Source: Bacteroidota bacterium (GTDB lineage: Bacteria; Bacteroidota; Bacteroidia; AKYH767-A; 2013-40CM-41-45). From it: 64,000 nt of DNA. Of the stretch, positions 1 to 64,000 are shown piece by piece. The translations under genes were made by a program, and so were the position numbers. The notes under the pieces are model-generated. The model had not been told where the DNA came from and did not search any database. It saw nothing but the letters and a program-made list of their open reading frames with translations. The stretch's first letter is position 1. Each line of letters opens with the position of its first letter. The DNA is taken from NCBI GenBank assembly GCA_003389385.1, contig QQVM01000003.1, positions 62,001 through 126,000 on the forward strand. The letters are read 5' to 3'.

Positions 1-209
1 GATTTTTCTAAAGGAAATTGATTTTACCGCTTAATTTATGTACAGACTATAATCACATTATCAGTTTCAAATTTGACTACATAATTTGAATTTGGATAAT
101 AACAATTAATCCTTAATTTTAATAGGCTATTTCATGCACAGAATTATCAATTTCGGCCCTGATATTTTGATTGAAATTCAAGTTTGTTTCCAAAATAATT
201 TAAAGCTTT

Positions 210-3200
210 ATGAAAAAACAATTGCAAATTATTACTTGCTTTTTTACGATTGCTCTTCTCACCTGCATTGACCTGTATTCTCAAAACTGCAGTACAGATT
301 CGATTGTCCGAACTTTTTACTATTACCGAAACTCCCACATTGCTAGTGAGCTTTGGACAGACAGCTTTGATATCAGTACAAATCAAATGACTCACACCAG
401 GCAGGACTTCACTGATATGTCTGTCATATCACAAAGCAGCGGGTCTTTTGCAAGAAGATTTATCCAACGTAACAGCCTTGGCGACACGCTTGTGTATATG
501 AACCTGGGCACTTCTTTTCCTATATCAAAAATCGAAATCACATACGACACAGTCAGTAATGAGAAACTTAGCAGAAACACGTTTTCATATTCCGGCGGTT
601 GGATTCCAAGCCAAACTGAAAGTTGGACTTACAATGTCTCCAACCAACTTGTGCTGCATGAAAAATGGAGTGCCGCAACCGACTCGATTAGAATCACACA
701 TTCCTATTCCGGCAATCAGAAACAATCCATTTTACATGAAAGCTTTGACGGCAGTGGTTGGACGAATAATATTTTATACCTGATAACATATAATGCAGGA
801 ATCAGAGATTCCCTTCTTTTGAAAAAATGGGATTTACAAAGCAGTACCTGGGCCGACAGCTTATTTGGAATCTATAATCCCTTATTTAATTTTCAGGTAG
901 AACTCTCAGATACGGTTTTCAGTCCGGGCATTTTTAAAGTTTATCATCAGTTTTATGATACACTCGATAGATCCACCATAGAAATTGTTTCAGAAACAAA
1001 TACGGGGATAAATTTTACAAGTAGTACAACTGATAGATTCATTTACATACGATCCAACAAACTGGTAAGTCGCAATTCTCAATCCAATAATTCTGGCGGG
1101 CATGGCGAATACAATTATTCGTATAATCCGGCAGGATTAATAATCTACTGGGGATCAAGTACCGGCACCGGTGGGATCACAAGTTACTACAATACACATT
1201 ATTCATACGACAGCTTATACAGGAGAGCAACGGAAGAAAGTACATATTCATCTATGACTTCCTGGAGTAATACAAACTACATTTACTCTTATAGTTCCGC
1301 GAATAATATTGGTGTGACCATCGCACCTATCCGTCAATTTCAAAATGTCAGTTCAAAATATTTTTGTGCGGGAGACACTATGCAGCCTCTCGTGATTATT
1401 GATGGTGGATGCGGGCCTTATACCTACTTGTGGACGCCATCCACTGGACTATCTTCAGACACAGTTGCCAGTCCAATAATAACCCTTAGCAATGATTCAA
1501 TTGTCTACACGCTTACCGTGAGTGACACAAGTGGTAATGTCACTCAGGCAATTTTTGAAGCATTCCCTGTATCCACCACAAGCATTCAGTTCAATGCATA
1601 TACCACTTCAGCAGGTCCGGTAATGCTTCATGCCATGAATCCTTTCTGGGGAGCAACTTATCAATGGTATCTGAACGGAATTCTTGTTTATTCTTCCAAT
1701 GACAACTTCTATAATGCCACAACAACAGGATATTACAACGTAGTAATTGTAATACCCGGAAGGTGTAGCATCCATTCTGATACAGTTTGGGTGAATACTG
1801 ATGGTCCGGCAAGACTGTTTGGCAGAATATTTCTGGACAAAGATTCCAGTTGCTCCTTTACTCCGGGAGACTCACCGCTTACTGAACATAATTCCGAAAG
1901 ATTTTTTATTGAACACTTCTTTCGTGGTGAATTTTTAACAATACCTGACAGCAATGGCATGTTCAACCTACCCAGTGACACCGGGATTACCATATTAAAA
2001 ATCATCAAACCGTCTCAATTGTACTCAAACATTTGTGGCTTGTCGGATTCCATTATTGTTTCAGTTCAAAACTACGGAGATTCTATTCCGGGACTTGATT
2101 TTATTTACAGAAGAGACGCTTCCTGCAACTGGCTGGAAGTTTCAATCAGTACATCCCTGTTTCAATTATGTCAACCTGCAAAAATTCATGTAAAATATTT
2201 CAATAACAGTATACAGTCAGAGAATAACGGTGTCATCAGGCTGAATATACCCCCGGAGCTTACAATCCTTGGGGCAAATCTTCCATTTAATCAGATAAAT
2301 AATGCACTTATCTTCAATTTACCCGTTCTGGCACCATTTGAAAAATCACTTATAAATATAGATGCGGAAGTTTCATGTGACACAAGTCTTAATGCAGCCA
2401 CCCTTTGCATTGATGCTGAAATAAGCCCGAAAGACTATTGCCTGTTTAATCCTGGCAGTAATTGGGATGAGAGTAATATCAGGGTAAGCTCATATTGTTT
2501 GAATGATTCACAGGCTTGTTTCATCATCAGAAATGAAGCTTCGACAGCATCGGGCGATATGTCTGATTCTGCTTCCTGGAGATTATACGATGATAATGCA
2601 CTCCTGAATTTTGGTAATTTTAAGCTAGCCGCGTATCAGGATACAAGCATCTGTGTACCTTCTGACGGAAGTACGTACAGGCTTGAAGCAGATCAAACTT
2701 CAGGTTTCCCGGCTCTTGCGAACAGCGTATCAAACATTGAAAGATGCGGCCAGGCAAATTCGTATTCCTTAAACCAGATTAACCAAAATTACAAATCCGG
2801 AAATCTTCCATTTTATAAAAGTGCTTGTACTCAAATTACAAGTTTATCTAATAATAACAGAAAATCCGTCCAACCCTCTGGAGTTGGAATATCTAATTAT
2901 ATTGACATTGGCCAAAGAGTTAATTACCGAATAGATTTTCAGAATACCGGACCTGATACTGTGTTTTATCTTAAAGTAATTGATTTTTTAAACCCTGCAT
3001 ATTTTGATGTAAAAACTTTACAGTTTTCAGGCTCTTCCCATCCATGCAATTTTGAATTAACTAATAATACAGCATATTTCAAATTCACAAACATCCGTTT
3101 ACCTGACAGCACTACAGATCCTCTTGGCAGTATGGGATATGTTGAATTCAGTATTCTGTTCAACCAACAAATTTCAGGTACATACGCAATCAATTATGCA

Positions 3201-3998
3201 ACCATTTTATTTGATAATAATACCTTTATATCAACCAACATGGCTCGTATACTACCATGTACATTGAATTTTCCACTTATTCGGATAAGCTACGATTCAA
3301 GCTTTTGCATAGGAGATACATTGAGAGTTACCGCAACTTATTTTAATACCGGACCTAATCCTACATTTACTTGGAATGTAAATAATACTGTCTTTTCTAA
3401 CAACTCACCAATATTCGAATTTTCCGGAATTAAACCCAGTGATACAGTCTCTTGTCGCATGGCACTCAGCAACTATTGCTACTTCCCTCGCCCGGTATAC
3501 AGCAACAATCTCATTTTTCACAACTATTCAATTCCATTGCCGGTAATATCATTTATTACACCAGATCTTGTTTCAACTTCTGCATATTCCTATCAGTGGT
3601 TTATTGATCAAACAATAATTTCCGGGGCAAATGCGCAGTCATATCAACCTACTGTGAATGGAACATATACTGTGCAGGTTTGGGACTCTAACGGCTGTAC
3701 AGCTGTATCGGACCCCTATGTGTTCATCATTGGCGGAACTTCATTGACTGATATAAATCCGATATCTGTTTATCCGAATCCGGCAAATACATCAGTAATA
3801 ATTGAGTCAAAAATGCTTATTAATAAAATTATCCTGAAGGATATTTCAGGGAGAGAAGTATCCGGCAAAAACATTCAAATTGGAAACAAAGTAGCGTTCG
3901 ACATTCAAAATATCAAACCAGGAAAGTATTTATTAGGCGTCTACACAGAAGAAGGAGTATTCCACAAACCGCTAGTTATTATTCGGGATTCGGATTGA
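210..3998 (+). CDS. Large secreted T9SS cargo protein (type A sorting domain)
   Basis: A 1262-residue surface or secreted protein of unknown specific function. Residues 1-25 form a signal peptide ending LYSQ. The first ~370 residues are rich in Tyr, Ser and Thr and resemble repetitive secreted beta proteins. A PKD/SprB-like module lies near residues 385-455 (FCAGDTMQPLVIIDGGCGPY, then YLWTPSTG). Around residues 883-1008 there is a DUF7619-like conserved module (KSVQPSG, then RIDFQNTGPDTVFYLKVIDF). The C-terminus from about residue 1185 (SVYPNPANTSVIIES) is a type A T9SS sorting domain, which directs export across the outer membrane and attachment or release at the surface. No enzyme motif is visible. 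The gene stands alone and no clear promoter was found. The domain types are confident; the role is not known. Confidence 0.85.
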   Translation: MKKQLQIITCFFTIALLTCIDLYSQNCSTDSIVRTFYYYRNSHIASELWTDSFDISTNQMTHTRQDFTDMSVISQSSGSFARRFIQRNSLGDTLVYMNLGTSFPISKIEITYDTVSNEKLSRNTFSYSGGWIPSQTESWTYNVSNQLVLHEKWSAATDSIRITHSYSGNQKQSILHESFDGSGWTNNILYLITYNAGIRDSLLLKKWDLQSSTWADSLFGIYNPLFNFQVELSDTVFSPGIFKVYHQFYDTLDRSTIEIVSETNTGINFTSSTTDRFIYIRSNKLVSRNSQSNNSGGHGEYNYSYNPAGLIIYWGSSTGTGGITSYYNTHYSYDSLYRRATEESTYSSMTSWSNTNYIYSYSSANNIGVTIAPIRQFQNVSSKYFCAGDTMQPLVIIDGGCGPYTYLWTPSTGLSSDTVASPIITLSNDSIVYTLTVSDTSGNVTQAIFEAFPVSTTSIQFNAYTTSAGPVMLHAMNPFWGATYQWYLNGILVYSSNDNFYNATTTGYYNVVIVIPGRCSIHSDTVWVNTDGPARLFGRIFLDKDSSCSFTPGDSPLTEHNSERFFIEHFFRGEFLTIPDSNGMFNLPSDTGITILKIIKPSQLYSNICGLSDSIIVSVQNYGDSIPGLDFIYRRDASCNWLEVSISTSLFQLCQPAKIHVKYFNNSIQSENNGVIRLNIPPELTILGANLPFNQINNALIFNLPVLAPFEKSLINIDAEVSCDTSLNAATLCIDAEISPKDYCLFNPGSNWDESNIRVSSYCLNDSQACFIIRNEASTASGDMSDSASWRLYDDNALLNFGNFKLAAYQDTSICVPSDGSTYRLEADQTSGFPALANSVSNIERCGQANSYSLNQINQNYKSGNLPFYKSACTQITSLSNNNRKSVQPSGVGISNYIDIGQRVNYRIDFQNTGPDTVFYLKVIDFLNPAYFDVKTLQFSGSSHPCNFELTNNTAYFKFTNIRLPDSTTDPLGSMGYVEFSILFNQQISGTYAINYATILFDNNTFISTNMARILPCTLNFPLIRISYDSSFCIGDTLRVTATYFNTGPNPTFTWNVNNTVFSNNSPIFEFSGIKPSDTVSCRMALSNYCYFPRPVYSNNLIFHNYSIPLPVISFITPDLVSTSAYSYQWFIDQTIISGANAQSYQPTVNGTYTVQVWDSNGCTAVSDPYVFIIGGTSLTDINPISVYPNPANTSVIIESKMLINKIILKDISGREVSGKNIQIGNKVAFDIQNIKPGKYLLGVYTEEGVFHKPLVIIRDSD

Positions 3999-4330
3999 AT
4001 TAATACCGGGCAATAAGATTTCGCTCCTTTGAAGCTTTGTCCTATCAAATTCATTTGTTCGGTGTATATGGCGAATCTGCAATGCTAAGTGATAAATAAA
4101 TTGCCTATTCACTTATTGGATCAAATCTGAATGCATGATAAATTCTGTCATAGCGGTCGTTCAACTCCTAAGTTAAATTTCCAGGCGTTCCTTTATAGAT
4201 TTGATCAAGAAAGAATTTTAAAGACATTTTTCCTCTGCTTTCTGTCTCCAGCTTATATACAAGAATGTATCGCATAAAACACGGACTTATGTCGAATTTC
4301 CTTTCTTGCAATCACCAATTAAAATTGCAA
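3999..4330. other. Intergenic region without recognisable gene
   Basis: This stretch between the T9SS protein and the truncated ORF6N gene is AT-rich. I see no ORF with family resemblance, no strong hairpin with a T-run and no tRNA. An ORF start at 4265 only extends the ORF6N frame upstream without homology. Confidence 0.5.
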
Positions 4331-4627
4331 ATGAAAATTGATACAATTCCATCTAAAATCTACACGATATGGAATCAAAATATCACGCTTGATTTTGATC
4401 TCGCAGAACTATATAAAGTACAGACCAAGAATCTCAATTTAGCAGTAAAAAGGAACATAGATAGATTTCCCAAAGGCTTTATGTTTCGTTTAAGCAAAGA
4501 TGAGTGGAAAAGTTTGAGGTTGCAAATTGAAACCTCAAATGGTCGTAGTGGAGCCAGCTATTTGACTTATGCGTTTAGAGAACAAGGTTTGGTAATGCTG
4601 AGTGGGTTAACATCTTGTGTGGATTGA
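4331..4627 (+). pseudogene. Truncated ORF6N-domain protein
   Basis: This encodes about 98 residues of an ORF6N (KilA-N-like) domain, a presumed DNA-binding domain common in phage and Bacteroidota genes. The start at 4331 (MKIDTIPSKIY) is chosen because it aligns with the second copy at 6190; the frame stays open upstream to 4265. Shared motifs are LDFDLAELY, RFPKGFMF and EQGLVMLSG. After LSG the protein ends in LTSCVD, whereas the copy at 6190 continues for about 80 residues, so the C-terminal part is missing. The IS3 element begins 103 bp after the stop, so the insertion is not itself the break point. A 27-bp palindrome lies inside the gene at 4513-4539. It is probably non-functional, but a short DNA-binding product cannot be excluded. 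Confidence 0.7.
4513..4539. repeat. Palindrome inside truncated ORF6N gene
   Basis: The arms TTTGAGGTTGCAA and TTGAAACCTCAAA surround one central base. They match as an inverted repeat except for one pair. It lies at the same codons as the perfect palindrome at 6372-6398. Confidence 0.8.
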
Positions 4628-4730
4628 ATGCATTAAATTATTGCCTTAACTGAATTATTGCATCGCCTTGAAAGAATTGTTATTGATTACTTCAATATAC
4701 TAAAAAAATGGCATTAAAATTGGGATCCAT

Positions 4731-4768
4731 TGTAAGCTCCCCTTTTTTTCAGGCCATTTAAAAATGGA
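4731..4768. repeat. IS3 terminal inverted repeat, orfB side
   Basis: It begins TGTAAGCTCCCC and aligns in reverse complement with 5980-6016. It is preceded directly by CCAT, the target duplication. Confidence 0.85.
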
Positions 4769-4845
4769 TTATCGAAGTTAACATTTTCTGGTTTTCTGAT
4801 ATTGAAATGTTGATAAGTCAACCCGATGAAAATAAAAGAGACTTA

Positions 4846-5646
4846 TCAATATTTCAATATCCTAATATCATTTACTTTTTTCATTTCCTCGGGCGTTCGG
4901 TAATTCAATGCAGCATGAGGTCGGTTCGTGTTATAGTCCTGTTTCCACTCCAAGGCTTTTTCCCGCACTTCATCGATCGTTCGAAAAATATATGCGTTAA
5001 GCAATTCCTTACGGATGTTTCCATTGCAACGCTCGATGAATCCATTCTGCATTGGTTTGCCCGGTTGAATGAAGACCAGCGTGATTCGGTTTTCTTTGCA
5101 CCACATATCCAATGCATGTGAAATAAATTCTGGTCCGTTATCTACACGCATCATTTTAGGTAAGCCCCGGCTTTGCTTCAATGATTCCAAGACACGGATC
5201 AACCTTGCAGTTGGTAAACAACTGTCTGCTTCAATCCACAACACTTCCCGGTTATAATCATCCAGAATGTTCAACAAGCGAACTTTTCTTCCATCCCAAA
5301 GGCTGTCAGACATGTAATCTACGCTCCAGACCTGGTTGATTTCCTCAGGCTGGAACAATGCATGTTTTACCCTTGCCGGAAGCCTCTTCTTCATACGCCT
5401 TCTTATGTTCAGTCCCATTTTAGTATATACGTTGTATACCCGTTTGTGATTCCAAGTAAATTCCATGCGTCTTATACGATGGAAGCATTGCCAGAATCCG
5501 ATTGCCGGATGTTTTTCAATCAGTACTTGCAACTGCTCACGAACCGGTTGATTGGAATCTGGACGAGGAACATACTGATAATTGCTGCGTGGAATATTCA
5601 TTAACCGACAGGCCTGACGAATCGTTAGGTTTTTCTCTTCTACCAT
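4846..5646 (-). CDS. IS3-family transposase OrfB (DDE integrase domain)
   Basis: This is the catalytic half of an IS3-family transposase, normally made as an OrfAB fusion by -1 frameshifting. The 266 residues carry an N-terminal HTH_21-like region (RQACRLMNIPRSNY) and an rve integrase core. The catalytic triad is D110 (VWSVDYMSD), D169 (RVDNGPEF) and E205 (GFIERCNGN), with 35 residues between D169 and E205 as expected for the family. The typical end motif TNRPHAALNYRTPEE is present. The frame is open upstream of this ATG to the slippery site at 5685-5691, so the fused product would read through KVRRPAEKLAVARAMVEEK. Length and motifs indicate an intact enzyme that cuts and joins the 1286-bp element. 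Confidence 0.95.
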   Translation of the reverse strand: MVEEKNLTIRQACRLMNIPRSNYQYVPRPDSNQPVREQLQVLIEKHPAIGFWQCFHRIRRMEFTWNHKRVYNVYTKMGLNIRRRMKKRLPARVKHALFQPEEINQVWSVDYMSDSLWDGRKVRLLNILDDYNREVLWIEADSCLPTARLIRVLESLKQSRGLPKMMRVDNGPEFISHALDMWCKENRITLVFIQPGKPMQNGFIERCNGNIRKELLNAYIFRTIDEVREKALEWKQDYNTNRPHAALNYRTPEEMKKVNDIRILKY

Positions 5647-5660
5647 GGCTCTTGCTACTG

Positions 5661-5951
5661 CTAACTTCTCGGCAGGCCGCCGAACTTTTTTTCGTACACA
5701 TGTTTCATGGCATCGATCTCCAGGGTCATGTTGGCAACAATGCGCTTGAGCCGGGCATTTTCCTCTTCTAACTCCTTCACACGCCTCAATTCATTCACAT
5801 CCATGCCTCCATACTTGGCTTTCCAATTGTAAAATGTTTGATCGGCTATGCCGTGTTCACGGCATATGTCGCCAACCTTTCTGCCGTGCTCATGCTCCTT
5901 GAGGATGGCAACGATCTGTGATTCGGTAAATCTTGATTTTTTCATAGGCAA
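5661..5951 (-). CDS. IS3-family transposase OrfA (HTH, leucine zipper)
   Basis: This is the 96-residue DNA-binding subunit. An HTH_8/transposase_8 domain covers residues 1-60 (FTESQIVAILKEHEHGRKV, then QTFYNWKAKYGG), and a coiled coil or leucine zipper covers about 60-85 (LEEENARLKRIVANMTLE). It recognises the inverted repeats of the element and, when not frameshifted, usually limits transposition. It ends EKKFGGLPRS a few codons after the slippery run, which is the usual IS3 arrangement. Its start lies about 65 bp inside the right-hand inverted repeat. Confidence 0.93.
   Translation of the reverse strand: MPMKKSRFTESQIVAILKEHEHGRKVGDICREHGIADQTFYNWKAKYGGMDVNELRRVKELEEENARLKRIVANMTLEIDAMKHVYEKKFGGLPRS
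5685..5691 (-). promoter_or_regulatory. Programmed -1 frameshift site A AAA AAG
   Basis: On the minus strand the orfA codons GAA AAA AAG contain the canonical IS3 slippery heptamer in the correct register. After a -1 shift the frame reads GTT CGG CGG CCT and enters orfB without a stop. A short hairpin TCGGC/GCCGA lies directly after it. This is closer than the usual spacer, so its role as stimulator is doubtful. Confidence 0.8.
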
Positions 5952-5979
5952 TTAAATTTAGAGATTTGTTTTGATTTTC

Positions 5980-6016
5980 TCTATTTTTAATTGGCCGATT
6001 TTCAGGGAAGCTTACA
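5980..6016. repeat. IS3 terminal inverted repeat, orfA side
   Basis: It ends ...AGCTTACA at 6016 and is followed by CCAT (6017-6020), the target duplication. It also probably carries the promoter for orfA, but no clear -7 element was seen. Confidence 0.85.
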
Positions 6017-6189
6017 CCATGAATTGGTCTCTATCCAGTGTACAGCCAAGCATGATACATTAAATACATAATGTGATAAATTCTAACTGCACTGATGTGT
6101 ATTTAGTTTTCTTTAAATAAAATCCCGCACAAATAAGTTTCATTTTTTTCTGAAAAGATCCATTTTACGTTTAGAATTAAATAAAGAAT

Positions 6190-6693
6190 ATGCACTTATC
6201 AAATATTCAATCTCGAATTATTATAATACGGGAACAGAGGGTTATTCTGGATTACGATCTCGCAGAATTGTATGAAACAGAAACGAAAAGGCTGAAAGAA
6301 GCTGTTCGAAGACACATTGAAAGATTCCCGGAAGATTTTATGTTTGAACTGACCAATGATGAGTTTGAAACTTTGAGGTCGCAATTTGCGACCTCAAACC
6401 GAGGTGGCTCCAGATATCCTCCTTTTGCCTTTACCGAACAGGGTGTAGCGATGCTTTCCAGTGTACTAAACAGTAAAAAAGCCATCGATGTAAATATTGC
6501 AATCATGAGAACATTCGTTGCCTTAAGACTTCACTTTTTAAATCAAAATGAACTGGCAGACAAATTGAAAGAATTGGAGATAAAATATAATCAGCAGTTC
6601 AAGGATGTGTATGCCGCAATCAATTACTTATTGAATAAAGACAAATTGGATATAAGCCAAAAAGAGAGAAAGAAAATTGGGTTTAACCGATGA
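6190..6693 (+). CDS. ORF6N domain-containing DNA-binding protein
   Basis: This is a 167-residue protein with an ORF6N domain over residues ~5-95: VILDYDLAELYETETKRL, HIERFPEDFMFELTNDEF, PPFAFTEQGVAMLSSVLNS. A helical C-terminus follows (NIAIMRTFVALRL, then a Lys/Glu-rich coil). ORF6N proteins are common in phage and mobile regions of Bacteroidota and are thought to bind DNA; no target is known. The length is near that of complete family members, though some carry a longer C-terminus. It lies 173 bp beyond the IS3 element and is a paralogue of the truncated gene at 4331. A perfect 13+1+13 palindrome lies within the coding sequence at 6372-6398. Confidence 0.88.
   Translation: MHLSNIQSRIIIIREQRVILDYDLAELYETETKRLKEAVRRHIERFPEDFMFELTNDEFETLRSQFATSNRGGSRYPPFAFTEQGVAMLSSVLNSKKAIDVNIAIMRTFVALRLHFLNQNELADKLKELEIKYNQQFKDVYAAINYLLNKDKLDISQKERKKIGFNR
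6372..6398. repeat. Perfect 27-bp palindrome inside ORF6N gene
   Basis: The arms TTTGAGGTCGCAA and TTGCGACCTCAAA are perfect inverted copies around one T. It encodes the LRSQFATSN segment. Compared with 4513-4539, base 9 changes from T:A to C:G on both arms. Confidence 0.9.
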
Positions 6694-6809
6694 CGAACGA
6701 AACCAAAGGATCGGTTATCCTTTGCGCACTATTTCGATATAATAAGAATGCCAGAATAGAAAATCCGAATGAGCCATGTCCCAGATTGCTATATTGGTGC
6801 TTCCGAAAT

Positions 6810-8372
6810 TCAAATCTTTATCTCTTCTTCCTGTTTATTGAAGAAGTGATATTCCATGAAATGATAGTTATTGTTCGCGAGTACTTTCAGCTTGAATTTG
6901 TACTTCTTCTTCCACTTGTGCGCCATTGAATTTAAAAACAGTCCCTTGTTCAGATATGCTTCGATGAATGGATGCACAATCAGGACAAGTTCCTTTTCGT
7001 TCTGCTCTTGCACGAAATAGCGCAGGTTGTTTTCAATTTCATCGATCAGCAGTACGCTTGCTTTGATCTCGCCGGTACCCTCGCAGGCCGGACATTTTTC
7101 AACCGTGGTGATGTTTGTCTCGGGCCTTACTCGCTGACGCGTGATCTGAACCAGTCCGAACTTACTTGGAGGCAGGATAGTATGCTTTGCCCTGTCCTTT
7201 TTCATTTCGGTTCTCAGCTTTTCGAAGAGCGTTTTTCTGTTGGCGGCATTGTTGAGGTCAATAAAATCCACCACAATGATTCCTCCCATATCCCTCAGTC
7301 GCAGCTGCCTTGCAATTTCAGCTGCCGCATCCAGATTTACATTCAGGGCATTGATCTCCTGGCTGGCATCTCCGTCGGATTTGGTACGGCCTCCGCTGTT
7401 CACGTCGATAACATGCATGGCTTCGGTATGTTCGATGATGAGGTAGGCTCCGTTGGCCATGGTGACCGTTTTGCCAAAAGTGATCTTGATCTGCTTGTCG
7501 ATTCCAAACTGCTCGAATATTGGCAGGCGTCCTTTATACAGCTTTACAATATCCGTCTGCTCCGGAGCAATGCCACTGATATAGGATTTGATTTCCTCAA
7601 ACAGCACAGTTTCATTCACATGAATGGCGTTGAAATTTGGATTAAGCAGATCACGAAGTATGGTTGAAGTGCGATTCAGCTCACCCAGAATTTTGTAAGG
7701 AGGCTTGGCCGTTTGAAGAAGCTGAAAAGCACCTTTCCATTTTGCCACGAGATCCTGAATATCCTTGTCGAGTTCAGCAGTTTTTTTCCCTTCGGCAACA
7801 GTGCGCACTATGACTCCGAATCCCTTGGGTTTAATACTCATGGCGAGTCGCTTGAGTCGCTGTCTTTCTTCGGAGCTTTTTATCTTCTGGGAAATAGAAA
7901 CCGTATCAGAAAATGGCACCAGCACCACGAATCTTCCGGCAAGAGAAAGTTCCGAAGTAACCCTGGGGCCCTTTGATGAAATGGGCTCCTTTGCCACCTG
8001 CACCAATACCCACTGATTGCTTGTGAGCACCTGGTTTATCTTCCCGCCTTTGTTGATGTCGGCCTCCAGCTGAAAACCGTTGAGCAAAGGATCCGGGTTT
8101 TTACCGGTGGTAGTAAGTTTGATGAGTTTAAGCAGAGACTGGACCTGAGGACCCAGGTCAAGATAATGCAAAAAGGCGTCCTTCTCGTGTCCAACGTCCA
8201 CGAAAGCCGCATTCAGACCGGGAATGAGTTTCTTCACCCGACCCAGGTAGATATCACCCACCTGGTATCCCTGATCTTTTTTCTCGCTGTTTAACTCGAC
8301 CAATCGCTTTTCTTCAAGCAAAGCGATTTGAACCTCTCCAGGTGTCGAATTAATAACTAATTCGTTATTCAA
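6810..8372 (-). CDS. rng: Ribonuclease E/G family protein (RNase G)
   Basis: This endoribonuclease acts in rRNA 5' processing and mRNA decay. The 520-residue length fits RNase G rather than the longer RNase E. An S1 RNA-binding domain covers about residues 37-130 (VGDIYLGRVKKLIPGLNAAF). The metal-binding catalytic aspartates are D323 (HVIDVNSGG) and D369 (IIVVDFIDL), and the zinc-link motif CPAC is at C427 and C430. The start at 8372 gives the usual Bacteroidota N-terminus MNNELVINST. Downstream of HU, the TPR gene and the small basic protein, a terminator at 8528-8563 separates it from their operon, so it probably has its own promoter within 8373-8527. The family assignment is very secure. 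Confidence 0.96.
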   Translation of the reverse strand: MNNELVINSTPGEVQIALLEEKRLVELNSEKKDQGYQVGDIYLGRVKKLIPGLNAAFVDVGHEKDAFLHYLDLGPQVQSLLKLIKLTTTGKNPDPLLNGFQLEADINKGGKINQVLTSNQWVLVQVAKEPISSKGPRVTSELSLAGRFVVLVPFSDTVSISQKIKSSEERQRLKRLAMSIKPKGFGVIVRTVAEGKKTAELDKDIQDLVAKWKGAFQLLQTAKPPYKILGELNRTSTILRDLLNPNFNAIHVNETVLFEEIKSYISGIAPEQTDIVKLYKGRLPIFEQFGIDKQIKITFGKTVTMANGAYLIIEHTEAMHVIDVNSGGRTKSDGDASQEINALNVNLDAAAEIARQLRLRDMGGIIVVDFIDLNNAANRKTLFEKLRTEMKKDRAKHTILPPSKFGLVQITRQRVRPETNITTVEKCPACEGTGEIKASVLLIDEIENNLRYFVQEQNEKELVLIVHPFIEAYLNKGLFLNSMAHKWKKKYKFKLKVLANNNYHFMEYHFFNKQEEEIKI

Positions 8373-8527
8373 CTAAAAGTAGTTTATCACACCATTTCAG
8401 CCGCGGAAAACAGAATTTTCCTGAAAGAATTGTGCAGATCCGGAATCAAGATTACAGAAGACTCATCGACTGCAAAGAATCCTTTTTGAAAAACCGGCGC
8501 CGGAAAAGATCCGGCAGGCTGCACAAA

Positions 8528-8563
8528 ACAAAAAGAAGAGGCATCCGGGTGGATGCCCTTCTA
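8528..8563 (-). terminator. Rho-independent terminator after the HU operon
   Basis: On the minus strand, directly after the stop at 8564, the arms AGAAGGGCATCC and GGATGCCTCTTCT pair with one bulge around ACCC. The run TTTTTGTTTT follows. Confidence 0.85.
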
Positions 8564-8659
8564 TTATTTATTCTTCTTCTTGTGTCTGTTCTTTCTAAGA
8601 CGCTTCTTACGCTTGTGCGTAGCCATCTTATGTCTTTTTCTTTTTTTACCGCTTGGCAT
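8564..8659 (-). CDS. AURKAIP1/COX24-type small basic ribosome-associated protein
   Basis: A 31-residue, strongly basic protein that starts MPSGKKRKRHKMATHKRKKR and ends RKNRHKKKNK. It matches the short AURKAIP1/COX24 C-terminal domain proteins annotated throughout Bacteroidota. The mitochondrial homologue mS38 sits in the small ribosomal subunit, so a ribosomal role is likely (family knowledge, not shown here). The ATG lies 11 bp after the TPR gene stop and the terminator begins right after its own stop, which makes it the last gene of an HU-TPR-small protein operon. Gene callers with a length limit would miss it. Confidence 0.88.
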   Translation of the reverse strand: MPSGKKRKRHKMATHKRKKRLRKNRHKKKNK

Positions 8660-8670
8660 GATTCAAGTGT

Positions 8671-9492
8671 TTATTGATTATTAATATGATTGATAAGCTT
8701 ATCCACTTCCCGGAGTACTTCCAAATCGGATGTGAATTTATTCATGTCTTTTAAAACCTCAAGAGCTTTTTCTTTATTCCCATTCTCAAAATAAGTTCTT
8801 CCTAAAAGATATCTCGCTTCGATTCGGGACGGATTGATTTTGAGGACTTTCTCAAAGCGCTCGACAGCCTTCTCATTTTGTCCGGATTTTAAAGAAAGTA
8901 TGCCCAGATTATAATGAGCATTTTCATGATCCGGATTTTTTTCGACGACTTCCCTCAGCATCATAATACCCTGCATGGGATTTGAAGTTCCTTCGGCATA
9001 ACAAATTCCGAGATCTGTCTTGGCATTCAGGTTGTCAGGATTAATTTCCAGAACCTTTTTGTATGCCCGAATCGACTTCTCAACCATCATGGCTTTTACC
9101 ATGCTGTCGGAACTTCCTTTGAATGCATCAAAATACCGGAATGCTGCGTTTATCCAGTTTGATTCAGAAGGCTGGCGGTTGGCAATCTTCTCAAAGTAAT
9201 GAGCTGAGACTACCGGAAATCTTGCTTTGTCCCAAAGACGGGCAAGAGTATCCATCAAAGCGACATTGCCTGTGTCTTTGGAAAGAACGTCTTCTGCCGA
9301 TCTGATGATCTCCAGTTCAGAGGCATCAAGCTGGCTCTTCGCCTGCTCAATAATCAGGTCATACCCGACTCCAAACTCTTCAGCTTCGACTACATTTTCA
9401 CTTTGGTTGATCTTCCTCGGAAAAAAATACAGTGCTGCGGTGAGCGCAAGCATGCCTGCTATTAAAATGAACTGAAGCCGCTTTCGGTTCAT
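8671..9492 (-). CDS. Membrane-anchored TPR protein
   Basis: A 273-residue protein with an N-terminal hydrophobic anchor at residues 5-23 (LQFILIAGMLALTAALYFF) followed by a periplasmic part. Tetratricopeptide repeats occupy about residues 140-265, for example IRAYKKVLEINPDNLNAKTD, NPDHENAHYNLGILSLKSGQ and FEKVLKINPSRIEARYLLGR. TPR domains mediate protein-protein contacts; the partner is unknown. The gene follows HU with a 5-bp gap and precedes the COX24-type gene by 11 bp, so the three are probably one transcript. It is a structural assignment only. Confidence 0.85.
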   Translation of the reverse strand: MNRKRLQFILIAGMLALTAALYFFPRKINQSENVVEAEEFGVGYDLIIEQAKSQLDASELEIIRSAEDVLSKDTGNVALMDTLARLWDKARFPVVSAHYFEKIANRQPSESNWINAAFRYFDAFKGSSDSMVKAMMVEKSIRAYKKVLEINPDNLNAKTDLGICYAEGTSNPMQGIMMLREVVEKNPDHENAHYNLGILSLKSGQNEKAVERFEKVLKINPSRIEARYLLGRTYFENGNKEKALEVLKDMNKFTSDLEVLREVDKLINHINNQ

Positions 9493-9497
9493 ATAAA

Positions 9498-9812
9498 TCA
9501 GTCGATAGCTTCAGTCGTCTGATTCTTCTTAATCTTTGCATTCTTCACCTTGTTTGCAAATGTCTTTGCAGGCTTGAATGCAGGTATATTATGTTCAGGG
9601 ATAATGATTGTAGTGTTTTTAGAAATGATTCGTCCCAGTTTCTGAGCACGCTTCTTTACAATGAAAGAACCGAAGCCACGCAGGTAAACATTCTCGCCGT
9701 CTGCCATGGTATTCTTAATCACTTTCATGGTTGCTTCAACTGCCTGCAATGCAACGGTTTTTTCAATACCGGTCTTGTTTGAAATCTCGGCCACTAATTC
9801 TGCTTTTGTCAT
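9498..9812 (-). CDS. HU/IHF-family DNA-binding protein
   Basis: A 104-residue histone-like protein that bends DNA as a dimer and organises the nucleoid. The N-terminal helices (MTKAELVAEISNKTG) and the beta-arm region (VYLRGFGSFIVKKRAQKLGR, then IIIPEHNIPAFKPAKTF) are typical, including the Pro at the arm tip region. The C-terminus extends about 14 residues beyond the canonical HU end (KNAKIKKNQTTEAID). It is first in an operon with the TPR and COX24-type genes. A good promoter -7 element lies at 9851-9858. Confidence 0.95.
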   Translation of the reverse strand: MTKAELVAEISNKTGIEKTVALQAVEATMKVIKNTMADGENVYLRGFGSFIVKKRAQKLGRIISKNTTIIIPEHNIPAFKPAKTFANKVKNAKIKKNQTTEAID

Positions 9813-9850
9813 ATCTTTGAATATTAAGTAATTGAGTAATTATGGGGGCG

Positions 9851-9858
9851 CAAAGATA
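9851..9858 (-). promoter_or_regulatory. Bacteroidota -7 promoter element for the HU operon
   Basis: The minus strand reads TATCTTTG, a perfect match to TAnnTTTG, 38 bp upstream of the HU start. The -33 region (TTTTCC) is weak. Confidence 0.65.
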
Positions 9859-9990
9859 GTGTATCCTGATTAAAAGGAAAACCCTAAAAATCAATTTTTT
9901 CAGAGTGAAAAAATTTGAATTGCACTAAACGTGAAATTTTACTGAAAAACGCACAAAATCAGTTCCTTAGCATTAAAAAATGTTGATAAA

Positions 9991-10025
9991 TATTTATTAG
10001 GATTTCGCTTACAGACTGAAATCCT
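9991..10025 (-). terminator. Possible weak terminator after the AT-hook gene
   Basis: The minus strand forms GGATTTC/GAAATCC around an 11-base loop and continues with AT-rich sequence, but there is no clean T-run. Confidence 0.35.
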
Positions 10026-10067
10026 CATTGAAATCAGATCAATATAACCAGTTGCAATACTTTATTA

Positions 10068-10343
10068 TCAGACTTTCTTGCTCAGGATTTCCACGAGCTT
10101 GTCTACAGTCTTGGCATTATCCGTAAACTGTTTGCTCAGCCCAAGATCGAACTTCCCGCTCTTCTTAAAATAGATCCGCTGCACATCCAGGATCTTGGAT
10201 TGCAGATCCAGCAATTTTCCCAAATCCCGATCAGTAAGCCTTACGCCTTTCAATGAGTCGGCTTTCGGTGGACGTCCTCTTCCGCGTTTGGGTTTCGCGA
10301 TGGTCACAGAAACTGATTTTGGTTTTCTTCCCCTTTTAGCCAT
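10068..10343 (-). CDS. Small AT-hook DNA-binding protein
   Basis: A 91-residue basic protein. Two AT-hook-like cores occur at the N-terminus: KRGRKPK (residues 3-9) and KRGRGRPPK (about 19-27). These bind the minor groove of AT-rich DNA. The C-terminal 60 residues are predicted helical (LTDRDLGKLLDLQSKILDVQ, then TVDKLVEILSKKV) and may dimerise. It could be a nucleoid or xenogene-silencing type protein, but no named family is recognised. AT-rich intergenic DNA flanks it on both sides (9870-10060 and 10344-10560), which might be its own target. HU lies 255 bp downstream. Confidence 0.7.
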   Translation of the reverse strand: MAKRGRKPKSVSVTIAKPKRGRGRPPKADSLKGVRLTDRDLGKLLDLQSKILDVQRIYFKKSGKFDLGLSKQFTDNAKTVDKLVEILSKKV

Positions 10344-10624
10344 TTGAATTAATATTTATTGATTAATTAACATTGATAAAAATAAATTAAGTCTACACGC
10401 TGATTCTGATTCCAAACATTTAACTCCGAAAAAAAACTGGTTACATACCCGGAATCAATGGACAAAGACATTTTATAATCCAAAAAGAAGTGCGAATAAA
10501 ACTTATATCAAATTTAATTATTTTTTTTAATTAATCAAATAAATCCATGCCGAAGGCTGTGCCAGCATGTATCATCAAATTCGTCGATGCTTCCTCGAAA
10601 ACAGGTAATTTTCGAGAGCAATGA

Positions 10625-10632
10625 TACCTTTG
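10625..10632 (+). promoter_or_regulatory. -7 promoter element directly upstream of mutY
   Basis: TACCTTTG fits TAnnTTTG. Its last base is only 5 bases before the chosen ATG, so transcription would begin at or next to the start codon. Confidence 0.5.
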
Positions 10633-10637
10633 CATGC

Positions 10638-11699
10638 ATGGAATTCACTTCGGAACTGATAGCGTGGTATGATGTCAATAAAAGAAATCTGCCTTGGAGA
10701 AACACCCGTGATCCTTACAAAATATGGTTGTCTGAAATAATATTGCAACAAACGAGAGTAAATCAGGGAATGAAGTATTATCATCATTTTACTGAGGAAT
10801 ATCCAAAATTGAAAGATCTGGCTAATGCAAGTGAAGAAAAAGTTTTGAAGTCATGGCAAGGCCTTGGATATTATTCGAGGGCGAGAAATCTGCATCAGGC
10901 AGCAAAACTTGTGATGAAAAATTTCAAAGGGAAATTCCCTTACCGGTATAATTCCATTATAACACTTCCTGGTGTAGGAGAATATACTGCAGCAGCCATA
11001 GCTTCATTTTGCTTTGAAGAAAAGCATGCTGTGGTAGACGGAAATGTATTTCGTTTTCTCTCACGGCATTTTGGAATTGATACTGCAATCGATTCATCAT
11101 CCGCCAAAAAAGAATTTCGCTCGCTGGCCGAATCCCTGATGGGCAAATGCAAGCCTTCGATTTTCAATCAGGCCATCATGGAGTTCGGTGCGCTTCATTG
11201 CAGGTCACAGAATCCCTCTTGTGCTGATTGTCCTTTCTCACAGAGCTGTTATGCACGGCAGAATGATATGGTTTCTGTTTTTCCCGTCAAAGCCAGGAAG
11301 CAACTGGTCCGGAACCGCTATTTTCATTATTTGGTGTTGACAGATGCGGAACATGTTCTGCTGCAGAAAAGAACCGGAAAAGACATTTGGCAAAGCCTCT
11401 ATGAGTTTCCGGTGATAGAAAGTTCCAGCACCGCTTTTGATGATGTAAAAAAAGATCTATTAAAGCTGACAGGATTTGAATACAGCCATATAAAGGCATC
11501 CAAACTCAAATCAAGTTCTGTTTACAGGCATGTGCTCAGTCATCAGTATATTCATGCCGTATTTCACAGAGTCAGCATGAAGGGCTCCATTAAGTCAAGT
11601 TCAAAAGCTGACAAAGTCAGAATGGAAAAACTTAAAGATTATCCGGTTCCAAAGCTGATTGAAAAATATCTTCTTGAGGAATTTGAACCTTACGACTGA
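10638..11699 (+). CDS. mutY: A/G-specific adenine glycosylase MutY
   Basis: A base-excision repair enzyme that removes adenine paired with 8-oxoguanine. With the ATG at 10638 it has 353 residues; an in-frame ATG at 10587 would add 17 residues without homology. The catalytic Glu33 is in LSEIILQQTR, the helix-hairpin-helix is TLPGVGEYTAAAIASF (about 109-124) and the catalytic Asp134 is in VVDGNVFR. The four iron-sulfur cysteines C188, C195, C198 and C204 have the canonical 6-2-5 spacing. The C-terminal half is the NUDIX-like domain that recognises 8-oxoG. It precedes ssb, the usual order in this phylum. Confidence 0.96.
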   Translation: MEFTSELIAWYDVNKRNLPWRNTRDPYKIWLSEIILQQTRVNQGMKYYHHFTEEYPKLKDLANASEEKVLKSWQGLGYYSRARNLHQAAKLVMKNFKGKFPYRYNSIITLPGVGEYTAAAIASFCFEEKHAVVDGNVFRFLSRHFGIDTAIDSSSAKKEFRSLAESLMGKCKPSIFNQAIMEFGALHCRSQNPSCADCPFSQSCYARQNDMVSVFPVKARKQLVRNRYFHYLVLTDAEHVLLQKRTGKDIWQSLYEFPVIESSSTAFDDVKKDLLKLTGFEYSHIKASKLKSSSVYRHVLSHQYIHAVFHRVSMKGSIKSSSKADKVRMEKLKDYPVPKLIEKYLLEEFEPYD

Positions 11700-11809
11700 A
11701 TCTGATCCTACCTCTATAAACAAACAGGGAATAATCATTATCTTTACATTAATTAAGGCAGCAAATAAAAACCATCATTGACAGCATTTACAAGAGGAAT
11801 AGGCGGACT

Positions 11810-11817
11810 TATATTTG
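11810..11817 (+). promoter_or_regulatory. -7 promoter element for ssb-gldED
   Basis: TATATTTG matches TAnnTTTG. It lies 70 bp upstream of ssb, after the mutY stop. A TTTA about 20 bases upstream may serve as the -33 element. Confidence 0.55.
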
Positions 11818-11887
11818 CTGCATAAACATCACCCATCATCTGTAACGAACAGACATGGGCTTAACAATAATCTAAAAACCAAAAATC

Positions 11888-12307
11888 ATGAGCGGAGTAA
11901 ACAAAGCAATCCTTGTAGGAAATGTAGGTAAAGATCCTGAAGTAAGGTATCTTGAAGGCGGTGTAGCGATGGCACGTTTTCCATTAGCCACATCAGAGTC
12001 TTACAAAAACAAAGAAGGCCAGAAAGTAGAAACAACTGAGTGGCACAATGTAGTATTATGGCGTGGCTTGGCAGAAATTGCCGAAAAATGGGTTCGTAAA
12101 GGAAAAATGCTCTACATAGAGGGAAAGATCCGTACACGCACTTATGAGCAGGATGGCGTAAAAAAGTACATCACTGAAATCATCGGCGAAAACATGACTA
12201 TGCTGGGCGGCCCTCGTACCGACGATAACGGAAGCCGTGTGCCTGAGCATGCTGAAGCAGACAGCGCAGTGCCGGCACAATCGCCCGCAGATGACCTTCC
12301 ATTTTGA
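11888..12307 (+). CDS. ssb: Single-stranded DNA-binding protein
   Basis: A 139-residue SSB that coats single-stranded DNA in replication and repair. The OB fold covers residues 1-105: NKAILVGNVGKDPEVRYLEG, TTEWHNVVLWRGLAEIAEKW, YIEGKIRTRTYEQDG. A short disordered linker ends with the acidic partner-binding tip DDLPF. It sits between mutY and gldED, the conserved Bacteroidota order, and is probably cotranscribed with gldED, whose start is 81 bp downstream. Confidence 0.97.
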   Translation: MSGVNKAILVGNVGKDPEVRYLEGGVAMARFPLATSESYKNKEGQKVETTEWHNVVLWRGLAEIAEKWVRKGKMLYIEGKIRTRTYEQDGVKKYITEIIGENMTMLGGPRTDDNGSRVPEHAEADSAVPAQSPADDLPF

Positions 12308-12388
12308 TGAATGGATTGATCAGGACGTAATTTTATAAATTGCGTCCTGATTTTTACTTTTACGCCTTAAATCAACATTCAAAACACA

Positions 12389-14341
12389 TTGGACCCCGAC
12401 GGTTGTCTTTTTCTGATTTTACTGGAGGATACTTTCTCCTATCTCCAACCCGAGTTTAATTTCAGCTTAGATTTTCTCATTGAGTTATTCGTTCTTGCGA
12501 TATTGCTTTTGGCATCCGCATTCGTTTCAGCAGCGGAAACCGCTTTTTTTGGCATCACACCTGCGGAGCTGATCGGACTGAAAAGCCAGAAAAGCACATC
12601 TTCAAAACTTGTACAGAAACTTCTTGAAACGCCCAAACGCCTGCTGGCAACACTTCTCATATCGGTGAATTTCGTAAACATCGGAATTGTGGTAATCTCC
12701 TCCCTGATGATTTCCCAGGTTTTTGATTTCAGCAGAAATGAACTCCTTGGATTTTTGATTCAGGTGGTTGCTGTGACATTTGTAATCGTCCTCTTTTGTG
12801 AGGTTATGCCTAAAGTTTGGGCAACGCAGAATGCGGTGAGGTATTCAATTGTCAGTGCTATTCCTGTTTTTGTGTTGGATAAAATTTGCAGGCCTTTCAG
12901 CGCATTGCTTGTAAATTCTACTGCACTGGTCGACAAGAGAGTTCAGCAAAAAGGATATGACGTGTCTGTGGATGAACTTACCCATGCGATTGAAATCACT
13001 TCCGACAAAAACACTCCTGAAGACGAAAAGAAAATCCTGAAAGGCATTGCTAAATTCGGCAACATTGATGTCAGGCAGATTATGAAACCCCGAATGGATG
13101 TAATCGCATTTGACCAGGATTCAAAGTTCAGTGATATACTTCCTCTCATTGTGGAAAACAAATACAGCCGTGTTCCAGTGTTTGAAGATTCATTTGACAA
13201 GGTAACAGGCGTACTTTACATCAAAGATTTGCTACCGTACCTGGACAAAGAAAACGATGATGCATTTGACTGGCTCAAACTCAAAAGGCCGGCGTATTTC
13301 GTTCCTGAAAGTAAAAAGATAAATGATCTTCTTCAGGAATTTCAGGAGAAAAAAATTCATCTTGCAATTGTGATTGATGAATACGGAGGATCTTCAGGCA
13401 TTGTCACTCTCGAAGACATCCTTGAAGAAATAGTCGGTGAAATCAATGATGAGTTTGATGAAGAAGAACTGTTCTATTCCAAGCTTGACGAAAACACTTA
13501 TGTATTTGAAGGCAAAACGCTGCTGAATGATCTTTGCCGCGTCACTGAGCTTGACAGGAGAGTGTTTGAAACTGACTCCGAAGCACAGTCTGACACACTT
13601 GCCGGATTCCTTCTTGAGTTGAAAGGAATGCTGCCTCAAAAAAATGAACAGATCCAACACAGGAACATTAGCTTTTTGGTGGAATCTGTTGACAGGAAAA
13701 GAATCAAGCGAGTGAAAATCACAATTCATCCTGAAAAAGAAGAAGAGCCGAAACAATTCACGGGGAAGGGCCTTCTCAAGATACTGCTTCCGATTTTATT
13801 GGTTTCAAGCCTGTATTCATGCGATGAATCTTATATTCCCAAGCCGAAAGGATATTTCAGAATTGATATGCCTGAAAAAGAGTACAGGCAATATTCAAAT
13901 CCGGAATGCGCATATTCATTTGAGTCCCCCGCTTACAGCATTGTATCGGCTGATACAGGACGATTATCCGAACCTTGCTGGCTGAACGTGGAATACCCGC
14001 AATTCAGGGCTACACTTTATATCAGCCATAAGAAAGTCGACAATAACCTTTCAAAATTCCTGCAGGACAGCCACGAGCTGTCAATGAAGCACATTTCAAA
14101 AGCTTCAGGAATTGAAGAAGAAGACATATCCCGTCCGGATGAAAGAGTGTTTGGAAGTCTTTACCGGATTAAAGGAAGCACCGCAAGCGCATTGCAATTT
14201 CACCTGACTGACAGCAGCAGTCACTTTGTGAGAGGTTCACTTTACTTCTATGCTGTACCAAATCCGGATTCGCTGGCTCCTGTATTGAAATTTCTGGAAT
14301 CAGACATCCGGCACATGATTGAGACTTTCCGCTGGAACTGA
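12389..14341 (+). CDS. gldE: GldE-GldD fusion protein (DUF21/CBS membrane protein plus GldD lipoprotein)
   Basis: One 650-residue frame covers two proteins that are normally separate. Residues 1-~450 are GldE: DUF21 membrane segments (about 25-165), a CBS pair (IMKPRMDVIAFDQDSKFSDI, then VIDEYGGSSGIVTLEDILEE) and a CorC_HlyC domain (to about 448). Residues ~460-650 are GldD: a lipoprotein-type signal sequence KGLLKILLPILLVSSLYSC with lipobox Cys478, then PKPKGYFRIDMPEKEY and the conserved GldD body. No stop, and no ATG at the expected GldD start, separates them. In F. johnsoniae both are needed for gliding. The TTG start is chosen because MDPDG matches family N-termini. Topology would allow a cytoplasmic CBS part and a periplasmic GldD part. 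Confidence 0.9.
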   Translation: MDPDGCLFLILLEDTFSYLQPEFNFSLDFLIELFVLAILLLASAFVSAAETAFFGITPAELIGLKSQKSTSSKLVQKLLETPKRLLATLLISVNFVNIGIVVISSLMISQVFDFSRNELLGFLIQVVAVTFVIVLFCEVMPKVWATQNAVRYSIVSAIPVFVLDKICRPFSALLVNSTALVDKRVQQKGYDVSVDELTHAIEITSDKNTPEDEKKILKGIAKFGNIDVRQIMKPRMDVIAFDQDSKFSDILPLIVENKYSRVPVFEDSFDKVTGVLYIKDLLPYLDKENDDAFDWLKLKRPAYFVPESKKINDLLQEFQEKKIHLAIVIDEYGGSSGIVTLEDILEEIVGEINDEFDEEELFYSKLDENTYVFEGKTLLNDLCRVTELDRRVFETDSEAQSDTLAGFLLELKGMLPQKNEQIQHRNISFLVESVDRKRIKRVKITIHPEKEEEPKQFTGKGLLKILLPILLVSSLYSCDESYIPKPKGYFRIDMPEKEYRQYSNPECAYSFESPAYSIVSADTGRLSEPCWLNVEYPQFRATLYISHKKVDNNLSKFLQDSHELSMKHISKASGIEEEDISRPDERVFGSLYRIKGSTASALQFHLTDSSSHFVRGSLYFYAVPNPDSLAPVLKFLESDIRHMIETFRWN

Positions 14342-14352
14342 GGCTTGTTTCT

Positions 14353-15396
14353 TCAGTTTGCAAGAGTGACAGCTTCACTGCGCGAGTGTTCCCTAAGGTA
14401 GCTTGTATGAATCAGATAAAGATTCAGAGAAAATATTAAAAATGCTCCAATCTGGTGAAGAGATGCCAGAGTGATTTCCGCTTTACTGAGAAGAGTGAAT
14501 ACTCCGAGAAGGAACTGAAAGACCACAGAGGCCAAAAAGAAATCAGCTAGTTTTCCGTTTTGGTTTGTCCGGAATTTCCACCAATAACGGCATATCAGTA
14601 TGAAAAGCATGATCGCAGTTCCCCTGTGTATGAACTGAACAGTCACTGCATTATCAAACAAATTCCTGATCCATGGTTCGAGGAATCCCATTCCGGGAGG
14701 AATCAGATGTCCGTTCATGAGCGGAAAAGTATTGTACATTTTTCCTGCATGCATTCCTGCAACGAAAGCTCCATAAACAATCTGTACAAAAAGCAGGATG
14801 AAAATGATCTTCAGTGATCCGAGGCCGGCTTTTGATTTGCTTCTGTTCCTTCCCGGATCCAGCATGTCCAGCGCATACCAAAATGTAAAAGCGAATGTGA
14901 TGAAAGCAGCAGACAGATGTATCGCCAGTCGTATGTGACTTACACTTGTTCTTTCAGTAAGACCGCTGCTTACCATATACCAACCAAGAAAACCCTGCAA
15001 TCCTCCGAGAGCGAAAAGAAAAAGACTTTTTCTGATCATCACTTTATCAATTTGTCTGGTAACGAGAAACCATACAAAAGGAATGATGAATACAATACCA
15101 AGCAGGCGACCGATCAGTCGGTGGATATACTCCCACCAAAATATTTTTTTAAAATCATGCAGTTCGAAGTGAGGATTCACCAACTCGTACTGAGGAATTT
15201 GTTGGTACTTGTCAAAAAGTTCCTGCCACTCAGCTTCATCAGTAGGCGGAATCGTTCCCATGATTACATTCCATTCCGTGATTGATAAACCCGATCCGGT
15301 CAGACGTGTAATCCCACCCACAACAACCATGACGAAGATCAGGAAGCAGCCGCTCAAGAGCCAGATTGCGACACGACGATTCGCTTTGGTGTTCAT
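14353..15396 (-). CDS. ctaA: Haem A synthase (COX15/CtaA)
   Basis: An integral membrane enzyme that oxidises the C8 methyl group of haem O to give haem A for cytochrome oxidase. The 347 residues contain eight membrane segments. Conserved haem-ligand histidines are in EYIHRLIGR, HIRLAIHLSAA, VQFIHRGTA and ASLHQIGAF. The N-terminal motif GGITRLTGSGLSITEW is diagnostic for the COX15 branch. It converges on gldED with an 11-bp gap and no strong terminator between them. The other cytochrome oxidase assembly genes are not in the window. Confidence 0.94.
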   Translation of the reverse strand: MNTKANRRVAIWLLSGCFLIFVMVVVGGITRLTGSGLSITEWNVIMGTIPPTDEAEWQELFDKYQQIPQYELVNPHFELHDFKKIFWWEYIHRLIGRLLGIVFIIPFVWFLVTRQIDKVMIRKSLFLFALGGLQGFLGWYMVSSGLTERTSVSHIRLAIHLSAAFITFAFTFWYALDMLDPGRNRSKSKAGLGSLKIIFILLFVQIVYGAFVAGMHAGKMYNTFPLMNGHLIPPGMGFLEPWIRNLFDNAVTVQFIHRGTAIMLFILICRYWWKFRTNQNGKLADFFLASVVFQFLLGVFTLLSKAEITLASLHQIGAFLIFSLNLYLIHTSYLREHSRSEAVTLAN

Positions 15397-15414
15397 CGGA
15401 ATAATCGGAAGAAA

Positions 15415-15663
15415 TTAATCATATCGAGGCTTGATGAACCAGCGGTCATTCAGCGTAAATCCAAGTGAAAAGCGCAGATAATTTTCGCGTACAAGATTGT
15501 TGTCGACAGTTCCCCTCATTCCTGCCTCTGCTGCAAAGTGAACTGTTGTGCCGACTCGCTTTACAGGAAGACCTAGCCCAAGACTGATTCCGTACTCATT
15601 CAAACGTGATTCATTCAACTGTAAAAATGTCTGTGAGTAATTGAAACCCGCCCTGTACTGCAT
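15415..15663 (-). pseudogene. C-terminal part of the interrupted outer-membrane protein gene
   Basis: This 82-residue frame directly continues the upstream ORF in the same reading frame after one TGA. Its sequence (MQYRAGFNYSQTFLQLN, then YGISLGLGLPVKR, RFSLGFTLNDRWFIKPRYD) has the alternating pattern and aromatic C-terminal region of beta-barrel strands, so it is the missing end of the barrel. It could be expressed separately from its ATG, but it could not form a barrel alone. Confidence 0.75.
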
Positions 15664-16899
15664 TCATTTCCAGTAAGATTTGATAGCGCGATCATTGGGT
15701 GTGTACTGCACTCCAGCGGCAATTTTCCAACTGTCCGACAAAGAATCAGTCCTGTCGAAATATCTGAAGTCCTGCCAGTTTTGTAGTGTATAGTCGATAT
15801 TGATCAGCCATTTGTTACCCTTCCTCATTGAAAGGCCAACCCCGGCGCTTAATGGAAGACTAATTTTTCCTTTGACGCTTTCAGTGTTTTCGATTGTATC
15901 ACGAATAACTTCTCTTTCTGTTCCTGTGGCATACTTGAAATTGTAGGCGATTACGGATTCTTTTGCATCAAGGTTAAGTTTGGGGCTGAAGATAAGACCT
16001 GCACTCAAGCTCCAATCGCCTTTTGCTTTACGGTTTCTGACAAGAGCTCTCTGCTTCTTGTCTTCTGAAATGGCTTGTTCAGCAGAGCTTAATGCTGATT
16101 TGAAAACATTTTTTTCTTCCTCGCTCGTAGAAGCTGCAATTGCTTTCTTAAGAGTAGATACTGAATCAGCATTCAGTTTAATTCTTTTGTCAAACATTAA
16201 CAGTGAGTCGGAAGGAGAAAGTCCCAGGCTGTCGAATGTATAATGCAAACCAAAATTAAAATGGAAAGAGCCGACACTGGTGCTATTTACAATTCTGGTG
16301 TTAAAATAATTGAAGTTGTTAAATTCAATGCTTCTGTCCTGTTCGATTACACCAAAGAGGTAAGAAGTGTTGACTCCGAGTTTCAAGGCTGGGCTAAGAT
16401 TAAATCCATTGCTGAAATAAAACTGGTTTAGTCCGCCAGAGCCCTCATAGAATCTTGACGCGGGTGTTTCAGAATTTTCGAGAGTCTGTTCGATTTTGTA
16501 GCCAACATTGCTGTAAGGAAGCAATCCGAATCCCATTCCCCACTTGCGGCTTAAAGCCGGGAATCCCAATGCAAAATATGCCAGCGAGGCATTATTGCTG
16601 ACTTGTGATCCCGAATTGTTTTCCATCTTAACACTTGAAAGACGAAGTCCTGCCTGATATGCAGTGAAGTTTAAAGCCCCGTAAGTGGCAGGGTTTAATG
16701 AATTCAGAAAGTGAGGATGCGCGACTGCAATTCCAGATCCGCCCATTCCGGTGTATCTTGTAAATGACTGATTGTTCGGATCTCCCAGCGCGAATCGTGA
16801 ATAAGGTGAGGAAGTCAGATTCTGCGCCTGCAATTGGTTCAATTCAAGGCATGCTGCAATCAGGAGAAAAATAATGAGGCCCTTATTTATTACTGACAT
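15664..16899 (-). pseudogene. Outer-membrane beta-barrel protein (OmpP1/FadL-like), interrupted by in-frame TGA
   Basis: The 411-residue N-terminal part of an outer-membrane protein of the FadL/OmpP1-like type, possibly a channel for hydrophobic substrates. It has a signal peptide ending LQAQ and the motif MGGSGIAVAHPHFLNSLNPA at the N-terminal plug region. It stops at TGA (15664-15666), after AIKSYWK, within the barrel. The next codons continue in frame for 82 residues with barrel-like sequence to a natural C-terminus. A CGA to TGA change is the simplest cause. The gene overlaps coaX by 17 bp, so the two are an operon. Readthrough, reinitiation at the adjacent ATG or a sequence error are the alternatives. 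Confidence 0.8.
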
Positions 16900-17611
16900 T
16901 AAAATTAAGGATGTGGTTTAGTCCAAGACCTATCAGGTCAGGGGCCGCAAAGATGGGCAAATTTAGTTGTTTGACAAAATAGACGGAATCCCTGCCGGTG
17001 AAAATGACTTTTAACTTTTCATGCTGCTTTCGATACCTGCTGATCATACCTTCCATTTCAGACAGCATGCCATAATGCACTCCACTGAGCATGGACTGGT
17101 CAGTTGTTTTTCCTGTCAATCCTTCAGGCCTGGAATATTCGAGCATTGGAAGCGCATGAGTATAATGATTCATTGACTTGAGACGCATGACCAAACCCGG
17201 ACTGATACTTCCACCGAGGTATTCCTTCTTTCTGTTGACAAAATCGTACTTAACGCATGTACCTGCATCTATTACGAGAACATTTTGTCCGGGAAAAACA
17301 GAAACCGCCGCTGCAGCTGAAGCAAGCCTGTCCATACCCAGCGTTTGCGGACTTTTATACTTCAGTTTAAGGGGCACCTTTGTTTTATGGCTGAGCAAGA
17401 TAAAATCAGTTTCTCGCTTAAGAAGACTGATGATGCCCGGCTGATTCTTCACCACAGAGGAAAGAATGCTTGCCTGAATATCATACCTTTTCAAAAGGCG
17501 CCTGAGATCCTGTAACTTCAGCTTCCTAAAAGTTCCACTGAACAGAATGGTCTCATTCTCAAACACAAGAACTTTTACATTCGTATTTCCTTGGTCGACA
17601 GTGAGATTCAT
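16883..17611 (-). CDS. coaX: Type III pantothenate kinase
   Basis: The first enzyme of coenzyme A synthesis, phosphorylating pantothenate. The start at 17611 (MNLTVDQGNTNVKVLVF) puts the ASKHA-fold phosphate-1 motif DQGNTN at the N-terminus as in the family; the upstream MRHHSRCH extension is unlikely. Other motifs are GMDRLASAAAA, VIDAGTCVKYDFV and GGSISPGL. The length of 242 residues is typical. It overlaps the downstream outer-membrane protein gene by 17 bp. It is divergent from the tRNA-Phe gene. Confidence 0.95.
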   Translation of the reverse strand: MNLTVDQGNTNVKVLVFENETILFSGTFRKLKLQDLRRLLKRYDIQASILSSVVKNQPGIISLLKRETDFILLSHKTKVPLKLKYKSPQTLGMDRLASAAAAVSVFPGQNVLVIDAGTCVKYDFVNRKKEYLGGSISPGLVMRLKSMNHYTHALPMLEYSRPEGLTGKTTDQSMLSGVHYGMLSEMEGMISRYRKQHEKLKVIFTGRDSVYFVKQLNLPIFAAPDLIGLGLNHILNFNVSNK

Positions 17612-17689
17612 ATGACAACGTGAATGATGCCGCAAGATAATTTTTCCATCCGTCCCGGCATTTGAAATGTCTTTAAATCATTAATTTTT

Positions 17690-17719
17690 TTTGGCAGGAT
17701 GAAAATTTTCCTACTTTTG
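17690..17719 (+). promoter_or_regulatory. Promoter of tRNA-Phe and response regulator
   Basis: The -33 TTTG (17690-17693) and -7 TACTTTTG (17712-17719) are separated by 18 bases, a full match to the Bacteroidota consensus. The tRNA starts 22 bases after the -7 element. Confidence 0.8.
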
Positions 17720-17741
17720 CGCACTCTAAATGCCTTAACAA

Positions 17742-17817
17742 GGTGATGTAGCTCAGTTGGTAGAGCAAAGGACTGAAAATCCTTGTGTCAGTGGTTCGAT
17801 TCCACTCATCACCACCA
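17742..17817 (+). tRNA. tRNA-Phe (GAA)
   Basis: A 76-nt cloverleaf. The acceptor GGTGATG pairs with CATCACC. The D loop contains AGCTCAGTTGGTAGAGC, the anticodon stem AAGGA/TCCTT encloses CTGAAAA with anticodon GAA at 17775-17777, and the T loop is GGTTCGATTCC. Discriminator A and an encoded CCA end the gene. No terminator follows; the response regulator begins 26 bases later. Confidence 0.98.
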
Positions 17818-17843
17818 AACCATCCCGATTCTCAGAAACAGAC

Positions 17844-18251
17844 ATGAAAGGTTCCGATAATTCTGTAAAATTTGATAGGGTACTCTTGGTTGATGACAAT
17901 GACATTGACAATTTCATCAACGAAAGGATGATCACCACCAACATGTTTGCAAGTCAGGTGATTGTAAAGAATTCTACTGAGTCAGCTTTAAGTTACCTGA
18001 AAGGTTTGGGAGATAATGTCGATTCATACCCTGAGGTGATATTCCTTGACTTGAACATGCCGGTGCAGGACGGTTTCGCTTTCCTTGAAAAGTATGAAGA
18101 GTTTCCTGAGGCTCTCAGGAAAAACTGCAAGGTGATTGTGCTGAGTTCAAGCATCAGTCCTGAGGACATCAACAAAGCTTCAACTAATCCTTACGTAGTA
18201 AAATACATCAATAAGCCTTTGAATGAAAAATACCTAGACGCCATCAGTTGA
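17844..18251 (+). CDS. Single-domain response regulator
   Basis: A 135-residue CheY-like receiver without an output domain. The acidic pair is D17/D18 (LLVDDND), the phosphoacceptor is D69 (VIFLDLNMP), the switch Ser is near 101 (VIVLSSS) and the conserved Lys is K124 (YINKPL). It probably relays phosphate or acts by protein contact; no kinase is adjacent. An ATG at 17844 is used because earlier in-frame codons lie in the tRNA. It seems to share the tRNA-Phe promoter and ends at its own terminator (18268-18293). Its 3' half recurs at 24527-24755. Confidence 0.92.
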   Translation: MKGSDNSVKFDRVLLVDDNDIDNFINERMITTNMFASQVIVKNSTESALSYLKGLGDNVDSYPEVIFLDLNMPVQDGFAFLEKYEEFPEALRKNCKVIVLSSSISPEDINKASTNPYVVKYINKPLNEKYLDAIS

Positions 18252-18296
18252 TTGCATCCAAAAAAAGAAACCGGCCCTGAAGCCGGTTTTTTTATG
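18068..18296 (+). repeat. 229-bp direct repeat, copy 1 (response regulator 3' half plus terminator)
   Basis: It aligns without gaps to 24527-24755. The first ~100 bases and the last ~50 bases (stop and terminator) are nearly identical, while the middle differs mainly at third codon positions. Confidence 0.9.
18268..18293 (+). terminator. Rho-independent terminator of the response regulator
   Basis: AAACCGGC and GCCGGTTT pair around CCTGAA, followed by a run of T. Confidence 0.9.
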
Positions 18297-18436
18297 TGCA
18301 ATGGCTGTATTTTAAGCTTACTCAATCATCAACAAAATCGGAATCATCCTGCAAGGAACTTGTGTATTCCCGAACTAACCACAAAACAATGTCATCCTGT
18401 AAGGAATGATCTTTCGCAGAGAATTTGGTGATCGGC

Positions 18437-19921
18437 TTAATTTTTCACAAATTTTACTGAGCGCAAATCATTTCCACTACTTATCTGACCAATATAAACT
18501 CCACTTTCGAGAGAGCCGGTTTGAAAAGTGAAAGAATAATCTCCGGATTTCAGATTGACTGATGGGGACACAGAATGTATGAGCTGTCCATATACATTGA
18601 AGATCTGAAATCTTATTTGTTCGCTGCTATTAGTTCCGAAGTAAAAATTAATTTCACCGCTGGTTGGATTGGGTGAAGCTTGCAGAAATTTAATCGTTGG
18701 CAGGTCTGTCATTGCGAATTCTTTTCTCTCATGACCGGGCTTTACGCGGCGCATAGGAGGACAGGAAGGGATCAGTACATTGTCTATGCTGGCGGTAAAT
18801 TGTGCACCATCTTCTACAGTAAAGCCTTCTTCCAATATGATTTCCTGACTTGCTTTAAAATTAACTTCTCCTCCCATGAGTATTTCATAATCTCCTGTTT
18901 GATTTCCAGGTGACACATTGTTTCCTGCCTTAATTAATGTACCTGATTCAAAATTTAAAATGCGACTGGATATCTGTTCCTTTTGCAAGAAGTATTCATT
19001 TCTTCTTCTTGTGATTGTACCACCATTTTCAAGCACATTATAACGATTCACGTTGTACTGATTAGTCAATTCATTTTCAAAAACAATTTCAGAACCCGGC
19101 TTTACATCAAATGTACAATCGTAAATATGTACGCAGGGTTCTATGGTTAGTTTGCTGCCACTTTCAAGTTTATATATGGAAGCATATGATGGATCGTTTG
19201 GAGGATAGGAAGTATTCGATCCCTCATATCGCAAATCTGTCACTATAGGAAAATCACGTTCTTCATTGTTAAAAAATGCAAAATCATTTTTTAAATCACT
19301 AGTTTGCACTTCGTATTCATCTTTATAGGCATAAGTCCCTCTGGCAGTTAGAAATGTATAATTTGCCGGGAATATTAAATTGTCTGCTGTGATGCTTACT
19401 TCGGATGGATTGTATATCTTTTTTTCCAGATTGTTGATGTCACGTAGATCAATATTGTTGTTGATGAAATAATTATGCGGCTGGCTGTACTGGCCGTTAT
19501 GATTTAATCTTGTGAAACGGCCTTGATCTAACTTCATTCCTGCGAAAAATTCGCCAAAGGCACTTCTTGGAAAAGTACTTGCTACAAGTGAATAGGGTGG
19601 TGGTTGAATATTAAAATAGGAATATGACCAATCATGAAACAACTCAGAAGAATTAGTTACATCTGAAAAATTTGCATATTGACAATTCCTGATTAATTCA
19701 CTGAAAGGAAAGTAGTTTATAGAACCACCTTTTATATTAGAGTAACCCAATCCTGAACAATAATTCCCTGAACCAACCTCACTATATGCTTCACAATTTT
19801 CTGTACCGTCATACGTACCATTGCCATTGCATTGATAAATCTTAGGAGTTATAAGAATGTCATAAAATACATTTTGTCCAAGATATAATGTAGAATTAAT
19901 TGGAAAAAAGGGCTTAATATC
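18437..19921 (-). pseudogene. C-terminal part of frameshifted T9SS protein
   Basis: An open frame of 494 codons without its own start. It opens immediately after a TGA that overlaps the last codons of the 250-residue frame upstream, and the protein text continues sensibly across the junction after a +1 shift (DIKPFFPINSTLYLGQNVFY). A TTG at 19750 would give 437 residues. The region includes a 3_coathanger-like or adhesin-like beta segment (SGTLIKAGNNVSPGNQTGDY, then FKASQEIILEEGFTVEDG) and ends in a type A T9SS sorting domain (LQASPNPTSGEINFYFG to the end SVKFVKN). It lacks a signal peptide, which lies in the other frame. It is probably inactivated unless recoded. Confidence 0.8.
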
Positions 19922-20666
19922 TCATTAAGCCTCGAGTGTGGTCGTAAATAAATGATACTTCTGAAATAACCTGGCTATTGATATCATCGCCACAATGAAA
20001 TCTGATTGTATGCTTCAACACAGAATGTGGAAGTAGATCTCTTTCATTTAATGCAGGGCCATTGTCTTTAAATGATACACTTACTAAAGCTTGCGATACG
20101 GCTGGATCAGCTGTAGTTGCTGTCCTGTGTGCAAAACCGTATTGATCGAATCCTTTGCTTAATTTGTTTCTTAGTCTGCAACTCGGACCATTACAAGAAG
20201 TATATTCCCAAGATGTAATGTCTGGATCTGGATTGTATGAATTGATCTGGGGCATTTCAAAATTACGTTGATTTGAATTATTTGCACATGATATTGGGTT
20301 CGTAAAAGCACAATCTATAGAAAATGGGAACGAGACAACTTCAATTTCATAAGATTTGAAAAAATCATTAGGATTGTAATTATGTATACTGTTATTAAAC
20401 ATTGCGCCAGCTATACTTTGAGTGTTCATATACGGTAAATGATTAATATTTATCATATATTCTCCTGTGTATGGTAAAGGTGTTGACAATGCATAATCAA
20501 ATGTAAAAGCTGGAAAACCATGTCCTGCCGGAGATGTAAAAACTGGTAATTGTGATATCTGAAGGTGCTGTCGATATGCATAGGCATCAATCAAATCTTG
20601 ACCCAACAATGTTCTTGGACATAAAATTATATAAATGGAAAGACAGAGAAAGGATTTAATTTTCAT
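19914..20666 (-). pseudogene. N-terminal part of frameshifted secreted protein
   Basis: A 250-residue frame with a signal peptide (SFLCLSIYIILCPRTLLGQ) and no recognised domain. The text includes YMININHLPYMNTQSIAGAM and SVLKHTIRFHCGDD. It ends GLMRY exactly where the downstream T9SS frame opens, so the two are halves of one ~745-residue secreted protein separated by a single-base shift in the six bases 19917-19922. Its ATG overlaps the stop of the preceding T9SS gene by 4 bp, so translation is coupled within a three-gene operon. Confidence 0.8.
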
Positions 20667-21949
20667 AAATTTTCCGATAAAAATATTTTTAAAATAAACG
20701 TATGATGCTTGTTATTTACTCTGATAAGATGAATCCCACCCGATGTTTTAGGAATAAAAATTTGATTTCTCGAATTATTTACCAGAGCATTTACTTTTTG
20801 GCCAAGTAAATTATAAATTTCTATCTGGCAATTCCCACTAATACATTCAAAGGGTATATTCCTATAAAAAGAATTGTTTCCATATTGAATTTTGAAGATT
20901 TGATAAGGCGTTAATGTACTTATATTCGTATTAAGGGTCCATCGCGCTAAATTACTTGTACCGGCTACTTGATTTCCGGCAAATGAAAATAATCCACCAA
21001 CTATTAAATCACCTCTAAACGTTGTCAAACAAAGTCCGGGTCCTGAGATCCCAGCGGATAGAGAGTCTAGCGTCAGAGGTGAGTATATTCCAATGTTTTT
21101 TGGTGTATTAAAATGTCCAGTAATAATTAAACTTCCGTTATATTCTGTCATTGAGCGAATCCCTGGATCAAGCGTACCTGAGGTTAATGGGTATGTATAT
21201 GTTTGCCAATCATTGTTCGCCCATTTGGCAATAAATCTTTTGTAAGGCCAAGTACTGGTCTGGAAATTACCAGATGTAAACAATTCAGTTCCATAATTAT
21301 AATAACTGTATATTTTACCACCTAACTGTGATCCCAAAGTGTTCCATATTGTATCTAACCAAATCTTTGAACCGAAGAGTCCTCCGGCCAACAAATCAGA
21401 AGTGTTCGAAAAAAGTGTAATTGCATCTCCAGTCAAACCTTTACCACGACACATCCATTTTGAACCATTCCATTTGGCGACAAACAAGACAGTATCAGTA
21501 CCCGAATAGTTAAAGCTACCACCTGCGAATATTTCGCCATTGTGTAAAACCAGACAATTTACATTATCATTAAATCCTTGTCCCACGGGATGCCACCTAT
21601 TATGATCCCATCGTGCAACATTATTTGCAGCAATGCCTCCGATGCTGTCAAAATTTCCACCAACGTAAACCTCATTATTATAAATCAAAATTGTTTTCAC
21701 ACTCCCTCCTGCATTAACACCTCCATTCAAGACATGCCAGTTTAGCCCATCCCATTTTGCAATGCCATTTACGTATGTACTCCCAACCCGGTCGAACCAT
21801 CCACCCACGTAAAGTTCATCCCGCACAGAATCTACCGCAAGCGCATACACACTAAAGCTTGCACCGCCTCCAAGTGATTGCCAGGATTGGGCATGGCTGT
21901 ATTTAATTAATGTAAAACAGAAAATCAGGAGGAATAATTTACGATTCAT
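20663..21949 (-). CDS. Secreted delta-60/Kelch-like repeat protein, paralogue 2, with C-terminal T9SS-like domain
   Basis: A 428-residue protein with signal peptide (MNRKLFLLIFCFTLIKYSHA). About seven repeats of the type VYVGGNFDSIGGIAANNVAR and FAGGSFNYSG occur through residues 25-350, the pattern of beta-propeller-like repeats in Bacteroidota secreted proteins. The C-terminus (IEIYNLLGQKVNAL to the end) resembles a type A sorting domain. It is a tandem paralogue of the gene at 22001; their first ~350 bases are nearly identical and then diverge. It overlaps the next gene by 4 bp. No enzymatic motif is visible. Confidence 0.85.
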   Translation of the reverse strand: MNRKLFLLIFCFTLIKYSHAQSWQSLGGGASFSVYALAVDSVRDELYVGGWFDRVGSTYVNGIAKWDGLNWHVLNGGVNAGGSVKTILIYNNEVYVGGNFDSIGGIAANNVARWDHNRWHPVGQGFNDNVNCLVLHNGEIFAGGSFNYSGTDTVLFVAKWNGSKWMCRGKGLTGDAITLFSNTSDLLAGGLFGSKIWLDTIWNTLGSQLGGKIYSYYNYGTELFTSGNFQTSTWPYKRFIAKWANNDWQTYTYPLTSGTLDPGIRSMTEYNGSLIITGHFNTPKNIGIYSPLTLDSLSAGISGPGLCLTTFRGDLIVGGLFSFAGNQVAGTSNLARWTLNTNISTLTPYQIFKIQYGNNSFYRNIPFECISGNCQIEIYNLLGQKVNALVNNSRNQIFIPKTSGGIHLIRVNNKHHTFILKIFLSENL

Positions 21950-22000
21950 GCTTATCTTTCAATAATGTTTGTTTCAGCTAAAGCCATTTAAATTAAGTTT

Positions 22001-23284
22001 CTAGATTATACAGAACTTCCCGGCAAATACTTTTTGGCCAGCAATGATCCTGTATAGATATAATCCGGGTGAATAATTTTTCATGTAGATCTTTTCTCCA
22101 TTCCTGATAGAAACAGATTCCATGGATTTTCCATTTAAATCAAATATTTCAAATTCGAATCCTGTTATGTATACAGATTCAGGAATTTCTATTGCTGAAA
22201 TTACATCATCGTTTATTCTGAGACGAATGATTCTTTCAGCATCGTCAGTTTCACCAATTTCTGTATTCAACACCCATCTTGCAAGATTACTCGTACCTGG
22301 CACTTGATTTCCGGCATAGTTAAAAATACCACCTACAATCAAATCATTTCTGAATATTTCAAGACAATTACCCGCTGCAGAGACACCCTTAGATAAGGAG
22401 TCATATGTTGTTCCATTAAATTTAGCAATATTTGCAGGTGATTTGAAGCTGCCAGTTATAACAATCTCTCCGTTGTATTCTATTATATCACTAACATTTG
22501 GATCAAGTGTATTATTCACATTTGGGTAGGGCAAAACTTGCCAGTCATTATTTTCCCATTTAGAAAAATATCTAATTACAGGTGCATTACCTCGTGCAAA
22601 CCGACCTCCAACATATAACTCACCCTGAACAATTTTCAATTTAAATACATGACTTCCCAGATAGGTTCCTATAAACTGCCATGAATTTCCGTTCCATTTC
22701 ATAGGCGATTTTACGCCAGCAATAATCAATTCATTGTTATAAGAAACGGATGCCCATATTGGATCTGTCAACCCCACGCCTTGGTCGATCCAATTAGATC
22801 CATTCCACTTAGCTAGAAAATTAGCCGAATTAATCCCAGAGGTTGAATAGTTTCCTCCGGCATAAATCTCTCCCATATGAACGGTTAGAGTAAAAACTGT
22901 TCCATTGAATCCATGCCCAATTGGATGCCATGAAGAATGATCCCATCGTGCAACATTATTTGCAGCAATGCCTCCGATGCTGTCAAAATTTCCACCAACG
23001 TAAACCTCATTATTATAAATCAAAATAGTGTTCACACTCCCTCCGGAATTGACACCCCCATTCAAGACATGCCAGTTTAGTCCATCCCATTTTGCAATGC
23101 CATTTACGTATGTACTCCCAACCCGGTCGAACCATCCACCCACGTAAAGTTCATCCCGCACAGAATCTACCGCAAGCGCATACACACTAAAGCTTGCACC
23201 GCCTCCAAGTGATTGCCAGGATTGGGCATGGCAGTATTTGAATAATGTAAAACAGAAAATAAGGAGAAATAATTTACGATTCAT
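22001..23284 (-). CDS. Secreted delta-60/Kelch-like repeat protein, paralogue 1, T9SS sorting domain
   Basis: A 427-residue protein from the ATG at 23284 (MNRKLFLLIF), chosen because it gives the same signal peptide as the paralogue; an upstream in-frame ATG at 23323 adds 13 residues. It has the same repeated units, for example ELYVGGWFDRVGSTYVNGI and LYVGGRFARG. The C-terminus (FEIFDLNGKSMESVSIRNGE to the end KVFAGKFCII) is a type A sorting-domain-like segment. It is first in an operon of three secreted proteins. The shared 5' part and different middle and end suggest recombination between copies. Confidence 0.85.
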   Translation of the reverse strand: MNRKLFLLIFCFTLFKYCHAQSWQSLGGGASFSVYALAVDSVRDELYVGGWFDRVGSTYVNGIAKWDGLNWHVLNGGVNSGGSVNTILIYNNEVYVGGNFDSIGGIAANNVARWDHSSWHPIGHGFNGTVFTLTVHMGEIYAGGNYSTSGINSANFLAKWNGSNWIDQGVGLTDPIWASVSYNNELIIAGVKSPMKWNGNSWQFIGTYLGSHVFKLKIVQGELYVGGRFARGNAPVIRYFSKWENNDWQVLPYPNVNNTLDPNVSDIIEYNGEIVITGSFKSPANIAKFNGTTYDSLSKGVSAAGNCLEIFRNDLIVGGIFNYAGNQVPGTSNLARWVLNTEIGETDDAERIIRLRINDDVISAIEIPESVYITGFEFEIFDLNGKSMESVSIRNGEKIYMKNYSPGLYLYRIIAGQKVFAGKFCII

Positions 23285-23354
23285 GCTCATTCTTCTTTTC
23301 AATAATTTTAGGCAATTTTCCATTATTCGGTATTGATTTCATGCTCGTGATTCA

Positions 23355-23612
23355 TCATTGCTTATTGAGTTCATTTATCCTGCTTTCAAGATGAATTACA
23401 TAGAGATTTAATTCTTCAATTTTCTTTAAAAGAATTGTTTGCATTTCAAGCAGATCTACGCCTTTATCTTCTACTTCTGCAGCAGAAGGAACGCCCGGCA
23501 AATGCTTATTCTCTTTTATGAATTTATCTAAATCTTTGATGGGAAGCAAGAAATAATTTTCATCAAAAACGTAGTCGGCCCATCCATTAGAAGGCACATC
23601 CACTTTTATACC
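23355..23612 (-). pseudogene. 3' fragment of a tail-fibre-like surface protein gene
   Basis: About 84 residues whose text (WADYVFDENYFLLPIKDLDK, ENKHLPGVPSAAEV, then a helical end LNLYVIHLESRINELNKQ) is the characteristic C-terminus of large Bacteroidota tail-fibre or S74-peptidase-like proteins. The frame has no ATG; a GTG at 23603 is the first possible start, and the upstream sequence runs into the outer repeat of the RAYT element at 23613. The 5' part was therefore removed, probably when that element arrived. It ends 71 bp before the start of the repeat-protein operon. Confidence 0.7.
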
Positions 23613-23684
23613 CCGCTCGGCGTAGTTTAAGGCGAGTTATGCAATAAAATAATTGAATCATGTTTATTCCGCCGAACTACGCCG
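23613..23684. repeat. Left REP/BIME-like end of the RAYT element
   Basis: Outer block CCGCTCGGCGTAGTTTAAGG and following bases, inner block TTCCGCCGAACTACGCCG. It is inverted relative to 24456-24528. Confidence 0.85.
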
Positions 23685-23818
23685 TACAGGTACTGATGTA
23701 AGCAGTAGCTTAAGCTGAATAAAACAATTAAATATATATAATATTCTGATATAATTGTTGATTTAAAAACCATCATGTATTGAATTGATGATCTTCTTTT
23801 AAGGTGATAAACTTGCAT

Positions 23819-24379
23819 ATGCCTTATGTCTACCAAATTCATAAACAGGACGGAGTATATTTTCTGACATTAACCATAGTTGGCTGGGTTGATCTATTTG
23901 TTAGAGACAGGTATGAACAAATTGTTGTGGATAGTTTAAATTATTGTACAACGAACAAGGGATTACTGGTATTTGCATACGTCATCATGCCAAGTCATTT
24001 GCACATGATAGTAAGTTCAAACAATAATGATCTGAGTAATGTGATTGCGTCCTTCAAAAAGTTTACAAGCCGTAAATTAACTCGGACGATAAAATCTGAA
24101 GGCGAAAGCAGACAAGACTAGCTATTGCCAATATTTAGGGAAGCAAGAGAAAAAAATGTGAGAAATAAAAACTATCAGGTCTGGCAGCAACACAATCATG
24201 CTGAAGAGGTATTTTCTCCCGGATTTACATTTACCAAGATAAATTACATTTATCAAAATCTGGTAGAAGAAGGATTCGTTGACAGGCCGGAAGATTATTA
24301 TTATAGCAGTGCAAGAGATTATTCGGGCAGAAAAGGGCCAATTCTTGTTTCAGTGATTGAACTGCATAGATTGGTTTAA
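23819..24379 (+). pseudogene. REP-associated tyrosine transposase (RAYT), interrupted by in-frame TAG
   Basis: A Y1_Tnp/HUH-type transposase gene of 187 codons, the normal length for the Bacteroidota group. It starts MPYVYQIHKQDGVYFLTLTI, has the metal-binding HUH motif in YVIMPSHLHMIV, the helix NVIASFKKFTSRKL, the later motif QVWQQHNH and the end segment EDYYYSSARDYSG. Codon 101 (24119-24121) is TAG in the context SRQD-stop-LLPIF, where relatives normally have Trp; a TGG to TAG change explains it. Both halves are in the same frame. Such enzymes process short palindromes such as those that flank this gene. Unless TAG is suppressed, the enzyme is dead. Confidence 0.85.
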
Positions 24380-24455
24380 ATTAACTAATTGTGCCTTATG
24401 GATTTCATTCGATACTGCTAGTGGTGATGCATTTCGGGGGAGAATTTTACAACTG

Positions 24456-24528
24456 CGGCGTAGTTCGGCGGAACAAAATACAGTACAATCAACAAACAAT
24501 ATTACTCGCCTTAAACTACGCCGAGCGG
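24456..24528. repeat. Right REP/BIME-like end of the RAYT element
   Basis: Inner block CGGCGTAGTTCGGCGGAA, outer block ACTCGCCTTAAACTACGCCG and following bases. It joins directly to the truncated response regulator. Confidence 0.85.
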
Positions 24529-24710
24529 ACGGTTTCGCTTTCCTTGAAAAGTATGAAGAGTTTCCTGAGGCTCTCAGGAAAAACTGCAAGGTGATTGTGC
24601 TGAGTTCAAGCATCAGTCCTGAATACATCAACAAGGCTTCAATCAATCCTTATGTTGTGAAGTACATCAACAAGCCACTCAACGAAAAATACCTGGACGC
24701 TATCAGTTGA
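24527..24710 (+). pseudogene. Truncated second copy of the response regulator
   Basis: This is the C-terminal ~60 codons of a receiver domain (DGFAFLEKYEEFPEALRKN, VIVLSSSISPEYINKA, YINKPLNEKYLDAIS). It lacks the phosphoacceptor half, which is replaced by the end of the RAYT element. An open frame continues upstream through the element end to 24357, but that part is not regulator-like. Differences from the intact copy at 17844 are mostly synonymous, so this copy was under selection before it was broken. Confidence 0.85.
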
Positions 24711-24726
24711 TTGCATCCAAAAAAAG

Positions 24727-24752
24727 AAACCGGCCCTGAAGCCGGTTTTTTT
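24727..24752 (+). terminator. Terminator copy behind truncated regulator
   Basis: It is identical in stem and loop to the terminator at 18268-18293. Confidence 0.85.
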
Positions 24753-24804
24753 ATGCCCAAACGGAATTCTGTTGAAATTCCATTTGAATATTATTAGAAG
24801 CAAA

Positions 24805-26262
24805 TTAATCTTTGATCGGGTTTGCAAGGCGGCGAATCATCGCATCGTCGAGCTTCACATACCAGAGGATTCCGCGACCACCGGCATTAGATTCCTGAAA
24901 TGCATTGTAGATCTCATTGAGTCTTTTCACTTTTTTCCTGAACTCTTCCGGCTTAATTGCAGCTTTCAGAAATTTGATGAAGATTGAAGCGGAAGTGAAT
25001 GTCTGTTCGTCATCATTGATCTGCCTCTTGATGCTTTGCAACAGCTGGCTGCAAAGACCGTCCTCACCTACAAAACAATACTGCAGAGCCTGGAAGAGCT
25101 TGAATTCGACATCAGTAAACAGATATTTCTTAAGAGAAAGTTCGTTGCGCAGGTTATTAATCACACGCGCCGCGCCAGAATAGTCTCCTTCATAGAACTT
25201 AGAAATTGACTGGAACCTTTTGTATGAAATATATGGATACGGTTCATTGGTATGCACGTCATAACTGCTGTCAAGATCCGAATTGATATCAGTCAGGTCC
25301 TCAATACGGCTCGTTTCCATATATCTTTCAACTTTCGATTCAAGGAACTGAGTGACATAAAAGCTGAACACAGGCTTGAATGAAATCTCCGGAACATCTT
25401 TGTTGATGATCTTATAATAATGATCGGCTCTTACTGCATTTCCGGTTTTCTGATAATATTCGAAATACAGGAAGTCGACCATGAATTTTATGCTCTGATA
25501 AAACGTATCAAGCTCATACTTCTCAAAGTTCTTTCTGATTTGCTGAAGAATTGTATCGATTTCAATTTCGAGCGACTTCAGGTTTTCAGTGCGGCTTGTG
25601 AACAGACACATGTAGTAAATACGTACAATATTGTACATCACAAACAAGCGGTGTCCCTGGTACAGTTCGGATATATTGGTGAGTTCGCGAAGATTGGCCT
25701 GTACAGATTCAAGATCTCTTTCATCTCTTGTAAGAATGTAATTGCCGGCTCTCTTTACAAAATCATAGAAAAGATCCTCTGCTTTTACAACGGCAAGGGA
25801 GTAAGCGACGTGCCTGTTGTATTCCTTTTCATAATAATTGTAATCGCCGTTGTACATACTGAGTCTCGCCAACGCTTTATATACAACGATAAGCTCGTTT
25901 GACAGATCATATTCGATCAGTTGCTTTTCCAGGTTTTTCAGGGCTCTTATTGAAACATCGCGGTCGTTGCTGAATACCATTGCAGGCACCAGGGCCACTT
26001 TATCCTTCAGGACACTGATCGGATTTTTAACGTTCTTTGAAAGGTACTGAGCAACCCTTTCATTCAATCTTGATTTAAGCGTATAATAGGTACTTGGATT
26101 GACGCCGAGCATTTCCATCATCTGAGATTCGTCAAACTGATTTTTACGTGCGGCTTCAAGCACCAAATACGGCTTGTTGTTTTTTCTTCCTGCGACTGCC
26201 GAAAGCAATTCCTGATATTCGACTTCGCTGAGTTTTTTAATTGTCTTGCTTAATGATTCCAT
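24805..26262 (-). CDS. Conserved-looking helical protein of unknown function
   Basis: A 485-residue cytoplasmic protein with no signal peptide. The N-terminal 75 residues look like a helical DNA-binding or wHTH-type segment (ESQMMEMLGVNPSTYYTLKS). The remainder is almost all helical, with units that resemble TPR or SHNi-TPR repeats (NELIVVYKALARLSMYNGDY, YISYKRFQSISKFYEGDYSG). It could be a regulator with a TPR-like sensory part, but I do not recognise a named family. It stands alone, converging with the truncated response regulator across a 94-bp gap that contains the terminator copy. Confidence 0.7.
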   Translation of the reverse strand: MESLSKTIKKLSEVEYQELLSAVAGRKNNKPYLVLEAARKNQFDESQMMEMLGVNPSTYYTLKSRLNERVAQYLSKNVKNPISVLKDKVALVPAMVFSNDRDVSIRALKNLEKQLIEYDLSNELIVVYKALARLSMYNGDYNYYEKEYNRHVAYSLAVVKAEDLFYDFVKRAGNYILTRDERDLESVQANLRELTNISELYQGHRLFVMYNIVRIYYMCLFTSRTENLKSLEIEIDTILQQIRKNFEKYELDTFYQSIKFMVDFLYFEYYQKTGNAVRADHYYKIINKDVPEISFKPVFSFYVTQFLESKVERYMETSRIEDLTDINSDLDSSYDVHTNEPYPYISYKRFQSISKFYEGDYSGAARVINNLRNELSLKKYLFTDVEFKLFQALQYCFVGEDGLCSQLLQSIKRQINDDEQTFTSASIFIKFLKAAIKPEEFRKKVKRLNEIYNAFQESNAGGRGILWYVKLDDAMIRRLANPIKD

Positions 26263-26464
26263 AATATGAGCTGAGATGAATTAATGTCTGTTTAGAGAGT
26301 TTATAACGGAGCAATTCGCATTAGGATACACGCTTTTAAAATTTAGCAATACCATTATCAACTTTTTAATCTCAATGAAACATTTGACACAAGGCCATTT
26401 TTAATGCCATTTTCAGCATTTACTATGTTTTGATCTGTTAAAATCATGCAATCAAGCATACAAA

Positions 26465-26480
26465 TCTTACACATGTAAGA
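26465..26480. promoter_or_regulatory. Short inverted repeat, possible operator
   Basis: TCTTACA and TGTAAGA are separated by CA, about 75 bp upstream of the small secreted protein gene. It may be a protein binding site; support is only the symmetry and position. Confidence 0.3.
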
Positions 26481-26555
26481 CTATGGGCTAATTGCAGGAA
26501 CATGGGTAGTGCTTCCAAGTATATATTGATCAATAAGAAATTAAATCAATTTATA

Positions 26556-27089
26556 ATGAAAACAACTACTTCTCCAGTTCAGGATGGCATCCAACCTTCT
26601 GGCATGACAATTAACCTGAAATCAAAAATCAGTAAAAACCGCTTCGGTGTTTATGCGCTTGAACTTGTTCTTCTTTATGTTCTTGTATTCGCCACCATCA
26701 GCGCATTTGCGCAAGGTCCCGGCATCGCAAGTTCAAAAGGTCCTGGCAAGCTTGAGTTCGTAAAAGAAACAGCAGTATTCAATTCAGGTAAGGTGTACCT
26801 CAACTGGGTTGCGAAAGCACATTCTGACGATTGCATATATGTAATAGAAAGATCGCTGAACGGTGACGAATTTGAACCGGTAGGCTTGAAAGAAGGTATC
26901 GGATCTCCACTGGAACTTCTTTACAGCTGGGTAGACAGTAAGCCTGTAGCAGGAACTACTCTGTACCGTATCAAACAAATCAATACTGAAGGATCACTTG
27001 TAGCTGAAGCAGAAGCACTTGCAGTCACATCTCCTGAAAGCAGTCCTTTGTATTTAAACAAAAGCAACAGGCTGGTTCAGGTTAAATAA
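26556..27089 (+). CDS. Small secreted protein with one fibronectin-like domain
   Basis: A 177-residue protein from the ATG at 26556 (MKTTTSPVQ); an earlier in-frame ATG at 26502 adds 18 residues. A hydrophobic segment FGVYALELVLLYVLVFATIS followed by AFAQ is a signal peptide, though it begins unusually late (about residue 31). The mature part (VYLNWVAKAHSDDCIYVIER, then TTLYRIKQINTEG) resembles the single beta-sandwich that precedes the sorting domain in many T9SS proteins, but the sorting domain is absent. It is 65 bp upstream of the PKD protein and may be in the same transcript. The function is unknown. Confidence 0.7.
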   Translation: MKTTTSPVQDGIQPSGMTINLKSKISKNRFGVYALELVLLYVLVFATISAFAQGPGIASSKGPGKLEFVKETAVFNSGKVYLNWVAKAHSDDCIYVIERSLNGDEFEPVGLKEGIGSPLELLYSWVDSKPVAGTTLYRIKQINTEGSLVAEAEALAVTSPESSPLYLNKSNRLVQVK

Positions 27090-27154
27090 TAGGGAGGATC
27101 AGAAAGAAGTCGGTTACGGAAGACTTCTTTCATCAATGATCAGTATTAAAGCTT

Positions 27155-30100
27155 ATGGGAAATCTTACGCTAAAAATTGAATTGAAATTTCTGCTACCGG
27201 CAAAATTAGCTCTGCTTATCTTGTCGGTAAGCTTTGTCGCGCAAGGCAACCCGACAGCATCCTTCACTGCCAGCCAGACTGCAGGATGTGTTCCGCTCAG
27301 CGTGCAGTTCAGCAACACATCCACCGGAGCTACATCGTATTACTGGGATCTGGGAAACGGAAACACTTCTTCCCTACCCAACCCTTCAAATACATTTACC
27401 ACTCCGGGAACATACACCATCAGGCTGATAGCATATAACAGTTCAGGGCAAAGTGACACGGCGGTTTATACGAATCACATCACAGTGAACGGCAAACCAT
27501 CGGCCTCATTTACCTGCCCGGTTACAACATCCTGTCTAGACAATAACCAGATAAGTTTCAGCAATACTTCAACCGGCGCCGTCACATACCTTTGGGATTT
27601 CGGTGACGGAACCACAAGCACTCAGACAAATCCTGTTCACAGTTACAATCAGAGCGGACAGTTTACAGTCACGCTCATTGCCACCAACGCATTCGGCTGC
27701 CAGGATGTGCGTATACAAAACCAGCTGGTAACAATTCATCCTAAACCCAATGCTAACATAGGGACGAATTTCACCACTGCATGCAGGCCTTCAGATACAT
27801 TTCAGTTCAGCAACATCGGACAGTTTCATAATTCCTGGTACTGGACTTTCGGAGACGGAAGATCAAGCACGCTTCAAAATCCTTCACACATATACTCATC
27901 TCCAGGAACTTATAATGTAAATCTGATCGTCACAAATACATTCGGGTGCTCTGATACTTCCGACCAGCCGACTGTTGTCAATGTAGAATCAGGAAACTGG
28001 GGTGTCTTCAGCAGTAATGTCGACAGCGGATGCGCTCCTCTTACAGTCACATTCGGCAGTATCAATGTCAATATTGCTTCATACCGCTGGGACTTTGGCG
28101 ACGGAGGCACATCAACTCAGTCTAATCCCACCTACATTTATAATACACCGGGCCTTTACACAGTGCGTCTGATAATGCAAAGAAACGACGGCTGTACAGA
28201 CACTGTGGTGCGGACAAACAAAATCTATGCTGGTGCTAAACCGACGGCAAGCTTTACTTATCAAAACAGCGTCGGATGTGGGCCACTCACAGTAAGCTTT
28301 ACAAACACCTCACAGAATTTCGTTTCATGTCTCTGGGTATTCGGTGACGGCAACACATCAACCGCAACTAACCCTGTGCATACTTACAACAACAGTGGAA
28401 CATTCAATGTGACGCTGAAGACCTGGGGACCTTCAGGTTGCACAAAAAGTATTGTATATTATAATATAGTAAAAGTAACACGTACAAGAGCAATGTTCAG
28501 CGCGACTCCAAGAATAGGATGTCCGCCATTGAACACACAATTCACCAATCTTTCACCAGGCTCCGGACTGACATACACATGGAACTTCGGAGACGGAACA
28601 ACTTCAACAGCAGCAAATCCATCACATACATATAACAGTTCGGGAAATTTTGATGTCACACTGATTGTCAGGGACTCACTGGGATGCACAGACACTCTCA
28701 GGAAACCTTCCTTCATACAGACTGTTAACCCGGCAGCTAATTACATTCCCCCGCCAACTACATCAGGTTGCGCGCCACTCACCACTCAATTTACAGATGC
28801 AACTGCAGGAAGCACAGCCTGGCTTTGGAATTTCGGAGACGGCACAACATCCACTCTGCAAAACCCGGTGCATACATATACCAGGCCCGGACTTTACACT
28901 GTCTCACTAACAACAACCAGCGCGGGCGGCGGCTGCACTCAAACAATAAACAACTTCAGCACATTCAATGTGCAGGGAGGATATGCAGGATTCACACATT
29001 CCGCAACAACCTGTCCACCGTGGCAGGCATCCTTCGTTGACACAAGTCTGAATGCCGTATCATGGTTCTGGGATTTTGGTGACGGCACCACTTCCACCCA
29101 GCAGAATCCCACACATAACTTTACAAGACCAGGATACCACAGCGTTTCACTTACCATAACCACATCTGACGGCTGTAGCTACACTACGATGCAGAGCAAC
29201 AGCGTTTACTTCACTCCTTTCGGTGCGAACTTCTACGGAATTACACAAGGAGGATCATTCCCGATGCCGGTTCAGTTTTATGCGAACTCAGTCGGAGCAA
29301 CTGGATGGCTCTGGGACTTTGGGGACGGCACTACCTCAACACTCGAAAACCCATTGCACATTTTTAACACTTATGGCAATTATAACATCACCCTCACGAT
29401 AACTAACGGAATCTGCACCTTGTTCTATGATCCGCCACCGTTTAATTTCGGTGCACCAGACACGACTCCTGTAGATGTAGGTAATCCCGGCACACCGGTG
29501 GAGCAACGCGGTTGTACGCCCTTATCAGTCACATTCACCAACAAAGTGCCTAACTCAGTCAGCTGGAATTGGGACTTCGGCGACGGTAACACTTCCACTC
29601 AACAGTTTCCTTCACACACTTATACCACACCCGGAATATTCACTGTCGTTCTCCGGACAACAGATGCGAATGGTACAGCCAGTGTGCTTCGAATGGACAG
29701 CATAGTAAAAGTATTTGGACCAAGGGCAGGATTCAGCTTTTCGCAACTTGCAAGTTGCACCAATACACAAGTTACGTTTACTGACACTTCATTAAATGCA
29801 AGCGTATGGCAATGGGATTTTGGGGACAGCACATTTTCCAGTTTAAGAAATCCTGTTCATGTGTATAACTCAGGAAGACCAAATTACATTGTCAAACAGA
29901 CGGTCAGAGATACATCAGGATGTGTAAGTTCCATATCCACAAGTTTGTTTTCCAATTTTGTGAGCCCGCTCATTGCGAGCGAAACAGAAATTTGCGGAAG
30001 AGATACAATCCATTTCTTCACAAGCATGCAGAATTTCCCTTCATACTTGTGGAATTTCGGAGACGGAAATACATCCACTCTTCCTAACCCTTCTCATGTA

Positions 30101-32947
30101 TATACAAGCGAAGGTGTTTTCAATGTAAGTCTGACAATCACTGACGCTTCAGGTTGCAGCCAGACATTCCATATAACGCCGGCAATAACAGTACATCTTC
30201 CGGTTGCATCATTTACATCCACGGGCACGCAAGGGTGCGACAAGCTAAATGTGTTGTTCACTAACACATCACAGAACGCAGATGCATACTGGTGGGATTT
30301 CGGTGATGGAACCAGTTCGTCTTTGACTAATCCATTACATCCATACATGAAGCCGGGCAAATTCGACGTGAGTCTCACTGTTATGCGAGGCAATTGCATC
30401 AGTAAAATCGAAAGGCCCCGATACATCAGTGTGGACACTTCATTCGCGGACTTCAGCAGCACAGTCACTGCCATCTGCACTCCATTTACAGTTCAGTTCA
30501 ATGACAGGTCAGTGAACGCAGTTAGCTGGAGCTGGGATTTCGGCACAGGAGACACTTCGAATCTTCAGAACCCTGCTTATACATTCCAGGTGTATAACAG
30601 CAACAATATCCGTCTGGCAATAGTTGACTCAAATGGCTGCCGCGATACAGTATATTATCCTCAACCGGCTCCGCTTTTTGCTGACTTCACTGCTTCCATA
30701 GATTCAGGATGCGTTCCTTTACAAGTGACATTCAGAAACAACTCAGCAAATGCAGTTTCTTATTTCTGGGATTTTGGCGACGGGAACACATCCACTCAGA
30801 TGTCCCCATCTCATATCTATACACGTCCGGGAAATTTTGACGTGATGCTGATAATTGCTTCACATCAGATTTACGGGCCATGTTATGACACCATCATCAT
30901 GCCTGCACGCATCAATGTTAAAGAGCCAATTGCAGATTTCAGCACACCAGACCTTATGGCCTGCGCTCCTTCACTCGTGAACTTCACTGATCTTTCAGTA
31001 GATGCAGATTCATGGTTATGGGATTTCGGAGACAATACCACTTCAACAAATAAAAACCCTTCACATATTTACAATGATCCGGGAATCTATACTGTATCTC
31101 TCATTGTGAAAAGCAATACAGGATGTTCAGATACTCTGGTGAAGCAGCAATATATACATGTATTAGGACCAGTAACACGATTCAGCGCATCAGCAACTGA
31201 AGGATGTGTACCTTTCAACGTTTCATATACAGATCAGTCGCAGAATGCAATTGACTGGTACTGGAATTACGGAGACGGCCACACTTCAATCACTCAGAAT
31301 CCACAGCATACCTATCAGGATACAGGCATATTTACTGTTTCACTTGTTACGACAGACACAGCTGGTTGCAACTCGTATTATGAGCTTCCGCAAAAAATCA
31401 TAGTTCATCCATCACCTACCGCCCTGATCGCCACTCCTGACTCTATTGGGTGCCATCCATATGCCATTTCATTCAGAAATCTATCTACGGGATATACAAG
31501 CTCTGTATGGTCCTTTGGCGACGGAAATACAAGCACCCTTAACAATCCGCAGCACACTTATCAGCAACCGGGAAATTATTTTGTCACACTGGTTGTATCA
31601 AACAGTTTCGGCTGCACCGATACATTCCGGCTTTCTAATCCGATCAGAATTGTTCCAACCCCAACAGCAGCTTTCACTCCTTCTTCTACACAGGGATGTT
31701 CACCTTTGGTTGTGAATTTCACCAACCAGACAAGCAATCAAAACGGAAGCACATATTTCTGGACATTTGGAAACGGATACACTTCAACAAGCCCGAATCC
31801 AGTTAATCTTTATACAGCACCCGGCTTCTACGATGTAAGCCTGACAGTTACCAACCTTCACGGATGTTCGAATACTGTAACATACACTTCTCTGATACAT
31901 GTGCTCGACACAAATCCGCCAGCAGAAACTAAAATCTATAGTGTAAGTGTACTTAACAACACGAGTGTAGAAATCAAATGGGAGAACAATACCGATTTGG
32001 ATCTTTATGCTTATTTAATATACAGGCAAAATGCACATACCGGAATGTTCGACGTCATACATACCGAAAGGAATGTGCAGAACACCAACTTTGCTCTGGA
32101 GTCATCATATACTGATGCAGGACTGAACACTCTGTTAAATTCATATACTTATAAAGTTCAGGCTATCGACATATGCGGAAACGCCATTCCTCTCCATCGC
32201 CTGAAATCGCACACGACAATAAACGTATCCTCAGTTCGTGCAGGGGAGTTTATTCGCGTTAGCTGGACACCTTATGGCGGATGCCCTGTAAGCACCTACC
32301 AGATTTTCCGAAGCGCGCCAGGAGAAGAATTCCAATATCTGACCACAGTGCCATCAGATTCATTGGCTCATACTGACTCCACCTTCCGTTGTCCTTATCC
32401 GTATTCATATAAAATAATGGCAACCGACCTGTGTGGAACCACCTATATTTCATATAGCGACACTTCACGCACCATTCCGTTGAATACTTATGAAAACCAG
32501 ATAGTAAGAGTAGTGCGTTCAACAGTGATCGACAATCACTCAATATTAACCGAGTGGGGAAAACCAACTGTGCAGCCAGAAAATGTGGCCTACTATGAAA
32601 TTTACAGGTCAACAGACAATATCAACTACCGATATCTCACCAGTGTTTCGTCAAGCCAGCACGATTACATCGATTACAGTGTGGATGTTCAGAATCAAAG
32701 CTACTATTACAAGATTCTTGTAGTGAACACCTGCAATATCAATGAGGACCTGAGTCCGCTGACAAATACCATCGTTCTGCAAGGAGAAATGGATGAAGGA
32801 AGACATGTATACTTAAAGTGGACCAGGCACAAAGGCTGGGAATTAGGAGTTGAATATTATATCATCGAAAAACTCGATGCTAACGGCAACTGGCAGTACC
32901 TGAATACTGTTGACGGAGAAACAACAAATTTCGACTACCAGGAATAA
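27155..32947 (+). CDS. Giant secreted PKD-repeat protein lacking a sorting domain
   Basis: A 1930-residue surface-type protein. The signal peptide (LLPAKLALLILSVSFVAQG) is followed by 19 PKD domains between about residues 30 and 1585, each marked by a variant of WDFGDGTTST, and by a C-terminal block of fibronectin-like domains (about 1585-1930). PKD arrays usually form stalks or adhesive filaments and in this phylum are exported by T9SS with a C-terminal CHU_C/type B domain. That domain is missing: the protein ends TVDGETTNFDYQE within a fibronectin-like unit and no continuation is found in any frame. It may be truncated, retained in the periplasm, or depend on another signal. Confidence 0.88.
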   Translation: MGNLTLKIELKFLLPAKLALLILSVSFVAQGNPTASFTASQTAGCVPLSVQFSNTSTGATSYYWDLGNGNTSSLPNPSNTFTTPGTYTIRLIAYNSSGQSDTAVYTNHITVNGKPSASFTCPVTTSCLDNNQISFSNTSTGAVTYLWDFGDGTTSTQTNPVHSYNQSGQFTVTLIATNAFGCQDVRIQNQLVTIHPKPNANIGTNFTTACRPSDTFQFSNIGQFHNSWYWTFGDGRSSTLQNPSHIYSSPGTYNVNLIVTNTFGCSDTSDQPTVVNVESGNWGVFSSNVDSGCAPLTVTFGSINVNIASYRWDFGDGGTSTQSNPTYIYNTPGLYTVRLIMQRNDGCTDTVVRTNKIYAGAKPTASFTYQNSVGCGPLTVSFTNTSQNFVSCLWVFGDGNTSTATNPVHTYNNSGTFNVTLKTWGPSGCTKSIVYYNIVKVTRTRAMFSATPRIGCPPLNTQFTNLSPGSGLTYTWNFGDGTTSTAANPSHTYNSSGNFDVTLIVRDSLGCTDTLRKPSFIQTVNPAANYIPPPTTSGCAPLTTQFTDATAGSTAWLWNFGDGTTSTLQNPVHTYTRPGLYTVSLTTTSAGGGCTQTINNFSTFNVQGGYAGFTHSATTCPPWQASFVDTSLNAVSWFWDFGDGTTSTQQNPTHNFTRPGYHSVSLTITTSDGCSYTTMQSNSVYFTPFGANFYGITQGGSFPMPVQFYANSVGATGWLWDFGDGTTSTLENPLHIFNTYGNYNITLTITNGICTLFYDPPPFNFGAPDTTPVDVGNPGTPVEQRGCTPLSVTFTNKVPNSVSWNWDFGDGNTSTQQFPSHTYTTPGIFTVVLRTTDANGTASVLRMDSIVKVFGPRAGFSFSQLASCTNTQVTFTDTSLNASVWQWDFGDSTFSSLRNPVHVYNSGRPNYIVKQTVRDTSGCVSSISTSLFSNFVSPLIASETEICGRDTIHFFTSMQNFPSYLWNFGDGNTSTLPNPSHVYTSEGVFNVSLTITDASGCSQTFHITPAITVHLPVASFTSTGTQGCDKLNVLFTNTSQNADAYWWDFGDGTSSSLTNPLHPYMKPGKFDVSLTVMRGNCISKIERPRYISVDTSFADFSSTVTAICTPFTVQFNDRSVNAVSWSWDFGTGDTSNLQNPAYTFQVYNSNNIRLAIVDSNGCRDTVYYPQPAPLFADFTASIDSGCVPLQVTFRNNSANAVSYFWDFGDGNTSTQMSPSHIYTRPGNFDVMLIIASHQIYGPCYDTIIMPARINVKEPIADFSTPDLMACAPSLVNFTDLSVDADSWLWDFGDNTTSTNKNPSHIYNDPGIYTVSLIVKSNTGCSDTLVKQQYIHVLGPVTRFSASATEGCVPFNVSYTDQSQNAIDWYWNYGDGHTSITQNPQHTYQDTGIFTVSLVTTDTAGCNSYYELPQKIIVHPSPTALIATPDSIGCHPYAISFRNLSTGYTSSVWSFGDGNTSTLNNPQHTYQQPGNYFVTLVVSNSFGCTDTFRLSNPIRIVPTPTAAFTPSSTQGCSPLVVNFTNQTSNQNGSTYFWTFGNGYTSTSPNPVNLYTAPGFYDVSLTVTNLHGCSNTVTYTSLIHVLDTNPPAETKIYSVSVLNNTSVEIKWENNTDLDLYAYLIYRQNAHTGMFDVIHTERNVQNTNFALESSYTDAGLNTLLNSYTYKVQAIDICGNAIPLHRLKSHTTINVSSVRAGEFIRVSWTPYGGCPVSTYQIFRSAPGEEFQYLTTVPSDSLAHTDSTFRCPYPYSYKIMATDLCGTTYISYSDTSRTIPLNTYENQIVRVVRSTVIDNHSILTEWGKPTVQPENVAYYEIYRSTDNINYRYLTSVSSSQHDYIDYSVDVQNQSYYYKILVVNTCNINEDLSPLTNTIVLQGEMDEGRHVYLKWTRHKGWELGVEYYIIEKLDANGNWQYLNTVDGETTNFDYQE

Positions 32948-33018
32948 TTCTTCTGCTGTCTTTCTATGCAGCATCATCAATAAGCAATTTCTTTTTTATT
33001 AGTAATTTGCGGTCGCTA

Positions 33019-33987
33019 ATGCGTCCCGTAATTTTTTTATATGTACTGGCTTTTTACATCCTGCTTCAGTTTTCCTGGTGGGCCTATCTCCTCATTGACC
33101 TGAATAATGAAGTATTTGAACACCGAATTGAAAATGTAGCTCTGACTGCTGTTTCGGAAGAAGCCAAGCAAGCTGAAACAATCCTTCTTGAGAAAAAAAT
33201 CAGGCAAAGGCATTTGATGGTAATCGGGGAGGGAGCCGTATTTCTTATTCTTCTTGCATGGGGCGCTGCAATATCCATCAGATCATTTAATAAAGAAGTT
33301 GAACTGGCCCGACAGCAAAAAAACTTTTTGCTGTCAATCACTCATGAATTTAAATCACCGCTCGCATCAATAAAACTCTATCTGGAAACTATTCTGAAGC
33401 ATAAACTTGAGAAAGAAAAAGAAACTGCATTTATAAACAGCGCGATTAGAGACGCAGAAAGACTCGATAATCTTGTGGAGAATACACTTCTGGCTAATCT
33501 CATGGATCATCAGGGATATAAATTTGCAAAGGAAGAAATCAATTTTTCCGCCTTTGTTAGGCTTATTTCCCAGAAGCTTCAGACCATTCCGAACCAGGCA
33601 AAACTAATCTGCCATATTGAAGACAATCTGTTTATCATTGGAGATAAAAACGCACTGAGCATGATGGTCTTCAATCTGGTTGAAAACGCACGCAAATATT
33701 CAACCCCTGACAGCATAGTGGAGCTAAGGCTCGAAGACAGAAAAAATTCCGTTGAATTGTGTGTGATGGACAATGGTATAGGTATCCCTGACAATGAAAA
33801 GCAAAAAGTCTTTCATCGATTTTATCGCATAGGGAATGAGGAAAAAAGAAAAACAAAAGGAACCGGACTTGGCTTGTTCATTGTTAATTATATCGTAAGC
33901 GGACATAAAGGAACGATCAAAGCAATAGACAATAAGCCAAAAGGAACAATAATGAAAGTGAATTTGCCCAAGATGCAACTCAGTTGA
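33019..33987 (+). CDS. Sensor histidine kinase
   Basis: A 322-residue membrane kinase from the ATG at 33019; a TTG at 33007 is the alternative. Two membrane segments (residues 4-27 and 68-86) enclose a small ~40-residue periplasmic part. The H box has His109 (SITHEFKSPLASIKLY), the N box is LVENARKYS, G1 is DNGIGIPD and G2 is GTGLGLFIV, so both the dimerisation/phosphotransfer and the HATPase domains are complete. No response regulator lies beside it, so its partner is elsewhere or could be the orphan receiver at 17844. It lies 71 bp after the PKD gene. Confidence 0.93.
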   Translation: MRPVIFLYVLAFYILLQFSWWAYLLIDLNNEVFEHRIENVALTAVSEEAKQAETILLEKKIRQRHLMVIGEGAVFLILLAWGAAISIRSFNKEVELARQQKNFLLSITHEFKSPLASIKLYLETILKHKLEKEKETAFINSAIRDAERLDNLVENTLLANLMDHQGYKFAKEEINFSAFVRLISQKLQTIPNQAKLICHIEDNLFIIGDKNALSMMVFNLVENARKYSTPDSIVELRLEDRKNSVELCVMDNGIGIPDNEKQKVFHRFYRIGNEEKRKTKGTGLGLFIVNYIVSGHKGTIKAIDNKPKGTIMKVNLPKMQLS

Positions 33988-34018
33988 AAGATTTCAAAGG
34001 AGCAGGTTAGAGAAGAAT

Positions 34019-34915
34019 ATGAATGAAAAAAGATATGTGATTCTGGCGGATAAGAGCGGACAACTTGCGAATCAGATAGTAAGGCTGTCACATTTTATTG
34101 CACATTCGGCGGAACACAAGTACATACTATACAATACTTCTTTCCAGCCATTATTGCAGTACTTTGTAATTCCGAAGAGCGAAGAATACGCTCACATTCG
34201 GCTAAAACATAGCTCAAACAAAAAACTGAATGCATTCCTGTTTAAAATTGTAAGGAAGTCTTCTTCTGTCTTGCAAAAAATCAGTCGTAAATCTCCCTGG
34301 CATGAATGCATCAGCACATATAAGCTGGAAGTGAATGCCACACACCTGGACTTTTATGATCTCGAAGGATCTGAATTTCTAACCCTTCTTGAAACAAAAA
34401 AGTATTTGATTCTCAAGGGATGGAAATACAGGAGCAGAAAACTTCTTCCGAAACACAGGGAACTGATAAAGAACTTTTTTCATTTGGCTCATCCATTCGC
34501 ACGTAATGTGAAGCAAAAAATTGATGAGGGACGCAATGAAAGTGATTTACTGATCGGTGTGCACATCCGGAGAGGTGATTATGCTTTTTTTGAAGGTGGA
34601 AAATATTTTTATCAGGATGATGTTTACCGCAGATGCATGGAAGATGCTCAAAGACTGTTTGCCAATAAGAAGATAAAGTTTCTCATTTGCTCCAACGAAG
34701 CGGTAAATCCGGTTTCATTCACCGGTCTGGATTTCGTGAACGGAACCGGACATTTTGTGGAAGACTTATATTCACTTGCAGGATGCGACTACATCATAGG
34801 TCCACCATCCACTTACTCCATGTGGGCTTCCTTTTACGGAAATGTACCCTTCAGAATGATCAGAGCATCTGACGATCAGATTAACCTGGAAGATTTTCAC
34901 GTATTTACCATTTGA
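34019..34915 (+). CDS. GT11-like alpha-1,2-fucosyltransferase
   Basis: A 298-residue cytoplasmic glycosyltransferase. The N-terminal GQLANQIVRLSHF matches the family motif at the nucleotide-sugar fold, and IGVHIRRGDYAFF is the HxRRGDY motif I that binds GDP-fucose. The C-terminal segment DYIIGPPSTYSMWASFYG corresponds to the family's third motif. It probably adds fucose to a surface polysaccharide or lipid-linked sugar. No other glycan genes are nearby. It starts 31 bp after the histidine kinase, so the two may be cotranscribed. Confidence 0.85.
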   Translation: MNEKRYVILADKSGQLANQIVRLSHFIAHSAEHKYILYNTSFQPLLQYFVIPKSEEYAHIRLKHSSNKKLNAFLFKIVRKSSSVLQKISRKSPWHECISTYKLEVNATHLDFYDLEGSEFLTLLETKKYLILKGWKYRSRKLLPKHRELIKNFFHLAHPFARNVKQKIDEGRNESDLLIGVHIRRGDYAFFEGGKYFYQDDVYRRCMEDAQRLFANKKIKFLICSNEAVNPVSFTGLDFVNGTGHFVEDLYSLAGCDYIIGPPSTYSMWASFYGNVPFRMIRASDDQINLEDFHVFTI

Positions 34916-35024
34916 AATTAATTCAGACCGGTTCAACGGCGGATTTTTGTAAATTTACGAACTCGGAAAAGCGAGAATTACACTTAGCCGCCTGTTCACA
35001 TGAAAACAATGGCTACTCATCAAA

Positions 35025-36548
35025 ATGACCCGCAATAAAAAACTCGTACTGATAATAATGGATGGCTGGGGCAAGGGACCAAAGAATGATTCTAATGCCA
35101 TTTACAAAGCCAATACTCCATTCATTGATTCATTGTATCAGAACTATCCGAATGCAGAATTGCTTACTTCAGGAGAAGATGTGGGCCTGCCTGAAGGACA
35201 AATGGGGAATTCGGAAGTAGGACATCTGAACATCGGCGCGGGCAGAGTAGTGTATCAGGATTTGGTAAAAATAAATTTAGCTATTCGTGATAAAAGCTTT
35301 CACAAGCAGGAAGCTATCCTTTCCGCAATAAATCATGCGAAGGAAACAGGGGGCAAACTTCATTTGATTGGTTTACTCTCAGATGGTGGAGTCCATTCCC
35401 ATATCGATCACCTGAAAGCATTATGTGACATATGCAAGTCTGAAAAGTTCAGCGATGTTTTTATTCATGCATTCACTGACGGCAGAGATACAGATCCTAA
35501 ATCCGGACTTGCTTATCTGACAGACCTTCAGAAACATTTGGACCAGTCTGCAGGAAAACTGTCCAGCGTGGTCGGAAGATACTATGCCATGGACAGAGAT
35601 AAAAGATGGGAAAGGGTGAAACTAGCCTACGACATGATGGTGCATGGAACAGGAAAACACACGACTGACATTCTGCAAGCAGTTAAAGAATCTTATTCAG
35701 AAAACATCACAGATGAATTCATACTGCCAACTGTGCTTACAGACAGTTCCGGAAATCCAATCGCTACAATCAAAGACGGGGATGCAGTGATTTGTTTCAA
35801 TTTCAGAACTGACCGATGCAGGGAGATTACCATGGCGCTCACACAGCAGGACTTTCACGAGCAAAATATGCACAAGCTCGACCTGCATTATGTGACCATG
35901 ACTAATTATGACGACAAGTTCCGCAATGTAAAAATTGTCTATGACAAGGATAATCTGAACAATACACTAGGAGAAGTCATTTCCGCGGCCGGAAAAAAAC
36001 AAATCAGAATCGCTGAAACTGAAAAATACCCGCATGTGACATTTTTCTTTTCAGGTGGCAGAGAAGATGTTTTCAGCAATGAAAGAAGAATTCTGATCCC
36101 ATCTCCAAAAGTCCCCACATACGATCTTCAGCCGGAGATGAGCGCACCGGAAGTTTGCCAGGCGATTTGTTCCGAACTTGAAAAAGCTGAAACTGATTTC
36201 TTCTGTCTGAATTTCGCCAATGCTGACATGGTCGGTCATACCGGCGTTTTCGATGCAGTTATAAAAGCTGTGGAAACTGTTGATGATTGCACCCGAAAAG
36301 TTGTGGAGACCGGACTTCCCAAAGGTTATTCATTCCTGATCACTGCTGATCACGGAAATGCTGATTACATGATAAATCCGGATGGAAGCCCGAACACCGC
36401 ACATACAAAGTTCCCTGTTCCACTTTTTCTGATTGATAATGAATTTAAACATATCAGCAGCGGTCGGCTTGCCGACCTGGCTCCGACAATTCTTCATATA
36501 TTGGGGATTAAACAGCCGAAAGAAATGACAGGCAAGATTCTGGTTTAA
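35025..36548 (+). CDS. gpmI: 2,3-bisphosphoglycerate-independent phosphoglycerate mutase
   Basis: A glycolytic enzyme that converts 3- to 2-phosphoglycerate with two Mn ions. The 507 residues are the usual length. The N-terminal metal motif is IIMDGWG (Asp13) and the phospho-serine is Ser63 in GQMGNSEVGHLNIGAGR. Later motifs are FTDGRDTDP, GRYYAMDRDKRW and TADHGNADYM. The ATG at 35025 is supported by MTRNKKLVLIIMDGWG. It is followed 29 bp later by the M20 peptidase gene, probably in the same transcript. Confidence 0.97.
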   Translation: MTRNKKLVLIIMDGWGKGPKNDSNAIYKANTPFIDSLYQNYPNAELLTSGEDVGLPEGQMGNSEVGHLNIGAGRVVYQDLVKINLAIRDKSFHKQEAILSAINHAKETGGKLHLIGLLSDGGVHSHIDHLKALCDICKSEKFSDVFIHAFTDGRDTDPKSGLAYLTDLQKHLDQSAGKLSSVVGRYYAMDRDKRWERVKLAYDMMVHGTGKHTTDILQAVKESYSENITDEFILPTVLTDSSGNPIATIKDGDAVICFNFRTDRCREITMALTQQDFHEQNMHKLDLHYVTMTNYDDKFRNVKIVYDKDNLNNTLGEVISAAGKKQIRIAETEKYPHVTFFFSGGREDVFSNERRILIPSPKVPTYDLQPEMSAPEVCQAICSELEKAETDFFCLNFANADMVGHTGVFDAVIKAVETVDDCTRKVVETGLPKGYSFLITADHGNADYMINPDGSPNTAHTKFPVPLFLIDNEFKHISSGRLADLAPTILHILGIKQPKEMTGKILV

Positions 36549-36577
36549 AACGTAAATATTTTTAAAGCAATAATAAC

Positions 36578-37948
36578 ATGGAAGCAACTCAAGATTACAT
36601 TAAGAAAAACGAAAAGAAATTTCTGGATGAACTATTCGAATTACTGAAGATTCCTTCAGTGAGCGCCGACAGCAAGTATAAGAAAGACGTAGAGCGCGCA
36701 GCAGAATTCATCCGCTCCAGTCTCGTCGAGGCAGGTGCAGAAAATGTAGAAGTTTGTCCGACTAAAGGACACCCGATTGTATACGGTGAAAAAATAATTG
36801 ATCCGAAACTCCCTACTGTAATTGTGTACGGACATTATGACGTACAGCCGGCAGACCCTCTTAACCTCTGGGACTCCCCTCCTTTCGAGCCTGTCATAAA
36901 AAACAATAAGATCTACGCACGTGGAGCATGTGATGACAAAGGGCAGGTATTCATGCACATCAAGGCATTTGAAGGAATGATGAAAACCAATACGCTTCCG
37001 TGCAATGTACGTTTCATGATCGAGGGCGAGGAAGAAGTAGGCTCTTCGAATCTGGGCACATGGGTAAAGGAAAACAAGAACCGTCTGAAAGGTGATGTGA
37101 TTCTGATTTCTGACACTTCAATTATCGCGAATGACATTCCTTCTATTGAGGTCGGTTTACGTGGACTCAGCTATGTTCAGGTTGAAGTGACCGGACCTAA
37201 CCGTGATCTCCACTCCGGAGTGTACGGGGGCGCTGTTGGAAATCCGATTCAGGTATTGTGCAAAATGATCGATTCACTAAAAGATAAAAACAACAGAATC
37301 ACCATTCCGGGATTTTATGACGATGTGTTGGAGCTGTCGAAAGAGGAAAGGGAAGAACTGAACAAGACTCCTTTTGACGTCGAGGAATACAAAAAAGATC
37401 TTGGAGTTGAAGAGCTGATGGGAGAAGCAGGATACAGTCCCCTGGAACATACAGGCATACGTCCTACTCTTGAGCTTAACGGAATTTGGGGTGGTTACAC
37501 AGGCGAAGGTTCTAAAACTGTGCTTCCATCCAAAGCTTATGCAAAAATCAGCATGCGGCTTGTTCCAAATCAGTCTTCAGAAAAAATCACTAAATTATTT
37601 TCAGACCACTTTGAAAAGATTGCACCTAAATGCGTGAAAGTAAAAGTACTTCCGCACCATGGCGGAGAACCTGTAGTGACTCCTACCGATTCAATCGCCT
37701 ATAAAGCGGCAAGCAAAGCCATGGAAACGACTTTTGGCAAGAAACCTATTCCTACACGCGGAGGAGGAAGTATTCCGATTGTGGCTTTGTTTGAAAAAGA
37801 ACTCGGACTGAAATCCGTGCTGATGGGATTCGGGCTTGACAGCGATTTGATTCACTCACCCAATGAAAATTACGGAGTATTTAATTTTATGAAGGGAATC
37901 GAAACCATTCCTTTGTTCTTCAGAAATTTCACTGAAATGAGTAAGTAA
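36578..37948 (+). CDS. M20 family dipeptidase
   Basis: A 456-residue zinc metallopeptidase of the CNDP-like M20 group, a cytoplasmic enzyme that hydrolyses dipeptides. Metal ligands are in VIVYGHYDVQP, RGACDDKGQ and IEGEEEVGSSN, and the late motif is TRGGGSIPIV with a C-terminal His in LIHSPNENYG. The family dimerisation lid is present between about residues 200 and 350. No signal peptide is seen. The gene follows gpmI and ends before a bidirectional terminator. Confidence 0.94.
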   Translation: MEATQDYIKKNEKKFLDELFELLKIPSVSADSKYKKDVERAAEFIRSSLVEAGAENVEVCPTKGHPIVYGEKIIDPKLPTVIVYGHYDVQPADPLNLWDSPPFEPVIKNNKIYARGACDDKGQVFMHIKAFEGMMKTNTLPCNVRFMIEGEEEVGSSNLGTWVKENKNRLKGDVILISDTSIIANDIPSIEVGLRGLSYVQVEVTGPNRDLHSGVYGGAVGNPIQVLCKMIDSLKDKNNRITIPGFYDDVLELSKEEREELNKTPFDVEEYKKDLGVEELMGEAGYSPLEHTGIRPTLELNGIWGGYTGEGSKTVLPSKAYAKISMRLVPNQSSEKITKLFSDHFEKIAPKCVKVKVLPHHGGEPVVTPTDSIAYKAASKAMETTFGKKPIPTRGGGSIPIVALFEKELGLKSVLMGFGLDSDLIHSPNENYGVFNFMKGIETIPLFFRNFTEMSK

Positions 37949-37964
37949 AATTTTCTTTGAACAA

Positions 37965-38008
37965 AATAATCCCGGACAGATATAGCCTGCTCCGGGATTA
38001 TTTTTTAT
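37965..38008. terminator. Bidirectional terminator between M20 peptidase and EamA genes
   Basis: AATAATCCCGGA pairs with TCCGGGATTATT over 12 bp, with T-runs on the right (plus strand) and A-richness on the left. It overlaps the last codons of the EamA gene. Confidence 0.88.
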
Positions 38009-38882
38009 TGATGAGGTATACTCCGATAAGAATTGCAGATAATCCTAATATGTGGAGAAGATTAAACTCCTCATTTTCCACAAGTCCCCATAGTGTTGCA
38101 ACTATCGGAATGAGATAGGTTACAGACGAAGCTGTTAGCGCTCCGGCAATTTTGATAAGCTCATTGAACAGCACCGTGGAGAGCGCGGTACTCAGCACTC
38201 CTAATAATACCACATAAAACAAACTCATTCCTGCACCGGGCAAATGTTGCAGCCGCCAGAGAAAGTCTGTAGAAAAAAGCAATAATCCCATTGGAATGCC
38301 TGCGAACATAAGAGCAAAACCGGTATTTCTCACTGATCCAATCTCTGTAAGCTTATACCTGAGAATGTTCACGCTGAATGCGTAGCAAACAGTGGCAAGA
38401 ACTATGTACCAGGAATAAAGTGGATTTCCATCCAGGCCGGGCCCCGGACTGCTTCTGGTATTTATCAGGATCAATGCGCCTGCGAGTCCGATAAGCAATC
38501 CTGCAATTTTGTTTCTGCCTGCAATCATTCCGAAGAGTGATAGCCCGACTACAAATGTGAAAAGCGGAGTCATTGTATTGATCATTCCTGCCACGGCACT
38601 GCTGATATTGGTTTGCGCGAGAGGAAAAAGTACCGCAGGAATTCCATTACCCAGAAGACCGGTCAGTAAAAGAAATTTCCACTTTGATTTTTCAATGACA
38701 GTAAATGAGCCTGCCACAAAAGGAAAGACACATAGAAATGACACGAAGATCCTGATTGCCCCCACCTGGAGCGGAGTGTATGCTACAAGACCACGCTTGA
38801 TCAGAATGAATGAACTGCCCCAGATTACAGCCAGCACAAGAATTAAAATCCAGGTCAGGTTTTTATCGGAGATTTTTTTCAT
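37998..38882 (-). CDS. EamA-family (DMT) transporter
   Basis: A 294-residue membrane protein of the drug/metabolite transporter superfamily. Ten hydrophobic segments are arranged as two EamA repeats of five. Typical text is VIWGSSFILIKRGL, the later GNGIPAVLF and VTYLIPIVATLWG. It probably exports amino acids or small metabolites; the substrate cannot be told. It starts 32 bp downstream of the helicase gene in the same direction, so the two may be cotranscribed. Confidence 0.9.
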   Translation of the reverse strand: MKKISDKNLTWILILVLAVIWGSSFILIKRGLVAYTPLQVGAIRIFVSFLCVFPFVAGSFTVIEKSKWKFLLLTGLLGNGIPAVLFPLAQTNISSAVAGMINTMTPLFTFVVGLSLFGMIAGRNKIAGLLIGLAGALILINTRSSPGPGLDGNPLYSWYIVLATVCYAFSVNILRYKLTEIGSVRNTGFALMFAGIPMGLLLFSTDFLWRLQHLPGAGMSLFYVVLLGVLSTALSTVLFNELIKIAGALTASSVTYLIPIVATLWGLVENEEFNLLHILGLSAILIGVYLINKK

Positions 38883-38914
38883 CAGAAAGCGTCAGGCAAA
38901 CATACTGAAGGGAA

Positions 38915-40174
38915 TCATCTTTTCTTTTTCTTCTTTGGATGAAAGGCTCCTTTAAACTCCGGATCCTCCCTTCTCCTCTGCTCATCAATTCTCCTGAGCA
39001 TGTCCTGTTTTTCCTCAAAGGAAGTTTCCTCCAAAGTTACTTCCTCGGGGATTTCCAACACAGGAATTTTTTGACCGATGAGTTTCTGAATTTTCTTCAG
39101 ATGATACTCGTCGTGGGGAGCGCAGAAAGTGATTGAATCGCCTGTACGCATAGCCCTTCCGGTGCGACCTATCCGGTGCACGTAATCTTCATACACCAGA
39201 GGCACATCAAAATTTATCACATGACTTACATCCTCAATGTCGATGCCTCGTGCAGCGACATCAGTGGCCACAAGGCAACGAACTTTATTGTTCCTGAATG
39301 CGTTTATTGCGCTCAGCCTTGCATTCTGGTCTTTATTACCATGAATTACTCTTGCACTTCCTTCGCCTTGTTTTCTCTCAATGTACTTGCTGATGTTTGT
39401 GGCGACGGCTTTGGTCTTGCAAAATATCATGACTTTACTAAGGCTTTCATCTCTTAGCAAACTGTCGAGAAGGTTGATTTTTGTTTTAATATTAGGGACA
39501 AAATAAACCGCCTGAGAAACGCTTCCGGCTGTTTTCACTTCAGGTGACACACGAACTTCCACAGGAAGCTTCAGAAAATCATCTGCAATCTGGCTGACTT
39601 TTTCATTCCATGTCGCTGTAAACAGCAGATTTTGTCTTTTGCGGGGAACGACTTCCAGTATACGATTGATTTGAGGCTTGAATCCCATGTCGAGAAGTCT
39701 TTCAGCTTCGTCCATCACGAAGATCTCAATCTTCTTCAAATGAAGATGTCCTGGAAGGTAAAGATCCATGAGCCTTCCGGGAGTTGCCACGATGATATCA
39801 ACTCCTTTTGTTATTGCTTCAACCTGCGGCTTCATTCCTGTTCCACCGTATAGAGATAACATACGTAGATCAGTGTTCACCGCAAGTTGCTTCATATGTT
39901 CAGTTACCTGAATGCTCAGTTCTCTGGTAGGGACGAGTATCAGAGCGCGTGGCAAATCACCCTGAGCATATTTTATTTTCATCAGCAGTGGCAACAGATA
40001 AGCTGCTGTCTTTCCTGTGCCAGTCTGGGCGACGCCTAAAAAATCGCTGCCACCCAATATCACTGGTATTGCCTTTCTCTGAATCTCTGTCGGAACTGAA
40101 AAGCCGATTTCATCCAAGGCAGACAAAAGCTGTTTGTTAAGTTTAAAATCCCTGAATGAAAATTCTCTCTCCAT
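38915..40174 (-). CDS. DEAD-box-type RNA helicase with DEAE motif II
   Basis: A 419-residue ATP-dependent RNA helicase of the RhlE-like type. The Q motif is FSVPTEIQRKAIPVI, motif I is AQTGTGKT, motif Ia is PTRELSIQ, motif II is VMDEAERLLDMGF (DEAE rather than DEAD), motif III is FTATW (instead of SAT), motif V is ATDVAARGIDI and motif VI is HRIGRTGRA. The C-terminus is short and basic (HPKKKKKR). It probably unwinds short RNA duplexes in ribosome assembly or decay. The variant motifs II and III keep the ATPase carboxylate. Confidence 0.92.
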   Translation of the reverse strand: MEREFSFRDFKLNKQLLSALDEIGFSVPTEIQRKAIPVILGGSDFLGVAQTGTGKTAAYLLPLLMKIKYAQGDLPRALILVPTRELSIQVTEHMKQLAVNTDLRMLSLYGGTGMKPQVEAITKGVDIIVATPGRLMDLYLPGHLHLKKIEIFVMDEAERLLDMGFKPQINRILEVVPRKRQNLLFTATWNEKVSQIADDFLKLPVEVRVSPEVKTAGSVSQAVYFVPNIKTKINLLDSLLRDESLSKVMIFCKTKAVATNISKYIERKQGEGSARVIHGNKDQNARLSAINAFRNNKVRCLVATDVAARGIDIEDVSHVINFDVPLVYEDYVHRIGRTGRAMRTGDSITFCAPHDEYHLKKIQKLIGQKIPVLEIPEEVTLEETSFEEKQDMLRRIDEQRRREDPEFKGAFHPKKKKKR

Positions 40175-40202
40175 TTTAATCAGTTAAATAAGTCTAAATA
40201 TC

Positions 40203-40236
40203 AAAATAAAATCCCGTTCCTTATGGGGAACGGGAT
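40203..40236 (-). terminator. Terminator after the M13 peptidase gene
   Basis: ATCCCGTTCC pairs with GGAACGGGAT. On the minus strand it is followed by TTTTATTTT, and a T-run also follows on the plus strand. Confidence 0.85.
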
Positions 40237-40255
40237 CAGTTTTTTTTAAAATCCT

Positions 40256-42301
40256 TTACCAGATTTTAGCTCTCAGCGAGTCGGGCCTATACATAGGATC
40301 ACTTTCCTTGACATCGAAAGCTTTATAAAACTCAAGCAGGTTGCTGAGCGGACCATTCACTCTGTATTTTGCCGGAGCATGAACGTCAGTGATGATTCGT
40401 TGTGCCACAGCTTCAGGACGCATGTCTCCCGCCCAGATATTGGCATAACTCATGAAGAATCTCTGCTCAGGGCTGAGTCCGTCGATTTGTTGATTGCTCT
40501 TGCCCTGCTTAGTGCGTTTGAACGCAGCGAATGAAATAGCTACACCGCCCAAATCAGCAATATTTTCTCCCAGAGTTAGTTCTCCGTTCACGAAAAGCGT
40601 ATCAAGCACTGTATAACTGTTGAACTGATCCACTATCAGTTTTGCCCTTTGCATGAACTTGGCTGAATCTTCCGGCAACCACCAGTTGTTCAAATTTCCT
40701 TTCGCGTCGTAATTTCTTCCCTCGTCATCAAAACCGTGAGTGATCTCGTGACCGATGACAGTACCTATTCCACCGTAATTCACCGCATCATCAGCCTCAG
40801 CATTGAAAAAAGGAGGTTGCAGAATACCAGCAGGAAAAACGATCTCGTTCAGAAGCGGATGATAATATGCGTTCACGGTAGGCGGAGTCATTGCCCATTG
40901 GGTACGGTCAACAGGTTTACCAATCTGATCCACCATGAACTTGTAATTCCAGCGGGTAGCATTCATGAGATTTTTGAAAAAATCATCCCTGCTGATTTCC
41001 AAATTTTCATATGACTTCCACTTTTCCGGATATCCGATTTTACGCGTGATGGCATTCAGTTTTTCCTCAGCCTTCTTTTTAGTCTCAGCACTCATCCATT
41101 CTAGTGTTTGAAGGCGATCACGGTATACATTAATCAGGTTTGCTACAAGCTCATCCGCTTTTTTCTTTGCATCAGGAGGAAAATATTTAGCTACATACAA
41201 TTGTCCGAGTGCGTCACCGATCATTCCATCTGTCAGTTGCACCATACGTTTCCAGCGAGGCTGTATCTGTTTCTGTCCTCCCAATACCTGATTGTTGAAG
41301 CGGAAATCTTCCATCACAAAATCATTGCTGAGAACGTTGGCTGCTAGACTCAGAAGATGCCATTTCAGATACATCTTCCAGCGATCTGTAGAGTTCGAGT
41401 TGATCTGGGCATTGAGTTCCTTTAAAAACTCAGGTTGTCCAAGCACGAGATAATCGAACTTACCGGTCACTTCCATCCGGTCAAGCATTTTTCTCCATGA
41501 GAGAACCGGAGTAAGCTGGTCAAGATCAGCAATGGATACTTTGTTGTATGTTTTGAACGGGTCTCTGAGTTCAACCCTTGTCATGCTTGCTTTGGCAAGT
41601 GAAGTCTCTATCTCCATCACAGTGCGAGCATGCTTTTCAGCCTGAGCCTTGTCCATTCCGTACAGCTGAAACATTCTGATGATATGCTGCACATACTCAT
41701 CACGAATTTGTTTTGAGCGGGCATCATCCTTCAGATAATTATCTCTGTCGGGAAGTGAGATGCCGGCCTGATAAATCTGAGGAACAACCACTTCGCTGTT
41801 CTTTGGATCCTGTCCGGCATAAAATCCGAACATGGGACTAGCTCCCCACAGCTGAAGCTGTGCGACATAAGCCAGAAGTTCTTCAGTGTTTTTTATCGCA
41901 TCAATTTTTTTCATCTCCCCCTCAATGGGTTTCGCACCGGCCGCTTCGATGCTTGCCGTATCCATGGCGCTGTGCCAAAAATCTCCGACCAGCTGTTCAG
42001 GACTTCCTTTTACATGATCACTTTTGCCGGATGCTTCTTCCGCAATATTGAAAAGGTTTTTCTTGTTGTTATCATTGAGAATATTGAAGGTGCCCCAGCG
42101 AACCTGGTCTTCCGGGATCGGGTTAGCTTTTATCCAACCGCCGGCCGCATGATGGTAGAAGTCATGACAGGGATGCACAGTAGAATCAATGTTTGCAAGG
42201 TTGATTCCCACACCTTTTTTTCCTTCAGATTGCGTACATGAATTAAGGGACAAGATCGCAGCAAGTCCGAATACGCCAGATTTAAAAACAAGCTTATTCA
42301 T
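40256..42301 (-). CDS. M13 family (neprilysin/PepO-type) metallopeptidase lipoprotein
   Basis: A 681-residue zinc peptidase anchored as a lipoprotein (signal AAILSLNSC with lipobox Cys). The M13 N-terminal domain is followed by a C-terminal catalytic domain with HExxH in VIGHEITHGFDDEGRNYD near residue 516, the glutamate motif ENIADLGG and the earlier NAYYHPLLNEIVFPAGILQP. Enzymes of this group cleave short peptides in the periplasm or at the surface. It is a single gene with its own promoter (42326-42333) and terminator. Confidence 0.95.
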   Translation of the reverse strand: MNKLVFKSGVFGLAAILSLNSCTQSEGKKGVGINLANIDSTVHPCHDFYHHAAGGWIKANPIPEDQVRWGTFNILNDNNKKNLFNIAEEASGKSDHVKGSPEQLVGDFWHSAMDTASIEAAGAKPIEGEMKKIDAIKNTEELLAYVAQLQLWGASPMFGFYAGQDPKNSEVVVPQIYQAGISLPDRDNYLKDDARSKQIRDEYVQHIIRMFQLYGMDKAQAEKHARTVMEIETSLAKASMTRVELRDPFKTYNKVSIADLDQLTPVLSWRKMLDRMEVTGKFDYLVLGQPEFLKELNAQINSNSTDRWKMYLKWHLLSLAANVLSNDFVMEDFRFNNQVLGGQKQIQPRWKRMVQLTDGMIGDALGQLYVAKYFPPDAKKKADELVANLINVYRDRLQTLEWMSAETKKKAEEKLNAITRKIGYPEKWKSYENLEISRDDFFKNLMNATRWNYKFMVDQIGKPVDRTQWAMTPPTVNAYYHPLLNEIVFPAGILQPPFFNAEADDAVNYGGIGTVIGHEITHGFDDEGRNYDAKGNLNNWWLPEDSAKFMQRAKLIVDQFNSYTVLDTLFVNGELTLGENIADLGGVAISFAAFKRTKQGKSNQQIDGLSPEQRFFMSYANIWAGDMRPEAVAQRIITDVHAPAKYRVNGPLSNLLEFYKAFDVKESDPMYRPDSLRAKIW

Positions 42302-42325
42302 TTTTGAATTTTAAATTTTGAGGTG

Positions 42326-42333
42326 CAAATGTA
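42326..42333 (-). promoter_or_regulatory. -7 promoter element for the M13 peptidase
   Basis: The minus strand reads TACATTTG, a match to TAnnTTTG, 24 bases upstream of the start codon. Confidence 0.6.
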
Positions 42334-42503
42334 GATTATTTGAGTGTTTTAGGGAAAACTATTAACCATTATTAACAGCCAGCAAAGAAGGAAATGGATA
42401 GAAAGAAAGCAAAAACACAGAAAGCACAAGTATTGAGCTGACTTTTAAATAAAATCTAATTCATATCTTGTATTCGAAAGTTGTTCGTTTTATCCAAATA
42501 AAT

Positions 42504-42511
42504 TAGGTTTG
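42504..42511 (+). promoter_or_regulatory. -7 promoter element directly upstream of lptC
   Basis: TAGGTTTG fits TAnnTTTG. A TTG at 42481-42483 could be the -33 element. The ATG begins 5 bases after the element, so the leader would be absent or very short. Confidence 0.55.
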
Positions 42512-42515
42512 TAAA

Positions 42516-43076
42516 ATGAAAGCCACACGTTACTTTCTTTTTTTACTGGTTGTCCTCATTGCATCTTCCTGCGAAAATGATCTGAGTAAAGTTGCCATAT
42601 ATTCAAAAGGTGAGTTAAGTCCTGTCGAATCTGCGAAAAACATCCGAATTATTTACAGTGATTCGGCAAAGGTTCAGGTTGAAGTGACTGCACCGGAACT
42701 CGACAGATATGAAACAGACAATCCGTATTTTGAGATGAAGAAAGGGCTTCGTGCGACATTTTTTGACGAGCATCTTCGTGTAAAAAGCAGGATGGACGCG
42801 GATTACGGAGTAAGATACGAGCGTGAACAAAGAATGGAAGCAAGAAAGAATGTAGTTGTTGTAAATGAGAAGGGAGAAACACTGAATACTGAGCATTTAA
42901 TTTGGGATGAAAAAAATGAAAAACTGACAAGCAATCAGTTTGTAAAAATCACCACCAAGGACGAGATAATATACGGAAATGGTTTCGAGGCAAACCAGGA
43001 TTTTTCAAAGTACAAAATATTTAACATTAAAGGAACCATTTCCATTAACAATCCTGAAAATGATAAGGATTCTTGA
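42516..43076 (+). CDS. lptC: LPS export protein LptC
   Basis: A 186-residue periplasmic protein of the LptC/OstA beta-jellyroll type that passes lipopolysaccharide from the inner-membrane transporter toward LptA. The signal sequence ends VLIASSCEND, so here it looks like a lipoprotein rather than a bitopic anchor. Typical text is TAPELDRYETDNPYFEM, then ARKNVVVVNEKGETLNTEHL and the end FNIKGTISINNP. It overlaps the following small membrane gene by 17 bp and heads an envelope gene cluster. Confidence 0.9.
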   Translation: MKATRYFLFLLVVLIASSCENDLSKVAIYSKGELSPVESAKNIRIIYSDSAKVQVEVTAPELDRYETDNPYFEMKKGLRATFFDEHLRVKSRMDADYGVRYEREQRMEARKNVVVVNEKGETLNTEHLIWDEKNEKLTSNQFVKITTKDEIIYGNGFEANQDFSKYKIFNIKGTISINNPENDKDS

Positions 43077-43263
43077 AATAGCCTGGCTTGTCATAGCCTT
43101 AATTACCGCCATCATCGCGGTGTACCAGTTTTTCGCGGAGGGCTGGCAATCCTGCCTATGGATGTTTGGAGTGACGATGGTTGCTCTCATCATGTATATG
43201 GTGCGTCACAAACAAAGAATCCGGATGGAAGAACATGAAAAGGATGCTGCTAAGTACCATTGA
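43060..43263 (+). CDS. Small two-helix membrane protein
   Basis: A 67-residue protein from the ATG at 43060 inside the end of lptC, in a different frame. Two hydrophobic helices (ILEIAWLVIALITAIIAVYQ, and SCLWMFGVTMVALIMYMV) are followed by a charged tail. No family is named, but a short membrane ORF at this spot between lptC and a DUF21/CBS gene would fit an accessory role in the envelope. The overlap suggests translational coupling. An upstream extension to 42979 is possible but shadows lptC. Confidence 0.65.
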   Translation: MIRILEIAWLVIALITAIIAVYQFFAEGWQSCLWMFGVTMVALIMYMVRHKQRIRMEEHEKDAAKYH

Positions 43264-43332
43264 TGTGGGAGGGATTTTCCTCTTCATGCATAATCTCAGA
43301 TTCCTTATCTTTGTCTGGCTTTTCCTTAATAT

Positions 43333-44610
43333 ATGTCCGACTGGGCGATTATCATTTGTTCACTGCTGATTTCCGCGCTTGCCTCAGGCAGCGAAATCGC
43401 GTTCTTATCTGCCAACAAACTCAGAATAGAGCTTGACAGAAGTCAGGGAAGCTTTGCGGCCAAACTTATCTGGGGACATGTTAAATCACCTTCCAGGTTT
43501 ATTGCAACTATACTCGTAGCGAACAACATCGCACTGGTCGTTTATGGCACAGTGATGGCCAAAGAAATTCTGGCACCTGAAAATCTGAGAGATTTGCTTC
43601 CGCATCAGTTGCAATCTGAGGCCGGAATTCTATTCACTCAGACAATAGTTTCTACGCTCATCATACTTGTCACTGCAGAGTTTCTCCCCAAAGTTCTTTT
43701 CAGGATAAACCCTAACGGTATTCTGAAATTTCTTGCCGTGCCCATTCAGATCATTTATGGTATCCTGAAGCCTTTAGTTTGGGTTGTTCTTGGCCTTTCA
43801 AGATTCATTCTGAAAAACCTGCTTCGTGTCAACTTTGTGGAAGAAAGACCAGTGTTTGGAAGAGTTGATCTTGACCTCTACATACGCGACATCACCACAC
43901 GCAACAGCCAGGTAGAGGAAATGGACACTGAGATGCGAATTTTTCAAAACGCTCTCGACTTCAAGGAAGTGAAAATTCGTGAATGCATGATTCCGAGAAA
44001 AGAAATTGTGGCAATTGACGTAAACGAACCGATTGAAGAACTTAAAAAACTCTTCATCGAAACCAAACTAAGCAAGATATTGGTGTACCGTGATTCGATA
44101 GACAATATCATCGGCTTTGTGCATTCTTCCGAGATGTTTAAAAGACCAAATGATATCACTCAGATTTTAATACCGGTCAGCATTGTACCCGAAGTGATGA
44201 CTGCCAACGACCTTCTCAAGCAATTTACAAACCAGCACAGAAGCGTGGCCATTGTGGTCGATGAATTCGGAGGCACATCCGGTATGGTCACCATTGAAGA
44301 CTTGATTGAAGAGATTTTCGGAGAAATCCAGGATGAACATGACATCCCTGAGGAAATCGAGAAAAAGATCAGCGATACTGAATATTTGCTTTCAGGCAGG
44401 CTTGAGATTGATTACCTGAACAAGAAATATGACCTGGCAATTCCAGAACACGAATCGTATGAAACGCTGGGTGGATTCATTTTTCATAATCATGAAAACA
44501 TTCCTTTAGCAGGAGAAGAAATTATCATACCTCCATTCACCATCACTGCGCTGAAAGTGATGGATAATAAAATTATCCAGGCGCGCATCAGGATTAACAG
44601 AGAGGAATAG
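43333..44610 (+). CDS. DUF21/CBS/CorC_HlyC membrane protein (hemolysin family)
   Basis: A 425-residue paralogue of the GldE half of the fusion. The DUF21 membrane domain covers about residues 1-170 (SALASGSEIAFLSANKLRIE), followed by the CBS pair (MIPRKEIVAIDVNEPIEELK, then VIVDEFGGTSGMVTIEDLIE) and a CorC_HlyC C-terminus. Relatives take part in Mg or Co ion efflux or sensing; it is not a proven haemolysin. A -7-like TATCTTTG at 43306-43313 could give it a separate promoter within the lptC cluster. It ends 3 bp before the metallopeptidase gene. Confidence 0.92.
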   Translation: MSDWAIIICSLLISALASGSEIAFLSANKLRIELDRSQGSFAAKLIWGHVKSPSRFIATILVANNIALVVYGTVMAKEILAPENLRDLLPHQLQSEAGILFTQTIVSTLIILVTAEFLPKVLFRINPNGILKFLAVPIQIIYGILKPLVWVVLGLSRFILKNLLRVNFVEERPVFGRVDLDLYIRDITTRNSQVEEMDTEMRIFQNALDFKEVKIRECMIPRKEIVAIDVNEPIEELKKLFIETKLSKILVYRDSIDNIIGFVHSSEMFKRPNDITQILIPVSIVPEVMTANDLLKQFTNQHRSVAIVVDEFGGTSGMVTIEDLIEEIFGEIQDEHDIPEEIEKKISDTEYLLSGRLEIDYLNKKYDLAIPEHESYETLGGFIFHNHENIPLAGEEIIIPPFTITALKVMDNKIIQARIRINREE

Positions 44611-44613
44611 AAA

Positions 44614-45459
44614 ATGCTCTGGAAAGGCCGACGAAAAAGCAGCAACATTGAAGACCGCAGAGGCGGCTCACGCAGAAGTCTTGCCGGTGGCGGATTAGGA
44701 ATCATTATTGTTCTTGTTATCGCACTCCTGCTGGGCAAAGATCCGCTTACACTTCTTCAACAGACAGATACCGGGACAATTCTTAATTCCGGAGAGCAAT
44801 ATCAGGCCGGAGAAGATTCGGAGCTTTCAGAATTTGTGAGTGTGGTTCTGGCAGATAATGAAGATGTCTGGAACGAGATATTTAGTCAGGCAGGTATGAA
44901 TTACCGCGAACCGGTGTTGGTGATTTACAGAAATGTTGTACACTCTGCCTGCGGATCAGCCTCCTCCGCTGTTGGCCCTTTTTACTGTCCTGCCGATATG
45001 AAAATCTATATTGATCTTTCATTCTATGATGAGCTGAAAAACAGGTTCAGTGCACCGGGAGATTTTGCAATGACCTACGTAGTCGCACACGAGGTGGGAC
45101 ACCATGTTCAAAACCTGCTTGGAATTTCCGACAAGGTGCATGCGATGCGCTCGCGTTTAAGCGAAACAGAATACAATGAGTTGTCGGTACGGCTCGAACT
45201 TCAGGCAGATTTCTTTGCAGGAGTATTCGCACATCATGCACACAGAGTAAAAAATATTCTTGAAGAAGGCGACATAGAAGAAGCGCTCAATGCGGCTAAT
45301 GCGATTGGAGACGATAACCTGCAAAAAAAAAGTCAGGGTTATGTAGTTCCTGATGCTTTCACACACGGAACATCAGAACAGAGAATGCGATGGTTCAGCA
45401 AGGGTTTTCATAGCGGGCGACTTGAAGAAGGTGATACTTTTTCAGCAAATTCACTCTGA
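44614..45459 (+). CDS. YpfJ-type neutral zinc metallopeptidase
   Basis: A 281-residue membrane-anchored protein of the Zn_peptidase/YpfJ family. A basic N-terminus and one membrane helix (GIIIVLVIALLLG, about residues 29-41) put the catalytic domain in the periplasm. HExxH is at His159 in YVVAHEVGHHVQNLLG. Other family text is SACGSASSAVGPFYCPADMK, RLELQADFFAGVFAHHA and TSEQRMRWFSKGF. The substrate is unknown. It follows the DUF21 protein by 3 bp, so the two are coupled. Confidence 0.92.
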   Translation: MLWKGRRKSSNIEDRRGGSRRSLAGGGLGIIIVLVIALLLGKDPLTLLQQTDTGTILNSGEQYQAGEDSELSEFVSVVLADNEDVWNEIFSQAGMNYREPVLVIYRNVVHSACGSASSAVGPFYCPADMKIYIDLSFYDELKNRFSAPGDFAMTYVVAHEVGHHVQNLLGISDKVHAMRSRLSETEYNELSVRLELQADFFAGVFAHHAHRVKNILEEGDIEEALNAANAIGDDNLQKKSQGYVVPDAFTHGTSEQRMRWFSKGFHSGRLEEGDTFSANSL

Positions 45460-45699
45460 TTTTCCAGGTCAACTCCAGCCTGAATCTGTGCGGTTTCCAG
45501 TCGTTTAATCTGATTTTAAAAGATTTGGCTCAGCCACCGGCTTTTATTATTCACTTTCAGATTGTATATTCGCCCCTCATTTTGAATTCTGAAACCCGAA
45601 ATGCATTGTAATCATCTGTATTTCAACGCAATAGGACTTTTCTCAGAATTCTTCATTGATTTCAGAAAAAAAACCAAAAAATAATTATTTCATAGAGTT

Positions 45700-47793
45700 A
45701 TGGCTGTTATAGGCAAAATCAGAAAGCGCGTAGGATTATTGATCGCATTCATCGGAGTGTCACTGCTTCTATTCATTCTGGGTGATGTACTTTCAACAAA
45801 CACCGGACTATTGAGCGGACAAACGGATGTCATTGGCGAGATCGGTGGAAACGAAGTACACTACCAGGAGTTTGAAAAGCGAGTGGAACGTCTCACTGAA
45901 AATTACAAGATTAATACTCAGTCGGACAACATCGACCAGAATACACAGGACATGCTCAGGGAGCAGGCATGGGGAATGTACGTAAACGAAAACACTCTTG
46001 GCGAAGAGTATAAGAAAATCGGCATCAGCGTAAGTTCCGCTGAGTTATACGACATGTGCACCGGTCCTAATCCGCATGCACAGGTCAGGCAGGCATTTAC
46101 TGATCCGAACACACAGATGTTCGATCCTACTGCAGTAGTTAAATTTCTGAAAGATCTTCCGAACCGCGATGAAAGTGTTCAGCGGCAGTGGAGGCAGTTT
46201 GAAGATGCTATCATGGAAGAAAGAATCAGCAGCAAGTACAAAGAAATGATCAAGGCTGGTCTGTATGTGACAAAAGCCGAGGCGAAAGCTGCCATGGAAG
46301 AAAGCCAGCGTACTGCAAGCATTCGTTTTGTTCGTCTCGACTACAATACTATTCCTGACAGTGCTGCAGTTGTTGAAGAGAAAGATCTCAAGGCATATCA
46401 CAGCGCAAACCAACACAAGTACACACAAACTGAGACTATCCGCAAAATTGATTACGTCACTTTCGATGTTAGTCCTTCAGCAGAGGATCACATGGAAGTA
46501 ATCAACTGGATAAATGAGAAGGTTAAGGAATTTGAACAAGCCGAAGACCATGCTTCATTTGTTAACCAATACAGTGATGCACCATTTGACTCAAACTATT
46601 ATAAAAGAGAAAGTTTTCCTGCCCCTTTGGACACACTGTTCGGCAATGTGCCGGTTGGGACCATGGTAGGACCTTACACTGAAAGTTCTTACATGAAGAT
46701 TTCCAAGCTAACCGGAATTAAGAATCTTCCTGATTCAGTGAGAGCAAGGCATATCCTGATCAAGATTCAAAACAATGACACTACAGCCGCCAGGAATAAA
46801 GCAGACAGTCTGAAGAATGCAATCAGGAGAGGCTCCAAATTCTCTGACCTGGCTACAAAGTTTTCTGAAGATCCGGGATCTGCTGTAAAAGGAGGAGACC
46901 TAGACTGGTTTCAGCAGGGTATGATGGTTAAGGAATTTAACGATGCCTGCTTCGAAGGAAAGAAAGGCGACATGCCGATTGTAGTTACACAGTTTGGTGT
47001 CCATCTGATTGAAGTACTTGACAAGGGAGCTCCTTCAAGAACAATCCAGGTTGCTACTGTCATGCGTAATATAGAGCCATCCCAACGTACTTATGATGCA
47101 GCTTATAACAAGGCTAATCAATTTGCTGCTACGAACAATACTGCATTGCTTTTCGACAGCGCGGTGGTAAAGCAGGGCCTCAATAAAAGAATTGCAGATA
47201 ACATCCGTGAAACTGACAAAAACATTCCCGGACTTGAGTCACCACGTGAACTCATTCGATGGGTTTATTCAGCTAAAGTGGGTGATGTAAGTAAAGCCTT
47301 CACAATCGGCGAGAAATTTGTGATTGCTAAGCTTACGGACATTCGCGAGAAAGGAAATCTTCCTTTGGATGCTGTTCGTGAGCAGGTGATGGCTGAAGCC
47401 AGGAAAATTAAGAAGGCTGACATGCTGGTTGAAAAAATTAAAAATGCGGGCGCTTCTGATCTTGACGCACTGGCTCAAAAACTCAGTGTGAATGTGATGG
47501 ATGCAGAAAACATCAGCTTCCAGAATCCATACGTTCCCGGAATCGGCGGAGAAGCGAAAGTTGTCGGAGCGATATTCGGATCAAAGGAAGGTCAAATGTC
47601 TGCCCCTATTCGCGGAGACCTTGGAGTGACTGTATTCAGCGTGAAAAGCTTTACTGCTCCTGCTCAAAACCAGGACATCATGCCACAGATTAAACAGCTT
47701 ACAGAGCAGAGAACTTCAAGATCTGAATATGAAGTGTTCAATGCTTTAAAAGAAAAAGTTGGTATCACCGACAACAGAGGAAAATTTTATTGA
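45700..47793 (+). CDS. PpiD/SurA-like peptidylprolyl isomerase
   Basis: A 697-residue periplasmic foldase attached to the inner membrane by one N-terminal helix (VGLLIAFIGVSLLLFILGDV). A SurA_N_3-type chaperone region covers about 30-230, and a parvulin domain lies at about 347-450: VRARHILIKIQNNDTTA, FSDLATKFSEDPGSAVKGGD, TQFGVHLIEV. The C-terminal ~240 residues are a second chaperone region. It helps outer-membrane and secreted proteins fold. The ATG follows an AT-rich 240-bp gap with a possible -7 element TATATTCG (45568-45575), and the gene ends at a good terminator. Confidence 0.93.
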   Translation: MAVIGKIRKRVGLLIAFIGVSLLLFILGDVLSTNTGLLSGQTDVIGEIGGNEVHYQEFEKRVERLTENYKINTQSDNIDQNTQDMLREQAWGMYVNENTLGEEYKKIGISVSSAELYDMCTGPNPHAQVRQAFTDPNTQMFDPTAVVKFLKDLPNRDESVQRQWRQFEDAIMEERISSKYKEMIKAGLYVTKAEAKAAMEESQRTASIRFVRLDYNTIPDSAAVVEEKDLKAYHSANQHKYTQTETIRKIDYVTFDVSPSAEDHMEVINWINEKVKEFEQAEDHASFVNQYSDAPFDSNYYKRESFPAPLDTLFGNVPVGTMVGPYTESSYMKISKLTGIKNLPDSVRARHILIKIQNNDTTAARNKADSLKNAIRRGSKFSDLATKFSEDPGSAVKGGDLDWFQQGMMVKEFNDACFEGKKGDMPIVVTQFGVHLIEVLDKGAPSRTIQVATVMRNIEPSQRTYDAAYNKANQFAATNNTALLFDSAVVKQGLNKRIADNIRETDKNIPGLESPRELIRWVYSAKVGDVSKAFTIGEKFVIAKLTDIREKGNLPLDAVREQVMAEARKIKKADMLVEKIKNAGASDLDALAQKLSVNVMDAENISFQNPYVPGIGGEAKVVGAIFGSKEGQMSAPIRGDLGVTVFSVKSFTAPAQNQDIMPQIKQLTEQRTSRSEYEVFNALKEKVGITDNRGKFY

Positions 47794-47810
47794 TCTGTAC
47801 CTCTCAAATT

Positions 47811-47846
47811 AAAAATCCGTCCTCAAAACAGGACGGATTTTTTTTT
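47811..47846 (+). terminator. Terminator after the PpiD-like gene
   Basis: AAAATCCGTCC pairs with GGACGGATTTT around an 8-base loop, followed by a T-run. Confidence 0.9.
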
Positions 47847-47974
47847 GCCAGAAATTTGCACCTGCAATGATTATTAGTCTTGCTTTTATGCAACTCGCGG
47901 CTTGATGTTTATCTGAATTCACATATTAAGCGTAAGTGTATAGACAGGCCTGAAATACGACTCAGCAGATTATC

Positions 47975-48475
47975 TCAGTGCAGGGAAAAAGTCCTGATAA
48001 AATCCCTATTGCCGGGTGCTGAATGGCAACCGGTACATCCATCTCCCTTTCTTGCAACTGGATAAATAACTTCACCATTCGGGCCAACTTCATTCCAAAG
48101 CCAGCCGGCGCCTGCGGCGGGATCATTGGAGCTTTTATACATTATAGACAGCAGATTCAGGTCATCTCCCGGAAAATCATAAATCTCTTTTACGATGAGC
48201 GAGCCGTCAGGAAAACGGTCTCCACGAATATCGCTTATCGAATCGTTCATAGCGGACACCGCGATATTATTGAAGCGTATCCTGACATTGCTGCCATGCG
48301 GACTTTCGCGATGTGCAGACAAAGTATCAGGATTCATTTTAAAATATTGGAAGCCTGCCTCATTTTTAGAAATTTCATACAAGCCACTGTCAGTGATTAC
48401 CGCTCTTTCACTTTTGTCATTCACACAGGAAACAGCTATCAACCATAAAACAAATGCAGTGTAAATCACTTTCAT
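47975..48475 (-). CDS. Cytochrome P460-like lipoprotein, copy 2
   Basis: A 166-residue lipoprotein from the ATG at 48475 (MKVIYTAFVLWLIAVSC); the frame stays open upstream through the preceding terminator, which is not coding. The lipobox Cys is in AVSC. The P460 fold is suggested by RFPDGSLIVKEIYDF and AGAGWLWNEVGPNG, and a c-type haem motif CxxCH occurs near the C-terminus (CTGCHSAPGNRDFIRTF). Family members oxidise hydroxylamine or bind NO and similar ligands, but many relatives are uncharacterised. It is a tandem paralogue of the gene at 48588. Confidence 0.8.
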   Translation of the reverse strand: MKVIYTAFVLWLIAVSCVNDKSERAVITDSGLYEISKNEAGFQYFKMNPDTLSAHRESPHGSNVRIRFNNIAVSAMNDSISDIRGDRFPDGSLIVKEIYDFPGDDLNLLSIMYKSSNDPAAGAGWLWNEVGPNGEVIYPVARKGDGCTGCHSAPGNRDFIRTFSLH

Positions 48476-48542
48476 ATTGTAAATATAAGAAAGGCAATCG
48501 AAAGCAGCCATTCTTTTGATTTGATGATAGAAACTGTAGGGC

Positions 48543-48570
48543 AAAAAAAAATCCGCCCTAGGGCGGATTT
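48543..48570 (-). terminator. Terminator between the two P460-like genes
   Basis: ATCCGCCCTAGGGCGGAT is a perfect palindrome, followed on the minus strand by a T-run. It would separate the two paralogues into different transcripts or allow only partial readthrough. Confidence 0.85.
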
Positions 48571-48587
48571 CACAATCAAAACACCAA

Positions 48588-49043
48588 CTACATGGTAAAT
48601 CCGGTGATGTTGCGATCCGGTCCATGACATGACTGGCACTTGGCTCCTCTTGCGTTCACGCTGTACACAGTTTCACCGTCAGCATTAAAAGATGCCCAAA
48701 GCCATCCGTTTACAGACCGTGAATCATTAGGAGCATGCACCATCAAATCATATGCGCTCACTTCACCAATAGAATTTACATATTCTTTAATCATGACAGA
48801 GTTTGGAAGGTAAGCCCCGCCCTTGCTGTCATGTGCAATTTCATTCATCTTCACACGGAAACCCTGCGATTTTTTTCTTTCGACAATGGTGGTACCGGAT
48901 TCAGAAAGTGTTTGAGTCATCAAACGGCTTAAAGCTTCATCAGTAATCATCGTAGATTCCTGGTGAACGTCTTTTGAGCAAGAGCTTATTGAAAGCGCTG
49001 CAATCAGCAAGCCCGGAATGATAAGTAGTCTTTGCATTTTCAT
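48588..49043 (-). CDS. Cytochrome P460-like lipoprotein, copy 1
   Basis: A 151-residue lipoprotein (LLIAALSISSC lipobox). It shares the P460-like layout with its neighbour: LPNSVMIKEYVNS, NGWLWASFNADGE and a C-terminal CxxCH in GAKCQSCHGPDRN. The haem Cys-Cys-His is complete; the crosslinking Lys of true P460 cannot be assigned with certainty. It probably acts in the periplasm in redox or nitrogen-oxide chemistry, but this is inferred only from the family. It lies 113 bp before rodA's end in the opposite part of the cell-shape cluster and appears independent of it. Confidence 0.8.
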   Translation of the reverse strand: MKMQRLLIIPGLLIAALSISSCSKDVHQESTMITDEALSRLMTQTLSESGTTIVERKKSQGFRVKMNEIAHDSKGGAYLPNSVMIKEYVNSIGEVSAYDLMVHAPNDSRSVNGWLWASFNADGETVYSVNARGAKCQSCHGPDRNITGFTM

Positions 49044-49156
49044 GGGTCTGATTTTTTAATGAAAGTTAAGATTAGGGACCTCTTAGATTGTCCTGAAAGT
49101 GTCATCTCCTGCACTGAAAATGAAGAACTTAGAAAACGACCCGAAAATGGCAGATT

Positions 49157-50419
49157 TTAACGCAAAATCTGCAATCTATAGGCATCCAGCTTGATGAGGA
49201 TAAACAATAAAATGGTAAATCCCCACAGAGAAGAGCCGCCATAGCTGAAAAAAGGCAAGGGTATTCCTATGACCGGAGCCAGACCAATGGTCATCCCGAT
49301 ATTAATCAACAAGTGAAAGAAAATGATTGATGCGACACCATAGCCATAAATTCTCGAAAACTTGGAACGTTGTCGTTCCGCCACAAAAACAATTCTGAAT
49401 AACAAAGCCAGAAAGAGACTGATGACAACAAAGCTTCCCACGAAGCCCCACTCCTCACCTACAGTGCAGAAAATAAAATCCGTGCTTTGCTCAGGCACAA
49501 AATCATATTTGGTTTGTGTACCCTGAAGAAATCCCTTGCCGAAAAATCCTCCTGAACCGATTGCAATTTTACTTTGATTCACGTTATAGCCGGCACCTTT
49601 CAAGTCGGTTTCTTTACCCAAAAGCACATCAATTCTCACTCTTTGATGCGGCTGCAAAACATTGTTGTAAAAATGGTCTACACCGAATATGATGGACGAA
49701 GCGATTGCGGCTCCGGAGAGGATCACCAGAATGTTCTTTTTATTTTTTCTTACCAAGAAGAAAAACACGGCTGCTATGCCTAAAATGATTCCTAAAAGAA
49801 TCGTTTTCTTGATAAGCAATGCAAGAATGAAAAGTGCAATACTCACAAGTCCGAGCAACAGAATGTTACCTGACAATCCTTCCCTGTACAGAACAAAAAT
49901 AAATGATGCAAAAACCAGAGCGGAACCTGTATCATTTTGCATAAGAATGATGACCGCAGGAACTCCAATTATCAAACCGGAAATAAGTTTTGTTCTCAAA
50001 TCCTGGATCTTGATATCCAAAATGCTCAGGTACTTGGCCAGTGCCATTGTTGTAGCGAATTTGGCAAATTCAGAAGGCTGAAATTTGAACATTCCGAAGT
50101 CGATCCAGCCGAGTGATCCCTTCACATCACGCGCGAAAACGAGGGTCGCAAGTAAAACGATAATCAAGGCACCATAAACAACATATGCGATAGTCGCATA
50201 AAACTTACCGTCGATGATCAGAATCATCAGGGCAATGAATATGGATCCCGCGATGAATAAAGCCTGTTTTCCGTAACTCTGGCTCAGGTCAAAAATACTC
50301 TTGTGCTCCTCATTGTAAACAGCTGCATAAATATTCATCCAACCCATGCCAACCATCAGAAGGAACATGCCTACAAGAAGCCAGTCAATATTCTGCAATA
50401 TGCTTTTTTGCTCACGCAT
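49157..50419 (-). CDS. rodA: Rod-shape peptidoglycan polymerase RodA
   Basis: A 420-residue SEDS-family glycosyltransferase that polymerises lipid II for lateral wall growth. About ten membrane segments are seen, with typical text WIDFGMFKFQPSEFAKFATT, AIGSGGFFGKGFLQGTQTKY and the end LAPVIGIPLPFFSYGGSS. The start at 50419 lies 4 bp after the mrdA stop. It is last in the purH-mreBCD-mrdA-rodA cluster and works in complex with PBP2. Confidence 0.97.
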   Translation of the reverse strand: MREQKSILQNIDWLLVGMFLLMVGMGWMNIYAAVYNEEHKSIFDLSQSYGKQALFIAGSIFIALMILIIDGKFYATIAYVVYGALIIVLLATLVFARDVKGSLGWIDFGMFKFQPSEFAKFATTMALAKYLSILDIKIQDLRTKLISGLIIGVPAVIILMQNDTGSALVFASFIFVLYREGLSGNILLLGLVSIALFILALLIKKTILLGIILGIAAVFFFLVRKNKKNILVILSGAAIASSIIFGVDHFYNNVLQPHQRVRIDVLLGKETDLKGAGYNVNQSKIAIGSGGFFGKGFLQGTQTKYDFVPEQSTDFIFCTVGEEWGFVGSFVVISLFLALLFRIVFVAERQRSKFSRIYGYGVASIIFFHLLINIGMTIGLAPVIGIPLPFFSYGGSSLWGFTILLFILIKLDAYRLQILR

Positions 50420-50423
50420 GTTT

Positions 50424-52313
50424 TTACTCTTTCACTGCCTGTGCGACAATTCTGTTTCCAGACGGAATACTGTCTGGTGTTGATTCCGGTTTCGGCAATT
50501 TAATTTCAGGAAGTATGACTCCTTCCTTCATCCTCTTATCCATGTCATGACGACTTATGCTGTCTGTAAGATACTTTTCTATCATCAGTGAAGCTATTGG
50601 AGCGGCCCATTGCGAACCGAAGCCTGAATTCTCCACCATCACAGCAATTGCAATTTTCGGATTATTCATTGGCGCGAATGCGACATAGGCAGAGTGATCT
50701 TTCCCGTGCGGATTTTGTGCGGTACCGGTTTTTCCGCAAACATCAATTCCCTTAATTCTGGTCCTTGCTGCCGTTCCACTTTCTACCACGCTTAACATTC
50801 CTTCAACTACTACGTCATAGTATTTTCTGTCAACGCCCATGTCGTGTTTCACTTTAAACTGATCAGGAAGATAATGTTCATCGCCAATGGCTTTAACAAC
50901 ATGCGGTGTGATATACCATCCACGGTTCGCGATTCCCGCCAGAATGTTCGCGTTCTGAAGTGGTGTGATACCCAATTCACCCTGTCCGATTCCAAGAGAA
51001 AGAATTGTAGAAGATCTCCATTGGTTCTTTCCGAAATATTTGTCGTAATAAGCCACAGTAGGCACAGAACCACGAAGTACATTTGGCAGGTCAGCTTCAA
51101 GTCTCACTCCAATTCCAAACTTTGCTATCGCCTCACGCCAGGCGATAAAAGCCTGCTCAGTGTTTCTGTACTTCTTGTCATCAATGACATTACGGAATAT
51201 GTATGTGTAATATGAGTTGCATGAATGAGCGATGGAGGCCTTCAGGTCCAGCATGGAAGGATGGGGATGACATTTAGGCTTTCCGCCGCCGGGAGGATAT
51301 CCTCCAATGCAGGGGTACCTGGTTTCACGTGAGAGCAGCTGATTCTGCTGTCCGATGAGTGCCATCACCAGCTTGAATGTGGAACCGGGTGGATACAATG
51401 CCATTTGAGCGCGGTTGAACAATGGCTTATAAGGATTCTTCAGCAAAGCCAGGTAATTTTTCGTTCGCTCCCGTCCAACCAGAAGATTAGGATCATAAGA
51501 AGGAGAACTCACCATACACAGAATTTCTCCTGTAGAAGGTTCAATGGCGACAACACTACCAACTTTATTTCTTAGCAGCTCTTCACCGTAATACTGCAAG
51601 TCGCCGTCTATTGATAGAGTCAGATCTTCACCGGCAACTGATGCAGTATCATATTTACCACTCATATAACTGCCTTTTTCACGGTTGAAAACATCTACCA
51701 TCACCATACGAACTCCTCTTTTTCCTCGCAGGTATTTTTCATACGATTGTTCTATTCCGCTCTTGCCGATGTAATCACCGTCTTTATAGTATGGATCTTT
51801 TCTGGTCACAGATGTATCAACTTCTCCGATGTATCCGAAAAGATGCGCTGCCATCGGAACAGGATATTTCCTCAGCGTTCTGGCTTCAGTGTAAAATCCG
51901 GGAAACTTGTACATCTTTTCCTGAAGCGTTGCATAAGTTGTAACAGAAAGCTGCTTTTCAAACAGGCTAGGCTTCACAGCTGAGTAGGCGCGGGCTTTTC
52001 TGTATTTCTCAATATAATCCTCTTTGGAGATTCCTATGAGGCGGCAAAGCTCCAGAGTGTCTATATTTTTCGCCTGTCTCGGAATGATCATCAGGTCATA
52101 TACAGGTTCGTTGTACACCAGCAGCTTACCTTTTCTGTCATAAATGAGACCTCGCGACGGATAATCTGTCACCAAGCGAATCACATTGTTTTGAGCTGAA
52201 ATAGTGTAGGAGGTATCAATAACCTGCAAGTAAAAGAGCCTCATCAGGTAAATGATCCCGACCGAGAGAAAAATAAAAAAGATGACTGTTTTTCTATCCG
52301 ATGAAACGTTCAT
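50424..52313 (-). CDS. mrdA: Penicillin-binding protein 2
   Basis: A 629-residue transpeptidase of the elongasome. One N-terminal helix (TVIFFIFLSVGIIYLMRLFY) anchors a PBP dimerisation domain (about 50-230) and a transpeptidase domain. The active-site SxxK is STFK near residue 310 (YPPGSTFKLVMAL), SxN is SCN in IAHSCNSYY and KTG is in GKTGTAQNP. It crosslinks glycan strands made by RodA. It overlaps mreD by 20 bp. Confidence 0.97.
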   Translation of the reverse strand: MNVSSDRKTVIFFIFLSVGIIYLMRLFYLQVIDTSYTISAQNNVIRLVTDYPSRGLIYDRKGKLLVYNEPVYDLMIIPRQAKNIDTLELCRLIGISKEDYIEKYRKARAYSAVKPSLFEKQLSVTTYATLQEKMYKFPGFYTEARTLRKYPVPMAAHLFGYIGEVDTSVTRKDPYYKDGDYIGKSGIEQSYEKYLRGKRGVRMVMVDVFNREKGSYMSGKYDTASVAGEDLTLSIDGDLQYYGEELLRNKVGSVVAIEPSTGEILCMVSSPSYDPNLLVGRERTKNYLALLKNPYKPLFNRAQMALYPPGSTFKLVMALIGQQNQLLSRETRYPCIGGYPPGGGKPKCHPHPSMLDLKASIAHSCNSYYTYIFRNVIDDKKYRNTEQAFIAWREAIAKFGIGVRLEADLPNVLRGSVPTVAYYDKYFGKNQWRSSTILSLGIGQGELGITPLQNANILAGIANRGWYITPHVVKAIGDEHYLPDQFKVKHDMGVDRKYYDVVVEGMLSVVESGTAARTRIKGIDVCGKTGTAQNPHGKDHSAYVAFAPMNNPKIAIAVMVENSGFGSQWAAPIASLMIEKYLTDSISRHDMDKRMKEGVILPEIKLPKPESTPDSIPSGNRIVAQAVKE

Positions 52314-52824
52314 GGCGGTTTCCTCTTCCGAAGAGGTATTGTCCCAGGATTATCAATAACACTGTAATTCCGGCATTCAGCACTGCTTTGAAGAATGTGC
52401 TGAAGAATTCACTGAACCTGAATACTTCCACGTAAAACAGCACCAGATGATGCAGGAGAATCAACATAGACGTATAGGTAAGGAACCAGCGAAAACCCAA
52501 CACCTGCGGGCTCAATTTTGTTTCGGGCTCATAGCCGTCACGCGGAGCAATCAGGCGAAGAACGCCCGGCCGGGCCCAGGCGATGAGCACAGTGGCGGCT
52601 GCATGCATTCCTCCTGTATCACTGAACATATCAATTACAAGACCCAGTATAAAGGCGATAATAAGCAGCAACCACTTCGGAGTTTCAATTGGCAGCATGA
52701 GAATGAAAAATGCATATACATATGGATTTATATATCCGCTCCATTGTATGTGGTTCAAAACTAAAACCTGTAAGGCGACAAGGAACAGGAAACGGAAGAA
52801 TAACTGCGCTATTTTAATTATCAT
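52294..52824 (-). CDS. mreD: Rod-shape determining protein MreD
   Basis: A 176-residue membrane protein with five or six hydrophobic segments and the family-typical LGLVIDMFSDTGGMHAAATV. It joins the cytoplasmic MreB filament to MreC and PBP2. Both ends overlap neighbours (11 bp with mreC, 20 bp with mrdA), indicating strict translational coupling. Confidence 0.93.
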   Translation of the reverse strand: MIIKIAQLFFRFLFLVALQVLVLNHIQWSGYINPYVYAFFILMLPIETPKWLLLIIAFILGLVIDMFSDTGGMHAAATVLIAWARPGVLRLIAPRDGYEPETKLSPQVLGFRWFLTYTSMLILLHHLVLFYVEVFRFSEFFSTFFKAVLNAGITVLLIILGQYLFGRGNRHERFIG

Positions 52825-53644
52825 GCTGATTCTCCTCCAGATTAATTTGTTCAGCTCTCATGTTGTTCTGAACTATGTATACATGACGCAGGCTTCCGTA
52901 ATTCACTGACAAGTTTACACTAATCTCCTGAAAATTGCTTCCGGTTTCGGTGTTTACTTCATTCACTGTTCCAATCATGATGCCTTCCGGGAAAATGGCA
53001 GAGAAGGCACTGGTTACGATCGTATCACCGGGCATCACTTTCACGTGTTTGGCTATATCTTTAAGTTCACCTTTGAAAGGATCGTATCCTCCCCAAACGA
53101 ATGAGCCAATGTATCCGCTCTTTTTAATTCTTGCGCTGATTCTTGAATCTTTATGAAGTATAGACATCACTGAAGAATAATGCTCCGAGACATCCTTTAC
53201 GATTCCTACAATTCCGTCGCTTGTGATCACACCCATTTCCTGGGCAACGCCATGCTTTTCTCCTCTGCTTAGTGTGAGGTAATTATTTCGGCGGTTCACA
53301 GAGTTATTGATCACACGTGCTGTAATGAAAGTGTACTGCTGCTTGTAAATCGTATCATTGGCTAAGCGTTTCAGGGCGCTGTCGACATAATACACATCAG
53401 GATACAGGCTTTTTAATCCTGCATTTTCTCTTGCAAGAGCCTCATTCGCGTTCTTCAGGTTGATGTATTCCGTAATTCCGCTGATCGACGAATTAACTCT
53501 GGCAGATACCTGGCTGGCAGAATTTACAAAACTGCTTCGCTGAAAACTTTTATTCCGGATAATGAGGTAGCCGCACAACACTTCCAACAGGAGAAAGAAT
53601 ATGAAAAAATTGTAGCGCCATAAGAATAAAAACAGGTTCCTCAT
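52814..53644 (-). CDS. mreC: Rod-shape determining protein MreC
   Basis: A 276-residue bitopic protein. One N-terminal helix (YNFFIFFLLLEVLCGYLII) is followed by a coiled coil (ISGITEYINLKNANEALARE) and two beta-rich domains, with typical GVITSDGIVGIVKDVSEHYS and DTIVTSAFSAIFPEGIMIG. It forms the periplasmic scaffold that activates PBP2. The gene follows mreB by 123 bp and overlaps mreD. Confidence 0.95.
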   Translation of the reverse strand: MRNLFLFLWRYNFFIFFLLLEVLCGYLIIRNKSFQRSSFVNSASQVSARVNSSISGITEYINLKNANEALARENAGLKSLYPDVYYVDSALKRLANDTIYKQQYTFITARVINNSVNRRNNYLTLSRGEKHGVAQEMGVITSDGIVGIVKDVSEHYSSVMSILHKDSRISARIKKSGYIGSFVWGGYDPFKGELKDIAKHVKVMPGDTIVTSAFSAIFPEGIMIGTVNEVNTETGSNFQEISVNLSVNYGSLRHVYIVQNNMRAEQINLEENQHDN

Positions 53645-53767
53645 TATAGATGGCTAAGTCTGGATTCCTGAAGCTGTTCCGAATTATGCATCATGTTCAT
53701 GTTTATTCTGTACAAACAGGCTGTTTCGTTCCCGGCAGACAGTTTTCAGGTGAACAAGGATTTCAGA

Positions 53768-54790
53768 TTAAGGAATTAAGAATTTAAATCTGCCGATGTT
53801 TTTAAGCGCGATTCCTGTTCCTCGTACTACGGCACGAAGTGGATCCTCTGCAACGTGTACAGGAAGTTTTGTCTTAGTCGCTATACGCTGGTCAAGTCCG
53901 CGCAAAAGCGCGCCGCCACCGGTCAGATAGATTCCAGTGCGGTAGATATCGGCGGAAAGTTCAGGAGGTGTCATCTCCAGAGCTTTGAGAATAGCTTCTT
54001 CCACCTTTGAAATTGATTTATCCAGCGCATGAGCAATTTCAGAGTAACTTACTGTAATTTCTTTTGGAATACCTGTCATGAGGTCCCTCCCATGCACTGC
54101 GAAATCAGGAGGAGCATTTTCCAGTTCAGGCACGGCTGAACCAACTTCAATCTTGATTCTCTCAGCGGAACGCTCTCCGATGAGTATGTTGTGCTGACGC
54201 CGCATGTAATCCCAGATGTCATTGGTGAAACCGTCCCCCGCAACGCGGATAGACTGGTCACAAACTATTCCACCCAGAGCGATGACTGCGATTTCGCTGG
54301 TACCGCCACCGATATCAATGATCATGTTACCCATGGGCTCTTCCACATCAATTCCAATACCGATTGCAGCAGCCATCGGTTCGTGTATCAGATATACTTC
54401 CTTTGCTCCTGCGTGCTCTGCTGAATCACGCACGGCACGCTTTTCAACCTCGGTAATTCCGGATGGAATACAGATGACCATCTTCAGCGAAGGAGTGAAC
54501 AGGCTGCCTTTGGGGTTGATCATTTTAATCATTCCCCTGATCATGTGTTCAGCAGCGTCGAAGTCGGCAATTACACCATCCTTAAGCGGTCTGATAGTCT
54601 TGATATTCTCATGCGTTTTACCATGCATCATCATGGCCTGCTTACCGACTGCTATCACTTTTCCGGTCATGCGGTCCATGGCCACAATGCTAGGTTCATC
54701 AACCACAACCTTATCATTGTGAATAATCAGAGTATTAGCAGTACCAAGGTCAATGGCAATTTCCTGCGTTAAAAAATCAAACAATCCCAT
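53768..54790 (-). CDS. mreB: Actin-like cell-shape protein MreB
   Basis: A 340-residue ATP-binding actin homologue that orients lateral wall synthesis. Phosphate-1 is IDLGTANTLI, phosphate-2 is IDIGGGTSEIAVIALGG, adenosine binding is YLTGGGALLRGLDQRI. Length and motifs are normal. It lies 65 bp downstream of purH, with which it is probably cotranscribed, and 123 bp upstream of mreC. Confidence 0.97.
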   Translation of the reverse strand: MGLFDFLTQEIAIDLGTANTLIIHNDKVVVDEPSIVAMDRMTGKVIAVGKQAMMMHGKTHENIKTIRPLKDGVIADFDAAEHMIRGMIKMINPKGSLFTPSLKMVICIPSGITEVEKRAVRDSAEHAGAKEVYLIHEPMAAAIGIGIDVEEPMGNMIIDIGGGTSEIAVIALGGIVCDQSIRVAGDGFTNDIWDYMRRQHNILIGERSAERIKIEVGSAVPELENAPPDFAVHGRDLMTGIPKEITVSYSEIAHALDKSISKVEEAILKALEMTPPELSADIYRTGIYLTGGGALLRGLDQRIATKTKLPVHVAEDPLRAVVRGTGIALKNIGRFKFLIP

Positions 54791-54855
54791 TTGAAACTAT
54801 TGGATATTTATTATTTATCGATTTTCCGGCTTAGCGTATCCGGATCTTGTTCTTA

Positions 54856-56382
54856 TTAATGTCTGAAGTGCCTGATTCCAGTCATCACCATTGTCATTCC
54901 ATTTCTGTCGCAATAATCGACAGACTCCTGATCCTTCACTGATCCACCCGGCTGAATCACAGCTCTGATGCCTGCACTGTGAGCGATCTCCACACAGTCT
55001 GGGAAAGGGAAGAATGCATCACTTGCCATTACCGCTCCTTTCAAATCGAATCCAAACTTTTTTGCCTTCTCTATCGCCTGGTTCAATGCATCCACTCTAG
55101 AAGTTTGTCCGGTTCCAGATGCCAACATGCACGAATCTTTCGCAAGTACAATGGTGTTGGATTTAGTATGCTTTGCAATCTTCATTGCAAAAAGCAAATC
55201 CTTCATTTCTACGATGGATGGGGATGATTTTGTTACTGTTTTCAGGTTTTCCTCCGAATCAATCATCAAATCTTTATCCTGTGCCAACACTCCGTTCAAA
55301 GCTGTCCTGAATTGCCTTTGTCCAAATGATGTGCTGAGCAGCTTAAGTATGATTCGGTTTTTCTTCTGTTTTAAAATTCCGAGAGCCTCATCAGTGTAAG
55401 AAGGGGCAATGCATATTTCAAAAAATATCTTGTTTAATTCGGCAGCAAGTTCAATCGTAAGCTCCTGATTACTAATGACAACCCCGCCAAAAGCTGAGAC
55501 TGGGTCCGCAGCAAGTGCCTTGTTCCAGTTTTCCAGCAAGGAATCCCCGGAAGCAACTCCGCAGGCATTGTTATGCTTCAGGATGGATATGCACGGCTCT
55601 TTAAAATCGCTGATAAGATTGATAGCCGCATCGACATCCAAAATATTGTTGTATGAAAGTTCTTTCCCGTGAATTTGAGACAAACATTCGCTTAGCTTGC
55701 CGTAAAAAAAGCCTTTTTGATGGGGATTTTCTCCGTACCGAAGCTGTGTTCTCTCTTTATATCCCACATTGAAAACATTCAAAGCCACTTCCTCATTGAA
55801 ATAATTAAAAATGGCAGAGTCGTATGAGCTCGAAATGCTGAATGCGTGGGCAGCCATTCGCTTTCTTTCTTCCAAACTCGTATAAGCATCATTTTCAAAT
55901 AATACGGTTTCGAGAAAAGCATATTGACTGACTGATGGAATGATGAGAACATCTTTGAAATTCTTCGCCGCTGCCCTTATCAGGGATATTCCACCAATGT
56001 CGATTTTCTCAATTACTTCAGCATCAGAGGCGCCTGAGGCTAATGTGGCTTCAAAGGGATACAAATCCACTATCACCAAATCAATCTCCGGAATTTTAAA
56101 CTCCAGCAGTTCAGTCACATCAGAGGGATTTTCCCTTCTGCTTAATATTCCTCCGAAAATCTTTGGATGAAGAGTTTTAACCCGTCCGCCTAATATAGAC
56201 GGATAGTCAGTAAGGTTTTCCACCGGTGTTACTGGTATTCCAATGCCTTCGATAAAATCCTGTGTCCCGCCGGTCGCAAAAATAGTTATACCAAGTTCGT
56301 GCAAGCGGCGAGCTATGCCATCGAGCCTGTCTTTGTGATATACGGAAACCAGCGCACTGCTGACTTTTTTTCTGCCTCCCAT
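54856..56382 (-). CDS. purH: Bifunctional AICAR formyltransferase/IMP cyclohydrolase
   Basis: A 508-residue enzyme of the last two steps of purine synthesis. The N-terminal IMP cyclohydrolase domain (MGS-like) covers residues 1-~195 (ATGGTQDFIEGIGIPVTPVE, GGRVKTLHPKIFGGIL). The C-terminal transformylase has LRYGENPHQKGFFYG, LKHNNACGVASG and ASDAFFPFPDCVEIAHSAG. A -7-like TAAACTTG lies about 17 bases upstream of the start. Its place before mreB is the usual order in this phylum. Confidence 0.97.
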   Translation of the reverse strand: MGGRKKVSSALVSVYHKDRLDGIARRLHELGITIFATGGTQDFIEGIGIPVTPVENLTDYPSILGGRVKTLHPKIFGGILSRRENPSDVTELLEFKIPEIDLVIVDLYPFEATLASGASDAEVIEKIDIGGISLIRAAAKNFKDVLIIPSVSQYAFLETVLFENDAYTSLEERKRMAAHAFSISSSYDSAIFNYFNEEVALNVFNVGYKERTQLRYGENPHQKGFFYGKLSECLSQIHGKELSYNNILDVDAAINLISDFKEPCISILKHNNACGVASGDSLLENWNKALAADPVSAFGGVVISNQELTIELAAELNKIFFEICIAPSYTDEALGILKQKKNRIILKLLSTSFGQRQFRTALNGVLAQDKDLMIDSEENLKTVTKSSPSIVEMKDLLFAMKIAKHTKSNTIVLAKDSCMLASGTGQTSRVDALNQAIEKAKKFGFDLKGAVMASDAFFPFPDCVEIAHSAGIRAVIQPGGSVKDQESVDYCDRNGMTMVMTGIRHFRH

Positions 56383-56588
56383 CCCTTGAAAATGATGCGC
56401 AAGTTTACAAAAAATAAAGCCGCGGGGATTCTGCAGGAGAAGAAATTGATGATAAAAATCAGATCTTCATTGTCGTTCCCAATTGAACGATTTGAATTCT
56501 CATCGGCTTCATTTTATTTGGAAATGCGCGGTTAATTTCTGTTAAGGAGAATGTATATTCTGGATCATCTGTTATTTTTGTTGTGAAA

Positions 56589-57857
56589 ATGAAGTCAAAC
56601 ATAGTTTTGTTTCTGATGCTCTTCAAGGAGAGTATTTTATTCGCCTTCGAAGCACTTCGTGTGAACAAGCTTCGCACATTTCTTTCATTGCTGGGAATCA
56701 CAATTGGCATCTTTGCCATTATTTCGGTCTTCACCGTAACGGATGCTCTTGAAAGAAAGATCCGAAGAGACGTGGCTACGCTTGGCAATAATGTCATCTA
56801 TATTCAAAAGTGGCCTTGGGTACCTGAAGGCGAAGGAGAATATCCCTGGTGGAAATACATGAACCGTCCTCTTCCCGGTTACAAAGAGCTTAACGATTTG
56901 CAGAAAAAGACAGACAGCGATGAGGCAATTTCATTTGTTGCTTCCGCGGGAAACCAGATTGTGAAGCATGAGAGCAATTCGGTCGAAAATGTCGTGATCA
57001 CTTGCATTTCGCATCAATACGACAGAATTAAAAATTTTGAAATCAGGGAAGGACGGTATTTCACGGAGCATGAAAGCGCAAGTGGCCCACCCATTGCACT
57101 AATCGGTTATGATATAGCTGAGGCACTGTTTCCTGAGGGAAATGCCCTTGGTTCCAGGATTACCATCAAAGGCGTTAAGCTTAATGTGATCGGTGTGATG
57201 GAAAAAGAAGGAAGCAGTCTGATCGGGAATTCTTCTGACAATGTGGTGCTCATCCCTGTGAACTATGCTCGCAATTTGCTCGACCTGAGAACTGATCGCA
57301 TGGACCCTTATTTCATGGCCAAAGCAGGTGAAAACACTTCCATGCCAGAATTCAGGGAAGACCTGCGCGGAGCCATGCGCGCTGTCAGGAAACTCAAGCC
57401 TCGTGAAAGTGATGACTTTGCTTTGAATGAAACCAGCCTGCTGACCAAAAGCATGCAACAGCTTTTTGACACATTAGGAATCGCCGGTTGGATTATCGGA
57501 GGCTTCTCAATACTTGTAGGTGGATTTGGCATTGCCAATATTATGTTCGTATCTGTGAAAGAACGCACAAACATTATAGGAATTCAAAAATCTTTGGGAT
57601 CGAAGAATTATTTCATTCTACTGCAGTTTTTATTTGAGGCTGTGATTCTTTGTCTGATCGGAGGAATGCTCGGATTGTTCCTTGTATATATTCTTACGAA
57701 TTTTGCTTCAGCGGCAATTGATTTCGGTTTTACACTCACCATGAACAATATCATGATGGGAATTTTCATTTCCGCATCTGTCGGCATACTAAGCGGCTTT
57801 ATTCCTGCTCACAACGCATCAAAGATGAATCCTGTTGATGCCATACGAGCCAACTAA
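56589..57857 (+). CDS. MacB/FtsX-type ABC transporter permease
   Basis: A 422-residue permease from the ATG at 56589; a GTG at 56583 and an ATG at 56616 (MLFKESILFAFEALRVNKLR) are the alternatives. The layout is one N-terminal helix (LSLLGITIGIFAIISVFTVT), a periplasmic MacB_PCD domain (about 60-275) and three C-terminal FtsX helices (IIGGFSILVGGFGIANIMFV, ESLG-type KERTNIIGIQKSLGSK). It would form a mechanotransmission exporter with an ATPase encoded elsewhere; none is adjacent. A TATTTTTG (56573-56580) lies just before the start. Confidence 0.92.
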   Translation: MKSNIVLFLMLFKESILFAFEALRVNKLRTFLSLLGITIGIFAIISVFTVTDALERKIRRDVATLGNNVIYIQKWPWVPEGEGEYPWWKYMNRPLPGYKELNDLQKKTDSDEAISFVASAGNQIVKHESNSVENVVITCISHQYDRIKNFEIREGRYFTEHESASGPPIALIGYDIAEALFPEGNALGSRITIKGVKLNVIGVMEKEGSSLIGNSSDNVVLIPVNYARNLLDLRTDRMDPYFMAKAGENTSMPEFREDLRGAMRAVRKLKPRESDDFALNETSLLTKSMQQLFDTLGIAGWIIGGFSILVGGFGIANIMFVSVKERTNIIGIQKSLGSKNYFILLQFLFEAVILCLIGGMLGLFLVYILTNFASAAIDFGFTLTMNNIMMGIFISASVGILSGFIPAHNASKMNPVDAIRAN

Positions 57858-57967
57858 GCACAACGCATTCTAATTTGCCGGAAATCTTCAGCGAATTTGA
57901 TCACATTCTTTTGCTTAAAAGAAGTATCGGCTAATTTTCATTTTTTTTAATATGTTTGCCTCTAACG

Positions 57968-59911
57968 ATGATTGCTTTTTCACGCGTTATGCTGTCTGCC
58001 CGGTTCACGAATATTGCTTTTCGGATCACTTCTGTGATCACGGTTTTGATTTTTTTTTCATGCGGTTCAGACCGGCAAGGAGACGAGATTGGCACATTTA
58101 TGCGCACAGAGTACCCGGAAAATTATGAGCCAAGAAAAGCAGAGATTGCAATATTGCCTAATGTGAAAGGCCCCGAAGACATTTCTGCTTTCCCAGCCAG
58201 AATTCCGACTAAATGGCTCAAATACTCTCAGGGATCCAGGAACCGCATGGCGGTGCTGTTAACAGACACCAATTCCTCCTGGCTTGGAATTGTGCACGGA
58301 CTAAAAACGATTGGAATACCATTTATCATCACAACCGATTACCGACGTGCACTTTCACACAAAGTGGTGATGGTTTATCCTGTAATTTCCGGAGCTGTTT
58401 TATCACCTGAAGCACTGCAGGCGCTTGCAGCTTTTCCACGAAATGGCGGTACATTAGTGGGTGTACAGGTTCTTGGCGCGCTGAATGAGGTATTCGGTTT
58501 TGAAGAACCCATTCCTTCAAAGCAACACTTCGAGATCAGGATTGTACCTGACTCCAACAATGCAATCACATCTCAGTTCAGGGATGAAAAGGAAATGACA
58601 ATTTCCATAGGTAATAAAGTCAGGTTCAGGGAAACTATAGGAACATACAGCTATTCGAAATCGCACAGAACTCCTCTGGCTACTTACGAAGACAAATCTG
58701 CAGCAATCACACAGAAAGATTATGAATCAGGAAGCGCATATGCATTCGGATTTGACCTTGGTTATCTTTTTTTGAAAGCTGACAATATCCGTCACGAATA
58801 TTACAACCGCAGCACTTCGAACGATTACGAACCCACAGTGGACGTTCTGCTTCGGATGCTTAGAAGCATATACCTTAGGCATGACCGTGATGCTGCGTAT
58901 ATCTCCACTGTACCTTACCATAAAAATCTTACTGTTTGCATAACTCACAATGTGAATTTTCGGGGAGCCTTGCACAATGCTCTTGCATATGCCGAAGAGG
59001 AAAAAAAACTTGACATCAGATCCACCTGGTTTATTCAAACAAAATACATCCGTGACCGTCGCGGTTTTATACTGCAGGATGAATCTGACCATGCCGTTAT
59101 TCGAAAGCTGAATGAAATGGGAATGGATGTGCAAAGCAACGGAGTGTGCGGCTCTCCTGTATTCGATCAGTTACCACAAGGCAGCGGCAGGGAAGTCTAT
59201 CCCGACTACAGACCTTATGTGATGGCTTACCAAAAAACATACAATGCCAGCATTTACGGTGAAATGAGAGTAAGTCGTTTTCTGATAGACAGGATGCTTC
59301 CCGAATCCGGAACATTGTTCTTTCGCTCATCATTTCCATACACGCCATTTTCATATCCTCAGTCATTGCTAGGCAGCGGATACAGATTCAGCAGCAGTGT
59401 ATATGCCAATTCCGCTCTGTCTCATTTTCCTGTTCAGATGAATTATAACAGGGAGTTTGATGCAGAACTGGAAGCTTTCGAGTTTCCAATCACTGATGAC
59501 GGAGAACTTCCTCCATATACCATGGACAGGGCTGCTTCTGCCATACGTCTCGCTCGCAAGATTGCTAATTACGGAGGTTGCTTTATCGGACAGGTTAACC
59601 CAAATATGCTTGGCTTAAAAGTTCAAAATGAATTCGTCAAAGCCATGAAAGACGAAGCCTGGTTTGGCACAATACGGGATTTTGGCTTGTGGTGGAATGC
59701 AAGGAATGAAGTCACCCTGGATATCAATTATGAAGGCGGACGAAGGGTGGTCACTCTTAATGTACCAAAGCGAATGGAAGGACTTGCCGTGATGTTGCCA
59801 ATCAGATCAACTCCCGAGAAAGTTGAGGGAGGCGGAAAACATTCCATAGATGGTAAGCTGATTATCTTTGAACTCGCTGAAGGGAAAATCAGAATTACTC
59901 TCGACAATTAA
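57968..59911 (+). CDS. Polysaccharide-deacetylase-like lipoprotein of unknown function
   Basis: A 647-residue lipoprotein; the signal sequence ends VLIFFSCGSD. The first ATG at 57968 is used, and an ATG at 57989 gives a more usual signal length. Residues ~75-240 resemble a glutamine-amidotransferase-like or DUF2194-like flavodoxin fold (LLTDTNSSWLGIVHGLKTIG, GGTLVGVQVLGALNEVFG). A NodB-like barrel begins near residue 325 with TVCITHNVNFRGAL, where the usual metal-binding Asp pair is replaced by Asn. The C-terminus is a small beta domain. It is probably a carbohydrate-binding or altered deacetylase, but this is inference. Confidence 0.65.
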   Translation: MIAFSRVMLSARFTNIAFRITSVITVLIFFSCGSDRQGDEIGTFMRTEYPENYEPRKAEIAILPNVKGPEDISAFPARIPTKWLKYSQGSRNRMAVLLTDTNSSWLGIVHGLKTIGIPFIITTDYRRALSHKVVMVYPVISGAVLSPEALQALAAFPRNGGTLVGVQVLGALNEVFGFEEPIPSKQHFEIRIVPDSNNAITSQFRDEKEMTISIGNKVRFRETIGTYSYSKSHRTPLATYEDKSAAITQKDYESGSAYAFGFDLGYLFLKADNIRHEYYNRSTSNDYEPTVDVLLRMLRSIYLRHDRDAAYISTVPYHKNLTVCITHNVNFRGALHNALAYAEEEKKLDIRSTWFIQTKYIRDRRGFILQDESDHAVIRKLNEMGMDVQSNGVCGSPVFDQLPQGSGREVYPDYRPYVMAYQKTYNASIYGEMRVSRFLIDRMLPESGTLFFRSSFPYTPFSYPQSLLGSGYRFSSSVYANSALSHFPVQMNYNREFDAELEAFEFPITDDGELPPYTMDRAASAIRLARKIANYGGCFIGQVNPNMLGLKVQNEFVKAMKDEAWFGTIRDFGLWWNARNEVTLDINYEGGRRVVTLNVPKRMEGLAVMLPIRSTPEKVEGGGKHSIDGKLIIFELAEGKIRITLDN

Positions 59912-59916
59912 GTATT

Positions 59917-62900
59917 TTATTCTCCTAAAATTTCTTTTAGTGTTTCGTTGGCTTTGTCGACCGAAGGAATGTTTTGCATTACCAGCGAAAGCTTGTTCTT
60001 ATCTTGTCTGAGCCGGCATTTCGCAGCATTCACCTGGACATATTTCAATAAGCGGGTAAATATTTCACTCTGATAAAATGGAGAGGTAGGGTTGCCCACG
60101 AAGTACCCAAAGAATCTTTTATTCTTCAGCATGATTTTTTCAAAGCCAAGCTTTTCTGCCAACCAGCGCAGCCGGATAGTATTCATCAATTCTTTCGCCT
60201 GAGGTGGAAGGTCTCCGAACCTGTCCTGCAATTTCGATTCAAACTCCAAAAGGTTTTTTTCATTTTCAAGATTATCCAGTTCCTTGTACAAGGCCAGCCT
60301 TTCAGTGACACTGTTTACATATTCGGCCGGAAGTAAAATCTCAAGATCAGTATCAATCTGGCAATCGTTCACGAATTTTCTTCCTGCCAGTTCTTCCTTG
60401 AAGAGTTCAGGAAATTCGTTTTCCTTCAGTTCATGAATAGCTTCGTCAAGAATCTTGTGATACATCTCAAAACCGATTTCGGAAATGAATCCGCTTTGCT
60501 CACCCCCAAGCAGATTACCTGCCCCACGAATATCCAGATCACGCATTGCCACATTAAACCCAGATCCTAAATCAGAAAACTCTTCTATCGCTCTCAACCT
60601 CTGCCTGGCTTCGGATGTAAGTACAGTAGCTGGGGGTGTGAGCAAATAACAGAATGCTTTCTTGTTGGTTCGTCCGACCCTTCCACGCATCTGGTGCAGG
60701 TCACTCAGTCCAAAGTTCTGCGCCTGGTTTATCAGAATAGTATTCGCGTTCGGTATATCAAGTCCGGATTCAATGATTGTAGTAGCCACCAGGATGTCAT
60801 AATTTCCGTCTATAAATTCCAGCAGGACTTCCTCTAATCTCTCTCCGTCCATTTGTCCGTGACCGATGCCGATCTTTGCTCCGGGAACCAGCTTCGCGAT
60901 GAAATCCGCGATTTCATGGATATCCTGAACACGGTTATGCACGAAAAACACCTGTCCCCCCCTGCTTAATTCGTATTCAATCGCAGACTGAATAACTTTC
61001 TCGTTGAACTGATGTACTTCGGTATTGACCGGATAGCGGTTCGGGGGTGGCGTATTGATAATACTGAGGTCGCGTGCGCCCATTAGGGAGAACTGAAGCG
61101 TTCTAGGGATCGGTGTGGCCGTTAATGTAAGTGTGTCGACATTTACCCTCAGCGCTTTCAGTTTTTCTTTTGCAGCAACTCCGAACTTCTGCTCTTCATC
61201 CACTATCATCAGTCCGAGATCCTTGAATTTAATATCCTTCCCCAGAAGTCGATGCGTGCCAATGATGATGTCTATCTTTCCTTCTTCAAGTTGCTTCAAA
61301 GTATCCTTCTGCTTTGCAGTGCTTTTAAACCTGTTAATGTAATCAACCTTGCAGGGAAACTCTTTAAGGCGATCTTTGAATGTATTGTAATGCTGCAATG
61401 CAAGAATCGTCGTTGGCACCAGAACTGCCGCCTGTTTGCCATCGGTAACGGCCTTGAATGCAGCGCGAATGGCAATTTCCGTTTTTCCAAATCCCACATC
61501 ACCACATATCAATCTGTCCATCGGATACTGCTTCTCCATGTCAGCTTTAACATCTCTGGTAGATTTTTCCTGATCGGGTGTGTCTTCGTAGATGAAGCTC
61601 GCTTCAAGCTCATTCTGCAAGTATGTATCTTTCGAAAACGCGAAACCTTTCGCAGACTTCCTTTTTGCATACAAGGCAATCAGGTCTTTTGCTATGTCCT
61701 TAACTTTCTTCTTTGTCTTCTGTTTGAGATTAGACCAAGTGTTTGATCCGAGCTTATGCAGTGCAGGTGCAGCGCCGTCCTTTCCGGTATATCGGGCGAT
61801 GCGGTGCAGCGAGTGAATGCTTACATAGAGAATGTCATTATCCTTGTATACAAGGCGGATGGCTTCCTGTGGTTTGCCATCGACCTCAAGAATTTCGAGT
61901 CCTGCAAACCGTCCGATACCGTGATCAATGTGAGTTACAAAATCACCCGGCTTCAGGCTTGTCAGTTCACGCAAAGTGAGCGCTTCGGATCTGCTGTAGT
62001 TTTTCTTAAGGCGAAAACGGTGATATCGGTCAAATATCTGGTGATCAGTATAAAATGCGATCTTTAGCTCATGATCGATATAGCCCTCATGAAGTGCAAA
62101 ATTCAGTGTGCTGAACTCAGGACCTCTGCCGGATGAATTCTTTTTAGCCAGATCTTCGAAGATTGCATATAAACGTTCCATTTGCCTGGCTGAATCCGAC
62201 AGAATGACATTTTTAATTCCTTCTTCCTTATTTTTTCTGAGGTTAGAAAGCAGCAAATCAAAATTCTTATTGAATGAAGGCTGAGGACTTGTATCAAATT
62301 CAAAAACTACAGCGTCATCAAAAAATGAACTCATCCCAAATTCAGTCAGGTTCCTTGCTGAAAGTTTTGACAGAGTTTCAGAAGGCGAGTCATACGTCTG
62401 ATTGATTGCTGTTGCACCAGTTTCATTCACGGCATCAACCTTTTGAATATTGCTTTCAAGGAAAGTCATCATTCCCCGCAAGTTTTTTATCCAAACCGGA
62501 GTGCTTGATGGAATGAAATCAAAAATGGAGGAACGGCTCTCCCGGATCAGACCTGATTGAATGTTCGGCATGATGGTGACATGATTCATAGCCTGGACTG
62601 AAAGCTGGTTTTCCGGATCAAAAGTTCGTATACTTTCCACCTTATCTCCGAAAAATTCCACACGGTAAGGCAGTTCATTGGCAAAAGAAAAAATATCAAC
62701 GATTCCACCGCGCACTGAGAATTCCCCTGCCTGTGCTACAAAATCCACATTCTCAAATTCATGGTGAAGTAAAAACTCCGTGATGAACTCAATACTCACA
62801 CCCTCTCCCACTCTCATTTCAATGGTATTCTGCACCAGGTTTTGCCTGGTCACAACTTTCTCAGCAATGGCTTCAGGGTAGGATACTATTGCTGTACGGA

Positions 62901-63249
62901 TATTTTTATTGATCCTGCTTAATACTTCAGCACGAGCCAGGACTCCAGCCTTATCCTGCTCTTCTGTATGAAAAGACTTTCTGTATGAAGACGGGAAGAG
63001 AAAACACTGACTGTCACCGAAGATATTCTCCAGGTCGTTCAGAAAATAGCTGGCCTCTTCCCTGTCGTTCATAATAAACAACATGGAAGAATTGATTCCT
63101 AAATAAACGGCCCCAGCCACAACTGAGGCGGCTGATCCGCTCAAACCAATAAGCCGTGAATTATGTGGGTGTGGCTCAGATACTCTTGAGCTGAGGGAAA
63201 TAAGTTTAGGCCGGGATGCATATAACCCCGGCAATTCTGATTTTTCCAT
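59917..63249 (-). CDS. mfd: Transcription-repair coupling factor
   Basis: A 1110-residue ATPase that removes stalled RNA polymerase from damaged DNA and recruits UvrA. The N-terminal UvrB-like module covers about 1-330, the RNA-polymerase interaction (CarD/RID) domain about 430-500 (LKPGDFVTHIDHGIGRFAGL), and the helicase motor about 535-900: Walker A in GDVGFGKTEIAIRAA, motif II in IVDEEQKFGV, motif III TATPIPRTL, motif VI near QMRGRVGRTNKKAF. The TRCF C-terminal domain follows. The length is typical. It converges with the deacetylase-like gene across a 5-bp gap. Confidence 0.97.
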   Translation of the reverse strand: MEKSELPGLYASRPKLISLSSRVSEPHPHNSRLIGLSGSAASVVAGAVYLGINSSMLFIMNDREEASYFLNDLENIFGDSQCFLFPSSYRKSFHTEEQDKAGVLARAEVLSRINKNIRTAIVSYPEAIAEKVVTRQNLVQNTIEMRVGEGVSIEFITEFLLHHEFENVDFVAQAGEFSVRGGIVDIFSFANELPYRVEFFGDKVESIRTFDPENQLSVQAMNHVTIMPNIQSGLIRESRSSIFDFIPSSTPVWIKNLRGMMTFLESNIQKVDAVNETGATAINQTYDSPSETLSKLSARNLTEFGMSSFFDDAVVFEFDTSPQPSFNKNFDLLLSNLRKNKEEGIKNVILSDSARQMERLYAIFEDLAKKNSSGRGPEFSTLNFALHEGYIDHELKIAFYTDHQIFDRYHRFRLKKNYSRSEALTLRELTSLKPGDFVTHIDHGIGRFAGLEILEVDGKPQEAIRLVYKDNDILYVSIHSLHRIARYTGKDGAAPALHKLGSNTWSNLKQKTKKKVKDIAKDLIALYAKRKSAKGFAFSKDTYLQNELEASFIYEDTPDQEKSTRDVKADMEKQYPMDRLICGDVGFGKTEIAIRAAFKAVTDGKQAAVLVPTTILALQHYNTFKDRLKEFPCKVDYINRFKSTAKQKDTLKQLEEGKIDIIIGTHRLLGKDIKFKDLGLMIVDEEQKFGVAAKEKLKALRVNVDTLTLTATPIPRTLQFSLMGARDLSIINTPPPNRYPVNTEVHQFNEKVIQSAIEYELSRGGQVFFVHNRVQDIHEIADFIAKLVPGAKIGIGHGQMDGERLEEVLLEFIDGNYDILVATTIIESGLDIPNANTILINQAQNFGLSDLHQMRGRVGRTNKKAFCYLLTPPATVLTSEARQRLRAIEEFSDLGSGFNVAMRDLDIRGAGNLLGGEQSGFISEIGFEMYHKILDEAIHELKENEFPELFKEELAGRKFVNDCQIDTDLEILLPAEYVNSVTERLALYKELDNLENEKNLLEFESKLQDRFGDLPPQAKELMNTIRLRWLAEKLGFEKIMLKNKRFFGYFVGNPTSPFYQSEIFTRLLKYVQVNAAKCRLRQDKNKLSLVMQNIPSVDKANETLKEILGE

Positions 63250-63360
63250 GATATTGGGTCTAGCCCGAATGCAAAAATCGTAAGAAAGAATCAGAATGAA
63301 AAAAATATACTACATTTTGACCTCAAGTACAGAAAAAGAAATATTGAAAAACTAAGTCTC

Positions 63361-64000
63361 TATGAAAAGGAGGAAAACTTTTACGTATGTCTTTTTTTCT
63401 ATGCTGACTTTTTATTCCGTTCAGGTGAAATCTCAACCTTACCTTGACCTGGCGCAAGTACAGCTTATAAGAAGTTCATCAGGATCTGGCGCCAGCAACA
63501 ATAGCACTCCGCGAATCTGGCTCCTGGGTTCCGAGCTGAATATACCATTAAAATCATCGAATGGAATATTTCTTTTAAGTCCTTCCGTAACTTATCAGCA
63601 GATTGATTTTTCGGAAAAGATTGAATCGACAGATATCAGATCAATAGCATTCCCTATTACATATGCACATGAATGGAATGAAGAGTGGAAGAGTTCTTTT
63701 ACTTTCATTGGCAGAATCAATGAATCTGTGAACGTACCCGCAGAAGGAGGAAAATTTCAACATGGTTATGCCCTGCTAAATACTTACAAAAAGAAAGAAG
63801 CCCTGAAGTTCAGATTCGGCATTTATTTTAACAATGAGTTCTTCGGGCCATTCATACTTCCTCTTGCCGGGATTGACTACAAAATAAATGAAAAGCTACA
63901 GCTATTCGGCACTCTGCCGGGCAGCATGAATCTTGAAAAAACAATCGGCAAAAAAACGCATGCAGGATTTTCATTCCGTTCATTCACCAGCAGTTACCGG
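63361..64000 (+). CDS. Outer-membrane beta-barrel protein, partial (runs off the window)
   Basis: The frame from the ATG at 63361 stays open to the window end (213 codons seen). It starts MKRRKTFTYVFFSMLTFYSV and has a signal peptide ending VKSQ. The mature part has alternating amphipathic strands (GIFLLSPSVTYQQIDFSEKI, KFRFGIYFNNEFFGPF), which suggests an outer-membrane barrel of the DUF6268-like type. It is divergent from mfd, with 111 bp between the starts. No function can be given. Confidence 0.75.

Follow-up and report, generated by a model that had tools for sequence, protein, structure and literature searches.

A gldE-gldD fusion gene with an internal lipoprotein signal in several families of Bacteroidota

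In the window, the 64,000-nucleotide stretch of Bacteroidota DNA analyzed here, the genes for the gliding proteins GldE and GldD form one uninterrupted reading frame. The fused frame is found in other genomes as well, where the GldD start codon tends to have been lost and the lipobox cysteine is strictly retained. The sequence patterns suggest that the two proteins are probably made as a single chain from which GldD is exported, with a likely signal peptidase II cut at Cys478 that would yield equal amounts of GldE and GldD.

The fused reading frame

The features of the locus, with the two genes upstream, are as follows.

10587 to 11699, + strand: MutY-type glycosylase gene, upstream, named from its translation
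11888 to 12307, + strand: ssb, upstream gene, named from its translation
12389 to 14341, + strand: fused gldE-gldD open reading frame, 650 amino acids, TTG start, TGA stop
12389 to 12391, + strand: TTG codon with which the GldE part starts, at a conserved N-terminus of the M-D-P type; most relatives, fused or split, also have TTG
12491 to 13015, + strand: CNNM (DUF21) membrane domain of GldE, residues 35-209 (Pfam PF01595)
13061 to 13444, + strand: CBS pair of GldE, about residues 225-352 (Pfam PF00571), with matches to solved CorC/CNNM CBS pairs
13481 to 13726, + strand: CorC_HlyC domain, residues 365-446, with the basic end KRIKRVK (Pfam PF03471); R441 and K443 do not vary among the 27 fusions
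13712 to 13714, + strand: GTG codon 442, the sole candidate for an internal start upstream; this codon is GTG in no more than 7 of the 27 fusions
13727 to 13765, + strand: flexible linker from GldE to the GldD signal, residues 447-459; low pLDDT at 452-487; fast evolving
13766 to 13819, + strand: internal lipoprotein signal, including its hydrophobic core, residues 460-477
13820 to 13822, + strand: Cys478, predicted to be lipidated and immediately preceded by the predicted signal peptidase II cut; lipobox L-Y-S-Cys478
13820 to 14338, + strand: mature GldD, residues 478-650, with a predicted Mog1p/PsbP/LpqN-like fold (TIGR03512, PF25593; model pLDDT 92.2, pTM 0.85)

Membership in both families was assigned by score over the whole NCBIfam model, and both assignments fall in the same frame (12389-14341, + strand). 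TIGR03520 (GldE) matches residues 36-447 with 532.7 bits against a curated cut-off of 376.05 and covers model positions 1-408 of 408; TIGR03512 (GldD) matches residues 470-650 with 226.5 bits against a curated cut-off of 120 and covers positions 2-182 of 182. The Pfam domains CNNM, CBS, CorC_HlyC, and GldD_lipo all lie in this one frame. A preliminary description of the locus had reported that GldE runs without a stop into a complete GldD, and the whole-model matches within 650 codons bear this out. The positions it gave for GTG codon 442 (13712-13714), the hydrophobic stretch (460-477), and Cys478 (13820-13822) are also correct.

The frame does not have the usual form of a gldD gene, which carries its own start codon and an N-terminal lipoprotein signal. 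Instead, the signal is internal with no preceding ATG. As had been proposed, the normal GldD start methionine is gone, and the lipoprotein signal and its lipobox are kept inside the fusion. The stretch from the CorC domain to Cys478 contains no ATG in frame. The sequence features of bacterial lipoproteins, a hydrophobic core and a lipobox with its cysteine (LYS-C478), are all present.

The fused gene is present in a single copy in the window's genome. Core genes for gliding and type IX secretion were found in the same genome, encoding GldM (364 bits), SprA (2655 bits), GldB (225 bits), and GldJ (495 bits, with its neighbors). Therefore, the partner system is present. The window also encodes a second CNNM/CorC-family protein (43333-44610, + strand), which has 29% identity to GldE and is followed by a putative zinc metallopeptidase (44614-45459).

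Distribution of the fusion

Loci were called as fused or split from the frame and its stops, and the calling was repeated on fetched DNA. The class survey, with the junction part as the query, gave a match in 285 of 395 genomes, and unbroken fusions were found in 26 of these GldD-bearing genomes, including the window's own. The arrangement is not unique to the window's genome. Within the class sample the fusions are spread over seven families (f1, f8, f9, f14, f25, f31, and f32). In the window's own family, eight genomes carry the fusion (including G001, G003, G004, G005, G006, G007, and G009), and two members, G002 and G008, have two separate genes. Among 100 relatives, the fused frame was also found in three families beyond the window's own. 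Fused and split members are mixed within each of f14, f31, and f32, the families of G130, G067, and G068; searching these three families yielded few additional genomes. All four Pfam domains (CNNM, CBS, CorC_HlyC, and GldD) are present in 27 of 27 distinct fused proteins, and many of the independent assemblies that share the fused frame have 40 to 66% identity to the window's protein.

A stop missed in sequencing, or an indel introduced in assembly, might in principle generate such a frame. The genomes are drafts, those fused genomes with a stated origin are metagenome assembled, and in two order-level relatives (G014 and G021) both genes lie in one frame, parted only by one stop codon that immediately precedes the ATG of GldD. 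However, many independent assemblies share the fused frame with the GldD start codon lost, and a recent error would have left the ATG and the basic n-region in place. An artifact is therefore extremely improbable; the same fused frame across independent assemblies rules it out, and the gldE-gldD fusion is a genuine gene arrangement. A separate oddity was found in G023 (L016), in which the GldE-GldD region contains two TGA codons in frame and the match to GldD is broken into shifted pieces, probably the result of a frameshift or an assembly fault.

Recurrence and origin from split pairs

The fused state was mapped on a tree of GldE plus GldD from which the junction was excluded (92 rows, quick search, unrooted). 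It requires 11 changes, at least 10 of which are imposed by branches whose support is 95 or higher, although counts of state changes on an unrooted tree are the same for gain and for loss. Because most rows of the tree are split, several independent joinings are the simplest reading, which suggests that the joining of gldE and gldD recurs.

The preliminary description had noted that gldE and gldD are separate and adjacent in other gliding bacteria. This is the case, and 45 of the 63 split pairs that were measured overlap; in 21 of these pairs the overlap is of the four-base ATGA type. In three split pairs the GldD ATG directly follows an in-frame stop. Overlaps of this kind are typical of translational coupling, and since the split genes already overlap, joining them would be easy. 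In family f8, fused loci (G044 and G217; L015 and L183) could be compared with split loci (G090 and G158; L172 and L174). Both flanks are very similar, but the alignment breaks down over approximately 75 bases covering the linker and signal peptide, as though this stretch had been exchanged, or read in a different frame, when the genes were joined.

The start codons of the two genes differ. The gldE start is TTG at 50 of the 59 loci with a recognized N-terminal motif, fused or split, and across the class (L001 to L189) this TTG sits at a conserved L-D/E-P type N-terminus in fused and split loci alike. Split gldD genes start with ATG in 60 of 67 cases. The conserved weak start of gldE suggests that the dosage of GldE is controlled. 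Fusion would place GldD under this weak start and is likely to change the amount of GldD.

Sequence losses and retention at the junction

An ATG within 14 to 40 codons before the cysteine was found in 7 of 27 fused loci, compared with 59 of 65 split loci. The frequency expected in fused junctions from codon use is 40%, above what is observed. In pairs of rows on independent branches, fusion goes along with loss of the ATG (median p of 0.016). The net charge of the 12 residues before the hydrophobic core is also lower in the fusions (mean of +0.2 versus +1.8 in split proteins), a difference with a p of 5e-8 when kinship is ignored that is not significant in independent pairs (median p of about 0.22). 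The loss of the ATG and the lower charge of the n-region fit a signal that no longer stands at a free N-terminus.

In contrast to the start codon, the cysteine was kept. When the 27 fusions are aligned, no column between K443 and P486 is invariant except that of Cys478; its codon is TGC or TGT in all of them, and the cysteine is also invariant in split GldD. The residue at position -1 is G, A, or S in 27 of 27 fusions. In close pairs, pN/pS is 0.67 in the junction versus 0.09 in GldE and 0.16 in GldD. The hydrophobicity of the core is 2.75 in fused and 2.80 in split proteins. A DNA pattern search for the junction gave no match.

Fate of the fused product

These patterns are probably explained by the following sequence of events. 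One polypeptide would begin at the TTG at 12389, and its GldE part would insert as an inner-membrane protein of the CNNM/CorC type. The CBS and CorC_HlyC domains of CNNM/CorC proteins are cytoplasmic, and the same is expected of the fused protein. The short flexible linker would then lead the chain into the GldD lipoprotein signal. Because this signal follows the cytoplasmic CBS and CorC_HlyC domains, it would be expected to cross the membrane from inside to outside and deliver GldD to the periplasm in its normal topology. Lgt would lipidate Cys478, and signal peptidase II would most likely cut before it. GldD would then be free as a normal lipoprotein, and GldE would keep an additional helix at its C-terminus. 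In place of the translational coupling between overlapping split genes, the fusion would fix their synthesis at 1:1.

We infer lipidation and cutting by signal peptidase II because the cysteine and the residue at position -1 are strictly kept. The preliminary description had left two outcomes side by side, a cut at Cys478 or a retained membrane helix; the cut is now favored, with Cys478 the sole invariant column of an otherwise fast-changing junction, and the helix is the less favored outcome. If the chain remained uncut, the signal would serve as an extra membrane helix and GldD would stay at the inner membrane beside GldE, whether or not Cys478 carries a lipid. The topology permits this arrangement, the hydrophobic core is as hydrophobic as that of split signals, and GldD was reportedly first described as a cytoplasmic-membrane protein in Flavobacterium johnsoniae. 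However, if a helix tether were sufficient, the cysteine and the small residue before it should have drifted as the start codon did, and neither has done so in any of the 27 fusions, which makes an uncut chain unlikely. A need for the lipid could nevertheless account for the retained cysteine in an uncut chain as well.

Less probable still is the separate translation of GldD from a GTG or TTG codon within the fused frame, in which case the frame would represent only an extreme overlap. Most fusions (23 of 27) have an NTG codon (ATG, GTG, or TTG) in range, including GTG codon 442 in the window, and weak internal initiation may take place in individual fusions, case by case. However, no start candidate is conserved. 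A conserved internal GTG start is ruled out by the few fusions (7 of 27) with GTG at codon 442. Furthermore, split GldD mostly relies on ATG, a codon found in the fused junction less often than chance would provide, and the positive charge of signal n-regions has on average been lost. Cutting of a single chain at the internal lipobox remains the reading that we prefer.

Structure models and the relationship of GldE to GldD

AlphaFold2 was run on the fused protein with 145 sequences, 27 of them fused. The model has a mean pLDDT of 90 and a pTM of 0.51, with most of residues 452-487 disordered. Each half is well folded, and the placement of the halves relative to each other is not confident, with only 27 paired rows; no GldE-GldD interface was confidently placed from the paired alignment. 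The preliminary description had argued that a cut and an uncut product would both support a physical GldE-GldD complex. At such a pTM, with the halves unplaced, this argument gains no support, and a stable complex is neither supported nor excluded by the models. Because the repeated joining of overlapping genes is easy, the fusion is a sign of a functional link, either tolerated or useful, and not of contact.

On the GldE side, the fused model matches MtCorB and CorC. When GldD was modeled alone (pLDDT of 92.2, pTM of 0.85), the predicted fold resembled Mog1p, PsbP, and LpqN with Z of about 11, and the best Foldseek matches were PsbP-like; sequence identity to these proteins is about 10%, indicating a shared fold and not membership. 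A sequence search for a solved relative of GldD found none up to an E value of 1. In cyanobacteria, PsbP is a lipoprotein associated with a membrane complex.

GldD is required for the stability of GldJ and GldK according to PMC9127263, and PMC9870892 likewise reports the requirement for GldJ stability. Since GldJ and GldK stability needs GldD, it is plausible that GldD acts as an assembly factor in the machinery of gliding and secretion. More tentatively, with the odds somewhat against it, the fusion might be a recurrently evolved polyprotein that releases a lipoprotein when signal peptidase II parts the chain at the internal lipobox, its 1:1 ratio reflecting that both proteins work as a single unit, an assembly factor for GldJ and GldK under the control of GldE.

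Implications and comparison with known systems

GldE is among the least understood of the gliding proteins. Repeated joining, kept through whole families, provides independent evidence that GldE and GldD act in one step or tolerate a 1:1 ratio. The natural fusion also offers a simple genetic tool, in which cleavage could be switched off at one residue. If the proposed processing is true, an internal lipobox can follow a large polytopic membrane protein, and signal predictors that consider only the N-terminus will miss such cases. No description of a gldE-gldD fusion was found in the open-licence papers naming GldE that were searched, and a literature search for precedents of an internal lipobox gave none to the point. 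The architecture may already be in domain databases. Within the papers searched, the fused form of the known gldE-gldD pair appears to be new.

The closest known system is the gldE-gldD pair of F. johnsoniae and other gliding Bacteroidota (TIGR03520 and TIGR03512), which has the same proteins in the same order. GldD of the separate pair is described as a lipoprotein needed for gliding in PMC9127263. The separate pair consists of two genes, usually with an overlap of a few bases in the relatives examined, whereas the fusion is one frame without a GldD start codon. The GldE half of the fusion shares CNNM, the CBS pair, and CorC_HlyC with the CorC/CNNM magnesium transporter family, but the fusion differs in bearing an exported lipoprotein domain at its C-terminus. 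In the cytochrome b/c1 precursor FbcH of Bradyrhizobium japonicum, a periplasmic protein is made in one chain with a polytopic membrane protein, and signal peptidase I cuts the internal signal; FbcH is thus a precedent for the general principle. The gldE-gldD product would likewise be a single chain with an internal signal and a predicted cut. The two differ in that FbcH is processed by signal peptidase I, whereas the fusion has a signal peptidase II motif and a predicted lipidated product, and the proteins themselves are unrelated.
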